Shown one piece after another: positions 1 to 64,000 of a stretch of 64,000 bases of DNA. Every line of letters starts with the position of its first letter. Position 1 is the stretch's first letter. The stretch is taken from positions 60,001 to 124,000 of the forward strand of contig NC_087082.1 of the NCBI RefSeq assembly GCF_026151205.1. Direction: 5' to 3'. The notes beneath the pieces were generated by a model. The model was not told where the DNA came from. It did not search any database and saw nothing but the letters and a program-made list of their open reading frames with translations. Made by a program: the position numbers and the translations under genes. This DNA comes from Bolinopsis microptera (lineage: Eukaryota > Ctenophora > Tentaculata > Lobata > Bolinopsidae).

Positions 1-3000
1 CCAAGTACATTTCTAGTCTCTGTAACCTCTCTATACCGAGTACATTTCTAGTCTCTGTAACCTCTCTATACCGAGTACATTTCTAGTCTCTGTAACCTCT
101 CTATACCGAGTACATTTCTAGTCTCTGAAACCTCTCTACACCGGGTACATTTCTAGTCTCTGTAACCTCTCTATACCGAGTACATTTCTAGTCTCTGTAA
201 CCTCTCTATACCGAGTACATTTCTAGTCTCTGTAACCTCTCTATACCGAGTACATTTCTAGTCTCTGTAACCTCTCTATACCGAGTACATTTCTAGTCTC
301 TGTAACCTCTCTATACCGAGTACCTTTCTAGTATCTGTAACCTCTCTATACCGAGTACATTTCTAGTCTCTGTAACCTCTCTATACCGAGTACATTTCTA
401 GTCTCTGTAACCTCTCTATACCGAGTACATTTCTAGTCTCTGTAACCTCTCTATACCGAGTACCTTTCTAGTATCTGTAACCTCTCTATACCGAGTACAT
501 TTCTAGTCTCTGTAACCTCTCTATACCGAGTACCTTTCTAGTCTCTGTAACTTCTCTATACCGAGTACCTTTCTAGTCTCTGTAACCTCTCTATACCGAG
601 TACATTTCTAGTCTCTGTAACCTCTCTATACCGGGTACCTTTCTAGTCTCTGTAACCTCTCTATACTGAGTACATTTCTAGTCTCTGTAACCTCTCTATA
701 CCGAGTACATTTCTAGTCTCTGTAACCTCTCTATACCGAGTACATTTCTAGTCTCTGTAACCTCTCTATACCGAGTACATTTCTAGTCTCTGTAACCTCT
801 CTATACCGAGTACATTTCTAGTCTCTGTAACCTCTCTATACCGAGTACATTTCTAGTCTCTGTAACCTCTCTATACCGAGTACCTTTCTAGTCTCTGTAA
901 CCTCTCTATACCGAGTACATTTCTAGTCTCTGTAACCTCTCTATACCGAGTACATTTCTAGTCTCTGTAACCTCTCTATACCGAGTACATTTCTAGTCTC
1001 TGTAACCTCTCTATACCGAGTACATTTCTAGTCTCTGTAACCTCTCTATACCGAGTACCTTTCTAGTCTCTGTAACCTCTCTATACCGAGTACATTTCTA
1101 GTCTCTGTAACCTCTCTATACCGAGTACATTCTAGTCTTTGTAACCTCTCTATACCGAGTACATTTCTAGTCTCTGTAACCTCTCTATACCGAGTACATT
1201 TCTAATCTCTGTAACCTCTCTATACCGAGTACATTTCTAGTCTCTGTAACCTCTCTATACCGAGTACATTTCTAGTCTCTGTAACCTCTCTATACCGAGT
1301 ACCTTTCTAGTCTCTGTAACCTCTCTATACCGAGTACATTTCTAGTCTCTGTAACCTCTCTATACCGAGTACCTTTCTAGTCTCTGTAACCTCTCTATAC
1401 CGAGTACATTTCTAGTCTCTGTAACCTCTCTATACCGAGTACATATCTAGTCTCTGTAACCTCTCTATACCGAGTACATTTCTAGTCTCTGTAACCTCTC
1501 TATACCGAGTAAATTTCTAGTCTCTGTAACCTCTCTATACTGGGTACCTTTCTAGTCTCTGTAACCTCTCTATACCGAGTACATTTCTAGTCTCTGTAAC
1601 CTCTCTATACCGAGTACATTTCTAGTCTCTGTAACCTCTCTATACCGAGTACATTTCTAGTCTCTGTAACCTCTCTATACTGGGTACCTTTCTAGTCTCT
1701 GTAACCTCTCTATACCAAGTACCTTTCTAGTCTCTGTAACCTCTCTATACCGAGTACATTTCTAGTCTCTGTAACCTCTCTATACCGAGTACATTTCTAG
1801 TCTCTGTAACCTCTCTATACCGAGTACATTTCTAGTCTCTGTAACCTTTCTATACCGAGTACATTTCTAGTCTCTGTAACCTCTCTATACCGAGTACCTT
1901 TCTAGTCTCTGTAACCTCTCTATACTGGGTACCTTTCTAGTCTCTGTAACCTCTCTATACCAAGTACCTTTCTAGTCTCTGTAACCTCTCTATACCGAGT
2001 ACATTTCTAGTCTCTGTAACCTCTCTATACCGAGTACATTTCTAGTCTCTGTAACCTCTCTATACCGAGTACATTTCTAGTCTCTGAAACCTCTCTACAC
2101 CGGGTACATTTCTAGTCTCTGTAACCTCTCTATACCGGGTACATTTCTAATCTCTGTAACCTCTCTATACCGAGTACATTTCTAATCTCTGTAACCTCTC
2201 TATACCGAGTACATTTCTAGTCTCTGTAACCTCTCTATACCGAGTACCTTTCTAGTCTCTGTAACCTCTCTATACCGAGTACATTTCTAGTCTCTGTAAC
2301 CTCTCTATACCGAGTACATTTCTAGTCTCTGTAACCTCTCTATACCGAGTACATTTCTAATCTCTGTAACCTCTCTATACCGAGTACATTTCTAGTCTCT
2401 GTAACCTCTCTATACCGAGTACATTTCTAGTCTCTGAAACCTCTCTACACCGGGTACATTTCTAGTCTCTGTAACCTCTCTATACCGGGTACATTTCTAA
2501 TCTCTGTAACCTCTCTATACCTCGTACATTTCTAGTCTCTGTAACCTCTCTATACCGAGTACATTTCTAGTCTCTGTAACCTCTCTATACCGAGTACATT
2601 TCTAGTCTCTGTAACCTCTCTATACCGAGTACATTTCTAGTCTCTGTAACCTTCTCTATACCGAGTACATTTCTAGTCTCTGTAACCTCTCTATACCGAG
2701 TACATTTCTAGTCTCTGTAACCTTTCTATACCGAGTACATTTCTAGTCTCTGTAACCTCTCTATACCGAGTACATTTCTAGTCTCTGTAACCTCTCTATA
2801 CCGAGTACATTTCTAGTCTCTGTAACCTCTCTATACCGAGTACATTTCTAGTCTCTGTAACCTTTTTATACCGAGTACATTTCTAGTCTCTGTAACCTTT
2901 CTATACCGAGTACATTTCTAGTCTCTGTAACCTCTCTATACCGAGTACCTTTCTAGTCTCTGTAACCTCTCTATACCGAGTACATTTCTAGTCTCTGTAA

Positions 3001-4488
3001 CCTCTCTATACCGAGTACATTTCTAGTCTCTGTAACCTCTCTATACCGAGTACATTTCTAATCTCTGTAACCTCTCTATACCGAGTACATTTCTAGTCTC
3101 TGTAACCTCTCTATACCGAGTACATTTCTAGTCTCTGTAACCTCTCTATACCGAGTACATTTCTAGTCTCTGTAACCTCTCTATACCGAGTACCTTTCTA
3201 GTCTCTGTAACCTCTCTATACCGAGTACATTTCTAGTCTCTGTAACCTCTCTATACCGAGTACCTTTCTAGTCTCTGTAACCTCTCTATACCGAGTACAT
3301 TTCTAGTCTCTGTAACCTCTCTATACCTCGTACATTTCTAGTCTCTGTAACCTCTCTATACCGAGTACATTTCTAGTCTCTGTAACCTCTCTATACCGAG
3401 TACATTTCTAGTCTCTGTAACCTCTCTATACCGAGTACATTTCTAGTATCTGTAACCTCTCTATACCGAGTACATTTCTAGTCTCTGTAACCTCTCTATA
3501 CCGAGTACATTTCTAGTCTCTGTAACCTCTCTATACCGAGTACATTTCTAGTCTCTGTAACCTCTCTATACCGAGTACATTTCTAGTCTCTGAAACCTCT
3601 CTACACCGGGTACATTTCTAGTCTCTGTAACCTCTCTATACCGGGTACATTTCTAATCTCTGTAACCTCTCTATACCGAGTACATTTCTAATCTCTGTAA
3701 CCTCTCTATACCGAGTACATTTCTAGTCTCTGTAACCTCTCTATACCGAGTACATATCTAGTCTCTGTAACCTCTCTATACCGAGTACATTTCTAGTCTC
3801 TGTAACCTCTCTATACCGAGTACATTTCTAGTCTCTGTAACCTCTCTATACCGAGTACATTTCTAATCTCTGTAACCTCTCTATACCGAGTACATTTCTA
3901 GTCTCTGTAACCTCTCTATACCGAGTACATTTCTAGTCTCTGTAACCTCTCTCTACCGAGTACATTTCTAGTCTCTGTAACCTCTCTATACCGAGTACAT
4001 TTCTAGTCTCTGTAACCTCTCTATACCGAGTACATTTCTAGTCTCTGTAACCTCTCTATACCGAGTACATTTCTAGTCTCTGTAACCTCTCTATACCGAG
4101 TACATTTCTAGTCTCTGTAACCTTTCTATACCGAGTACATTTCTAGTCTCTGTAACCTTTCTATACCGAGTACATTTCTAGTCTCTGTAACCTCTCTATA
4201 CCGAGTACATTTCTAGTCTCTGTAACCTCTCTATACCGAGTACATTTCTAGTCTCTGTAACCTCTCTATACCGAGTACATTTCTAGTCTCTGTAACCTCT
4301 CTATACCGAGTACATTTCTAATCTCTGTAACCTCTCTATACCGAGTACATTTCTAGTCTCTGTAACCTCTCTATACCGAGTACATTTCTAATCTAGTCTC
4401 TGTAACCTCTCTATACCGAGTACATTTCTAATCTAGTCTCTGTAACCTCTCTATACCGAGTACATTTCTAATCTAGTCTCTGTAACCT
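1..4488. repeat. 35-bp minisatellite, about 125 copies
   Basis: Head-to-tail copies of a 35-bp unit whose core reads CTCTATACCGAGTACATT followed by TCTAGTCTCTGTAAC. It starts before the window. Common variants are ACCTTT for ACATTT, CTAATC for CTAGTC and a CTACACCGGG unit. The CTACACCGGG/CTAATC variant block recurs near 2.09, 2.44 and 3.59 kb, so the array has also grown by copying multi-unit blocks. The last three units (from about 4380) are 40 bp because of a 5-bp insertion. No coding potential. Confidence 0.97.
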
Positions 4489-4735
4489 CTATGATACTGG
4501 GTATCTGTACCTCTCTGTAACGGGCTTCCCGGGGAAATGGAAAGTGCACGGTATAAGTATTGTAACTCTTGTATTATGATGAAATTCAGCTAGACATGTA
4601 CTTATATCACTTTCAAATGTGATTTTAACTGTTATGTAAGAAATCACATTTCTTGCAAAAAGAAACTTGCTAAAAAAGAGGCCCGATTTATGGAGGTACC
4701 TGGTATAGAGAGGCACGGTATATAGAGGTTCGACT
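4489..4735. mobile_element. End of a pogo-like DNA transposon or MITE
   Basis: Unique sequence after the array, ending at about 4731 in a segment that on the minus strand begins TACAGTCGAACCTCTATATA, i.e. a TA followed by a CAGTCGAACCTC-type tip as in pogo/Tigger terminal inverted repeats. The next minus-strand bases (CCTCTCTATACCAGGTACCT) match the array unit in inverted orientation. My inference is that the array is the expanded opposite end of this element. No transposase is visible here, and the 75-codon minus-strand open frame resembles nothing I know. Confidence 0.45.
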
Positions 4736-5080
4736 GTATATTGCTTATCAATTAAGCGGCCATTACATGGGCAATTTAATAATTAAAAACGAGGACTAAA
4801 TCTGCGGGGTCCCATAATAAGGATATAAGCGGTACCTGGTACACAATAATAACTTAGCTACTAGTAGTATAGCTACTTTTTACTCTCAATTAAATATAGT
4901 TTTATTCGGCTACATGCTGGTGATGTGTGCTTTTGTCATATACATTATCTGACTTTGTTTGGGGCACATTATACGTATTACGACATTACGTCATTATGTA
5001 GGCGTTGGAGGAATCAGAACTTCAATTTTCGGCCGGCATATACGTTTATATCTGCCCAAATAAGGCCTGATATCGTAGTC
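4736..5080. other. Unique AT-rich spacer
   Basis: No gene, splice pattern or repeat recognised. The 99-codon plus-strand open frame starting at 4925 runs straight into the 24-bp array and is not credible. Confidence 0.5.
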
Positions 5081-6464
5081 AATATACCAGTTGGTGTAGG
5101 TGTACCTAGTATACCTACAGTAGGTGTACCTAGTATACCTACAGTAGGTGTACCTAGTATACCTACAGTAGGTGTACCTAGTATACCTACAGTAGGTGTA
5201 CCTATAGGTAGTAGGTGTACCTAGTATACCTACAGTAGGTGTACCTAGTATACCTACAGTAGGTGTACCTAGTATACCTACAGTAGGTGTACCTAGTATA
5301 CCTACAGTAGGTGTACCTAGTATACCTACAGTAGGTGTACCTAGTATACCTACAGTAGGTGTACCTAGTATACCTACAGTAGGTGTACCTAGTATACCTA
5401 CAGTAGGTGTACCTATAGGTAGTAGGTGTACCTAGTATACCTACAGTAGGTGTACCTATAGGTAGTAGGTCACCTAGTACACCTACAGTAGGTGTACCTA
5501 TTATAGGTAGTAGGTCACCTAGTACACCTACAGTAGGTGTACCTATAGGTAGTAGGTGTACCTAGTATACCTACAGTAGGTGTACCTATAGGTAGTAGGT
5601 GTACCTAGTATACCTACAGTAGGTGTACCTATAGGTAGTAGGTCACCTAGTATACCTACAGTAGGTGTACCTAGTATACCTACAGTAGGTGTACCTATTA
5701 TAGGTAGTAGGTGTACCTAGTATACCTACAGTAGGTGTACCTATAGGTAGTAGGTGTACCTAGTATACCTACAGTAGGTGTACCTAGTATACCTACAGTA
5801 GGTGTACCTATAGGTAGTAGGTGTACCTAGTATACCTACAGTAGGTGTACCTATAGGTAGTAGGTGTACCTAGTATACCTACAGTAGGTGTACCTATAGG
5901 TAGTAGGTCACCTAGTACACCTACAGTAGGTGTACCTATAGGTAGTAGGTGTACCTAGTATACCTACTGTAGGTGTACCTAGTATACCTACAGTAGGTGT
6001 ACCTAGTATACCTGCAGTAGGTGTACCTAGTATACCTACAGTAGGTGTACCTAGTATACCTACAGTAGGTGTACCTATAGGTAGTAGGTCACCTAGTACA
6101 CCTACAGTAGGTGTACCTATTATAGGTAGTAGGTCACCTAGTACACCTACAGTAGGTGTACCTATAGGTAGTAGGTGTACCTAGTATACCTACAGTAGGT
6201 GTACCTAGTATACCTACTGTAGGTGTACCTAGTATACCTACAGTAGGTGTACCTATAGGTAGTAGGTCACCTAGTACACCTACAGTAGGTGTACCTATAG
6301 GTAGTAGGTGTACCTAGTATACCTACAGTAGGTGTACCTAGTATACCTACAGTAGGTGTACCTAGTATACCTACAGTAGGTGTACCTAGTATACCTACAG
6401 TAGGTGTACCTATAGGTAGTAGGTGTACCTAGTATACCTACAGTAGGTGTACCTATAGGTAGTA
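5081..6464. repeat. 24-bp array, block 1
   Basis: Unit core GTAGGTGTACCTAGTATACC then TACA, mixed with shorter ACCTATAGGTAGTAGGT and GTCACCTAGTACACC variants. The unit is close to a perfect palindrome, with GTAGGT at one end and ACCTAC at the other. Confidence 0.95.
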
Positions 6465-6980
6465 GGTGATTCATTGCATTAAGTGATTTAAAGATAAAGC
6501 CTAAACTTAAAGCACAATATCTTAACTTATAGTATTGTACTTTTAAACTTACTTATATTGTGATTTTCGTAATTAAATAGACAATGTTACACCTACTGTC
6601 ACAATATAATGTACAATGCGATTTTAGTTGAACTGCCTATTCAAACCAACATTATCAAACGTTTTTGCTTTGGAGAATTAAATCTTGCGATTTTAATTGC
6701 AAAGTGTGCTTACTTAACAGAACAGCATTTCTCTTACTGATCCAGGTCACATGACTCTGTACAATTTGACCTATATCTATATCTATATAGATATATATAG
6801 ATATATAACTCTGCTCATTATTTTTTCTCATTATATTTTCTTGAATAAGGTCCTCGGCTAGACTGTCATTTCTTTCTTGTGTAACCAGAAGTAGTAGTAG
6901 TAGTAGTTATAAACATCTTCGGAATCGGTATCCCTTAGGGCATATATTTGATTATTTCTTCTAGATGTGTCGAACAGTTG
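6465..6980. other. Macrosatellite spacer 1
   Basis: AT-rich non-tandem sequence repeated at 8911-9426 and 10984-11499. It contains a short palindromic TATATCTATAT/ATATAGATATA tract near 6771-6808 and a GTAGTAGTAG run near 6893. No gene recognised. Confidence 0.8.
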
Positions 6981-7188
6981 TTCCAGTACACAGTATACAG
7001 TACACAGTATACAGTACGCAGTATACAGTACACAGTACACAGTACACAGTACATAGTACACAGTACACAGTACATAGTACACAGTACACAGTACATAGTA
7101 CACAGTACACAGTACACAGTACATAGTACACAGTACACAGTACACAGTACACAGTACACAGTACACAGTACACAGTACACAGTACATA
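6981..7188. repeat. 8-bp CAGTACAC array, block 1
   Basis: About 25 copies of CAGTACAC with CAGTATA and CAGTACATAG interruptions. It is open on both strands in several frames, giving low-complexity YCVLCTV or STQYTVH peptides that are artefacts. Copies recur near 9432-9634 and 11505-11712. Confidence 0.95.
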
Positions 7189-7815
7189 GTAGTGTAGTAG
7201 CTGGCACCGCTACAGTAGTGTAGTAGCTGGCACCGCTACAGTAGTGTAGTAGCTGGCACCGCTACAGTAGTGTAGTAGCTGGCACCGCTACAGTAGTGTA
7301 GTAGCTGGCACCGCTACAGTAGTGTAGTAGCTACAGTAGTGTAGTAGCTGGCACCGCTACAGTAGTGTAGTAGCTGGCTACAGTAGTGTAGTAGCTGGCA
7401 CCGCTACAGTAGTGTAGTAGCTGGCACCGCTACAGTAGTGTATTAGCTGGCACCGCTACAGTAGTGTAGTAGCTGGCACCGCTACAGTAGTGTAGTAGCT
7501 ACAGTAGTGTAGTAGCTGGCACCGCTACAGTAGTGTAGTAGCTGGCACCGCTACAGTAGTGTAGTAGCTGGCACCGCTACAGTAGTGTAGTAGCTGGCAC
7601 CGCTACAGTAGTGTAGTAGCTGGCACCGCTACAGTAGTGTAGTAGCTACAGTAGTGTAGTAGCTGCTACAGTAGTGTAGTAGCTGGCACCGCTACAGTAG
7701 TGTAGTAGCTGGCACCGCTACAGTAGTGTAGTAGCTACAGTAGTGAGTAGCTGGCACCGCTACAGTAGTGTAGTAGCTGGCACCGCTACAGTAGTGTAGT
7801 AGCTACAGTAGTGTA
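7189..7815. repeat. 26-bp array, block 1
   Basis: Unit TGGCACCGCTACAGTAGTGT followed by AGTAGC, with shorter units lacking GGCACC. GCTAC and GTAGC at the ends make each unit partly palindromic. Confidence 0.95.
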
Positions 7816-10225
7816 GTGTACCTAGTATACCTACAGTAGGTGTACCTAGTATACCTACAGTAGGTGTACCTAGTATACCTACAGTAGGTGTACCTATAGG
7901 TAGTAGGTGTACCTAGTATACCTACAGTAGGTGTACCTAGTATACCTACAGTAGGTGTACCTAGTATACCTACAGTAGGTGTACCTAGTATACCTACAGT
8001 AGGTGTACCTATAGGTAGTAGGTGTACCTAGTATACCTACAGTAGGTGTACCTATAGGTAGTAGGTCACCTAGTACACCTACAGTAGGTGTACCTATTAT
8101 AGGTAGTAGGTCACCTAGTACACCTACAGTAGGTGTACCTATAGGTAGTAGGTGTACCTAGTATACCTACAGTAGGTGTACCTATAGGTAGTAGGTGTAC
8201 CTAGTATACCTACAGTAGGTGTACCTATAGGTAGTAGGTCACCTAGTATACCTACAGTAGGTGTACCTAGTATACCTACAGTAGGTGTACCTAGTATACC
8301 TACAGTAGGTGTACCTAGTATACCTACAGTAGGTGTACCTATAGGTAGTAGGTCACCTAGTACACCTACAGTAGGTGTACCTATAGGTAGTAGGTGTACC
8401 TAGTATACCTACAGTAGGTGTACCTAGTATAGTATACCTACAGTAGGTGTACCTAGTATACCTACAGTAGGTGTACCTAGTATACCTACAGTAGGTGTAC
8501 CTATAGGTAGTAGGTGTACCTAGTATACCTACAGTAGGTGTACCTATTATAGGTAGTAGGTCACCTAGTACACCTACAGTAGGTGTACCTATAGGTAGTA
8601 GGTGTACCTAGTATACCTACAGTAGGTGTACCTATAGGTAGTAGGTGTACCTAGTATACCTACAGTAGGTGTACCTAGTATACCTACAGTAGGTGTACCT
8701 ATAGGTAGTAGGTCACCTAGTACACCTACAGTAGGTGTACCTATAGGTAGTAGGTGTACCTAGTATACCTACAGTAGGTGTACCTAGTATACCTACAGTA
8801 GGTGTACCTAGTATACCTACAGTAGGTGTACCTAGTATACCTACAGTAGGTGTACCTATAGGTAGTAGGTGTACCTAGTATACCTACAGTAGGTGTACCT
8901 ATAGGTAGTAGGTGATTCATTGCATTAAGTGATTTAAAGATAAAGCCTAAACTTAAAGCACAATATCTTAACTTATAGTATTGTACTTTTAAACTTACTT
9001 ATATTGTGATTTTCGTAATTAAATAGACAATGTTACACCTACTGTCACAATATAATGTACAATGCGATTTTAGTTGAACTGCCTATTCAAACCAACATTA
9101 TCAAACGTTTTTGCTTTGGAGAATTAAATCTTGCGATTTTAATTGCAAAGTGTGCTTACTTAACAGAACAGCATTTCTCTTACTGATCCAGGTCACATGA
9201 CTCTGTACAATTTGACCTATATCTATATCTATATAGATATATATAGATATATAACTCTGCTCATTATTTTTTCTCATTATATTTTCTTGAATAAGGTCCT
9301 CGGCTAGACTGTCATTTCTTTCTTGTGTAACCAGAAGTAGTAGTAGTAGTAGTTATAAACATCTTCGGAATCGGTATCCCTTAGGGCATATATTTGATTA
9401 TTTCTTCTAGATGTGTCGAACAGTTGTTCCAGTACACAGTATACAGTACACAGTATACAGTACGCAGTATACAGTACACAGTACACAGTACACAGTACAT
9501 AGTACACAGTACACAGTACATAGTACACAGTACACAGTACATAGTACACAGTACACAGTACACAGTACATAGTACACAGTACACAGTACACAGTACACAG
9601 TACACAGTACACAGTACACAGTACACAGTACATAGTAGTGTAGTAGCTGGCACCGCTACAGTAGTGTAGTAGCTGGCACCGCTACAGTAGTGTAGTAGCT
9701 GGCACCGCTACAGTAGTGTAGTAGCTGGCACCGCTACAGTAGTGTAGTAGCTGGCACCGCTACAGTAGTGTAGTAGCTACAGTAGTGTAGTAGCTGGCAC
9801 CGCTACAGTAGTGTAGTAGCTGGCTACAGTAGTGTAGTAGCTGGCACCGCTACAGTAGTGTAGTAGCTGGCACCGCTACAGTAGTGTATTAGCTGGCACC
9901 GCTACAGTAGTGTAGTAGCTGGCACCGCTACAGTAGTGTAGTAGCTACAGTAGTGTAGTAGCTGGCACCGCTACAGTAGTGTAGTAGCTGGCACCGCTAC
10001 AGTAGTGTAGTAGCTGGCACCGCTACAGTAGTGTAGTAGCTGGCACCGCTACAGTAGTGTAGTAGCTGGCACCGCTACAGTAGTGTAGTAGCTGGCACCG
10101 CTACAGTAGTGTAGTAGCTGGCACCGCTACAGTAGTGTAGTAGCTACAGTAGTGAGTAGCTGGCACCGCTACAGTAGTGTAGTAGCTGGCACCGCTACAG
10201 TAGTGTAGTAGCTACAGTAGTGTAG
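7816..10225. repeat. Macrosatellite block 2
   Basis: 24-bp array 7816-8910, spacer 8911-9426, 8-bp array to about 9634, 26-bp array to 10225. Even rare variants (GTGTATTAGC, GTGAGTAGC, CAGTACGCAG) are shared with block 1, so the block was copied as a whole. Confidence 0.93.
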
Positions 10226-12505
10226 TGTACCTAGTATACCTACAGTAGGTGTACCTAGTATACCTACAGTAGGTGTACCTAGTATACCTACAGTAGGTGT
10301 ACCTAGTATACCTACAGTAGGTGTACCTATAGGTAGTAGGTGTACCTAGTATACCTACAGTAGGTGTACCTAGTATACCTACAGTAGGTGTACCTAGTAC
10401 ACCTACAGTAGGTGTACCTAGTATACCTACAGTAGGTGTACCTATAGGTAGTAGGTGTACCTAGTATACCTACAGTAGGTGTACCTATAGGTAGTAGGTC
10501 ACCTAGTACACCTACAGTAGGTGTACCTATTATAGGTAGTAGGTCACCTAGTACACCTACAGTAGGTGTACCTATAGGTAGTAGGTGTACCTAGTATACC
10601 TACAGTAGGTGTACCTATAGGTAGTAGGTGTACCTAGTATACCTACAGTAGGTGTACCTATAGGTAGTAGGTCACCTAGTATACCTACAGTAGGTGTACC
10701 TAGTATACCTACAGTAGGTGTACCTAGTATACCTACAGTAGGTGTACCTAGTATACCTACAGTAGGTGTACCTATAGGTAGTAGGTCACCTAGTACACCT
10801 ACAGTAGGTGTACCTATAGGTAGTAGGTGTACCTAGTATACCTACAGTAGGTGTACCTAGTATACCTACAGTAGGTGTACCTAGTATACCTACAGTAGGT
10901 GTACCTAGTATACCTACAGTAGGTGTACCTATAGGTAGTAGGTGTACCTAGTATACCTACAGTAGGTGTACCTATAGGTAGTAGGTGATTCATTGCATTA
11001 AGTGATTTAAAGATAAAGCCTAAACTTAAAGCACAATATCTTAACTTATAGTATTGTACTTTTAAACTTACTTATATTGTGATTTTCGTAATTAAATAGA
11101 CAATGTTACACCTACTGTCACAATATAATGTACAATGCGATTTTAGTTGAACTGCCTATTCAAACCAACATTATCAAACGTTTTAGCTTTGGAGAATTAA
11201 ATCTTGCGATTTTAATTGCAAAGTGTGCTTACTTAACAGAACAGCATTTCTCTTACTGATCCAGGTCACATGACTCTGTACAATTTGACCTATATCTATA
11301 TCTATATAGATATATATAGATATATAACTCTGCTCATTATTTTTTCTCATTATATTTTCTTGAATAAGGTCCTCGGCTAGACTGTCATTTCTTTCTTGTG
11401 TAACCAGAAGTAGTAGTAGTAGTAGTTATAAACATCTTCGGAATCGGTATCCCTTAGGGCATATATTTGATTATTTCTTCTAGATGTGTCGAACAGTTGT
11501 TCCAGTACACAGTATACAGTACACAGTATACAGTACGCAGTATACAGTACACAGTACACAGTACACAGTACATAGTACACAGTACACAGTACATAGTACA
11601 CAGTACACAGTACATAGTACACAGTACACAGTACACAGTACATAGTACACAGTACACAGTACACAGTACACAGTACACAGTACACAGTACACAGTACACA
11701 GTACACAGTACATAGTAGTGTAGTAGCTGGCACCGCTACAGTAGTGTAGTAGCTGGCACCGCTACAGTAGTGTAGTAGCTGGCACCGCTACAGTAGTGTA
11801 GTAGCTGACACTGCTACAGTAGTGTAGTAGCTGGCACCGCTACAGTAGTGTAGTAGCTGACACTGCTACAGTAGTGTAGTAGCTGGCACCGCTACAGTAG
11901 TGTAGTAGCTGCTACAGTAGTGTAGTAGCTGGCACCGCTACAGTAGTGTAGTAGCTGGCACCGCTACAGTAGTGAGTAGCTGGCACCGCTACAGTAGTGT
12001 AGTAGCTACAGTAGTGTAGTAGCTACAGTAGTGAGTAGCTGGCACCGCTACAGTAGTGTAGTAGCTGGCACCGCTACAGTAGTGTAGTAGCTGCTACAGT
12101 AGTGTAGTAGCTGGCACCGCTACAGTAGTGTAGTAGCTGGCACCGCTACAGTAGTGAGTAGCTGGCACCGCTACAGTAGTGTAGTAGCTGGCACCGCTAC
12201 AGTAGTGTAGTAGCTGACACTGCTACAGTAGTGTAGTAGCTGGCACCGCTACAGTAGTGTAGTAGCTGGCACCGCTACAGTAGTGAGTAGCTGGCACCGC
12301 TACAGTAGTGTAGTAGCTACAGTAGTGTAGTAGCTGACACTGCTACAGTAGTGAGTAGCTGGCACCGCTACAGTAGTGTAGTAGCTGGCACCGCTACAGT
12401 AGTGTAGTAGCTGCTACAGTAGTGTAGTAGCTGGCACCGCTACAGTAGTGAGTAGCTGGCACCGCTACAGTAGTGAGTAGCTGGCACCGCTACAGTAGTG
12501 TAGTG
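10226..12505. repeat. Macrosatellite block 3
   Basis: 24-bp array 10226-10983, spacer 10984-11499, 8-bp array to about 11712, then a longer 26-bp array to 12505. The last array carries a private GCTGACACTGCTAC variant and many GTGAGTAGC units absent or rare in blocks 1 and 2, so it diversified independently. Confidence 0.93.
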
Positions 12506-12668
12506 TAACCTCTCGTACCTCTGATCACGTGATTTCCTGGTTATTTTCCACCGGGTACAATAATACAGGTGGCACATGTACAATGAGAGTGTGCCTGTAT
12601 TTCGCATATTATGTCTGCTGTTTAGCGTTGCTTTTTCCTTTGGTGTATTTCCTGCGTCTAACGAAAGG
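12506..12668. other. Unique flank of macrosatellite
   Basis: Begins GTAACCTCTCGTACCTCTG, resembling the 35-bp minisatellite core, then GATCACGTGATT. No gene seen. Confidence 0.4.
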
Positions 12669-12852
12669 TTATTGGTCTAAACTTGGTCTAAACTTGGTCT
12701 AAACTTGGTCTAAACTTGGTCTAAACTTGGTCTAAACTTGGTCTAAACGTGGTCTAAACGTGGTCTGAACTTGGTCTAAACTTGGTCTAAACTTGGTCTA
12801 AACTTGGTCTAAACTTGGTCTAAACTTGGTCTAAACTTGGTCTAAACTTGGT
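12669..12852. repeat. 11-bp TTGGTCTAAAC minisatellite
   Basis: About 16 copies of TTGGTCTAAAC, three with small changes (AACGTGGTC, CTGAAC). Confidence 0.97.
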
Positions 12853-12961
12853 ATCCACTACTGGGAACTTGTCAGATTACTTAGAGATCACAACAAGTGT
12901 GAAGTGTTGAAGGAAACACTACACTACACTACTGTGTACTGTGATGTTGGATATACCAGAG

Positions 12962-13758
12962 ATGCCACCCTCCGCACGACGCGCGACTCACCAAGCGCTT
13001 AATAAAGTTCAGTACATGCTATCTGAGTAAGTAGTAGACACAGTACCTAATCTTTAATATTGTGTGTAAAAGTCGACCATTTGAAATCGTTTTAAACTCT
13101 GCAGAGTAATTAGTATGTTCTCGCATTACATTAAACACATAGTATAGTAATAGTATATATATAGTGTACAGTAATTACAGTACACGGATTATATTTAAGT
13201 ACCCATGTGAAATGTAACTGGGCAGTTACAGACTAACATATTATGTGAGCTGCGTATACCATTACTTATCGGTCTAATGGTCTCATAAAATATCCCATTA
13301 TGTGCTTAGGCTCACTCTCAGCTGCTTTTTCTTGACGGATTGTGGTGACTTAAGAGGGATATTACGTACTTAGACTCACTTAAAATGCTCCCTCTTAACC
13401 GATTTGCGAACCAATACGGAACAGCTTTCACTTAAATTTCGCTAAGTTGTTTTTGGCTTCGTGCGAACTACAGTAGTGTAGAAGTGTAGACACACACACA
13501 GTACCTACTACGCTCGGCAACAATCTCCGTGGTCAGTGGATCTGGTGATGTATCTATAATCCTGGACCAGGCTTACTATACGTATAGAACCTACCTAATC
13601 TATACGTATAAATGGATGGCTAAGATCTCTTCAGAATGTCTCCGATGCTGGTCAAAGTGTGCAGGTTTCATATTCCCCGGAGCAATGAACCTTACAATTT
13701 ATATTTAATGTTTACTATGTACAGTGATGATGTACTGATCTGTAGACTGACTGTTTAA
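12962..13758 (+). CDS. Candidate two-exon small gene
   Basis: Not a family I recognise. Exon 1 starts with ATG at 12962 (MPPSARRATHQ...) and reaches a consensus donor, GA|GTAAGT, at 13026/13027. Unspliced, the frame stops immediately after the donor. An acceptor (GATCTCTTCAG) ends at 13634. Joining them in phase gives GAA then 40 more open codons (MSPMLVKVCRFHIPRS...) to TAA at 13756-13758, about 62 residues in all, with no signal peptide or membrane segment obvious. An AATAAA lies near 14171. The intron would be 608 bp. Support is only splice signals plus phase agreement; an open run of 41 codons by chance is not rare, so this is a prediction. Confidence 0.3.
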
Positions 13759-13889
13759 CGACAACCTAACCAGCTTACTAAACATTTCATCATAATTAAC
13801 TGATCACAATATAATAATAGAGCGCATTTTACTTTGAATATCTCTACAGCTATTGGTGTTTAATCTGATTCCCGAACATTTGAAGTTAT

Positions 13890-13985
13890 AGTACACCTAC
13901 TTCATTAGCATAGCCCACAATAACTACTTCATTAGCATGGCCCACAATAACTACTTCATTAGCATGGCCCACAATAACTTCATTA
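13890..13985. repeat. 27-bp repeat, three copies
   Basis: Three copies of ACTTCATTAGCATGGCCCA plus CAATAACT. The last is truncated. Confidence 0.9.
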
Positions 13986-15620
13986 ATCAAGAAAATGGGA
14001 GGACAGTTAATCCTCCGCAAAGTTATTTTCTCAGTACGACACAGTCAACCGTTCCCAGCCGTTTGGATTGTAGATCAATTGTAGAATGTAGAATGATATG
14101 AGTTGTTGAATGTATATATGAGTTGTACATTTACTGTGCTAGATAATGTTTATGTTATAAATTATTGGTAGAATAAAGACATATTATAGCATATTATATA
14201 GTGGTGTACTTCGTAATTCGTAGGATTTAACAATGGTGTTATTTGGTTCATTCAATCGTTATTATGTTTATCATCATTCTAGTAAATTTTTCTGGGATAG
14301 CGTAAGACTTACCTTCTAATCTGTGACAATATCCTTGGTTATTTTTGAGCATAATCATTAAAAAAATCGGCAATATTAAAAATGCCTGCTCCTATGTTAT
14401 CGCAGAAAATTTTCCAGAACGTAGTCTAGACTATGCTAACAACTTATGTAATCAAACTAGCTAGTTTCATAAATTGCCAATGTTAGTATGCCATAAAATT
14501 ACGTCTGGATTCTTTCATCGTTTTCTGCCAGCTTGATATACTCGAATAGAATGATCGGAATTTAATTTTACCAAAGTAAAGTAATTCTGACTAGTTTTAC
14601 ATACGATGTATATAACTAGCTGCAGGTTACATTAAAGATCAAGGTTCAGGCTAACCATTATACAATAAACATGTAGACTGTAGACTGTAGAGAGACTACG
14701 AGAAGAGCAGCTGGCTTGTACTATACGTCAGAATTATGTATACAAATCCTGCCTACCCCTCTAATTCTCCTTTTTTATCTCCCACTCCCAAGCTACCTCC
14801 TCCTTAATAATAATATTCTCTGTCCGTCATAGTTGTTCGGTTTGAAACGTTTCGTGTACTAGTACCTGATCCCCCCGCACTACTGCCTGGTAATTATTAG
14901 CCGTCTCTCACTTGGTATACTATATACTATACACTTGGTATACTATATACTATACACTTGGTAGTTTGATTTATTTGATTAATAGTGTGGTGGGTTAGTG
15001 CACTGAGCGTCAGAACAGTATTATATATATATATTCAACCTGCCGTTGTGGTATTGTTTTAGACAAGCATTGGCGGCGTGGTGTTTAAGCTTCGGCGTCG
15101 TGAACTTCCATTTTCCAGCTTCATGATTATCATTTTATTGAGGATATTGTATGTTAGTAATGGTTAAACATGATTAGTATGGTATATAGTATATAGTATA
15201 TAGTATATTATTGAGAAAATTATGTAATGTAACGCGATGGAAGTTCTTTAAGCGGGCAATTCCAGTCCAAACCCTGGATACATGACATAAAAGATTCGTT
15301 TTCACTTGTTTGCATGAAAAGCATTAATATAGTATATAGTATATAGTATATATATATATTTCATTGCCTGGACTTCTACACAATAAAAGAAAGCGGTTGT
15401 GATTAGATCTTCGTAAGTCTTTGCATCATTTATTTACATATCATTAAAGCAACTATAACATATACGAATCATATACAATTGAGAATAAATACAAACTAAA
15501 AGCAGTGGGAAAATCTGATGAACGGAAATTTAAAAGAGAAACTGGAAGCCGTTAAGAATATACTCTTATCTTACCTCATATCTAAATACTGATAACTGAT
15601 TCTCGGAAAATCACAAAAAA
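13986..15620. other. Unique AT-rich region
   Basis: No gene recognised on either strand. It holds small tandem duplications (CTATATACTATACACTTGGTA near 14919-14960) and two TATAGTATATAG tracts near 15180 and 15330. Confidence 0.45.
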
Positions 15621-15625
15621 AAATA

Positions 15626-15790
15626 TTTACAGGGTGGACCAAAAGTCAGTACCCATACGTTGGGTCTTATACCTCCGCCGTGTTTTATATTTGAGAGTTG
15701 TTGCTTTGCAGATGGCATACTGTACCTACTTGTCCGAGGATTCCGTCACCATATATAGTGGGCATCTCGAACAAGTTTCAAAATATGTCC
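15626..15790 (+). mobile_element. Mariner/IS630-like terminus, clean copy
   Basis: Begins TACAGGGTGGACCAAAAGT, the TA plus CAGGGTG-type tip common in mariner/IS630 transposon ends. A diverged second copy at 23064-23200 shares the next 130 bp. No transposase is visible and the 72-codon frame across it is not convincing. Confidence 0.4.
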
Positions 15791-16049
15791 CTTTGAAGTT
15801 TTCCTTGTCAAAAATGTGTCTTGAGTTTTGCCGCAAGTTTTCTTCCGATTAACGGGAATTTCTTAATTTCCATAAGAAATCGATACCCCAAATGTTTTGA
15901 TGGAGTATCATTTTAATATAGAGGAATTTATAATGTTTATTCCCATTTTAATATTACGCACCAAGTTGTAAGTGTAATGTTACTACTGCTGTAGTAACAT
16001 TACTACCCACTTTACATACCTGACACGCTGGACATAAACTGGTGACAAC

Positions 16050-16150
16050 GCAAATAACTCACACGTGCTACACTCAAATAACTCACACGTGCTACACTCA
16101 AATAACTCACACGTGCTACACTCAAATAACTCACACGTGCTACACTCAAA
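16050..16150. repeat. 24-bp minisatellite with CACGTG
   Basis: Four to five copies of CAAATAACTCACACGTGCTA plus CACT. Each unit carries one CACGTG palindrome (E-box hexamer). Confidence 0.95.
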
Positions 16151-16311
16151 TAATTTCAAAACTATTTTTGGTAGAGAATCCTTCTCCCGAGAAGAACTAT
16201 TCGTTTTTATGTTTGATCAACTAGTATGTGAGATTTCTCTGATTTTTACAGTCTGTTCCTCACATGTTAATACTCTACTTGAGTAGCTCTACACTCTACA
16301 GTTGTCGGGAC

Positions 16312-16570
16312 GTGGGCAGCGCACACAGGTCACGTGGGCAGCGTACACAGGTCACGTGGGCAGCGTACACAGGTCACGTGGGCAGCGTACACAGGTCACG
16401 TGGGCAGCGTACACAGGTCACGTGGGCAGCGTACACAGGTCACGTGGGCAGCGTACACAGGTCACGTGGGCAGCGTACACAGGTCACGTGGGCAGCGTAC
16501 ACAGGTCACGTGGGCAGCGTACACATGTCACGTGGGCAGCGTACACAGGTCACGTGGGCAGCGTAAACAG
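16312..16570. repeat. 22-bp minisatellite with CACGTG
   Basis: About 11 copies of GTGGGCAGCGTACACAGGTC plus AC, giving one CACGTG every 22 bp (about two helical turns, so sites fall on nearly the same DNA face). The three overlapping open frames are products of the repeat, not genes. Confidence 0.96.
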
Positions 16571-17345
16571 ATAATCTCTAGTGTTGAGTCTGTAGGTTTA
16601 TCACTTCCTCCTCTACTGTGATCTACCCTAGGGTTATACAGTAGCTTGACTTGTTAGTTTCATGTTCTGGGTGCCATTTTCGCTCGTTATTTTGCCCGAG
16701 ATTTTTGTAAGGTTTCAAGTGTAAAGACATATTACGCGGAGGTATTTGGAGGATTTCTTAAACGTAACTATGGTAACCCCTGCTATGCTGGATAAAATAG
16801 AAATAGTTCTCATACTTGATAGTTTTAATTGATTATCTGTCGATTACTGTTCTTACCTTTGGATTGTAATTTATCTTTCATGGCTTTAAAGTTTAAGTGT
16901 CCTTAATCTTGCATAGTATGTTATGTGACCATTGTGATAATTAACTAATACATTCTAAGTTATTGCCGGGATCAACGTTCCATCTGTCTGCAATATTATC
17001 AAAATTCTAATTATCACAAATAAGCTTAATTAAACTGCAAATTACAAATTGCAAAGCGCACGATAAACACTACCATCTAAACGTGCAGGAACACTACGCG
17101 AGGTTTTTACTTTATTGGATCCTATAAATAGTTCAATAAGTCAACTTAAGTGAGCGTCAACTCCCTCTATATGTCTAATAAAGTACGCGATGCCTCGGTT
17201 AGAATGGCAGGTCTGCATTGCACGTTTATTTTGTATTGGTTCGTTTCGCAGGCTACACCTTGAGATTTTAAATTCTCTGTGATATTTCTTTATATGTAAA
17301 AATCTGATGCTAATTTCCTATTTTTAGCTTCTTTTTTTTCTTTGA
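16571..17345. other. Unique region
   Basis: No gene, RNA or repeat recognised. Confidence 0.45.
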
Positions 17346-19560
17346 GTAACTACTAGTAGTAGGGTGGTAAGTCACCCTACTACCCTGGTAAGTCACCCTA
17401 CTACCCTGGTAAGTCACCCTGGTAAGTCACCCTGGTACCCTGGTAAGTCACCCTACTACCCTGGTAAGTCACCCTACTACCCTGGTAAGTCACCCTACTA
17501 CCCTGGTAAGTCACCCTACTACCCTGGTAAGTCACCCTACTACCCTGGTAAGTCACCCTACTACCCTGGTAAGTCACCCTACTACCCTGGTAAGTCACCC
17601 TACTACCCTGGTAAGTCACCCTACTACCATGGTAAGTCACCCTACTACCCTGGTAAGTCACCCTACTACCCTGGTAAGTCACCCTACTACCCTGGTAAGT
17701 CACCCTACTACCCTGGTAAGTCACCCTACTACCCTGGTAAGTCACCCTACTACCCTGGTAAGTCACCCTACTACCCTTGTAAGTCACCCTACTACCCTGG
17801 TAAGTTACCCTGGTAAGTCATCCTACTACCCTGGTAAGTCACCCTACTACCATGGTAAGTCACCCTACTACCCTGGTAAGTCACCCTACTACCCTGGTAA
17901 GTCACCCTACTACCCCGGTAAGTACAGTCACCCTGGTAAGTCACCCTACTACCCTGGTAAGTCACCCTACTACCCTGGTAAGTCACCCTACTACCATGGT
18001 AAGTCACCCTACTACCATGGTAAGTCACCCTACTACCCTGGTAAGTCACCCTACTACCCTGGTAAGTCACCCTACTACCCTGGTAAGTCACCCTACTACC
18101 CTGGTAAGTCACCCTACTACCCTGGTAAGTCACCCTACTACCCTGGTAAGTCACCCTTCTACCCTGGTAAGTCACCCTACTACCCTGGTAAGTCACCCTA
18201 CTACCCTGGTAAGTCACCCTACTACCCTGGTAAGTCACCCTACTACCCTGGTAAGTCACCCTACTACCCCGGTAAGTACAGTCACCCTGGTAAGTCACCC
18301 TACTACCCTGGTAAGTCACCCTACTACCCTGGTAAGTCACCCTATTACCCTGGTAAGTCATCCTGGTAAGTCACCATACTACCCTGGTAAGTCACCCTAC
18401 TACCCTGGTAAGTCACCCTACTACCCTGGTAAGTCACCCTGGTAAGTCACCCTACTACCCTGGTAAGTCACCCTGGTAAGTCACCCTACTACCCTGGTAA
18501 GTCACCCTGGTAAGTCACCCTACTACCCTGGTAAGTCACCCTACTACCCTGGTAAGTCACCCTACTACCCTGGTAAGTCACCCTACTACCCTGGTAAGTC
18601 ACCCTACTACCCCGGTAAGTCACCCTGGTAAGTCACCCTACTACCCTGGTAAGTCACCCTGGTAAGTCACCCTACTACCCTGGTAAGTCACCCTACTACC
18701 CTGGTAAGTTCACCCTACTACCCTGGTAAGTCACCCTACTACTACCCTGTAAGTCACCCTACTACCCTGGTAAGTCCACCCTACTACCCTGGTAAGTCAC
18801 CCTACTACCCTGGTAAGTCATCCTACTACCCTGGTAAGTCCACCCTACTACCTGGTAAGTCACCCTACTACCCTGGTAAGTCCACCCTACTACCCTGGTA
18901 AGTCACCCTACTACCCTGTAAGTCACCCTACTAACCTGGTAAGTAACCATACTACCCTGGTAAGTCACCCTACTACCCCGGTAAGTCACCCTGGTAAGTC
19001 ACCCTACTACCCTGGTAAGTCACCCTACTACCCTGGTAAGTCACCCTACTACCCTGGTAAGTCACCCTACTACCCTGGTAAGTCACCCTACTACCCTGGT
19101 AAGTCACCATACTACCCTGGTTAGTCACCCTACTACCCTGGTAAGTCACCATACTACCCTGGTAAGTCACCCTACTACCCTGGTAAGTCACCCTACTAAC
19201 CTGGTAAATCACCCTACTACCCTGGTAAGTCACCCTACTACCCTGGTAAGTCACCCTACTACCCTGGTAAGTCACCCCTACTACCCTGGTAAGTCACCAT
19301 ACTACCCTGGTTAGTCACCCTACTACACTGGTAAGTCCCCACCCTGGTAAGTCACCCTACTACCCCTGGTAAGTCACCCTGGTAAGTCACCCTACTACCC
19401 TGGTAAGTCACCCTACTCCCTGGTAAGTCCACCCTACTACCCTGGTAAGTCACCCACTAACCCTGGTAAGTCACCCTACTAACCTGGATAAGTCACCCTC
19501 TACACTGGTAAGTCACCCTACTACCTGGTAAGTCACCCTACTACCCTGGTAAGTCACCCT
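17346..19560. repeat. 21-bp minisatellite with serial splice donors
   Basis: Roughly 100 copies of CCCTGGTAAGTCACCCTACT plus A, with shorter units lacking CTACTACC and occasional GTACAGTC inserts. As 21 is a multiple of three it is open on both strands (GKSPYYP and VTYQGSR peptides); these are not credible proteins. Each plus-strand unit contains CTGGTAAGT, a near-perfect 5' splice-site match. From about 19.3 kb units acquire indels, then degrade. Confidence 0.96.
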
Positions 19561-20249
19561 ACACCCCCAACTACCTGGTGGCACCCTACTCCCCTTTGGA
19601 AACTATACCCTGGAAAAAGTCACCCTACTCCCCTTTGGTTTAAGTACCCAAACCCCCGGGTAAGTCCCCCTACAAACCCGGGTTTAATTTTAAACCCGGG
19701 CCCTTTAAAAAGGGGTTTTTTAAATTTTCCAATATTTATAGAACATTATCGTTTTCTCATTTTCCCCAATGTTTTTAAAAATAGTGAAAGTCTTTTCCGT
19801 TTCCGAAAACAAATTAAATTTTTTTGTAAAAATCTGCCTCAGGCTCAATTGTTTAAGGAACTTGAGTAGTTTTTAAGTATTATGAAAAGTTTTTAGAATA
19901 TAAAATTTTACGCATTGGGAAACCCATAAAAACCACCACAGTCAATATTTACAAAAAATAACAAAAACGTGAGGAGCGAAAATTTTAACGTATTGAACAG
20001 CTGCTATTCCAGCCGTTAAAATTTTTGATTTAAATTGGGCCACTCACCCACTCGTAATAGTTTCTTTAGATTATTTATATAATTTTCATATGCACTCTAA
20101 CAAGTTATCTTTTATGCACTCCCCACTTTTTTCTGGGGGATGATCCAGGGTTCTGGCGATTTGGGAAAATTTTTTAAAAAATTTTTTTTATTTTGGGGCT
20201 AGTTTGGGAAATTCGCTCTCTTTTCGGTTGATTTCCCAACCAAAACCAT

Positions 20250-20870
20250 TATTTGGGGGGGGGGGCCCAAAATTTTAAAAAAAAAAAAACTTTTGGGGGG
20301 GGGGGGTTTTCCCGGGACATTTTATTTGGGGGGGGGGGGGGGGGTCCGGGGCATTTTACTTGGGGGGGGGGGTTTCGACTTATTTTTTGGGGGGGGGGGG
20401 CCCCAGACTTTTTATTGGGGGGGGGCCCAGCATTTTTACTTGGGGGGGGGGGGCCCAGACTTATTATTTGGGGGGGGGCCCAGACTTTTAAATTTGGGGG
20501 GGGGGGCCCAGACAAAATTTATTTTGGGGGGGGGTAAGCCCTTTTTACTTGGGGGGGGGGGGGGTTCCAGACTTATTATTGGGGGGGGGGGGGGGTTCCC
20601 CAGAATATTATTTGGGGGGGGGGCCCCGACCTTTTAAACGGGGGGGGGGGGGGGGGGTTCCAAAACATTTTATTTGGGGGGGGGGCCCCAGACTTTAATT
20701 TACTTGGGGGGGGGGGGTCCAAAATATTACTTGGGGGGGGGGGGGTTTCCAGAATATTACTTGGGGGGGGGGGGGCCGACATAAAACTTGGGGGGGGGCA
20801 GAATTTTATTGGGGGGGGGGGGGTCCGCTTTAATTACCTGAGCGGGGGGGGGGGGGTCCAGCCTTTTATT
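20250..20870. repeat. G-run array
   Basis: About 20 runs of 8-18 G separated by 14-20 bp AT-rich linkers ending CCCAGACTTTTA or similar, a tandem unit near 26-30 bp. G-quadruplex potential would be extreme if real, but it lies in the doubtful zone. Confidence 0.55.
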
Positions 20871-21984
20871 GAAAATCCCCTTGTGGGTGTTTTTCGAAAA
20901 GGGTTTTAAAAAATAAAGCATTCTCTTAAAACTAGTAAAACCTTAAATTTTTTGCCTCTTTAAATTTAAAAAACTAACTCCTATTAAAAAATTACCCAAA
21001 TAGGTTGGTATTTATTGACTTCAATTCCCTTGGCAAAAAATTTAATGATATACAAAATTTAATCCTTGTCCCCCCGATTTAAAGGAAAATTTAAAAATTA
21101 AAAATTTAGGCAAATCCCCCCCCCCCCCCCCCAAATAGGGGACAGGGGACCCCCCCCCCCCCACCCCCCCCCCCCCCCCCCCCCACCGGGGTTACGGGGA
21201 CATGTATGCTTCTCATCGGTTTAAGGGGTTTTGGACACAATTCACAGGGGCCCCCAAAATTACTAAATTTTCTCTTTGGGTTTTTGGTTTGCCGTATGTG
21301 CCCTGGGAACCTGTTTTTTTAAACCCGCAGTTTTTTTTGGAACCAGGGGTGACATTTTTATATCTGTTTTTTTTTTAAAAGGCAATTTTTTTGCCCGGGG
21401 GAAATTTTAGTTTTGGTTTTTAAAAAAACTTGACCCCAGAAAAAAAGGGCTGGTGATTGTCGGGTTCCTTTTGCATTTTAATTTTTTTTTTTTCAGGTTT
21501 TTTACACCACTTTCCTGATCTTTTGTGGGGGGGTTCTATCTTTATGTTGATCACGTCAGTTGTCGGGAAAGTCGATCAGAAAACCCTCGCCGCTTGGGCG
21601 GGGTCTTTTACCGAAAACCAGATTCAACCTTGACAAAAGATTTTTCCCTTTTTCATTACCGTCCCCAGATTCTTTCCTTGAAAAAAGAGAAAGTTCTTTT
21701 TTTAGAAAATTCCCTTCCGCCAGACCCTTTTTAAAAGGGGCAATTTAAAACGGGTTTTTTATATATTTCCCCTTTATATGGCGTGGATTTTGGGGGGTTT
21801 TTTTTCCTACCCTTGGGTTTTTAAACTTTTTTTCCTTTTTTTTTTCTCCCCAAATTATCAAATTCTATTTTCCTTCTATAGTCTTAAAAACCGGGGTGAA
21901 AAACCCCATTTTTTTTTTTTTAAATTTGTTTGAAATTGGCTGTAAAACCCAGTTTTAGATTTTTAAAATTGCAATTTTCCATGC

Positions 21985-22830
21985 ACATTAGGGGGGGTTT
22001 ATCTATGCCCAGGAAACCCCGGGCCCATTATGGTTTATCTATGCCCAGCCCCAAATAAATGCAAAATTACGGGTTTTATCTATGCCCAGCGGAAAATCAT
22101 GCCCCATTAGGGGGTCAATTTGACGGGCGCTTATCATGCCCCTTAGGGTTTATCTAGAAAAGGGGGGGGATACCCTGCAAAATTAGGGGTTTTATCTATG
22201 ACAGCGCTTTCATGCACTTTTCGGGTTTATCTAGGGGCCCGGGCGATATTTTTCCCACATTAGGGTTTTAAATCTATGACAGCGATTTCATGCCATTGGG
22301 GGGGTTTATCTATGACAGCGCAAAACCCCCAATCCCCAACCTTTTACGGTTTAAAAAGGGAACAGGCATTCATCCCACTTTAGGGTTTATCTAGGGCCCG
22401 CGATTTTATGACATTACGGGTTTTTTCTATGAAGCCCCAATCATGACTTTAAAGGGGTTTTAAATTAAGGAAAAAGCGCTTATATTGAAACTTTTTAGGG
22501 GTTTTTATCTTTTGACAGCAACATACTTGGCAACATTTACGGGTTTTTTATGACGCGCATATAAGCACTTTTATGGGTTTATCTATGACGGGGCCTTATC
22601 ATGAAACTTTATGGTTTATCTTTTTGCAGGGGCATTCTTTGCAATTACGGGTTTTTTCTATGCCCAGCGATTCATCCCAAAATTTTATGGTTTTTTCCTA
22701 TTACAGAACATATCCTGCCCCATCACGGGTTTTTTTATGACAGCGCTTTTTCTTTGCCATTAGGGTTTATCTATGACAGGACATTTAATGAAACTTTTAT
22801 GGTTTATTTTATGACGCGAGACCCCCTTTT
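21985..22830. repeat. Degenerate ~33-bp tandem array
   Basis: Recurring GGTTTATCTATGACAGCG followed by ATTTCATGCCATTA-like text. Copies differ mainly by homopolymer changes, so a clean minisatellite probably underlies it. Confidence 0.55.
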
Positions 22831-23063
22831 CAGGCAGAAAAATAAAAAAAGTCCAAAACCCATTTTTTTTTTTTTGGGGGGGGGGGAAATTTTAATAGTT
22901 CTCTATAAAATAGGGGGGGGGTTTCTAAAAATTATTTTTTAAAACATTTTTTTGTTTAAAATTGTTTTTTTAACTTATGTTTAATAAAAAATTTTAAAGG
23001 ACTTTTTTGCTTTTTGGGGGTTTTTTTATTAAAATTTGGGATTTCGTGTTTCGACGGTAAAAA

Positions 23064-23200
23064 TATACAGGGTGGGCCAAAAGTAAGGGTGCAAAGGGTT
23101 TTTGGTCTTATCCCTCCCCCGTGTTTTATTTTTGAGGGGTTTTGCTTTCCCAGATAGCATATTTGTACCTTCTTGTTCAAAGGATGCCGTCCCCAAAAAA
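23064..23200 (+). mobile_element. Second mariner-like terminus copy
   Basis: Begins TACAGGGTGGGCCAAAAGTA and aligns by eye to 15626-15770 over about 130 bp through GTCTTATNCCTCC and GTTTTAT. Its divergence is a useful gauge of local sequence error. Confidence 0.5.
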
Positions 23201-24609
23201 TTTGAAAATTCAAATATTTTAGACCCGTCCATTAAATTTATTAAAACCCCTATTTTTGTTCCCCTTTGAACTTGCGGACCCCAAAATTTTTTGTTTAGAG
23301 GGGGAGATTTTTTAAATGTTGATTGAAAAAAATTATGTGAAAAGTTTTTGAAATGAAGGGTTATCAAGCATTTGTTTATCTTGTTAAAAAAATTGATTGG
23401 GTGATTTGGGGACAGGGACACCTTAATTAGGCTCCCTTAAAAATTCCCCTCTCTGAATTTTTGAAAATCACGTAGTACTTTGCCATGCTTTAAAGCGTGA
23501 CCTGAACCTTAGGTTTTGGGAAAATTATTGGGAAATTCCTGGCGGAAATGAGTGAAAATTAAACTGCGAAAAAGTTTAATTTTTTTTAAAATATGCCCAA
23601 TAAAAACAACAAAAAAATCTCGGGAAATTTAAAAAAATATGGCCCCGTTTTTTCTGTAGGGACAACTTGCAGCGCACTCCACTGGAACTTTTTACAGACC
23701 CGGATATTTTCACCAGCGAAGGACTCCGACTACTTATAAGCGCCCCCACTGGAACTTCTACGGGATCCGGTACTTCACCAGCTAAAGGGGGACCCCGGAT
23801 TTTCTACTAACAAAAAGACACAAGAAACCCCTTTTTTCCCCCCCCCCCGGTTTGATAAAAATTTGCCGGGGACGGGCCCCTTTAGGCAGTGCTCGCCCTC
23901 ATAATTTTCCAAAAAATTTTCAAAAATTTCCCAAAAACTCTTAATTAAAAATTTTAATAACGGGAACTTCGGCAAAGGACTAGCTAAACCCTTTGGGGGC
24001 CACCTGTAGTCCAGATACGGCCCATCTGAAAAGCTGAAACTCAAATTTTTTTCAGGAAAAAAGTTTTTCGAATGGCCCAAAACCCAATTCAAAAAAATTT
24101 GTTCGACGGGATTTTTAAATTTTTTATAAAAACTAAAAAATAAATGAAAAAAATTAACATTCTTTTAAAAAAAAAATGACACAAATTTTTTTCGATTCGA
24201 CAAAATTCCCTCGAACCAGGGGTAATAGTAAGTCTTAAATACCAGAAGATTTATTTCAATTTGGGATAGTGACGAGCTATAAGGCAAACGTTTGCCCCTG
24301 CTTTTGCCCCCCCGTTCATGAAGTTTAATATAACTAAAACTTTTTTTTTATTTTTCCATGTGTGTATTTAAAAGGTTTAAATCCCCACCCAAAAAAACAA
24401 ATTTCCCCCTTCCAAAAAGTCTTTAATGACATTATTTTTTAACCTTACGACCAGCCCTCAACCCAAGCTGATTTAAAACCAAAAAAAACCTTGTTCTTTT
24501 TGGAGGCCCGGGGGGTAGCCCCGCTTTGGGGCCCAAAAGGGGCTGGGATTTGGGGGGGGACCCCTTTTTTTGGGCCCAAAATTATTCTGCGGAGGGGTTG
24601 GGGGTGTGA

Positions 24610-25099
24610 TATAGGTGGGAAAACGAGACCCGCGAAGGAAGGGGAAAACAAAAAAGGGAGAAGGAAAAAAAAGAACAAAAAAAAGAGAAAACAAAAAAAA
24701 GAAAACCACCAAAAAAAAAAGAGAAAAAACAAAAAAAAGGGGAGAAAAAAGAAAAAAAAGAAAAAAGAAAAAAAGGAAACGAGAAAGAAAAAAAAAAAAA
24801 AAAGGGAAACCCCAAAAAAAGAGAAAAAAAGGGAAAACACCCCAAAAAAAAAACCCCCCCCCAAAAAAAGGGGAAACCCCCAAAAGGAGAAAAGAGAAAA
24901 CGGGAAAAGCGAAACGAGGAGAAAAAAAGGGAAAAAAAAGAGAGAAAAAAAGGAAGAAACCCCAACCGCCAAAAAAAGGGAAAAAAGAACAGAAAGAAAA
25001 AAACGAGGAAAGAGACAAAAGAGGGAAAAGCAAAAGGAGGAAAAAAAGCCCCGCAAAGAAAAAAGAAGACCGAAAACCCCCAAAAAAAAAAAAAAAAAA
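24610..25099. repeat. Purine-rich A/G tract
   Basis: Almost uninterrupted A and G with AAAAAAGGG and GAGAAAAA motifs, ending in an A18-20 run just before normal sequence resumes at 25100. The several open frames of 175-216 codons are compositional. Confidence 0.7.
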
Positions 25100-25779
25100 G
25101 GGCGTCGCGAGTGATGTCAACACAGTGAGTAGGAGGGTTTAGCCGAGGCAAGTGCGCGGCTGGCATGTGGCACGTGAGTAATGAGTCGAGTTATGAGTTG
25201 AAGATTCAGTGAGATCTGAATCAAGCGAATATTGTTTGAGTGTGGCGTGAGATTGTAGCAATATGCAGCAATTTTTTGAGCATTTCCAGGAGACAATGTG
25301 GCGCGGTGAAGCATCTTTAAAAAAGTGGGAATTGTGGCGGCAAGTATCGTTTTAATCAGCTCATAAAAAAAGTTGTGAAGGACGAAGGTTGCAATACTCC
25401 TGAAAATCATCACATTCAAGCAAAAACCTATTCCGTCTAAGTAACTGAACATCTAACCACAGTCCACTTACTTATACTTTATATACTTCAACTTTCCGGA
25501 ATGTTCATGGAAACGATTTTTCCTTTGGTTAACTGTTCATCAAGAGTTTTCAATATAATACTGTAGTTTTCATCTTTATTTTATTCAGCAATTTAGAGGT
25601 CTTCACATAATAAACTAGGCTACAAATTTTGTAAAACAATTTAAATGGAGCAGATTTTACTAATAAACAAAGCCAACACAAGTGATTGAATTATCTAATC
25701 TAGTATACCTCTTTGTTCATTACTAATAATTGCACTTTCTTTGATAATATCTATGTTTATTTACCATAAACAATTTCAG
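25100..25779. other. Unique region upstream of EF-hand exon
   Basis: Ordinary-looking sequence, presumably intron of the plus-strand EF-hand gene. I found no convincing upstream exon, and earlier exons may lie in the unreliable zone. Confidence 0.35.
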
Positions 25780-25842
25780 CTCGATCTTGACGGTGACGGC
25801 GAGATCAGTTACTCAGAGTTCACCAGCACATCCATCTGTTAG
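25780..25842 (+). CDS. Terminal exon with calcium-binding EF-hand
   Basis: After a good acceptor (CATAAACAATTTCAG) the exon encodes LDLDGDGEISYSEFTSTSIC and a stop. DLDGDGEISYSE is a complete canonical 12-residue EF-hand loop: D at 1, 3 and 5, G at 6, I at 8, E at 12, followed by the aromatic F. It is therefore the last calcium-binding loop of a calmodulin/troponin C/centrin-like or larger EF-hand protein. Twenty codons are too few to choose the family. A polyadenylation signal AATAAA is at 26289-26294, giving a plausible 3' UTR of about 460 bp. Upstream exons are not identified. Confidence 0.75.
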   Translation, partial: LDLDGDGEISYSEFTSTSIC

Positions 25843-26310
25843 TGAATCACAGTAGCCGTTGAAAAAGGGAGCCAGTAAATGTGACACTGCTGAATGAACA
25901 CTCTGCAAAGTTTATCTTGCTAAGAAGCTATGCAAACTGAGTCGGGTTGAGTTGAGTTCATTCACGGTGAGTTAGAAAGTTGCATTTTCAACAGTACTTT
26001 AAGTACCTTCGTCGTACTTTAAGTTACTTCGTCGCTTAAGTAGAACTTTCATATTCAATTAAGTCATTAAGGCGATTCAATAGCAAGAGATTTTTACAGT
26101 TTCATCCAGACCCTTTATCAATAGCAAGTGGTCCTGATAAGAGATTTAAAGCTTCACGGGCCCGTTATCGCCCTATTTTCTTGATGGGTTTCACTTGTAT
26201 ATATTAGGGATAATCAACATATTGAAGACTTATGACGTGTAATATTATCATAATCTTTAAAAAATGTTAATTTTTATCTTTTACCTTCAATAAATTAATT
26301 AAATATATAG
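25843..26310 (+). other. Probable 3' UTR of EF-hand gene
   Basis: Follows the stop codon; AATAAA at 26289. Contains a local tandem of GTACTTTAAGTACCTTCGTC near 25995-26040. Confidence 0.4.
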
Positions 26311-26639
26311 AAGTTAAAAAAAATTTCACGACAAGGGTCACGATATATTACTAAATAAAATCGTAAAAACATGTATAAGATAATGACGGTAACATGCAAG
26401 AATAAGTACAAGACCCTGTACATGATCTGTAATAATTATCTAAGAAAACAAATCGAGACCAAAAAGTCACGTGACCATAAGTCACGTGGGCGAAGTCCAG
26501 GTGACCTGCAAATTAGTCCTGGTGTGAGGGCTCCTGATAGGGCTGCTCTAAATAGTCGAACCGTCTTTCTTCGCAACGACACTTCTAGCGGTTCAACTTG
26601 GGAATAGAAAACAGTTTAATGAGGATAGTGGTCAATGTG

Positions 26640-26775
26640 TTGATACACGTGGTTAACGATGTGGTTAAACACGTGGGTTAACAGTGGTAAACGTGGGTTA
26701 ACACGTGGTTAACAAGTGGTTAACACGTGGTTAACACGTGGTTAACTCGTGGTTAAACACGTGAGTTTAACATTG
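26640..26775. repeat. Degenerate GTGGTTAACAC minisatellite with CACGTG
   Basis: About 11 copies of an 11-13-bp unit, GTGGTTAACAC, many joined to give CACGTG. Not related in sequence to the CACGTG arrays at 16 kb. Confidence 0.9.
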
Positions 26776-26954
26776 TCAGTACTAATTATACTAACTAATA
26801 CTAATTAAAGCACAGGATTTAACGCAAACTGGATTTAATTGCCGCGGCTATTTTCATTTCCGGTTTTTTAAATCAAGACAATTGGGATTATTTCAAGATC
26901 TGATTTATCAGATAATTTCATATAGATCTCGCAAGGCATGGATCTTTAGTGGTC

Positions 26955-27145
26955 GATGCACCCACGGCTCTGAGCTCTCGACAGGCAAAGTAAAACAAGG
27001 TAAATTGCTGGTTAAAACTTATGTGAAAAATTATTTCGACGTTTGGGCACTCAATGGCCTTTTACTAAGATTAGCAAAGTCGACGTTTTCAATAGTTTTA
27101 CAGTTATTTTGCCTTGTTTAACCTTTCGAGAAGCCGATGCTGAAA
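26955..27145. repeat. Imperfect inverted repeat
   Basis: GGCAAAGTAAAACAAGGTAAA near 26983 is matched in inverted orientation by the complement of TTATTTTGCCTTGTTTAACC near 27103. Both arms can be read as a KVKQGK peptide on opposite strands. Possibly the arms of a foldback element; no transposase seen. Confidence 0.35.
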
Positions 27146-27218
27146 CACGTACTAGATAAGTAGATACAGATAACAGTCGTTTAAAAAGGTTCATCAATCT
27201 GCATATTTCATGAGCGGA

Positions 27219-27229
27219 GATTGAGAGAA

Positions 27230-27264
<35 letters not shown>

Positions 27265-27455
27265 AGGAGAGAGGAGAGAGAGAGGGGAGAGGCGAGAGAG
27301 ACGAGGAGATGGAGAGAGAGAGAGAGAGGAGGGAGAAGTGCGGAGAGAGAGAGAGGAGAGAGAGAGAAAGAGGAGAGAGAGTGAAGGAGAGAGAGAAGAG
27401 ATGAGAGAGAGGGAGACGAGAAAAAGTAGATGAGAGTGAGAGAGAGAGAGAGAGG
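27219..27455. repeat. (GA)n microsatellite
   Basis: Imperfect GAGAGA tract of about 235 bp. The SLSLSL open frames on the minus strand are artefacts. Confidence 0.97.
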
Positions 27456-28860
27456 GATATTGTGCTCGTTTCCTTTCATCTAAACCACTTAACTTTAAAA
27501 ACAAATTATGGACTGGTGCTATGTTCCAATTACCGCAGATTTTTCTTTTCACCGAAATGTGCTGGTTAATTAATGTAATTTTACTTAAAAATTAAAACCA
27601 TTATATGTCAGACCTGGGAAGATCCCAGAGCACCAAACAGGTCTAGAAGTATTCGTTTAGAGTGAAGCCTTTAGTTAGAGCGTGTCGCTTCATCTCTGGT
27701 TGAAGACATCTGATCCTGTGATGTAGAGGACTCGCACCTGTATCGTCTTAGGGATAATCTGATATCCACTCTGCGAGACATGCCACCAGGAACCAGGCCC
27801 ACATCCTTTGATTTATTAAATACGTTTACAATTTTACAGAGTACAGCAATAAATGAATAGGAAAATAGAATCGCTTTCAAAATATTGCCCCCATCTTTAA
27901 AAATAAGATGGGCACCCAAACATTGTAATGTCGCAATTATTGGACCCATACATCACAATTAATTCTCAATCCAAAGTTTATGAAAAACTATATAAGAACA
28001 AACAAATCAATGGTGAATAACTGTGGATATATAGATAATTTGGTATTTCAATACGTCAAAATTTCCGATACATTAGATTACAAGTCTTGATTTAGTTAGT
28101 AAAAAAAAACCAAACCGGTCCTATCTTTAAACACTCTTATTAACAACTTTCAATAAGGATCGTTCACCACATTACGTTTGGAAATACTTACGCAGCAGCT
28201 GTAAGTTTTTACACAATGCAGTATTATGTTAAAAAGGGAAGGGGGGGATATTGTTTTCATGAACTTGAATATCTCTTTAAAAGGACACTCTATTAACACT
28301 ACAACTTTATTACATAAACCATAAATTTTACTTTTCCTAATGAGAGTGTTGTCGGTTAGCTATCCTTTCCGATAGGAAATAGCCACAAAAAGCAGATAAC
28401 ATATTTTCGGTGGAGTCTTCATTTAAAGAGATGCAAATTGAGAGGCAGTAATTATGGTAACTATTACACACAATTTTTATATTTAGAGCAAAGGGTGTTG
28501 GAAGACTTATTTTATGGAGGTCAAGGGGAATATGATGGATTTCCAATGGCCACAGCTAAAATCGAGAAGCTCTATAACTTCAATTTGAAACCTCGGGTGG
28601 GATATTAAGAGATCCAATATCAAAGCTAGACTCCTGGCTCTCGGTAACTGCCACATATCTTGAAAACCGTATTTTACTTATCGTACCTTTGTCACATGCC
28701 TTCGGACAGAGTACTTATATGGTCTATCGCAGAACGAGGTATCCTCTCATGTAGATATCGATACCCTCATCATTCCACTGGAAATAGGGGTGGTCACTGA
28801 GAAGGAATTTTAATCTACATCGCTTTTTAAGATGTCATATGCTATCTTTAGTTAATGACT
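27456..28860. other. Unique region
   Basis: No confident gene. A minus-strand segment 27671-27810 reads DVGLVPGGMSRR... with a protein-like composition but has no good splice acceptor. Confidence 0.35.
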
Positions 28861-28869
28861 ATTGTTTGT

Positions 28870-29370
28870 AGGAGAAAGTCTATCCAATCTCAAATCTATC
28901 AAATTTCGGTATTTGAAAAAGGACAGATTTTGGAAAATATGAATTTTTGTTTTGTAAGCTTCGCTGCTGTGGGGCTCCTCTACTAAAATCAAACTTCCAG
29001 CACTCTCAATCGTGACATATGTATTTATAGTTGGACTTTCTAATTGGTTTGCGAGTGAAAATAAATCAGTCAATAAACTGTAAAATTTCGGTCCTGCAAA
29101 TTTTATCTTAAAAACTGAAAATGGGACAGAGATTGGGGACAATAGGATTTTGCTTTTGTTCGGGAATTTCACTCCCAGTATCTCAATTTGGTCTTTATAC
29201 CATAATTTATTAACCTGACTAATTGGTTTCTGGGCAATAAAGAGTTCATAAATTCGTCAAATTTTGTTCAGAAAATTTCATATTTGACTTTTGAAAATAC
29301 CAACTTTTCGTTTTGTTAAGCTTTTTTGCTGTGGGCTACCTCCGACCGAAAATCAAACTTCCAGCCCTCA
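28870..29370. repeat. Dispersed degenerate repeat, copy 1
   Basis: Shares with 30990-31340 and 31450-31860 the ordered blocks CTAATTGGTTTGCGGG, AAAATGGGACAG, CTCAATTTGGTTTCATACC and AATCAAACTTCCAGC. Copies are too diverged for a family call. Confidence 0.6.
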
Positions 29371-29559
29371 AATTACCTTGTTGTAATTATTTAATACTAA
29401 ATTACAACACTTCAAATCTATTACAATTTATTGAGAATTATGTAATAATTATACCTAATTCCTGCGTGAGACCCCAATATTCTCTCGTTCGACCTAGTTA
29501 CATCTTGGTGGACAGTAATAATAGTCATAAATATGTTGCTGTTTTTTTAATATTACAAA

Positions 29560-29800
29560 ATACACATGTCCATTGTCCATGTGAAGAAAGTAAGTAATCT
29601 ATTCTGATTTTTCATGAATTTAACTAAAAGTTGTAGCTTATATGCTAGAATGGTGTTCCAGTTAATAAAAATAATATGTAGGTATTTAAATAGGCAGCCA
29701 CTGTTTTTCATATACAACAATAAACATGTCCATTGTCCATGTGAAGAAAGTTGAGATTCTATTCTCGATTTACCATGAATTTAATAAAAGTTGTAGGTAA
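29560..29800. repeat. 75-bp direct duplication
   Basis: ACATGTCCATTGTCCATGTG and the following 55 bp occur near 29566 and 29728. The ACATG...CATGT core is palindromic. Confidence 0.85.
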
Positions 29801-30121
29801 TAAGCGGTCCAATAAAACTGGAAACTGTAACATCAGGGCCAGCCTGTGAATCTAACAAAGTAACCTCAAGGTTATTCCGTTGCTTGACCCGATGATCAAA
29901 AGTACAACGTATCCTAAATGGACCGAATCGGTCGTTATAAATAAAAACTGTGAATGAAATAAGGGCCATTAATCAAAGATTCTTCATAAAATTTGCCTCT
30001 TCATAAAAGTTAAAACCATCGGTCTCGGGTGTCCTTGGCCCAGAACACAAGGCCTAACACTTTTGCACGATAATTTTGGCAGGCAACGTTACGCCTTGCC
30101 TCCACCAACAAATTATGTATT

Positions 30122-30190
30122 TACTAGTGTAAAAACACTAACCCGGGATTTCCACTGCCGCAGTTAAAGGGGAGTATTTACCCGCCCTGA
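30122..30190 (-). mobile_element. SINE-like core, copy 1
   Basis: On the minus strand reads CGGGTAAATACTCC, then TTTAACTGCGGCAGTG, AAATCCCGG and ACACTAGTAA. The same ordered block occurs on the plus strand at 57797-57870. Two dispersed copies imply a mobile element, probably non-autonomous. Confidence 0.55.
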
Positions 30191-30989
30191 GATCCAGTAA
30201 CACATAATCGCATAATCTCAGTCTTTCTCGTGGATAATTAAGTAATTATTAGGCACACATTCCCATGATCATAAGGTCCTACACTCTGTACCAACGACTA
30301 TTATCTATCTCTTCCGATACACCGCCCATTAGGGGCTACACTCCCTCAGAATCAAAACTCGCCTGCTTGCTGGAGGAATGACAGAGAGATCTCCTCTCTG
30401 GTGGGGTGTGGTCACACAATGTGACTGGCCCTGTTAATGCTTAACGAATCTCAAAAATAGGTGACATAGGTAGGTAGGTATTACACCTTATCACTCCAGT
30501 CTTGAAACCGCTTTCATTTTTATTTAAATTGTTTTAGAAATTAAACCCTTATTAACTCCCACCACACCCGCCTATTATATTTGAAACATGCATTACATTG
30601 ACGTTTGAAAAGTATGAACCCTCCTTACGTTCAAAACAGAACCGCAAATCAGTGCTCTTCACTCCTAATAAGATAATCGTATTACTTGCGGGGACTCCTA
30701 CCCTAAATTATGATTAAATGTACCAAAGATACACAATATGCAGTAATGGAAGCGTGAGCGAAGAGGGGAGACAAGTGAGCCCATTTATGAAAATTGTGGG
30801 TGCCCCCCCCCCCCCCCCCCACACACACGCTACAAATAACCATCAATTTCCACCGGGCCACGATCAAAATTTGCTTATCGCTTCGTCAGAGTTTTATCGG
30901 CACTATACAGAAAAAACCAGTCCGTAACTCTTACGTTTTTTAATATAGCCGCTCGGAAATTTCCCGCACACACACCACACCAAACATTT

Positions 30990-31340
30990 GCCATCTATAG
31001 GTGGACTGTCTAATTGGTTGCGGGTGTAAGAAATTCGGTCTCAAATCTGTAAAATTTGCGGCCCTGGAAATTTGTGCTTCAAAAACTAAAATGGGACAGC
31101 GTATGGGATAGTATGATTTCCAATTTTTCTTCGAGAATTTTGAACTCAGTACTCCAATTTGGTTTCATACCCATCACTAATTGGTTTATGGGGCAAATTC
31201 TCATCCAACGTGTCAAATGTTGTGAAACATTCAGAAAGTGTCATATCTGAAATTGGGACAGATTTTCGTTTTTGTTAAACTTTCTGTGTGAGCTTCCTCC
31301 GGAACCGGAATCACAATTTACTGCACTTCAATCATCATCA
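30990..31340. repeat. Dispersed degenerate repeat, copy 2
   Basis: See copy 1 at 28870; the best-preserved blocks are CTAATTGGTTGCGGGTG and AAAATGGGACAGCGTATGGG. Confidence 0.55.
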
Positions 31341-31449
31341 TTTGCCATCTATTGTTTCTTTGTTTGTTTGTTTATAGGACCCCGTCCCCAATTCGTATCG
31401 GAAAATGGACTAAACTCAGGTCTGAGTGTGAATACGGCCATCTATAGCA

Positions 31450-31860
31450 ATCGTACAATGTATAGTAGACTGACTAATTGGTTTGCAGGCGAGAAAGAAA
31501 TTCGGTCACAAATTGTGACAAGAAATGAGGAAAATAAGATAACGAGAGAATTTACTCCTATGCAATGTCTTGATAACATGATTACAATCAAACTATACAC
31601 CTTAGGCATAGAATCCTGCAGAAAGTCAAGATGGTGAAATTAGCACCAAATAAAGGACTACGAAAACTACTCCGTAACGTAAGCAATTTTGATTTCGGTG
31701 ATTTTTCAACTCCCAGCACTCAATTTTACCCAATTTGGTTTCATATCATCCCATCATAACGTTAAAAATTGCAAAACCGATTGATTACGTAATATGTGAA
31801 TTGTGAACCGGACCCCTACTGATTAATTGGATTCTGCGGCAAAAATTAAGCAATCGTGCT
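31450..31860. repeat. Dispersed degenerate repeat, copy 3
   Basis: Most diverged copy; retains GACTAATTGGTTTGCAGGCG and CCCAATTTGGTTTCATA. Confidence 0.45.
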
Positions 31861-32055
31861 ATCCCAAGTAAGTAATTACTAATTAATCAAACTTTAGTAA
31901 CTAGATTACTATTTAGTACTCATTAGTAACTAATTTCCGTTACTAATTTAGTAATCATTCGGTAACTAATTCGTTACTATTACTAATTAGTACTTACTGA
32001 AATATTTTGAGTCAATTGCTGAGCATGAGACAAGAGTATCTTTTATCTTCTTCAG

Positions 32056-32146
32056 GTCTTATAAAGAAGTAACCCCTTTTCTACCTGGGGCCTGGCGGCT
32101 ACAGGCACTATACCGTTTACTCGAGTTAGAAGGGATATTGCGGTAG
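32056..32146 (+). CDS. Candidate exon after strong acceptor
   Basis: TTTTATCTTCTTCAG ends at 32055. The following frame is open for 29 codons (SYKEVTPFLPGAWRLQALYR...) to TAG at 32144 and has a protein-like composition. Unknown family. Either a terminal exon or an internal exon with a weak donor (GCG|GTAGAT at 32142/32143). Confidence 0.3.
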
Positions 32147-32387
32147 ATGTCTGAAAAGGATATAATCAAACTGTGTTTTCTATAAAAAATGCTGAGAACG
32201 ATTGTTACCGTTTTTGATAATGCATATAAAAAGTTATGAAGCTTTTGAAATCTTAGATTGAACTCTTCTTTTTGATATAGAAATTAAAACCTTGGACACA
32301 CGCTGTAACCCTTTGAAATAAAAGTTAAAAACAATAACCATTACCTCGGTCTTTAATCTATTTTTTCAATTTTCTTCAATTTTCCAG

Positions 32388-32525
32388 GTCGCATATGAAA
32401 ACTCATCAGTCTTCTCACCGATTGTCTTGACGATACCAGGAAGCTTTGTCGCATCACTTTCACTCGAGATGAGTAATCTAAACCGCCAACTTAAAACGAA
32501 ATTCACGATTAGCACGAAGAAATAG
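32388..32525 (+). CDS. Candidate terminal exon of unknown gene
   Basis: A long pyrimidine tract and CAG (TTTCTTCAATTTTCCAG) end at 32387. The next 45 codons are open in one frame (VAYENSSVFSPIVLTIPGSF..., ending TISTKK) to TAG at 32523. I do not recognise the product. The preceding candidate exon at 32056 does not join in the same phase through its only visible donor, so the gene structure is unresolved. It may belong to a host gene or a transposon. Confidence 0.4.
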   Translation, partial: VAYENSSVFSPIVLTIPGSFVASLSLEMSNLNRQLKTKFTISTKK

Positions 32526-32650
32526 ACTCTAGTCCACTTTATTTACATCATCTATCAGGCCTTCACTCGTGCACTAGAAACATATAAAGAAGGGTTATCT
32601 GCGCAAACAGAGCACTTAGTATCTCCGTACTTACTACGTTACTGAGGTTT

Positions 32651-32854
32651 TTAAACTGACATTACCGAGTGAGCTGCCTTTTTTATTACGCCTTTGCTTT
32701 TAAACACGTTATTTGAAACCGTTCTTCTCGAAATCAAATGGAGCTTGCTGAGCATATCGGAGTGTTGCTCGTTCTTATTGCCAGCATCAGGTGATTTTCT
32801 TTTTACTTTCGGAGGAGAGATTACCTCGGACTTTCTCTTGCTCATCATGATCAA
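32651..32854 (-). pseudogene. Pogo/CENP-B-type transposase N-terminus remnant
   Basis: A 67-codon minus-strand frame starts with a basic stretch (MSKRKSEV, PPKVKRKS) and ends ...ISRRTVSNNVFKSKGVIKKA, which looks like the psq/CENP-B N-terminal helix-turn-helix of pogo-family transposases: a TVS recognition-helix region, then a KxK-I segment. The catalytic DDE region and CENP-B middle domain are absent. A TA|CAGTGGAGATCCC tip on the same strand at 33059 is the likely 5' terminal repeat about 200 bp upstream, the usual spacing. Family call is by eye. Confidence 0.45.
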
Positions 32855-33009
32855 TCTCAGATCATTTGAACTTTAGATAATTTAATTGTTATTATTTGAT
32901 AATCGCTTATTTACTGTTAGAATTATAGGTAAAATCTTATCTGGTTGATACAGATTAATGTAATTAAATAAATGTAAATTCAATTATAGCTTCGAAAATT
33001 GAAAATCAA

Positions 33010-33061
33010 GGAACTTTGGTAAACCAAACATCAGCTAAAGATCCGTGGGATCTCCACTGTA
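33010..33061 (-). mobile_element. Putative pogo-type terminal inverted repeat
   Basis: Minus strand reads TA then CAGTGGAGATCCCACGGATC. It sits upstream of the pogo-like transposase remnant in the same orientation. I did not find the partner end. Confidence 0.35.
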
Positions 33062-33274
33062 CAGCTAGAAATTACATTCTATTTTTATACAAGATCACAT
33101 TTAAAATCGTACAGAACCGTGAAAAATAAATATTTCAAAACAACAACGGCTAAAAAAAACGGCTAAAGCCAAAGTTCCATTTCAAAATGTGTACAAATGA
33201 CACAAAATAATGGTTAGACAGAAAATATGACGTCAAATTGTATACCTAATGTATATCACAAGATAACAGGAGTG

Positions 33275-33475
33275 ATAACTAAATAATAAACTACAATCTT
33301 TAAAACTCGACGGAGGAGGAACTGTCCTGATATTAACAACTACAAATCGAGATGTGAACAACTACAACCCTTTAACTCGAACGGAGGAGGACGTCCTGAT
33401 AATAACAACTAACTCGGAGCAGAGCGAGAACAACTACAATCCTTTAAACTCCTAAGGGAGGGGGTGTCCCTGACC
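33275..33475. repeat. Degenerate ~75-bp repeat, three copies
   Basis: Recurring ACAACTACAATCCTTTAA, CTCGACGGAGGAGGA and GTCCTGATATTAACAACTAC blocks. Confidence 0.7.
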
Positions 33476-33483
33476 ATCTTTAC

Positions 33484-33536
33484 ATAAACCCAGGAAGCTG
33501 ATACACGGCAGCCACCGACGTCTCCGTATTAGACAT
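33484..33536 (-). CDS. Candidate first coding exon
   Basis: Minus strand: a favourable start context (TTCACAATGT) opens MSNTETSVAAVYQLPGF and reaches a donor AT|GTAAAG at 33484/33483, leaving phase 2. Unspliced it stops right after the donor. Unknown product; downstream exons not found. Confidence 0.25.
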
Positions 33537-34097
33537 TGTGAAGGTGGTGCGGGCACGGCACGTTCTAATGCTTTACTGTAGGTGCTTGTTCAGGTAGTCA
33601 TATACCTGCGCAGTGAGTTCTGATCAGATCAGGTATCTGTGTATGGAAAAATTGGACGGAGTCAGAAGCATGTATAAGTATCATAGATATTTGCCATACT
33701 CGAGAACAGATTTAACACTAAACAAACTATACCTTCTATGTATGATGTGGGGTGGTGGAATGTTTGAACCCATCTGTAGCAATGACGATAGAGAATGGGA
33801 TTCTGCCAGCTTTTAATCAAGGGGAATAGTACTCTTTAGTCATACGTATTAATCTAAAAAAATGTAGGTACTATCTCGTAACCAGGTTGCACATTATATA
33901 ATTTATTGCTGGAACTAATCTTTTAAAAAAATAAAAATGAGTCAATATCAAGTGTGCTGCATTCTGCTCAATAAAAAACAACTGTATACCACTATACAGT
34001 ATACAGTATACTGTATAAACCACACAGTATAGACATACAAACAGTGTATGCACAGCGGTATACACAGTGTATACCACAGTTGTACAATTTATACAGA

Positions 34098-34257
34098 AGG
34101 CCAGAACTTACGCGGGGTACCGGAGCCTTTATCGTAAGTGAACTGGAGCCCCTCCGGCAGCATCTGAATACTCCTAACCAACATGAAATGAGCCACCTCG
34201 GGTCCATACCCCTTTTAGAACCACTGTCCCGTGTGATTTCTCTGACAGACTTCTAAA
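34098..34257 (+). other. Coding-like segment, strand ambiguous
   Basis: After TATACAG at 34097 the plus strand is open for 52 codons (RPELTRGTGAFIVSELEP..., ending RVISLTDF). The minus strand is also open and offers a GTAAGT donor. I cannot decide between the strands and recognise neither product. Confidence 0.2.
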
Positions 34258-34454
34258 TCTTTGTTCAGATCTTGTGGTTGAAAAGTGTCGTCCACAGCAT
34301 ATCTGTAGCTTTCCTCAGATTCTCCACCACTTGCGTCATTAGGCTGGTCGGAAGGGAGGACGTCTATTGCTACACACTTGTCTATTTTATTCAGGGACGT
34401 CGCTGTGTAAATACCTTGTGGGATGTTATATTTGTTATCTCTAAATTTTGCACA

Positions 34455-34725
34455 AAATATCCACGAAAGTTAGCTTGTTGGGTAGAATGTATATTGTATC
34501 GTAAGGCAAACTCTAATTCTAAAGTAGCTTGTTGGTAGAATGTATATCGTTATGTAAGGCAAGACTCTAATCCTAAAGTTAGCGTGTTGGTAGAAGGTAT
34601 ATTGTATGTAAGCCAAACTCAAATCTAAAGTTAGCTGTTGGTGAATGTATATTGTTGTAAAGCAAACTCTAATCTAAAGTTAGCTAGTTTGTAGAATGTA
34701 TAATGTATATTTGTAAGATTAGGCA
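34455..34725. repeat. Degenerate ~50-bp repeat, five copies
   Basis: Units of AAAGTTAGCTTGTTGGTAGA, ATGTATATTGTA and AGGCAAACTCTAATCT with many small deletions. Confidence 0.85.
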
Positions 34726-35116
34726 TTAATCTAACCTCGAGGATCCTTGCCGCCTAATCTGTGACAATCAGGTGAGAATTGTTCCGCTTCGCCTCTCACG
34801 AACATGCTCCCAAATCAACTATATAATCTGCGAGAGTGTTACCATGATTACTATAGTTCTACAATGGTTCATTAGTGTTACCAATGGTAAACGATAGTCG
34901 TTACAATTACAAATTCAGTGATCCAATTTTTTTGTTATCTCAACCCTTATTTTACCTGGACATTCCAACCGCACATTGTTACACAAGTGTGTAACCAGCC
35001 AAATTACAGGAAGCCGAAGGAGTTCAATCTATACATTAGGCCAGTGACGGTTAAGGTAGTTGTTACCTACTTTCTTCGCGAGACTTTGCTGCAATGGGGC
35101 AGCTCATCATTTAAAC

Positions 35117-35306
35117 CCTCACACCCGATTTCTCGAGTATTTGGTCTGAGTGGAAACCGGGGTGCATGCATAGGACCACTCAGGATTCCTTAGCTTGAGC
35201 GTCAACGACGGCTCCACCACACGGCTAGGACAGAGTCGGGGAACTCGAAAACCTCGGTACCTTAGCAATACCAGGCGGATTAACCAACTGAGCCACTGAG
35301 CCGTTT
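35117..35306 (-). mobile_element. tRNA-derived SINE, copy 1
   Basis: The minus strand begins with a tRNA-like head: box A GGCTCAGTGGCTCAGTTGGT and a degenerate box B GGTTTTCGAGTTCC. The 3' body (AGCTAAGG, CCTATGCA, CCCGGT, CTCAG, CTCGAGAAATCG) matches the element at 57885-58070 along about 110 bp. Head plus shared body identifies one SINE family. The 91-codon frame crossing it is not a gene. Confidence 0.75.
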
Positions 35307-37038
35307 AAATTTATTGTTATATGAAGAATAAACCCGATTTAACACGGAGTTTGGGAGAAAGGAAAAAGCCGCGGTTAAATCGGCGGTTTGCCGGTACATA
35401 GGTGTTTTGATTGTTCACACTATAATAATATAACAGTACCTATAATGTACCTATAATGTACCTATAATACCTTGGTGTGAGTGTACGCTTGAATTTTAGG
35501 TTTTGAGACGTGTAGCCGTGTCAGGCAGATCTTATAGCAAATATATCTCCTGTTTTTAGGAAGCTTTGTTAACAGAGGAACAAAAGAGTAGCAGTTATCC
35601 AGCCAGTCATGTACCATCAGTACTGGGGGGCATCTCGTGGTCCAACCTGGAGATGGTGATTTCAGTACTGTATTACGCTGCAGTACGCTACTATTTACTG
35701 TAAAATTACACTGAACACGGACCAGCTGACCCCTAGATTACATATTGGACCTAACGGGTTTAAAAAATAAGATTTCAAAGCAGGATGAAGTCACAAGTTC
35801 TGAAGCCGATATTAACAATCACAAACTAGGTCCCCAGACATCTGTACATGTAGAGGAATAATGACTGTATGCCCACTGAACATAAATCCCACGGAACCTA
35901 GACATTGAGTCTATCTGCAGTCCTCAGCAGAGCAGTGACAGTTCTTTAACAGTTGATTAGTACTTCCCATTATCTCAACCACTGCTAGCAAGCTTTTAAA
36001 TCTATTAATTTCGATACTTCAGAATAATTTATTGCTAGACTATATTGGAATATTTCTTTTCGTTCTGAATATACAACATGAAGTTTCATGAGAATTAGTT
36101 GGCACCATGCTGTGTATTACCATGCTCTTCTATAAAGTCTTTGTCTATGTACTGTTATAAACAGTGATGAAAAGCAAATAAATAAAAAAACAACTTTTAT
36201 ACAGTTAATTCATGAAAAGATGTAAACAAAACTATCTACAGCAAAATTATAAATTTTTACCGGGTCACTTGGTAAAAACTTTAATTGCAAAATCAAAATC
36301 AAAAACATAATGAATCTGAATAGCTCATCAAAGAAAGCAAGGGACTATAATCAATAAACAGGGCGGTTACTATAGGTAACTGTGCAGTACACCATGGTAA
36401 ATTATTTAGTGTAACCATGTTATCTACTATAATCTAGCTGCTATAACGGAATTCGTTCAGGAATGTTTCAATAGTCTGGGCGTTGGTCCGGATTTGACAT
36501 GTGGAAATGGTGGGGTCCCTCTATAACCTCGTGTTCAAAACCAAATGTCATACTCTTCACTGCTCCAATTAATCATGAATCAAAACCAGTGAAACTAAAT
36601 TATATCTTGGAAATGATGACGTTGTGTAGCTTAAACACTCGTGAAATTCTTATCGGTAGCTTACCATAATGAAATATTTTAATACCGGCATCTGGCAACA
36701 TAACTAACTTTAATTACTGGTAGTACTGTTCACACCCTTATCTCTTCAAGGTAACAAACACTGGTTTCTCTAAACGATTTTTATGAACTCAGAGTAATGG
36801 TCCTTTGTCAGGTTACATTATACTGCGGGGAGAAGGTTCTGTTAGTTTAATGCTCAACCAATAGACTGACGGATTTAAGGCGGGTATTACTTCAATTACA
36901 AGCCAAGCCTCAAAGGTGTTTAGACCTTCTTCACATTCGCCGATTCAAATGAAGCATGTATTGTTATAATTTGACAATTTAGAACACCTAAATAACTTTC
37001 ATTGATAACTTTCATTAATATTATTATTATTTCTCCAG
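35307..37038. other. Unique region
   Basis: No gene recognised. Contains a CCTATAATGTA triple near 35438-35470. Confidence 0.4.
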
Positions 37039-37092
37039 GTGAAGAAGAATATCACATCTTGGTTTTATTACATTTGGCAGCCTACACAATAC
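37039..37092 (+). CDS. Candidate 54-bp internal exon
   Basis: Bounded by ATTATTATTTCTCCAG and TAC|GTAAGT, both close to consensus. Two of three frames are open; phase 0 gives VKKNITSWFYYIWQPTQY and another gives EEEYHILVLLHLAAYTI. Length is a multiple of three. Gene and phase unknown. Confidence 0.35.
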
Positions 37093-37782
37093 GTAAGTGT
37101 TTTATGTGAAAGGGTTGTGATTTAAGAATATCAAACGGTGTAGTAATTATTTACATATAATAGGAGAGAAAGGACAGTCTTTTATTGTGACTGAAACTAG
37201 CAAATTTGGTTAAAATTACAAACAAAGCAAGTAATTTACTCGTGCGCGCTAAAAGTCACGTGCAGTTTTTATAGTATTGTTCATTACCTACTTATTATAG
37301 GGCCTGTCATACAATTAGCAAATCCCGCTGACAGATGGGTTCCGTAATCCAATATTTAGAGTCCTTTATATACTCTCCAGTAATATAGGTTGAGTTATTC
37401 AACAATCTTTTAAATATATCCATTTCTCCTATCATGTGCTTGCGAATGTATTTGTAGAACTTATAACTTTATAATGTAGAACTTGATCTCCTGGGATGTG
37501 AGAGAAACATCAAACAGGACAGTTGGATGGAAGTGTCCTACGGTACGGCCTGCTACCATTCTTGTACGATGGGGTCAATGTAGGGATCACTTCATGTAGC
37601 ACTGTGGGACAGAATCAGATACAAGAGACTGAGAGCATATGTGTTGGATTGGAGAAGTTAGATATGCATTGAATTTTAAAACTATCGGATCCAAGGATTT
37701 CATCAGGATTTGGGGCGGCTTGAGGCTTAATCAGTCGTCGATAGTGCATTGGCCATGATTTCTTTATGTGGTGGTCTCATAG
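37093..37782. other. Unique region
   Basis: No gene or repeat recognised. Confidence 0.4.
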
Positions 37783-37789
37783 AGTTAAG

Positions 37790-38182
37790 GGGGTGGGGGG
37801 GGGGGGTGGCAACCATATTAAAGTATATCCCCGGGTCAAAATCGGAAAAAATCCTACATTTTAATATACTTTAATATATACCTACAATTAGTAGATTAGA
37901 AGATAAGCCATTTGCTACTTGCTAGTCCCTTGAACTCATACTTCATAAATTTTGGCTCATAAATTGGTCAAGTATCAATATCTTTGAACAAGACTAACTT
38001 TACATGAAAGGTAAATCTAATCCATACATTAAATAAAACAAAATTTGTCACATAATGTTTTATAATGTAGGTATATTAAAGTATATTAAAGTATATTAAA
38101 GTATATCCCGGGGGTCAAAATTGGAAAAAAAACCTACATTTTAATATACTTTAATATGGTTGCCCCCCCCCCCCTCCCCCCC
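37790..38182. mobile_element. 393-bp MITE-like foldback
   Basis: Ends are long inverted repeats: a G-run then GGCAACCATATTAAAGTATA on the left, and TATACTTTAATATGGTTGCC then a C-run on the right. The same 7-bp AGTTAAG flanks both sides (37783-37789 and 38183-38189) as a candidate target duplication. Inside each end a second copy of ATATTAAAGTATA lies in opposite orientation, so each arm can fold on itself. No coding capacity. Confidence 0.7.
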
Positions 38183-38536
38183 AGTTAAGACGAAAGGGTC
38201 CTCGAAGCTTTGTACAAGTCGGTTATGCGCTGCAACAAAAGCTGATATCGTTCTGCTTTTTTAATATAATTATAACTCGTGCAAGTCCGAAATGGGCCGT
38301 GTGCTGCTTCTAGGAAGTACATATGACAATGCATATCAGCACACTGTCTTAGAGACCTGATGAGTACCAAGCGGAAATCATGATTGCCTGGTAAGCAAGT
38401 TCACACTCATTCCGAATGGCGGTAGACTATTACAGCTACACTGCAGCTTACACTGAAGTGGGAATCGCGTCACTGATATCCTCCGAGCATAATTACCAGG
38501 ATAAATCCTGTACCAATCACAGCTTGGTGACCTGGC
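38183..38536. other. Unique region
   Basis: No gene recognised. Confidence 0.35.
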
Positions 38537-38610
38537 CTGCCTGCTCAGACGGGGTTTGAACCCCGGTCTTCTGCGTGGGAGGCGAGTGAAATACCACTAC
38601 ACCACTCTTT
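38537..38610 (-). tRNA. tRNA-Gly(CCC)-derived sequence, degenerate
   Basis: Minus strand contains GTAGTGGTATTTCACTCGCC (D-arm, box A), a CTCCCAC anticodon loop and a perfect T-arm CGGGGTTCAAACCCCG (box B). The acceptor stem does not pair and the anticodon stem has mismatches. I read it as a tRNA pseudogene or SINE head, not a working tRNA. Confidence 0.5.
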
Positions 38611-39923
38611 TTTAAGAGAAGTGAAGTATAATGATCAGAGAGGAATCTTCTTACTCCAAGCACCGCAAGCACTAGTATACATCGGCTGGATCTATCCCTC
38701 CCTCCAAACTCCCCACTGAGTGTTGCTTGCTATGCAAACACAGTGTTTGTGTGTACAGTTTTCGGCTGTTTACTTTAGGTTTTACTTAAATTGCACTGTG
38801 TCCGACATGTTGAATAGTGTTTTAATTTGATAATCTCACACTTGTTTTCGTAATCCACCACAGCGCATGATTATAATGTAGGCCATAATATGCTGTATAG
38901 TGTATATTATATATGTGGTTTATTTTCAGTCTTGGCGTGTTGTTTGTGTAGTTTATTGATGTAGAAGTGCAGTGTAAACTGAGACGTAATTTTTCGTAAC
39001 TGGTGACAAACAAGAATTGGAACAGACGTATATAGAGTAATTCTTCAAAGATCGTAACACTACGACTAGGGTTATATTAGGACACGTTTTTAATACTAAG
39101 CTGGGCGCTGAAATAAATAGATTACAGTGTTTTACTGTCTGTTTTTAACTGTCCTCGACTGCATAACGTAACTTTATAGAGTAAAGGTGAATTTCCTTCA
39201 GCATTAAAGGGACTGTAAGTCGATTGATAACCGGAAGTGCGATTGTTTTTTATAAACTTGTCGACACGGATCGACCGGGACCGCTTTTTAGCTTGGCCGG
39301 GCTCAGAAATAATCAATAAGCTGGGTCTGGGAATAAGGTCGAAACCGGAAGTATATCCTTCTTATTACCATGCACAGTTTTAGCTATAACAGTCATGTCA
39401 TAATAATGCGATTACACCTACCTTATTATTCAATCCCACAGGTCAACTCAAAGAGCAGGCTTAAGTCTTCTTTCTTCTTTTCTCCTGGTCTCTCAATCTC
39501 AAAACTTCCGGTTCTTAACACTATCAGTCAGTTTTCTGCGTCAGTACTAAAAATTACACGTGACTGACATTTTCTTAGCATATGATAAGGATGATGGGAT
39601 TTGATTGGTCAATGCTGGGAGCCAGGGAGCTGGTTGGTTGATCACTATGTGTCAGAAAATGTTTCCTTTCTAATACTCACCAGTATCCAGATCTTCCAGC
39701 AATTGATTAGAGGCCAGATTTCACATGAAATGTGATGAATTTGATCTTGGCACCAAATGAAGTACTCAGCACACCTACCCCATACTGTACCCGTGGATTC
39801 GTCCGGACTCCGGACGAATTACTTTTAAGCAATAACAGATAATGTCTCACGATTAATGTATAACCAAAAGTCTTATTGTGGAATTTATGCATTTCTTATA
39901 ATGATACTTTCAACTATTTTCAG
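38611..39923. other. Unique region
   Basis: No confident gene on either strand. Confidence 0.35.
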
Positions 39924-41168
39924 TTTAGAATTCTACAAGATAAGAAATTTTTCTGAAGCAGTCCTAGGTGGATGGAAATAATTGGGAAGCTTTTAATAGT
40001 AGTATCGAAGATTGCCCTCATCTACGTAAGTTCCTAATTTCATAAACGTCTGGAATAATCATTTTCAGAGTCACAAACAAAAGTAATAAAGTTCGATTAA
40101 ATTTCACAGTTGCTCAAGATTTGAACTCGACGCTGTAAGATGGGACCTCCCTTTAACCACTAAACGCCTAAGAAAAGTACACCAGTGACGCGCACTAAAA
40201 TTCATTTTAATTCGCGGGACGAGTTAAGACGGGACCGGGGGTCCCGTCTTAAGAATAAGAATTTATCATGTATTTCATATGTGTACATTATTTATTTCCT
40301 AGCTTCATTTCTGATTTATTTTCAGAAGTGGAAACCATTGGAAACCGTAATCAGACCCGATACTGCAACTTGTAAAAGTAAGTGTTGGGTAAAGTTCTCC
40401 ATCTTTCCCTCATCTTCCGATGACTTATACTCCGCAGTGCTCCCTTCCATAATACTTTTGGTATTGGTAGTTGCACTTGAGCGGAGTCCAGATTGTCGGA
40501 GCCTTTTTTGGCAAGAGAGTCTGCCTTTTCGTTGCCATCGTAGCCTTTGTGAGCTGGTATCCATCGTAGTAGGACTTGATTGTCCATTGCTAGTTGGTTA
40601 ACAGTTAAGCTCACTTATAGCCGTGCTGGTGCTTTTAGATTTGACTTTGATGTTGCTCATTGCCATTATTGTCGCCTGGCTATCGCAGTTTATGATTATT
40701 TTTCTAGTTTTGGTCCCAGATTCCCGTAATATTTTTGCCGCAGTGCCTACGGCAAAGGTTTCGGCCTGGAAGACGGTTGAGTTTATTCCTAGGTGGTATA
40801 ACTCCTCACATGTGGGGTTGTCGTTGTCCACAATGTACACTCCTGCTCCAACTTTTTCATTCATTTTGGAGCCGTCTGTGTAACATTGTATATCTGGTTA
40901 AAAATAGCTTTCATCTCAAGACTCAGTGGAAGCAATTATTTCTAATATTACGCCCTCGACGAGTAAAGACGGGACCGCGGGCTCCCGTCTTAAGAATAAG
41001 AATCTATCTTGTATTTCATATGTGTACATTATTTATTTCCTAGCTTCATTTCAGATTTATTTTCAGAAGTGGAAACCATTGGAAACCGTAATCAGACCCG
41101 ATACTGCAACTTGTAAAATGAATCTCCTGTTTGCTCTGGATTCAAATGAAAGTGACAATTTTGAATAA
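39924..41168 (+). CDS. Candidate small two-exon gene with duplicated exon 2
   Basis: Unknown family. An acceptor (TTTCAACTATTTTCAG) opens exon 1 at 39924. ATG at 39972 encodes a short hydrophobic leader (MEIIGKLLIVVSKIALIY) ending at a phase-0 donor TAC|GTAAGT (40025/40026). Exon 2 exists twice. Copy 1 is 40326-40377, after TTATTTTCAG and before GTAAGT. Copy 2 starts at 41067, after the same acceptor, and reads KWKPLETVIRPDTATCKMNL... to a TAA at 41166 that overlaps an AATAAA signal (41163). Exon 1 joined to copy 2 predicts a 51-residue, possibly secreted or membrane-anchored peptide. Joining both copies shifts frame. An RNase H fragment lies between the copies. Confidence 0.4.
40105..40172 (-). 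mobile_element. tRNA-like SINE head
   Basis: Minus strand reads GCGTTTAGTGGTTAAAGGGA (box A-like) and GAGTTCAAATCTTGAG (box B-like), with spacing as in a tRNA. It would lie in intron 1 of the candidate gene. Confidence 0.45.
40218..40377 (+). repeat. 160-bp direct repeat, copy 1
   Basis: Contains a GACGGGACC/GGTCCCGTC palindrome, an acceptor and the 52-bp exon. It matches 40958-41118 with five substitutions and one indel in the 108-bp intronic part and none in the 52-bp exonic part. Confidence 0.95.
40379..40906 (-). pseudogene. Retrotransposon RNase H domain, frameshifted
   Basis: A minus-strand RNase H type I domain with all four acidic-site motifs: YTDGSK, FQAETFA, NCDSQA and PAHKGYDGNEKAD. 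It is in two frames (40598-40906 and 40379-40614) because of a frameshift near 40600-40614. This is the RNase H of an I/jockey-type LINE. No adjoining reverse transcriptase is present. It sits exactly between the two copies of the 160-bp direct repeat. Confidence 0.88.
40958..41118 (+). repeat. 160-bp direct repeat, copy 2
   Basis: Partner of 40218-40377; the exon in this copy lacks the donor and reads on to a stop with a polyadenylation signal. Confidence 0.95.
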
Positions 41169-42172
41169 AGGGTTTACTACTCACTGACCTTTGTTTCGTG
41201 TGATAGAATTAAAGTCGGTCTAAAAACTGACTGTGAATACTATTAACGTTATTTGTAATGAACTTGAAGCCTAAATATTGTTTCAAGAGGGTATTATTGA
41301 CGTATTCTATTGCGCTACTAAAACTAGAAATTATCGTCACAACATCTCTTTCGTTCTAGCTTCACTCATTTTTTAAAGTAGGTTAATGTGTACATAAAAA
41401 TTATATTGTATTGTAGATAAGATATTCGGCTATCGGAGTATAAGGTCAAAAAGCAAACAAAACTTTTAACAAAATATGATATTCGCAATTGAACTACTAA
41501 TCTTTGACGCGTATTTGTTTAAAAAGTTGGTTATGTGCGGAGTCTTTTAATCATATTAACTATAAAATTCTACCAATTTTTATGAATCTTTTACAGTAAT
41601 GTTTGCCAAATAATTTGCAATCACATTGTATCATTATTAATAACTCAAATAAAAAGTTGTTATTTTCATTCGGCTACAAAACGTTTCCTATCAAAATAAG
41701 CAATAAAACGTCCAAAGGAGGTCCCATCTGCGCGTGCCGGGGTGACTTAAGAATATTTCCTCAAGTTTACTTCTAGTTAACTAATTCGTGGTTTAAGCTC
41801 TTATTTTATTTATGAAAGGAATGTAAAATAAAACTTATTGTTTCATTGAAAACTTATTGTTTCATCGAAAACTTATTGTTTCATTGAATAATGCTTCTCG
41901 CAACCACTTGTAGGTTAACAACCTACCAGGACGCGCGCCGAGTTGGACTCGTCAATATATGGAACAGATATTTTACAAGTATTACCCGTTGAGAATCAAC
42001 TGCTCGCAATACATTATTGCTTAAAAATTGTTAAATATGCTCGCTATACACTTAACTTTTAGATTCCGCATTTACATGTACATATTAGTTCATAATACCA
42101 AATAACAATAATAAATAAATTAAAAGCATGAAGAGGTCCAAAACCAACTCAAGCATGATACCAGATTAGAAC
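41169..42172. other. Unique AT-rich region
   Basis: No gene recognised. Three copies of a 21-22-bp AAAACTTATTGTTTCATTG unit at about 41830-41890. Confidence 0.45.
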
Positions 42173-42233
42173 CAACATTGAACACATTGTCATCGGAAGC
42201 TGCAAGCTTCCGATGACAATGTGTTCAATGTTG
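42173..42233. repeat. Perfect 29-bp palindrome
   Basis: CAACATTGAACACATTGTCA (then TCGGAAGCT) is followed after GCA by its exact reverse complement. Arms 42173-42201 and 42205-42233, 3-base loop, no mismatch. Confidence 0.98.
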
Positions 42234-42535
42234 TTATTATGCAGTCACCTTCAGGCGGTGTCGACGGATTATGTGAAAAGGCTTTTTGACAGGCTGTGCC
42301 CTTACAATAATTAAATTGAACCATTGCCTGTTACGATGTACATATGAGTGTTGGATAATTGAGCCACGCAAGTGCTCGCGCGCACATTTGAACTGATCAA
42401 TAGGTTTATCAAAAAGCATAATGCAAAGAGCGAGTGAAAGGAAGGAACAAAAATTTGTATTTGATCTCAAGCACATGCAAGCGCGCGTTGTCACGTGGCT
42501 TCACATAGCTATGAGTCTAAGCGTACTGCGTAACG

Positions 42536-42758
42536 CACAGGAGGGGCTAAGTGCAAAGAAACTGCTGCTCACTGCTGGTCACTGCTGCTCACTGCTGCTC
42601 ACTGCTGATCACTGCTGCTCACTGCTGCTCACTGCTGATCACTGCTGCTCACTGCTGCTATGGGCGCGCGCGACAGCAGCAGTGAGCAGCAGTTAGTAGC
42701 AGTGAGCAGCAGTGAGCAGCAGTGAGCAGCAGTTTCTTTGCACTTAGCCCCTCCTGTG
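42536..42758. mobile_element. 220-bp foldback element with CTGCTCA arms
   Basis: Terminal inverted repeat CACAGGAGGGGCTAAGTGCA plus AAGAAAC continues inward as tandem CTGCTGCTCA units meeting at a GC-rich centre (GGGCGCGCGCGAC). The flanking octamers GTAACGCA and TGAACGCA agree at 6 of 8 positions, compatible with an old hAT-type 8-bp duplication. Overlapping open frames are ignored. Confidence 0.75.
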
Positions 42759-43440
42759 AACGCACCTTTGGCGGTTACGCACTACTGCAAGCAAAAGGGG
42801 TCTGGTTAAAGCAATCGCGTGACTTAAACACTGCAATATCATTGGTCATCTTTATATTCGATGAGAAATACAAAGTAGAGCGCTTTTTCTATAATCCATG
42901 GTGAGTGAATTAGTAAAACCGACATGAGCCTTGGGGAAATTCGAAAAGTAAAATTTAAGCGTTTTGAGCGTCGTATGAAGTTTTACGGGTGATACTCGTA
43001 AAATATTTGTTCCGTATATTGTACGGGCGAAATAGTTGGTCGCGCGCAGTACGCCGCGCTTTTGGTGTTGACCATTGGTGGCAGGTACTTTTTGTCCTAT
43101 TACGTCACGGCGCAGTATTGCACGCACACTACACACTGATAAAGCTTCGCACACTGATAAAGCTTCTCTCAGATCACAGTTTAAGTTAGATCATCGATCA
43201 GTTAGTGATTAACAAAGAAAACAAAATATTGAAACAACGGATTATAATATATAATGTTTATTTTTCTAAATCCCGTGCACAGTGTAACATTATGAACTGG
43301 AATTGTCATTTTAAATTCTTTGATCGGAGCAACATCTTGAAGATTAACTCAATCTTCAAGTTCAAGCGTTCGGCATAGAGTTTGTTATACGTTGTATGAT
43401 CCACCGCGCACGAGTGAAGCGACAGTGGGAGTTACCACGT
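42759..43440. other. Unique region
   Basis: No confident gene; a GTGAGT donor-like site at 42900 has no acceptable upstream acceptor. An 18-bp tandem duplication (CACACTGATAAAGCTTC) lies near 43130. Confidence 0.35.
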
Positions 43441-43454
43441 GATACAATGTAAAG

Positions 43455-43775
43455 TATGGTGGCCGAGGAGGCTCATTAAAAAAAAATAATAAAAAACCAT
43501 ACTCACGTGGCCGAGGAGGCTCATTCGGCCGAGGAGGATTATTTTTTAATGACCCTGCTCGGCCATGGCCGAGGAGTATCAAACAATATGACGGAAAATG
43601 AGCCTCCTCGGCTATGGACGAGCAGTATCAAACAATATGACGGAAAAATGAGCCTCCTCGGCCATGGCCGAGCAGTATCAAACAATATGACGGAAATATG
43701 GCCGAGCAGTATCAAACAATATGACGGAAAAATGAGTCTCCTGGGCCATGGCCAAGCAGTATATACAGTATCAAA
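43455..43775. repeat. Degenerate ~62-bp minisatellite with GGCCATGGCC
   Basis: Units of AATGAGCCTCCTCGGCCATGG, CCGAGCAGTATC and AAACAATATGACGG. The palindrome GGCCATGGCC recurs. The 83-114-codon open frames are repeat translations. Confidence 0.9.
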
Positions 43776-44274
43776 ACATCTCGCGCGCAATGCGCATCTT
43801 TCGACTCGAATTATAGAACGGACATGTCATTGTCATCATCTTTATACTTGAAATCTCTTTTACAAAATGAAACACAGATGTAAAATAATGAATTTATAAG
43901 AGCATTATCCGAGAACCCTTAAACACTGCAATGAAACTCCGCTGAAAAATCCGTTAAGTAGGTGAGAATTTACCTACCATCGGAAAGTTCCAAAATCTGT
44001 AGCTTAATCCAAAACGTTTACAATCATACACTCCTTGCACCTTGAGATGGCGTCGAATCTAATGTCTTCTGCCCTGGTTATTATACCATCGAGTAATTGT
44101 TCACATGATAACATATTTAACTCTTAAGGAATTGTCTCAAACTTATACTCTACCAAATACATAGATGTAAAAAAAGCACAAGGGAAAAAATTGATAATCA
44201 ATGTGATAAACAATTCAATAGCCAATCAATCTTAGGTTAGGCCAGATCAAGCAGAGGGTAGTAAATACAGGGAC
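43776..44274. other. Unique region
   Basis: Nothing recognised. Confidence 0.35.
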
Positions 44275-44560
44275 GGATACCTAACAATGAGACAGAGATT
44301 GAACAGTGAGACAGAGATTTAACACCGATACGGAGATTGAACGGCGAGACGGAAAATAAACGATGAGACAGATATTGAACACTAGGAGTTGGACGGACAT
44401 TAAATACAGAGAGAACTATTTAACACGAGATAGAGATTGAAAATTGAAAGACAGATATTAAACACTGCACAGTGAGACGGACAGTCAATAGGCAGGGATA
44501 CGGAGGGAAACACTGGGACGGTCATCAAACATTGAGGGAGACGGAGAATCGAGAGAGTTA
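44275..44560. repeat. Degenerate ~21-bp GAGACAGAGATTGAACA array
   Basis: About a dozen imperfect copies of GAGACAGAGATTGAACAC with drifted spacing. Confidence 0.75.
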
Positions 44561-45341
44561 ACACTGAGTGACATAAACACTAATGTGCATGATTGTTGAA
44601 CTACTCAAACTCTATCCCCATTAAAAATATCAGATAACAAATGCTGTCAGTAGCAGATTGAAAAATAACATTGCATTACTTTAAGATTAAAATTATAACC
44701 ATTCTGAGCTGCGAAAGTAGCATTTGGAATTGAATTTCAATCCTCCAACAAACTTCAGTAAAATACACGATGTCATATGTTTCAAAAGATTGTTATATTT
44801 TAATCTACCCTTGCTTATTTAATTAACCTCTTGCTATTTGCTAAAGAGAGAATAGCATTAGCAGATCTAGTTCACGTCTTCAGATTTTCATTCAAGTCTG
44901 CGTGATGTAATTCGATGAAGCCACAAATCTCACAGAGCTACAGAATTCAGTGATCGTCTACAACACCAATAAAACCTGAAAAAATGGAAGTTATGATATA
45001 CATTTTAGAAACTCCATTGCAACATATTGCAATAGATCATCTAATCCGGGGTATAGTATGATGTGAAATTTGAAAAGTATTTAGTATAAAAGCAAATTGT
45101 TTATCTTGTTAGGAAAATTTATCAAATAATCATGCGAATTGTGATAGCGTGCTACGACACCGTGATTAATGAATATAGTGTTCTTCGTTTAATCTCAAAT
45201 CTGGATCCTAATTCTACCAGCTTCACGGAACTCATAAAAGAACTTTCCTCTGCCACTACACGAAGGCCAACGCAGTGAAAGATATCTTTCTTCAAGAAGC
45301 ACTCTAAAATTTGGATCAGAATAATAAACAATGAACCTTAT
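44561..45341. other. Unique region
   Basis: No confident gene. A strong minus-strand acceptor (CCATTTTTTCAG at 44977-44988) leads only to very short open frames. Confidence 0.35.
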
Positions 45342-45476
45342 TATTAGACGGAGATCGTCTACTGATATTTCTCCGGAGTTTGCAGTTCCACGACCGGAGA
45401 CCATCTACGGTAATTTTGTTAATTCTGTATGAATTAATCTCCGAGAAATTCCCGGAAGCTTCATCTCCGTCTAATA
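45342..45476. mobile_element. 135-bp MITE-like inverted-repeat element
   Basis: Exact 14-bp ends TATTAGACGGAGAT (45342-45355) and ATCTCCGTCTAATA (45463-45476), with weaker inverted similarity continuing inward (ATTTCTCCGGAG versus AATTTCTCGGAG). Confidence 0.6.
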
Positions 45477-45491
45477 CAGTAGACGGAGCCG

Positions 45492-48290
45492 AAATGGCGG
45501 ACTGGGGGTCAAGCATACAAAGTGTCATCATAAATTTCAGCTATTGAGTTATTCAAAATTTAAGGATTTAACTGGATCTGGACGAGTCATTTTAAGGACT
45601 ATCAAAAAATCGTAACCACCATGGTGACCGCCATTTAATTCTACACCTTTTGAACATAATCAATTTTTATGAATCTCAAAAATGGTGGACTGGGGGTCAA
45701 GCATACAAAGTGTCATCATAAATTTCAGCTATTGAATTATTTTAAATTTAAGGATTTATCTGGATCTGGACGAGTCATTTTAAGGTCTATCAACAAATCG
45801 TTACCACCATGTTGACCGCCATTTAATTCTACACCTTTTGCAAACAATTAATTTTTATGAATCTCAAAAATGGCGGTCTGGGGGTCAAGCATACAAAGTG
45901 TCATCATAAATTTCAGCTATTGAGTTATTTCAAATTTAAGGATTTAACTGGATCTAGACGAGTCATTTTAAGGTCTATCAACAAATCGTTACCACCATGT
46001 TGACCGCCATTTAATTCTACACCTTTTGAAAACAATTTATTTTTATGAATTTCAAAAATGGCGGTCTGGGGGTCAAGCATACAAAGTGTCATCATAAATT
46101 TCAGCTATTGAGTTATTTCAAATTTAAGGATTTAACTGGATCTGGACGAGTCATTTTAAGGTCTATCGATTGATAAAATATTCGACAAATGCACTCCTAA
46201 TGAAAACAATGTCATGGTCCCTGGCTCTAGTAAATTTTCCGACCTTTCCTCCCCCATCTCAATTATTAAGAGCCGTATCAAAAAGCTGATACTGGAAACC
46301 CAGCAATTGACAACACCTGGGCGTGAAATTGAGTGGCTCCCCCTAAATAGCTGGGGCATTGAACCAGCTTAGTTGATCAGCATCCCATCCCTTGCATACA
46401 ATTAATTACAAAAGCGCTAATTATACCTGTTTCAAAAGCATCCTGTCTGGAAGTTCCCTGACTGCCGTGTGAATCTTTGGATCTATTTTTGGATCTATTT
46501 TTATATTGATATGATTTTTATATACCTATATATTCATCACATAATTTCCATGTCTGCCTGAACAAACCTGGCACCATCAAATCTTACCTCTAGAAACCCC
46601 AGAACTCAACAAGCCTAGTCTGAATTCAAAACTAGTTGACCAGCTACGTACAGTTTCCTGAACAACTGGAACCTTTTTGGGCCATGCACAAGCCAATAGC
46701 ATGTATGGTCCTGCAGTGGGGTCTCCTTGTCCTTGGATCTGTGTTTTGATCCGTCTATTCTTAAAATTTTCCATTTGTGTCACTTAGACTCACCTATTAA
46801 ATGTTAATCGACACCACTGGTCCTAGTTAGATTTAGCCATGGCACGACTACTCAAACGTAACAGCTAAATAGGTGTGACATACTATTATATTCTTATAAT
46901 TATATCATATGAATTGATTGCACTGCTAATAAATAAAATACTTTGTTTTACTAAAAAAATACTTTGTTTTACTATCAAAAAATCGTTACCACCATGTTGA
47001 CCGCCATTTAATTCTACACCTTTTGGAAACAATTGATTTTTATGAATCTCAAAAATGGCGGCCTGGGGGTCAAGCATACAAAGTGTCATCATAAATTTCA
47101 GCTATTGAGTTATTTCAAATTTAAGGATTTAACTGGCTCTGGACGAGTCATTTTAAGGTCTATCAAAAAATCGTTTGTTGACCGCCATTTAATTCTACAC
47201 CTTTTGGAAACAATTGATTTTTATGAATCTCAAAAATGGCGGTCTGGGGGTCAAGCATACAAAGTGTCATCATAAATTTCAGCTATTGAGTTATTTCAAA
47301 TTTAAGGATTTAACTGGATCTAGACGAGTCATTTTAAGGTCTATCAACAAATCGTTACCACCATGTTGACCGCCATTTAATTTTACACCTTTTAAAAACA
47401 ATCGATTTTTATGAATCTCAAAAATGGCGGTCTGGGGGTCAAGCATACAAAGTGTCATCATAAATTTCAGCTATTGAGTTATTTCAAATTTAAGGATTTA
47501 ACTGGATCTGGACGAGTCATTTTAAGGACTATCAAAAAATCGTTACCACCATGTTGACCGCCATTTAATTCTACACCTTTTGGAAACAATCGATTTTTAT
47601 GAATCTCAAAAATGGCGGTCTGGGGGTCAAGCATACAAAGTGTCATCATAAATTTCAGCTATTGAGTTATTTCAAATTTAAGGATTTAACTGGATCTAGA
47701 CGAGTCATTTTAAGGTCTATCAACAAATCGTTACCACCATGTTGACCGCCATTTAATTCTACACCTTTTGAAAACAATCGATTTTTATGAATCTCAAAAA
47801 TGGCGGTCTGGGGGTCAAGTATACAAAGTGTCATCATAAATTTCAGCTATTGAGTTATTTCAAATTTAATGATTTAACTGGATCTGGACGAGTCATTTTA
47901 AGGTCTATCAACAAATCGTTATCACCATGTTGACCGCCATTTAATTCTACACCTTTAGGAAACAATTGATTTTTATGAATCTCAAAAATGGCGGTCTGGG
48001 GGTCAAGCATACAAAGTGTCATCATAAATTTCAGCTATTGAGTTATTTCAAATTTAAGGATTTAACTGGATCTGGACGAGTCATTTTAAAGTCTATCAAA
48101 AAATCGTTACCGCCATGTTGACCGCCATTTAATTTTACACCTTTTGGAAACAATTGATTTTTATAAATCTCAAAAATGGCGGTCAAGCATACAAAGTGTC
48201 ATCATAAATTTCAGCTATTGAGTTATTTTTAAATTTAAGGATTTAACTGGATCTGGACGAGTCATTTTAAGGTCTATCAAAAAATCGTTA
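45492..48290. repeat. 188-bp satellite, about 11 copies
   Basis: Units start at 45492, 45679, 45868, 46056, 47053, 47234, 47422, 47609, 47798, 47986 and 48174. Within each unit AAATGGCGGTC and GACCGCCATTT form an 11-bp inverted pair about 120 bp apart. The fourth unit is split by an 804-bp insertion and resumes exactly after a 5-bp duplication. Confidence 0.95.
46168..46971 (+). mobile_element. 804-bp insertion, probably 5'-truncated retroposon
   Basis: Interrupts a 188-bp satellite unit; CTATC occurs on both sides (46163-46167 and 46972-46976) and removing one copy restores a 188-bp unit. The plus strand opens in frame from the first base (IDKIFDKCTPNENN...) to TAG at 46370, as expected for the C-terminus of a truncated ORF, followed by 600 bp of 3' sequence ending in two copies of AAATACTTTGTTTTAC. 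I do not recognise the 67-residue peptide (ends EWLPLNSWGIEPA). A minus-strand open frame at 46577-46783 is not assigned. Confidence 0.65.
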
Positions 48291-48784
48291 CCGACGGCAC
48301 GAGCTACGAAGTAGCGCGCGCCGGGCCAGATCATTAACAATGGTCAACAATTATTGAACTGCGGAAGCTGGTTACCTCAACAATGTTGATATGCATGGTA
48401 TGACTGAATTGTCAACACGTGATAACAGATAATTAAACGAAAAATAAATGATGAACATGATTTAAAAACTGTAAACCACCAACTGAAGTACAAAGTATTT
48501 AGACAAAAACCATCATGTGCCGTTAAGCAGCAGGGTGCGGCTCAACTGGGCCACAGCAAATTGGCGAAAATGGGTTCGAAAAAGCCACTCTTGGCACTGT
48601 ACTCGAGTCCTTGATCTTTCCGATGGTTCACTGGGCCCTTGGAGCTGCCGTCCTTCAGCTTCTGTCAACTGAAATTACCACTAATCCAAGTTGAGGCAAT
48701 CAGCCGACGCGCGGCTTTTATGTTTATATATGATATGTTTAATCTGTAATAAAGATCAAAATTCAAATTTGTTTCTCTAAAAAT
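48291..48784. other. Unique region with CG-rich start
   Basis: CACGAGCTACGAAGTAGCGC and CGCGCCGGG near 48297-48325, then AT-rich. No gene recognised. Confidence 0.35.
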
Positions 48785-49084
48785 TTGTTTCTCTCTAAAA
48801 ACAAGAACCCTGTGGCTCACACTTTGAAACACGCCAGTCGATACATTGACGATTTAACCACCCCCAATATCAACAATAAGACTGTCGATATTATTTGCAA
48901 TGATATTTACCCCGCAGAGTTGAAGATTATAGTTACAAACTCTAGCAATTTATCTACGACTTTTCTTGATTTAGACATTAATATTTTGAACAATCATTTC
49001 TACACTAAATTATATGACAAACGACATGACTTCAGTCGTTACTTTTCCTAACCTTCGTTCCAACGTACCTGTTAAACCTTCGTA
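48785..49084 (+). pseudogene. Reverse transcriptase fragment, 5' part
   Basis: Reads SRYIDDLTTPNINN... then IYPAELKI, TTFLDLDINI and KLYDKRHDFS. YIDD is the RT catalytic motif, and the FLDL and LYDKRDDF-like blocks are shared by a widespread invertebrate RT group that I think is Penelope-like. A frameshift after KRHDFS leads to VTFPNLRSNVPVKPS in another frame, right up to the insertion at 49085. It continues at 50201. N-terminal fingers are missing. Confidence 0.65.
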
Positions 49085-50194
49085 GGATACAAGGATACAA
49101 GGATACAAGGATACAAGGATACAAAAGTGATAATTATTTTATTGAAATAATTTAAGGTTACACAATTCTAGTTATTTACAAATGTGTAGGGATAAAATAG
49201 AAATATTTTATAATACTTATTTTGAGGTCCTATAGCATTATGCATTGGCCAGTATTTGAGTGAAAATCTGGGCTCTTATAGTAGGCTGTAAAATGTTCGT
49301 TCACAGAGAGAATTGAATGGATCGCTCTTGCTGTGGCAGTACATTTTGTAGGGTCTAGTGTTTTATTTGTAGCGCGATGCACTACTGGGTCGCGCCGCGC
49401 ATCAAATAATTCTTCTTCGGTAGATCGGCGAAATGCACCACTGTGCATTGACATCGTGAATCAAGTGTTTTATCGGATAGCAAACCGACTAGGTCAACTA
49501 AGAGGTCAATACTTTCGGGACTACTACCTCTCGGTCAACGACATATTCGACAACCACCAAATTACCACAATCGTCAACTTCGCAAACCGCACCAAACGCT
49601 TAATAGTACCAGAAGAACTAGATCAGACTGGCGTAACTTAGCGCATTAACACAGTACATATGCAGCCTTGCCTAACTGATTTCTAATCTCATCTGGTACC
49701 AAAGCGCGGTATTCCCATTCAGATCATTACCACCACCGTCCTCCACAATTCACACTGTTGTCCCCGACAAACTCCCCCACATCCCAGAGGTAGGCAAAGC
49801 ATCTTAATGCTATCCTCCAGTGGGCTTTCTATGCCCAGCCTCTCTTTAAAAAAATTTTAAAAAAATTTGAAAAAACCGACTAGGTCAGTAATATTTTTGG
49901 GATGGAAGTTAAATTTTTCTCTAACTGAGGAGTAGAGTAAACAGTCAGTTAGAACATGAATTTCGTCCTCAATAGGCTTAAGCCCCTTGCTGAAAAAGCA
50001 AAAAGTGCACCATCGATGTTTTCTTGGTACTAGGGGGTTTCGTAACGGCCCCTCTCAATGTAAAGATTGTGGCAGCTAATACGAAACCTTGTTAAGCTTT
50101 TCCGAGCATCAGGGATCTTAACCACTCCTATAAGTATGTTTCTGGTTCAAAATCATGTTTAATTTGATTGTAGAATTCTAATTTAGGTGAGATT
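49085..50194 (-). mobile_element. 5'-truncated CR1/L2-like LINE inserted in an RT
   Basis: Flanked by TTCGTA on both sides (49079-49084 and 50195-50200). Minus strand opens with the C-terminal part of a LINE ORF2: KLEFYNQIKHDFEPE, LTRFRISCHNLYIERGRYET, then IEDEIHVLTDCLLYSSVREK and NFHPKNITDLVG, in three frames because of lesions. A long 3' region follows and the element ends in about five copies of TTGTATCC, like the 8-bp 3' repeats of CR1 elements. Target duplication, 5' truncation and tandem-repeat 3' end together indicate target-primed reverse transcription. The plus-strand 102-codon frame at 49333-49641 is not called. Confidence 0.85.
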
Positions 50195-50399
50195 TTCGTA
50201 TGGAGTATTTGTAGGTGAATTATATAGGATATGCAAATCTTCCTCTGCAGTAGTTACTGAATTTATTCATGATGTTAAATTATTAATTGATAAACTAATT
50301 ACCCAGAATTTTGAACGGAAAATCTTACATAGATATCTTAAATTATTTATTAATAGTCAGCCAGCGTGTATCCTCAGACACTGGCATAGTTTCAGTTAA
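50195..50399 (+). pseudogene. Reverse transcriptase fragment, 3' part
   Basis: Continuation of the fragment ending at 49084: YGVFVGELYRICKSSS, FIHDVKLLIDKLITQNFERK and ILRHWHSFS then a stop. It corresponds to the region after the RT active site in the same family. Together with 48785-49084 it forms one element split by the LINE. Confidence 0.6.
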
Positions 50400-50850
50400 T
50401 GACTTCATGTAATTATAGTGTGTGTGAAGCCCTCTTGTAATTCCTTATGCATGTTACCTTTTGCCTTTCTCCTTTAGCCATAATTTCTTTGATCGTATCG
50501 GTACAGTTTTATTTTATTTACTTTCACAGTTTATTGTTAAACTTTCAAGCGGTAAACCAGTTTATTTTCTATATTCTTTCAGACTTTTATTTAAGTCTAG
50601 TTAATAGTTATACATTATTATATCATATTTTATTGATCTAAGGTATAGTGTTGCCAGATCCTAGTTCATTTTGTAACGGAGTTTTATACTAACAGGAAAC
50701 GATGTAACAGAGTCGATATATTTTAATGTTGCCATGGGGTGGCAAGTCCCGGCCATACATCGCAGTCCGGTAGTTTCATTGCGTCCTATTATAAAAACAT
50801 ACGTGATGCGCGAAGAGTCATTAATTTTTGCTGAGCGCGTTACGTTAAAA
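50400..50850. other. Unique region
   Basis: No gene recognised. Confidence 0.35.
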
Positions 50851-51800
<950 letters not shown>

Positions 51801-52370
51801 CAAAATTAAGTGTCAAAATTACCTTCAACCATTTGGTAATCTTCAGCTAGATCGACTATCGACATTTCCTGATCTCCTACAAAGTTATTTTACCAATTCG
51901 TACAATACGCGAGAGAAACCTTAGCAGCGAGAATTGACAGAAACGCAGGGAGAAGCACCACGTTGTCATTTGTATTGAGAGCAACACCCACTGTGTGTAG
52001 TTTCTAATGTGAGGTGTCACCACTCATCAACAATTGTATTTAAAACAACATTTATTGAACTTTTCGGATTTATTTCAAGGAAGCATTGAACTTTGAGGTA
52101 GTAAATAAAATGCATTGTTATTAAAATCTTACTTTCTTAAAAAGGAATTTACATAAACAAATTAACAAATATTTAAGCTCATAAATCTTACTCAAGCGTA
52201 GAAAATGACGTAGACTAATCATACATCAGATATTTAAACGTAAAAGGATACAGAGATAAAAATATCAAAAGAATAAAAAATGTTTAATCCTCAATCGTCA
52301 TAAAACAAAAATTGTCACAAGATTGAAATCTACGGAACAAAAATGTTCCCAAGCCGACAAAAATTGAACT
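51801..52370. other. Unique region
   Basis: No gene recognised. Confidence 0.35.
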
Positions 52371-52707
52371 GTCAGCTTCATCTTACTATATATCCTGCTA
52401 GTAGGTCTAAATGTCAGCTTCATCTTACTATATATCCTGCTAGTAGGTCTAAATGTCAGCTTCATCTTACTATATATCCTGCTAGTAGGTCTAAATGTCA
52501 GCTTCATCTTACTATATATCCTGCTAGTAGGTCTAAATGTCAGCTTCATCTTACTATATATCCTGCTAGTAGGTCTAAATGTCAGCTTCATCTTACTATA
52601 TATCCTGCTAGTAGGTCTAAATGTCAGCTTCATCTTACTATATATCCTGCTAGTAGGTCTAAATGTCAGCTTCATCTTACTATATATCCTGCTAGTAGGT
52701 CTAAATG
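52371..52707. repeat. 42-bp minisatellite, eight copies
   Basis: Eight essentially identical units of GTCAGCTTCATCTTACTATA plus TATCCTGCTAGTAGGTCTAAAT. As 42 is a multiple of three it is open on both strands; I see no splice or start support for a protein. Confidence 0.97.
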
Positions 52708-53248
52708 ACAAAACATAACCGGAATCAGTTATATTTATTTGAAATATTGAAATAACAAGTTCCTCGGTAATTACGTCATCTATGGAGTCGCAGAGTGTAG
52801 TTGAGTGTGCACTTCAATGTCTACAATTTTTAACCACTCAGGGTCTTTCATTAAGTCATTCAAAACCAAAATCATCTAGGTAACCAATTTGTATCGCTAT
52901 TCCCAGCCCTACAAGGCGAAATTTTTAAATTATCCTCAGGTGCAGATTAGATTTGGGATTTTCTATCTCGGATTCTAAAAGACTTGATTTTTAGCTTAAA
53001 GTAACCGCAATAGCCTTATTTATATAATACAAGTTATGAAGCAATATGAGGTCTCAAGTGCTTAGTTTTGAAGATATTCACGAAAAACTGTTTTTTGGCT
53101 CATTGCACCCAAAATACCGGATTATGTATTAATTTTATATCTATATATCAATTTTATTTCTAGCGCTATGAAGATCGTAGAAACGTCTCCACTCTCAGTT
53201 ATTGTTTCGCAATGAGCACATTTATATAAAACTTATAGATCATTATTA
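52708..53248. other. Unique region
   Basis: No exon recognised; may be intron of the minus-strand gene that starts upstream at 59.5 kb. Confidence 0.35.
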
Positions 53249-53712
53249 AGGTACCCTACATTAACAGTCCCTATCAACTAAGGTACCCCACACTAACAGT
53301 CCCTATCAACTAAGGTACCCCACACTAACAGTCCCTATCAACTAAGGTACCCCACATTAACAGTCCCTATCAACTAAGGTACCCCACACTAACAGTCCCT
53401 ATCAACTAAGGTACCCCACACTAACAGTCCCTATCAACTAAGGTACCCCACACTAACAGTCCCTATCAACTAAGGTACCCCACACTAACAGTCCCTATCA
53501 ACTAAGGTACCCCACACTAACAGTCCCTATCAACTAAGGTACCCCACACTAACAGTCCCTATCAACTAAGGTACCCCACACTAACAGTCCCTATCAACTA
53601 AGGTACCCCACACTAACAGTCCCTATCAACTAAGGTACCCCACACTAACAGTCCCTATCAACTAAGGTACCCCACACTAACAGTCCCTATCAACTAAGGT
53701 ACCCCACACTTA
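53249..53712. repeat. 32-bp minisatellite A, about 14 copies
   Basis: Units of AAGGTACCCCACACTAACAG plus TCCCTATCAACT. On the minus strand the array begins at the splice donor side of the exon 53731-54009; the first unit carries GTAAGT where the others carry GTTAGT. Confidence 0.96.
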
Positions 53713-53730
53713 CGGGTTTGTGCAACTCAC

Positions 53731-54009
53731 TGTGCTCCCACGGTGCAGACACACGCGGAGTCGGCGCAATGCGCGCAACACTTGCTGCACGCAACACCCC
53801 TTCCGGAGTATGGATGGACTGTGCACGACTGAACTTCCTGCCGAGGGTGCCGTGACAGAATTGGGTGCTGGGATCCTGGTAAGTTTGTGAGATGTTGTAG
53901 GGGAAGGAGTTTGGGTCTGGAGGGAGGGCAAAGCCGTTCGAGTGGGAGGGAATACCAGGGGAGTAGGCAGGCACAGGAGTCTCCGGTACGTCTCCTTCTA
54001 GATCAGGTT
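53731..54009 (-). CDS. Tyrosine-repeat gene, downstream exon
   Basis: Minus-strand exon after a textbook branch/acceptor (ACTAACCCCTCCTCTCCGCAG). It encodes a proline- and tyrosine-containing segment: PDLEGDVPETPVPAYSPGIP..., NISQTYQDPSTQ, FSRAQSIHTPEG. There is no globular domain I recognise; it reads like a disordered cytoplasmic tail. It starts with two bases that complete a codon, matching the phase-1 donors of the repeat exon (...YYC-E-PDLEGD). Two donors follow: CACA|GTGAGT at 53731/53730 and ACCC|GTAAGT at 53713/53712. Read-through would add 14 residues and stop at 53690. Later exons were not found. Confidence 0.6.
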
Positions 54010-54054
54010 CTGCGGAGAGGAGGGGTTAGTTTAGAAGGCTCACAAAACAGAACC

Positions 54055-54187
54055 CCCACCTCAGCGCCACGGGCTTGCTTCACTCGCCCACCTCAGCGCC
54101 ACGGGCTTGCTTCACTCGCCCACCTTAGCGCCACGGGCTTGCTTCACTCGCCCACCTCAGCGCCACGGGCTTGCTTCACTCGCCCAT
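54055..54187. repeat. 32-bp minisatellite B, four copies
   Basis: CCACCTCAGCGCCACGGGCT plus TGCTTCACTCGC, unrelated in sequence to the 32-bp array at 53249. Lies in the predicted intron between the two tail exons. Confidence 0.93.
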
Positions 54188-54236
54188 GTCATCGCCATGT
54201 TAGGTGATGTGCCTGATTTATAATTGTTTTAGTAAA

Positions 54237-56879
54237 CTAAATGTGAATTGATAGATCTTGTATTGAGGGACCACATTCTGACGATATACCATTACTTTCT
54301 TCTTTTTCTATAAGAGCGTAGCAAGGTAACTCACCACAGTAGTACTGAGAATCAGACTGGTCCCCGGTTAACATGAGCGGCTGGACACTCTGGTCCTTAT
54401 CAGGCTCATAGCAAGGTAACTCACCACAGTAGTACTGAGAATCAGACTGGTCCCCGGTTAACATGAGCGGCTGGACACTCTGGTCCTTATCAGGCTCATA
54501 GCAAGGTAACTCACCACAGTAGTACTGAGAATCAGACTGGTCCCCGGTTAACATGAGCGGCTGGACACTGTTCCTTATCAGGCTCATAGCAAGGTAACTC
54601 ACCACAGTAGTACTGAGAATCAGACTGGTCCCCGGTTAACATGAGCGGCTGGACACTCTGGTCCTTATCAGGTTCATAGCAAGGTAACTCACCACAGTAG
54701 TACTGAGAATCAGACTGGTCCCCGGTTAACATGAGCGGCTGGACACTCTGGTCCTTATCAGGCTCATAGCAAGGTAACTCACCACAGTAGTACTGAGAAT
54801 CAGACTGGTCCCCGGTTAACATGAGCGGCTGGACACTCTGGTCCTTATCAGGCTCATAGCAAGGTAACTCACCACAGTAGTACTGAGAATCAGACTGGTC
54901 CCCGGTTAACATGAGCGGCTGGACACTCTGGTCCTTATCAGGCTCATAGCAAGGTAACTCACCACAGTAGTACTGAGAATCAGACTGGTCCCCGGTTAAC
55001 ATGAGCGGCTGGACACTCTGGTCCTTATCAGGCTCATAGCAAGGTAACTCACCACAGTAGTACTGAGAATCAGACTGGTCCCCGGTTAACATGAGCGGCT
55101 GGACACTCTGGTCCTTATCAGGTTCATAGCAAGGTAACTCACCACAGTAGTACTGATAATCAGACTGGTCCCCGGTTAACATGTGCGGCTGGACGCTCTG
55201 GTCCTTATCAGGCTCATAGCAAGGTAACTCACCACAGCAGTACTGAGAATCAGACTGGTCCCCGGTTAACATGAGCGGCTGGACACTCTGGTCCTTATCA
55301 GGCTCATAGCAAGGTAACTCACCACAGTAGTACTGATAATCAGACTGGTCCCCGGTTAACATGAGCGGCTGGACACTCTGGTCCTTATCAGGCTCATAGG
55401 AAGGTAACTCACCACAGTAGTACTGAGAATCAGACTGGTCCCCGGTTAACATGTGCGGCTGGACACTCTGGTCCTTATCAGGCTCATAGCAAGGTAACTC
55501 ACCACAGTAGTACTGAGAATCAGACTGGTCCCCGGTTAACATGAGCGGCTGGACACTCTGGTCCTTATCTGGCTCATAGCAAGGTAACTCACCACAGTAG
55601 TACTGAGAATCAGACTGGTCCCCGGTTAACATGTGCGGCTGGACACTCTGGTCCTTATCAGGCTCATAGCAAGGTAACTCACCACAGTAGTACTGAGAAT
55701 CAGACTGGTCCCCGGTTAACATGAGCGGCTGGACGCTCTGGTCCTTATCAGGCTCATAGCAAGGTAACTCACCACAGTAGTACTGAGAATCAGACTGGTC
55801 CCCGGTTAACATGAGCGGCTGGACACTCTGGTCCTTATCAGGTTCATAGCAAGGTAACTCACCGCAGTAGTACTGAGAATCAGACTGGTCCCCGGTTAAC
55901 ATGAGCGGCTGGACACTCTGGTCCTTATCAGGTTCATAGCAAGGTAACTCACCACAGTAGTACTGAGAATCAGACTGGTCCCCGGTTAACATGAGCGGCT
56001 GGACACTCTGGTCCTTATCAGGCTCATAGCAAGGTAACTCACCACAGTAGTACTGAGAATCAGACTGGTCCCCGGTTAACATGAGCGGCTGGACGCTCTG
56101 GTCCTTATCAGGCTCATAGCAAGGTAACTCACCACAGTAGTACTGAGAATCAGACTGGTCCCCGGTTAACATGAGCGGCTGGACACTCTGGTCCTTATCA
56201 GGCTCATAGCAAGGTAACTCACCGCAGTAGTACTGAGAATCAGACTGGTCCCCGGTTAACATGAGCGGCTGGACACTCTGGTCCTTATCAGGCTCATAGC
56301 AAGGTAACTCACCACAGTAGTACTGAGAATCAGACTGGTCCCCGGTTAACATGAGCGGCTGGACACTCTGGTCCTTATCAGGCTCATAGCAAGGTAACTC
56401 ACCACAGTAGTACTGAGAATCAGACTGGTCCCCGGTTAACATGAGCGGCTGGACACTCTGGTCCTTATCAGGTTCATAGCAAGGTAACTCACCACAGTAG
56501 TACTGAGAATCAGACTGGTCCCCGGTTAACATGAGCGGCTGGACACTCTGGTCCTTATCAGGCTCATAGCAAGGTAACTCACCACAGTAGTACTGAGAAT
56601 CAGACTGGTCCCCGGTTAACATGAGCGGCTGGACACTCTGGTCCTTATCAGGCTCATAGCAAGGTAACTCACCACAGTAGTACTGAGAATCAGACTGGTC
56701 CCCGGTTAACATGAGCGGCTGGACACTCTGGTCCTTATCAGGTTCATCGTACTGAGCTGACTGTATGGAACTTTGTAGAACAACTCTATTGTGTTGTCTT
56801 CTGTCTAGCGAGTCGTAAATACTCTCCGTCTGTCCCATCGACCCTACTGAATCTGTGTTTTCGTAGTAGGATCCTGCTC
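54237..56879 (-). CDS. Tyrosine-repeat gene, large repeat exon
   Basis: Minus strand. Acceptor TGTGATATTTCAG at 56892-56880. The exon opens AGSYYENTDSVGSMGQTE, SIYDSLDRRQ, QSAQYDEPDKDQ and then 27 tandem 30-residue units, EPDKDQSVQPLMLTGDQSDS plus QYYCGELPCY. Twenty-four units are in frame; a 2-bp deletion near 54571-54580 breaks the 25th (stop at 54532). The last units resume in the other frame and end in a unique tail ...EKEESNGISS... with stop at 54237. Each unit carries a 5' splice site, TGTG|GTGAGT; the last one before the deletion ends the exon at 54603, the last of all at 54335. YDEP and YEPD resemble SH2-docking sites, so I infer the cytoplasmic tail of a signalling or adhesion receptor. 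The receptor part is outside the window. Confidence 0.7.
54314..56747 (-). repeat. 90-bp coding minisatellite, 27 copies
   Basis: Units are nearly identical; most differences are single transversions or transitions (AGC/TGC, CACTC/CGCTC, GAGAAT/GATAAT), several of which change an amino acid (L to H, S to Y, C to S). Unit length is constant at 90 bp except for one 88-bp unit. Confidence 0.98.
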
Positions 56880-56892
56880 CTGAAATATCACA

Positions 56893-57796
56893 TTTATTAA
56901 CACCTCCGGGATAAAATAATAAAGCTAGCGTTATTCTGATTAATGCCGCTGTTTTCCTCTCTTAATTAATAATCCCTGCACAGTTTAAATAATCCCGCCC
57001 TGCTTTAGTGTTAATTTTCGCATGAGAATCTACTCCGTGCACTGTCACTTGTTTCGATGACGCGTATCACGTGACTTACTACTACGACGCGCATTGGTCA
57101 CAAATGTCACGTGACCTATGACTATAGGTCAACGTAATTCACGAAAATTTACAACGTTATATCTTAGATAATTTTAGATAAAAGTGGCTATGAACTTGCA
57201 GTTAATGACTTTGACACCATCAATATTCTCCATACGAAATTATCAACTTAATAACACCAGAATGTGTGTGTGTCTGTCTGTGTGTCTGTGTGTAATTTCC
57301 GAACGGTTATACAAAAAAAACGGTAATAGTTACGGGACTGGTTTTTTCGGTATAGTCCCGACAAAACTCTGATGAAGCCCATAAGCAAATTTTTTTTAAA
57401 TCGGCCGATGGTAAGTGGTTTAATTGATGGTTTTGTACCACAAAATATGTTACATAAAATGGCTTGAGAAGAACGGCAAGAGTTACGGGGCTAGCTCTCT
57501 CTCTCTCTCTGCATAATATTATGTAGCGTATATATTACATGGCGTATATATTACATGGTCATATGATACTATAAACTTATTAGGGGAGGGAGTGCTCAAA
57601 CGGTCTGTTTGGACTGTAGAGAGAGTTCATACTTTCATACGACAATGTAATGCATGTTCACAAATATGATAGGCTGGTGTGGTGCAGGGTTAATTTCTAT
57701 TGATTATTGATTAAGAATTACTATTTTTTAAGCATACTATTGGATACGTGAGGGCACTCCGAATACAATTGCTCGCCTAATCCGGGTTTTGACTCA
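56893..57796. other. Intron of the minus-strand gene
   Basis: No exon found. Contains TCACGTGAC palindromes (57068-57115), a GTGTGTCTGTCTGTG tract (57261-57292) and a short (CT)n run near 57497. Confidence 0.4.
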
Positions 57797-57870
57797 GCGG
57801 GTAATTACTCCTACCCTTTTTAACTGCGGCAGTGAAATCCCGGCCGTAGGCCGGGTTACACTAGTAACAC
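57797..57870 (+). mobile_element. SINE-like core, copy 2
   Basis: AGCGGGTAATTACTCC, TTTTTAACTGCGGCAGTG, AAATCCCGG and ACACTAGTAAC match the minus-strand block at 30122-30190. It directly precedes a tRNA-headed SINE; whether they form one composite element is unclear. Confidence 0.5.
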
Positions 57871-57884
57871 ACATAACTCCACTA

Positions 57885-58070
57885 AGTTGCGCAGTTCGTT
57901 AGTCGACCTGCCTTACTCGTGATATGCTGCTCAATCACGAGGTTGCGGGTTCGATCCCCGCCTGTGCCACTAGCCATGGGGTGAGCGGCGTTGCCGTTCA
58001 GCTAAGGGTTCCGATGGACCTATGCAGCCCCCCGGTCTTCTCAGCCGAATGCTCGAGAAATCGTGTGTGA
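57885..58070 (+). mobile_element. tRNA-derived SINE, copy 2
   Basis: Head: GTTGCGCAGTTCGTTAGTCG (box A) and a strong box B GCGGGTTCGATCCCCGC. Body AGCTAAGGGTTCC, CCTATGCA, CCCCCGGT, CTCAG and CTCGAGAAATCG is shared with 35117-35306. The heads of the two copies differ much more than the bodies. Confidence 0.78.
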
Positions 58071-58267
58071 CAGTGCTGCACGCTGCCGTTTTTCTTCAAA
58101 ACGGCGGCGGCGTGGTTAAAATCGTCGGCGGCAGCGGCGTTATCGGCGTGAGGTCACGTGATTTCGCAGATTAAATTTTCCTCTAGAATAATGCCATGTG
58201 GAGAGCAATTTTTAACAGTTTTGAATTTTATAGCGTGACGTAGTATATTGCTTAAACATGTGTAGAA

Positions 58268-58330
58268 AAAGCAGGTAACTTTACTTCTTTTAATCGACTT
58301 CAGCAAAGCTTTCGACCTTGTGGATCATTG
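58268..58330 (+). pseudogene. 63-bp fragment of a LINE reverse transcriptase
   Basis: Reads KQVTLLLLIDFSKAFDLVDH then a stop: RT motif A, nearly identical in protein sequence to the RT at 63243-63302 of the large element but with many synonymous differences. No other RT sequence is attached. Confidence 0.8.
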
Positions 58331-59443
58331 AAGTCAAATAAGGTTTGACTATGTTGACTAGACTATCAAATAACATCATATGCAATTCAATAATTTAATT
58401 TACAGAGTTTTTGCCATTTTATTTGCTTAAAACTCTTTCAAAGGTAAAAGGCACAAAAAATGGATTTTTGAAGTAAAATTTCGATATCTTCCAGATTTTA
58501 AACACTAAAGTAATGAAACTTTTGGGAGATGGTCTCAACAGTATGATGTGTTGAACAGTGATGAATGTTTTACCATAGTTAGAAATTTGTTCAAGTATAG
58601 AAATAATTGCTGCCCCTAGACTGATGCCCTCATGTATGCCCAAAATGGACGCTTTTGGCTTAGATTGCAGACCTCGTGGAAGTATTTGAGGCCTAAAAAT
58701 TAGCATACATATAGAATAAAGGTCACCAAATAAGATAAAAGTGTCAAGTGGAAGATTTGGAAAATTGGAAAAAAACGTGCGTCCGTGACAGTCGCGTCCG
58801 TGACAGTCGTGTCCGTACTCCGTCACAATTTCAATGGGCTGTAACGCGCAAACTAATTGAACATTAGGTCTAAGAATGACATTTTTGGAATCCTTGTACT
58901 TTGTTCAGTTCAAAAACCTCAGAATCAGATAGCTGTTTTACAGGATAGTTTTGAAACTTTGTGAGACCCCAAAAAAATGTCTAATTTATGTCGCGTCCGT
59001 CATGGGGGTGCTATCTCAGAAACCATAAGAGCTAGCTGTATACAATTTTCAGATGAGGTAGAAAAGGGTTAAATGTGGATACTAACAAATTTTGAGCCCA
59101 TTAAACTCCAAAACGTGTCCACTATGGCTAGTGGAACTTCAAAAAAGGCAAAAACGTGACGTCCGTCACGGTGGAATCGACATTCAGTACAAATAGAAAA
59201 CGGATTTTTTAATCTATCTTCATCATCATAACAAAATCAGCATTATCCGCAATCTTATGGCAGTCCATTAATTGAACAACTAATTGAAATAGATTTATTT
59301 CAACCATTCTATGTTTCAGGCTGCAGTCTAGCTATGCCAAGTGTAATATCAACGTTTCTCTATGATAAAGGCTTCTAGCCAAAATGTCGACAAAACCTGA
59401 TCGTTAATTTATAAATTGAGGTAAAATACGAAATATAACTCAC
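58331..59443. other. Intronic sequence with CGTCCGT repeats
   Basis: Repeated GCGTCCGTGACAGT and ACGTCCGTCACG motifs at 58780-58825, 58990 and 59160. The 135-codon minus-strand frame (58419-58826) includes this repeat and has no family resemblance, so it is not called. Confidence 0.4.
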
Positions 59444-59522
59444 TGTTGGAGGTCGAGGGTAAGTCATGCATATGACTGGCGTTAGTCTTAGGCCTGTTTA
59501 GGAGATCCATAGCTACTATCCC
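59444..59522 (-). CDS. Tyrosine-repeat gene, upstream exon
   Basis: 79-bp minus-strand exon between CATGTTATTTCAG and AACA|GTGAGT. Only one frame is open: GIVAMDLLNRPKTNASHMHD and LPSTSN, ending one base into a codon. That base plus the two leading bases of the exon at 56879 makes an AGA codon, so the reading continues into AGSYYENTD without interruption. The agreement of phases over two successive junctions is the main support for the gene. Upstream exons were not found in the window. The intron on its 5' side carries two LINE 3' ends. Confidence 0.6.
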
Positions 59523-59539
59523 CTGAAATAACATGGATT

Positions 59540-59945
59540 TAATAAATAATAATAATAAAATTTGGTAGCTTAAACACAAACTCTAAGCCCAGTGGATAAA
59601 CCACAAAACTTATGCTCTATTGTGTGAAACAAAGATACTAGATCAAGATAACTATCAAGGAGTGTATGCATAGGACATAAAAAGTTTTGGAACGAAGATG
59701 ACATGCTTATGAAGCGAGCTAACAGTCTAATTGCTAATAAGTTCAAAAAGATCATGACATTAGGTTGCATCCTAAACAGTTTAAGCAAATAACATAAAGT
59801 TATACTGTCAATAAATCGCTCATGCCATAAAATTTCTTAAACAGGTGAGTTTTTAATAATGTTTTGAACAGATCAACATCAGAACAAGTCTTAATTTCAA
59901 TTGGTAGTTGGTTCCAGATTTTCGGAGATGAACAAATATTTGTAT
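59540..59945 (-). mobile_element. LINE 3' end A
   Basis: Minus strand encodes SSPKIWNQLPIEIKTCSDVD, LFKTLLKTHLFKKF and a stop at 59801, the canonical C-terminus of CR1/L2-type ORF2 (W-N-x-L-P ... F-K-x-x-L-K). A 3' region ends in (ATT)n at about 59546-59560, only some 25 bp before the exon at 59522. Confidence 0.8.
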
Positions 59946-60011
59946 GAAGTTACCAAAATTATGCACTTTCATATCAGTTCAGACATTATGGACAAATATT
60001 AGAAATATTAT

Positions 60012-60222
60012 CAAAAGCTAGGTGGAAATAAAACGTCTTTAGGGCATTTTAAAAACATTCTACCGATGATAATGATCTCACTGAGTAGGGTAGTTCATTC
60101 CAAATTTTTGGTCCACAAAACATAAATGCAGCATCTGTTCGTCTGAAATGAGGAGCAGGAGGAACTTTCAACAAATAAAAGTCATCATCTAGTCTATTTA
60201 CCAATATCCTTAAACTCAAATG
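60012..60222 (-). mobile_element. LINE 3' end B
   Basis: A second, different LINE C-terminus on the minus strand: LRILVNRLDDDFYLLKVPPA, FMFCGPKIWNELPYSVRSLS, an in-frame stop, then ALKTFYFHLAFD. Older or unrelated to copy A; abuts it. Confidence 0.8.
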
Positions 60223-60271
60223 AACGTGTCCATATATATTATAATAATACAGTATACACTGTATAATATAG

Positions 60272-60300
60272 ATACAGGGTGTCTCAAGACTCGTGTCTAA
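60272..60300 (+). mobile_element. Mariner-like terminus
   Basis: TACAGGGTGTCTCAAGACTC, the same type of tip as at 15626 and 23064, about 200 bp upstream of the retroelement ORF1. Confidence 0.35.
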
Positions 60301-60372
60301 ATTTGAAATTATAATTTTTCTATTTTATGAATAAGCAATTTAAATGAAATCGGTTTGGGAATGCAAATGCTT

Positions 60373-60416
60373 ATTGCAAAATTGTGTCAAAACCCATTTT
60401 TTCACAATTTTGCAAT
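60373..60416. promoter_or_regulatory. 14-bp inverted repeat upstream of ORF1
   Basis: ATTGCAAAATTGTG and CACAATTTTGCAAT, exact arms separated by 16 bases. It lies just before ORF1 and could form a hairpin in the 5' UTR of the element transcript, or may be coincidental. Confidence 0.45.
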
Positions 60417-60482
60417 CTTTTGAACTCAGGATCCTTAGCTGAACGTCATCATTTTGCTGATAAGAAACTGCTTGATTTTATC

Positions 60483-61001
60483 ATGTCCGGCCATCTTAAC
60501 AAGTCGACCTCTGCTGCTAACAAGACTCCTGCTGCTAAGAAGACTCCTGCTAGGAAGAACAGTATCACTAAACTTGCTGCCTCCGGGTCACCCTCAGACA
60601 CGGAGGCACCCTCCCTCGGTATGTTGGGCTTTGGTGTGCCATCAATTTACACGTTTTGCGCTAAGACGTGTTTAAACGTTTTACCTACCCTCTCCAAAGA
60701 AGATATAGATTTTGAATACAACAGGCTCCGTTTAATTGACTCCACATTTACTGGCAAAGCCACCAAGCCTGACACCAAACAAGCCGCCATCAAACAATAT
60801 CTAACACGTCAAATAGTCGTTGATATAGATCAATCCATGAATAGTCTAACTGCGGCAGCTAACTTACTTTCATGTACTGTTAATGGGGAGTGCGAGAAGG
60901 CGGTGAAACATCTAACAGAACGTGCTCTGACGGCGATCGAAGAAGTCTCTGATGAAACAGACCACCCTCATCACACAGCAGACTGCAACTCTCATCTCTG
61001 A
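60483..61001 (+). CDS. Retroelement ORF1
   Basis: 172 codons from ATG at 60483; the open frame extends upstream to 60384 without another ATG. The N-terminus is basic and histone-tail-like (NKTPAAKKTPARKN), suggesting nucleic-acid binding, followed by a helical region (SKEDIDFEYNRLRLID, IKQYLTRQIVVDID). No CCHC knuckles, PHD or esterase domain is visible, unlike many CR1 ORF1 proteins. Its end overlaps the next frame by 50 bp (60952-61001), compatible with either a natural ORF1/ORF2 overlap or a frameshift. I infer an ORF1 role from position and charge. Confidence 0.6.
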   Translation: MSGHLNKSTSAANKTPAAKKTPARKNSITKLAASGSPSDTEAPSLGMLGFGVPSIYTFCAKTCLNVLPTLSKEDIDFEYNRLRLIDSTFTGKATKPDTKQAAIKQYLTRQIVVDIDQSMNSLTAAANLLSCTVNGECEKAVKHLTERALTAIEEVSDETDHPHHTADCNSHL

Positions 61002-61565
61002 AGCCCCCTCGCAGAACCTCGACACTTCCAGAGAAGTTACAAGTATGCCTCATTCGCCGGTAAGACTTTTAGAGTGCGATCTTTCCGAGTTAACTTTTGA
61101 TAAAGTTTCAAGTGAGCTAAACTTTGACATGCACCACCCTGGAGGCCGTATCACAACTTATTATGGCTCCGTTCCCTACACGTACGGCAGAACCTCACAT
61201 CCTGTCTCTGTTGGGCCACTTCCACCCACTCTGGAACGTGTGTACGAGCAACTGCAAAAAACATAACCCCAGAGAACTACACTTGCCTTTGCACTTTATA
61301 CAAGGACGGATCGGTCGGCATACCGATGCATAATGACAGCGAACCTAGCATAATGGAGGATAGTCAAATTTATACAGTGTCGATTGGAGCACCTAGAAAC
61401 CTTAGGATATCAAGTACAGTAGGCCCCTTTGTCGAGCATAACATTCCACTTGAGCACGGTTCACTTTACGTCATGTCACGAGCAGATCAGGACAACTGGC
61501 GCCACGGCATTGACCGCGATATCTCGGTAAGGTTTCCACGCATTTCACTGACTTTCCGCAAACTG
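60952..61565 (+). pseudogene. AlkB-type 2OG/Fe(II) dioxygenase domain of ORF2
   Basis: Frame 60952-61266 holds an N-terminal stretch and the AlkB substrate-side motif GGRITTYYGSVPYTYG, ending QLQK at an A6 run. The other frame continues NYTCLCTLYKDGSVGIPMHN. The catalytic set follows: HND (H and D at residues 2 and 4 counted from 61326), IYTVSIGAPRNLRI, LEHGSLYVM, NWRHG (H60) and PRISLTFR (R72, R78). H-x-D...H binds iron; the two arginines 12 and 18 residues after the last H contact 2-oxoglutarate, as in animal ALKBH2-type enzymes. The family reaction is oxidative removal of methyl groups from nucleic-acid bases. A single-base break at 61256-61261 interrupts the domain. Confidence 0.85.
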
Positions 61566-64000
61566 AAACAACAAGAGTCATGCACTGTGCCTGCACCTCC
61601 AGCTCTCCATCGGATACCACCTGTTGCCCCTCCAGCTCAGAACTCCTCCTCTCAGCTACACAAACGTGTAGCTGACTCTGATAAAATTGATGTTTTCAAT
61701 CCCAACCCTGAACCCTCAAATACTAGCGGCGAATTTCAATTTATCAAGATCCACCAGTGTAAAGGATATAATAGAACAAAGATAATTGGAAATGTTTATC
61801 GCTCTCCCGCTAGAAAACCTGAAGCATTTCTTGAAATTTTTAAAAGTACGCTTCACAACCTGGGAAGACACTCTCGCAAACATATGACGTTACATGGAGA
61901 TTTTAACCTAAATTTACTGAAGCACAGTAGCAACCAGGCATGTCAAAGCATTATAGATATTGCATCCTCTTACGGTTTCATCCAAATTGTATCACGTCCA
62001 ACTCGCATAACAGACCACAGTGCCACGCTTATTGATCATATCTACACGAACAATCTTGAAGATACAATAAGCTGCAACGTATTAACGACAGATCTGTCGG
62101 ATCACTTAGCGATAGTTACAACAATTAATCTTGATAATACATCCACCAGCAGTTACCGCTCCGCATCTTATAATCAAAATCCAACACAAACCAACGTACG
62201 TAGTTTTAATGAGGCCAACAACCATAAATTTAGAGATTTAATAATGGAAGAAAATTGGTCTGTAATACTAACAAATACCCCTGATGCTAACCAGCAGTTT
62301 GATTGTTTAAATTCGGCTTACAACAGGATTTATAACGCTGCCTACCCGACAAAACGACAGTCCGAGCGCAGACAAAATGAACGTGTTAATCCCAAACCAT
62401 GGATACTGCCCTGGCTTGAAGAAGCTATAGAACGTAAAAATCAGGCATATCATGATTTTGTTAAGGAACCAGTTGATAGGAACCAGCTAAAATACGACCG
62501 TTTGAAAAAGTTTTGCACCAAACACGTTGACAAAGCCAAAAACATACACTACAAAAAATTCTTTGAACAACACAAAGATAATTCTAAGAAGCAGTGGCAG
62601 ATGATTAACGGACTTCTGAATAGGAAACCAGCCAAACCTACATCGATAAAACTGTCGGACGAAAACGGACAAGTCAGCACTCCCGCAGCAGTAGCAGAAA
62701 AATTTAATGATCACTTCTCAAACATCGCTCCAAAAATTAAATCTGAAATTAGTAGTAGGACCACTTTCGATCCTGGTGGGGCCCAGGGGACACTACGTAA
62801 CCCTTCTCCAAATAGTATCTACATAAAACCAGTCACAACTACCGAAGTTCAAGACGTTATTAACCTATTTAAGAACAAAGCTACTCTTGACACCAAAATC
62901 CAACCACTCAAAATTGCCAACAGCTGTCATAATTTTACCACTGTATTGGCCCACGTTGTTAACAGCTCGTTCGAACAAGGGGTCTTTCCCCAAGCCTTGA
63001 AAACGGCAAAAGTAGTTCCTGTACATAAAGGTGGATCTAAAACTGACATCAAAAATTACAGACCGATATCTCTACTTGCCACTTTCTCAAAAGTCTACGA
63101 AAAGCTTATGCACAATCGAGTCATAAATTTCTTGGATACCTACAATATACTTTGTGAAAATCAATACGGCTTCCGCCCAGGTAGGTCTTGTGAACATGCA
63201 CTTCTTAATGCTAAAGACAGAATCCTCAATTCAATGTCTAAAAAGCAAGTTACTCTGCTCCTTTTGATTGACTTTAGCAAAGCCTTTGACCTTGTGGATC
63301 ACTCCATACTCCTGAATAAGCTCGAGCACTATGGCATAAGAGGTCTAGCTTTAAACTGGTTTAAATCATATCTTATGAACAGAAACCAGTTTGTATCAAT
63401 TGGATCCTCTGAATCCTCAGCCAATCCAATTATTTACGGTGTACCCCAAGGTTCAATTTTGGGACCTCTCCTTTTTATAATCTACATAAACGATCTTCCT
63501 CAAATATCAGAAATAGCTAATTTCATCATGTACGCAGATGATGCAAACATTTTCCTAACAGGAGAAAATATAAACGAGGTTTATGATAAGCTCAAAATTC
63601 TTAGCGATGTCTTAGTTAAATGGGTAGATAACAACGGATTAGCTCTAAATCTTAAAAAACGAATTATATGATCTTTTCTCGACAAAGAAACCTCATTTAT
63701 CGCGATGTAGTAATTTCTGGTGTCACAATCGAAAGAAAAACAGAAGCCCGTTTCTTAGGTGTTATAATAGATAACAAACTGAACTGGTCGCAACATATTT
63801 CTGCCATGAAAATGAAAATGGCCAGATACATTGGAGTCATGTACAAACTTAAAAAATATTTGCCTCTGGAAGCACGTTTACAAATATATCACAGCTTTGT
63901 GCAGTCTCACCTTAATTACTGCTCCCTCGTCTGGGGTTTTGCTGCCAAATCCCATATAGAAAGACTATTTGTTAAACAGAAAATGGGTCTTAGAGCAATA
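61566..64000 (+). pseudogene. Retroelement ORF2, endonuclease and reverse transcriptase
   Basis: After a proline-rich linker (residues about 85-115 of the frame starting 61326) comes the C-terminal half of an APE-type endonuclease: IIGNVYRSP, HGDFNLNLL (191-194 GDFN) and LSDHLAIV (258-260 SDH). The N-terminal half, with the catalytic N and E motifs, is missing. The RT follows: KVVPVHKGG, NYRPISLL, QYGFRPGRS, LIDFSKAFDLVDH (D at residue 649), GVPQGSILGPLLF and FIMYADDANIF (YADD 736-739). The frame breaks after LNLKK at the A6 run 63654-63659; the other frame continues TNYMIFSRQRN, FLGVIIDNKLNW and LNYCSLVWG to the window edge. It would make nicked-target cDNA by target-primed reverse transcription. 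Confidence 0.9.

Follow-up and report, generated by a model that had tools for sequence, protein, structure and literature searches.

The nearest precedent for a transposon carrying an AlkB-family enzyme is an orchid (Phalaenopsis) Ty3/Gypsy element with an ORF for an ALKBH5-like m6A demethylase (PMC9289625). Among the papers listed for AlkB, dioxygenase or demethylase together with transposons, no description of AlkB in LINEs or Helitrons appeared in the text covered; Repbase and most subscription papers lie outside this search, and an earlier notice may exist. ALKBH3 is reported to repair m1A and m3C in RNA and ssDNA (PMC8917145). Of the two LINE proteins, that of ORF1 is the less well understood.

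We report that AlkB is a regular ORF1 domain of two-ORF, CR1/L2-like LINEs in the genome of the ctenophore Bolinopsis microptera, where the CR1/L2-like label rests on ORF architecture and the reverse transcriptase (RT) comparison comprised ten rows from the same genome. On a wider reading, which we put forward tentatively and at somewhat less than even chances, ctenophore LINEs would have captured an ALKBH3-like gene in ancient times and retained it across deeply diverged groups, for the repair of their single-stranded intermediates by removal of methyl lesions that block the polymerase, the module also having passed between LINEs and Helitrons, in which case two unrelated kinds of transposon share a solution to single-strand alkylation.

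Results

The LINE copy in the window

The window is the whole stretch of DNA analysed, 64,000 nucleotides of contig NC_087082.1, and the LINE features at its 3' end are collected in Table 1. A preliminary description had proposed an AlkB dioxygenase with the full family signature, of ALKBH2 type and in frame with the endonuclease (EN) and RT of a LINE ORF2. The signature is borne out: HND, NWRHG and PRISLTFR are present, and in a profile search the frame 61128-63671 (847 aa) matched both families named there for such a search, 2OG-FeII_Oxy_2 (PF13532; 54.9 bits, cut-off 31.2) and RVT_1 (E-values in Table 1). The catalytic part of AlkB and the RT domain do share this frame, whereas the YYG...YTYG block, which had been included in the claim, is in another: TYYGSVPYTYG (61156-61188) is read in one frame and the catalytic part, from 61263 on, in the next; a small deletion between the two breaks the frame near 61261. 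Further breaks lie near 60954 and near 63654, the latter downstream of the YADD motif of the RT (63531-63542).

Table 1. Features of the LINE copy, in window coordinates
Feature	Position	Strand	Remark
LINE ORF1 remnant (N-terminal region, AlkB, proline-rich linker)	60454..61655	+	5'-truncated, frame-broken
AlkB domain	61156..61559	+	PF13532 E 1.7e-14 for catalytic part
HND, HxD motif, first two iron ligands	61329..61337	+	motif position
NWRHG, distal iron-ligand His	61494..61508	+	motif position
PRISLTFR, R-x5-R, 2-oxoglutarate and substrate side	61536..61559	+	motif position
ORF1-ORF2 in-frame deletion junction	61655..61657	+	1,974 bases missing relative to L033
ORF2 endonuclease remainder, N-terminal part deleted	61657..62120	+	end set by eye
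Reverse transcriptase domain	63039..63659	+	RVT_1 E 1.6e-34, frame residues 638-844
ORF2 C-terminal part, next frame	63656..64000	+	ORF listing; L009 up to position 6907

Aligned with its close relative L033, the ORF1 remnant pairs with L033 positions 895-2114 (1195/1202 paired bases the same; two small deletions in the window). Relative to L033 the deletion at the junction runs from the end of ORF1 (esterase) across the spacer into the first part of ORF2, and the window has one additional base within the junction, at 61656. The endonuclease remainder, delimited against the 1163-aa ORF2 of L033 (Exo_endo_phos match, E 7e-6), retains GDFNL (61896-61910) and SDHLAI (62097-62114); the profile search of the window frame gave no match to an endonuclease family up to an E-value of 0.1. 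Followed via L009 up to position 6907, the element continues for about 0.9 kb beyond the window and has the 3' end ...CCCCAACAAAAA. The window element is a dead, internally deleted copy, and AlkB and RT look fused in it because the piece between them was lost.

A 27-base pattern spanning the junction, searched with up to two mismatches allowed, matched the genome once. The AlkB-EN junction is therefore private to the window copy. The outcome that the preliminary description had named as refuting, no further copy in which AlkB and RT are contiguous, applies to this junction and does not apply to the presence of AlkB in LINEs, which is general; the domain assigned to ORF2 belongs to ORF1, its fusion with ORF2 being a private deletion. 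A fused AlkB-ORF2 architecture was rejected on the unique junction, the deletion relative to L033 and the two-ORF build of intact relatives. That a single AlkB-EN-RT protein functions is very improbable: AlkB is in frame with EN/RT in the window and an annotated Mnemiopsis leidyi protein, P0086 (905 aa), has both PF13532 and PF00078, but the window copy is frame-broken with its EN cut, the fused form was not seen in the intact relatives read, and P0086, which has no listed endonuclease family, has the look of two ORFs merged into one gene model. A differently built chimera, L060, consists of RT-like sequence followed by the end of an AlkB domain.

Architecture of the AlkB-carrying LINEs

The window family is young, with 14 other copies of nearly all of the ORF1 part at 95-98% identity. 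In a count that took in 18 of 41 rows, the ORF2 part lay 1,949-2,017 bases downstream in 10 of the 14 copies and 3,960 in one, and was absent in three. The copies read have two ORFs, ORF1 with an N-terminal region, AlkB and an SGNH esterase, and ORF2 with a zinc finger, endonuclease and RT; AlkB and EN/RT occupy consecutive separate ORFs in L033, L014, L018, L028 and others. Nine of the LINE groups read, with deeply diverged RTs, carry AlkB in ORF1, where it is often preceded by a PHD-like finger and followed by the esterase. A profile of six ORF1s matched the ZfL2-1 esterase 4c1b (E 1.8e-7), and significant Pfam matches below the curated cut-offs were obtained for PHD (E 5.4e-4, L018) and GDSL_2 (E 5.3e-7, L025). 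For the window family the esterase match is weak (GDSL_2, E 0.01), and group C gave no esterase match in the Pfam profile search.

At least 151 AlkB matches are present in the genome (150 of 587 candidates were scored), three of which are host-type genes. Of the 150 top RT places, 29 have a listed AlkB no more than 8 kb upstream in the same orientation, and at 24 of these the distance is within 3.2 kb. The figure of 29 is a lower bound because AlkB was found upstream of most of the RT places without a listed AlkB that were read: among five such places, one has an intact AlkB ORF1, one has it mostly present in broken frames, two have a partial AlkB and one has none in the stretch read. Relatives are annotated in M. 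leidyi.

Helitrons and the relations of the mobile AlkB domains

AlkB is also carried by one Helitron group, the L035 group. L035 matches Helitron_like_N (PF14214, E 3.8e-22), and P0032-P0035 combine PF14214 with a PIF1 helicase (PF05970); there was no helicase match in the analysed part of L035, beyond which its frame continues. None of the papers listed, judged by title and abstract, was about a Helitron with AlkB.

In the trees the Helitron AlkBs fall within the mobile AlkB clade (67 rows, 100/97). The host's own genes, an ALKBH2 (L010) and two ALKBH3-like genes (L011, L012), could have been the source of an accidental junction between host AlkB and LINE. The mobile AlkBs, however, form a clade of their own apart from these three and occur in many copies and many LINE groups, which refutes such a junction and leaves it a negligible probability; that AlkB belongs to the LINE, as the preliminary description had held, is thereby upheld.

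Helitrons nest among LINE rows in the trees, and a grouping of the 58 LINE rows together was not rejected (AU p 0.321); we therefore claim no direction for the move of AlkB between LINEs and Helitrons. Group C is joined to the other mobile AlkBs at 96/64, and an ancestry shared with them is the favoured reading. Its AlkB may instead have been captured independently (AU p 0.258), which counts against our best explanation. No joint move is claimed for the SGNH domains of Helitrons and LINEs, given how far these have diverged from each other (best E 4.7e-5, with the order reversed). For a viral link, an IMG/VR search with the ORF1 alignment gave 15 stretches matching a pattern, none of which was confirmed.

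Conservation and type of the mobile AlkB

The AlkB of L033 matches PF13532 at 64.5 bits (cut-off 31.2). In an alignment of the near-full, non-duplicate mobile AlkB rows, HxD, the distal His and both Arg of R-x5-R are present in 65/65, and 64/65 have Glu after HxD, a residue common to ALKBH2 and ALKBH3. The dN/dS of AlkB was below 1 in all 17 pairs where it was defined out of 19 compared (range 0.04-0.93; dS was zero in two pairs, two were near saturation, one stood at 0.93, and pairs share members), with values of 0.04-0.05 for the pairs of L016, L020 and L021. Among the 16 pairs having both values, AlkB had a lower dN/dS than the remainder of the frame in 14. The catalytic residues of the mobile AlkB are kept, and the domain is under purifying selection. 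AlkB might alternatively be a non-catalytic nucleic-acid-binding module of the ORF1 protein, given that AlkB folds bind single strands and that in other LINEs the ORF1 protein uses other modules to bind RNA; with all five cofactor residues retained in every row across deeply diverged groups, we regard this as improbable.

In PDB searches the window family scored 63.2 bits (E 1.9e-16) against human ALKBH3 and 44.5 bits (E 8.5e-11) against ALKBH2, so that the proposed ALKBH2 type is close, but the family stands nearer to ALKBH3. With a profile of six other ORF1s the two were about equal (72.3 bits for ALKBH2, which came first, and 70.3 for ALKBH3). ALKBH2/3 outscored AlkB and ALKBH8, and ALKBH5 and FTO were not among the matches listed at the cut-offs used. 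The mobile AlkBs stand beside ALKBH3 in both trees, the references of which were ALKBH2 and ALKBH3 only. Judged by these sequence comparisons, on which the reading of the substrate pocket also depends, the mobile AlkB is ALKBH2/3-like and probably nearer to ALKBH3.

Discussion

Our best explanation, to which we give about even odds, is that the onboard AlkB removes m1A and m3C from the single-stranded intermediates of the element and so relieves a block to the polymerase. The ORF1 protein would coat the element RNA and its AlkB, descended from an ALKBH3-like gene, would strip these Watson-Crick-face methyls from RNA or single-stranded cDNA, such that the RT would not be stopped on the LINE template; in Helitrons, the polymerase copying the single-stranded DNA intermediate would likewise not be stopped. 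To our knowledge LINEs elsewhere manage without AlkB, which counts against our best explanation. The R2 RT, a non-LTR RT, used in OTTR is reported to be impeded by m1A, with AlkB removing m1A and m3C; intact tRNAs were reportedly captured only modestly better with AlkB, the effect being larger for 3' halves, which also counts against it (PMC12140624).

It is possible, though rather unlikely, that the LINE AlkB erases m6A on its own or host RNA and so evades epitranscriptomic control by the host. This has been proposed for the orchid element, the AlkB of which is reported to demethylate m6A in vitro (PMC9289625). That domain is ALKBH5-like, however, whereas the LINE and Helitron AlkBs are ALKBH2/3-like with the Glu after HxD; in mammalian L1, m6A is reported to help retrotransposition and its eraser ALKBH5 to suppress it (PMC7873242). 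Helitrons, needing no RNA template, also fit less well.

Slightly less probable again is an action on element DNA that would undo damage or silencing, its targets being adenine methylation, alkyl lesions of the cDNA, or 3mC produced by DNA methyltransferases. ALKB2 is reported to co-evolve with DNMT1/3 and to repair the 3mC that they cause (PMC9246332). The same AlkB domain is carried by Helitrons, which move as DNA. On the other side, the VFGKWH..PR stretch of human and host ALKBH2, which we take to have a role on dsDNA, is missing from the aligned LINE rows, and the single-stranded DNA stage of a LINE copy is brief.

As far as searched, this would be the second independent case of AlkB-bearing transposons after the orchid Gypsy, and the first AlkB in animal transposons, in LINEs and in DNA transposons. 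A putative ORF1 demethylase that is under selection and in common with Helitrons makes it testable whether template methyl marks or lesions limit retrotransposition, and whether mobile elements carry enzymes removing them; such elements might also be a source of co-evolved RTs and demethylases for the sequencing of modified RNA.

Comparison with known systems

Like the ctenophore LINEs, the orchid Ty3/Gypsy element is a retroelement with an AlkB-family enzyme. The orchid case, as far as described, is a plant LTR element with an ALKBH5-type enzyme in a separate extra ORF, whereas here an ALKBH2/3-type domain is part of an animal LINE ORF1 or Helitron protein (PMC9289625). ALKBH3 and ALKBH2, which are oxidative m1A/m3C demethylases and the best matches of solved structure to the window family, have the same metal and 2-oxoglutarate residues as the mobile AlkBs; they are host repair genes, whereas the mobile AlkB is part of a multidomain transposon protein. 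Insect R1 LINEs that captured a viral helicase domain are reported to have likewise gained an accessory nucleic-acid enzyme, but a different one, at the C-terminus of ORF2 and in another clade (PMC4686597).

The ctenophore Helitrons resemble known Helitrons in Helitron_like_N and the PIF1 helicase, and differ in having an SGNH hydrolase and AlkB domain towards the N-terminus. The terms 'AlkB' and 'oxygenase' were absent from the searched text of two papers on LINE ORF1 (PMC4120745, PMC3905857). CR1/L2-lineage LINEs (Jockey superfamily types III and IV; ZfL2-1) likewise have two ORFs, with EN and RT in ORF2, and their ORF1, as in the ctenophore LINEs, encodes an SGNH esterase, a PHD-like finger or both; what sets the ctenophore elements apart is the AlkB domain before the esterase.

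The AlkB-RT junction in the window copy

The preliminary description had proposed an AlkB dioxygenase fused into a LINE ORF2, and a profile search of the frame across the junction (see the table) recovered both domains that it had named, AlkB (PF13532, E 1.7e-14) and the reverse transcriptase (RT; RVT_1, E 1.6e-34). The key AlkB motifs lie where they had been placed, but the YYG..YTYG block sits in another frame, and the endonuclease is cut.

Features of the window copy and adjoining sequence (window coordinates)
Feature	Position	Strand	Remark
LINE 5' remnant	begins near 60454		
Small deletion	near 60954		
Small deletion	near 61261		
Small deletion	near 63654		
AlkB-RT frame	61128-63671		PF13532 and RVT_1
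LINE 3' end	about 0.9 kb beyond window end		
Neighbouring frame	60049-60324	-	GPKIWNELPYSVRS; on inspection resembles the tail of a different LINE's ORF2

The fusion of AlkB to ORF2 is an accident, and it does not stand as an architecture: a 27-base junction pattern allowing up to two mismatches matched once in the 264.65 Mb genome, and two loci that read through, L033 (a close relative of the window copy) and L034, have two separate ORFs, an ORF1 of 607 aa followed by a spacer and an ORF2 of 1163 aa. The segment absent from the window comprises the esterase of ORF1 together with the spacer and the ORF2 start. In a DNA search with window 60350-64000 (41 matches, best 40 of 364 candidates scored) the best copies other than the window itself begin at window 61657. 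The ORF1 part as query gave 14 further copies over nearly its whole length at 95-98% identity, two copies at 83% and 79%, and fragments. Judged with 18 of the 41 rows of the former search, the ORF1-to-ORF2 gap in these 14 is 1,949-2,017 bases in 10 and 3,960 in one, and three have no ORF2 partner.

AlkB in LINE ORF1 across the genome

At least 151 AlkB matches were found in the genome (best 150 of 587 candidates scored), and three of these are host-type genes, namely L010 (ALKBH2), L011 (an ALKBH3 candidate) and L012, a further ALKBH3-like open frame (L012:3563-4450) on a long branch. That AlkB belongs to LINEs, as first proposed, is borne out in ORF1: among the fetched loci, an RT lies downstream of the ORF1 AlkB on the same strand in nine LINE groups (A, B, C, D, E, G, H, I and J, where J is the window family and the RT frame is broken in B and G); for group F the AlkB stretch alone was fetched. 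The usual order is an N-terminal part or PHD-like finger, AlkB and an SGNH esterase, with PHD and esterase Pfam scores mostly below the curated cut-offs; the ZfL2-1 esterase (4c1b) is nevertheless matched by the ORF1 profile at E 1.8e-7. In group C, a Pfam search of the fetched loci found AlkB and no esterase match.

Starting from RT (best 150 of 6,502 candidates), at least 29 of 150 places have an AlkB no more than 8 kb upstream in the same orientation, 24 of them within 3.2 kb. This is a floor, since AlkB, whole or in part, was found upstream of RT places without a listed AlkB: in five of these, with 2.5-2.6 kb upstream read, there was an open PHD-AlkB-SGNH ORF1 (L059), a mostly present AlkB with broken frames (L058), partial AlkB (L060 and L062) and, within that distance, no AlkB (L061). 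The single open frame of L060 holds a PHD-like finger, RT-like sequence, an AlkB end and an SGNH-like region; on inspection it looks like a chimera made up of two LINE parts.

A profile of six ORF1s retrieved 51 public proteins, and all 12 source-named ones are Mnemiopsis leidyi hypothetical proteins; the L033 ORF1 (best 8,000 candidates scored) retrieved 30, the names shown being one Planctomycetes MAG entry (2-kb contig) and one 'hypothetical protein'. The other public rows are taken as LINE ORF1s by likeness rather than via their RT. The Planctomycetes bacterium MAG entry, P0008, is a LINE-type ORF1 and probably represents misbinned eukaryotic contamination. Three M. leidyi AlkB-SGNH gene models, P0086, P0081 and P0087, are joined to RT, a coiled-coil-like stretch or C2H2 zinc fingers, and are gene-model joins or, perhaps, domesticated copies.

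Helitron-type AlkB

Seven genomic AlkB rows (L005, L015, L019, L035, L038, L041 and L047) resemble each other and differ from the LINE rows in the alignment. L035 has SGNH, AlkB, DUF6570 and Helitron_like_N in one open frame, and among the public sequences there are six relatives, four of which (P0032-P0035) combine Helitron_like_N, PIF1, AlkB and GDSL_2. The four of the seven rows used in trees join P0032-P0036 at no less than 100/99. Helitron-type elements in this genome carry an SGNH hydrolase and AlkB, the complete domain set being read in L035 alone, part of it (DUF6570) in L019, and the others being assigned by AlkB similarity.

Catalytic residues, selection and origin

We aligned 70 distinct near-full AlkB rows, leaving out 12 duplicates and truncated rows (including that of the window); 65 are treated as mobile (LINE ORF1 or Helitron), 36 from the genome and 29 public proteins. 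HxD, the distal H and both R are present in 65/65 mobile rows, as is the first Tyr of PYxY, and Glu follows HxD in 64. Nei-Gojobori dN/dS was computed for 19 of 21 pairs, which share members, some with very few changes and two near saturation; the AlkB value, defined in 17, ranged between 0.04 and 0.93 and was below 1 in all. In the best-informed pairs, L016/L020 and L020/L021 (dS 0.83-0.88), it was 0.05 and 0.04, with 0.19 for the remaining ORF1. AlkB was below the remaining frame in 14 of the 16 pairs with both values, and the reverse held in L023/L037 and L025/L044. Together, these comparisons show a conserved active site and an AlkB under purifying selection.

In AlkB trees rooted on ALKBH2 (60 rows, 156 columns; then 74 rows), the mobile AlkBs without group C are split from the remaining rows at 98/95 in the first and, as 67 LINE and Helitron rows, at 100/97 in the second; with group C the values are 92/82 and 96/64. 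ALKBH3 is next outward, then ALKBH2. Neither group C with ALKBH3 (p 0.258) nor the LINE rows as a clade separate from Helitrons (p 0.321) was rejected. Group C (L016, L020 and L021) consists of deeply diverged LINEs; the branch leading to their AlkB is very long, and this AlkB was perhaps captured separately.

For ten of 18 RT rows, near-duplicates excluded, identity between LINE groups is 34-60% (90% for H and J; 25-29% for group C and the others). Long co-inheritance of AlkB and RT is suggested, because A+I and H+J are joined in both RT and AlkB trees; D+E are joined in the RT tree (98/99) and apart in the AlkB trees.

Possible function and comparison with known systems

AlkB is placed in ORF1 and is shared with Helitrons. 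ALKBH3 is described as a repair enzyme for m1A and m3C in RNA and ssDNA (PMC8917145); AlkB treatment takes both off RNA, and the R2 RT of OTTR is impeded by m1A, the AlkB effect there being modest for intact tRNAs and larger for 3' halves (PMC12140624). The ORF1 AlkB might clear m1A/m3C-type blocks from the element's own template. An m6A eraser fits less well, since LINEs and Helitrons both have a single-stranded stage, which block clearing suits better.

Among the matches listed in the open-licence literature there was no prior description of AlkB in LINEs or Helitrons, and by term search 'AlkB' and 'oxygenase' are absent from two LINE ORF1 papers (PMC4120745, PMC3905857) and from a bdelloid LTR paper, which reports GDSL and other ORFs common to different retroelements. 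The closest precedent among the matches listed is the ALKBH5-like AlkB of an orchid (Phalaenopsis) Ty3/Gypsy element (PMC9289625).
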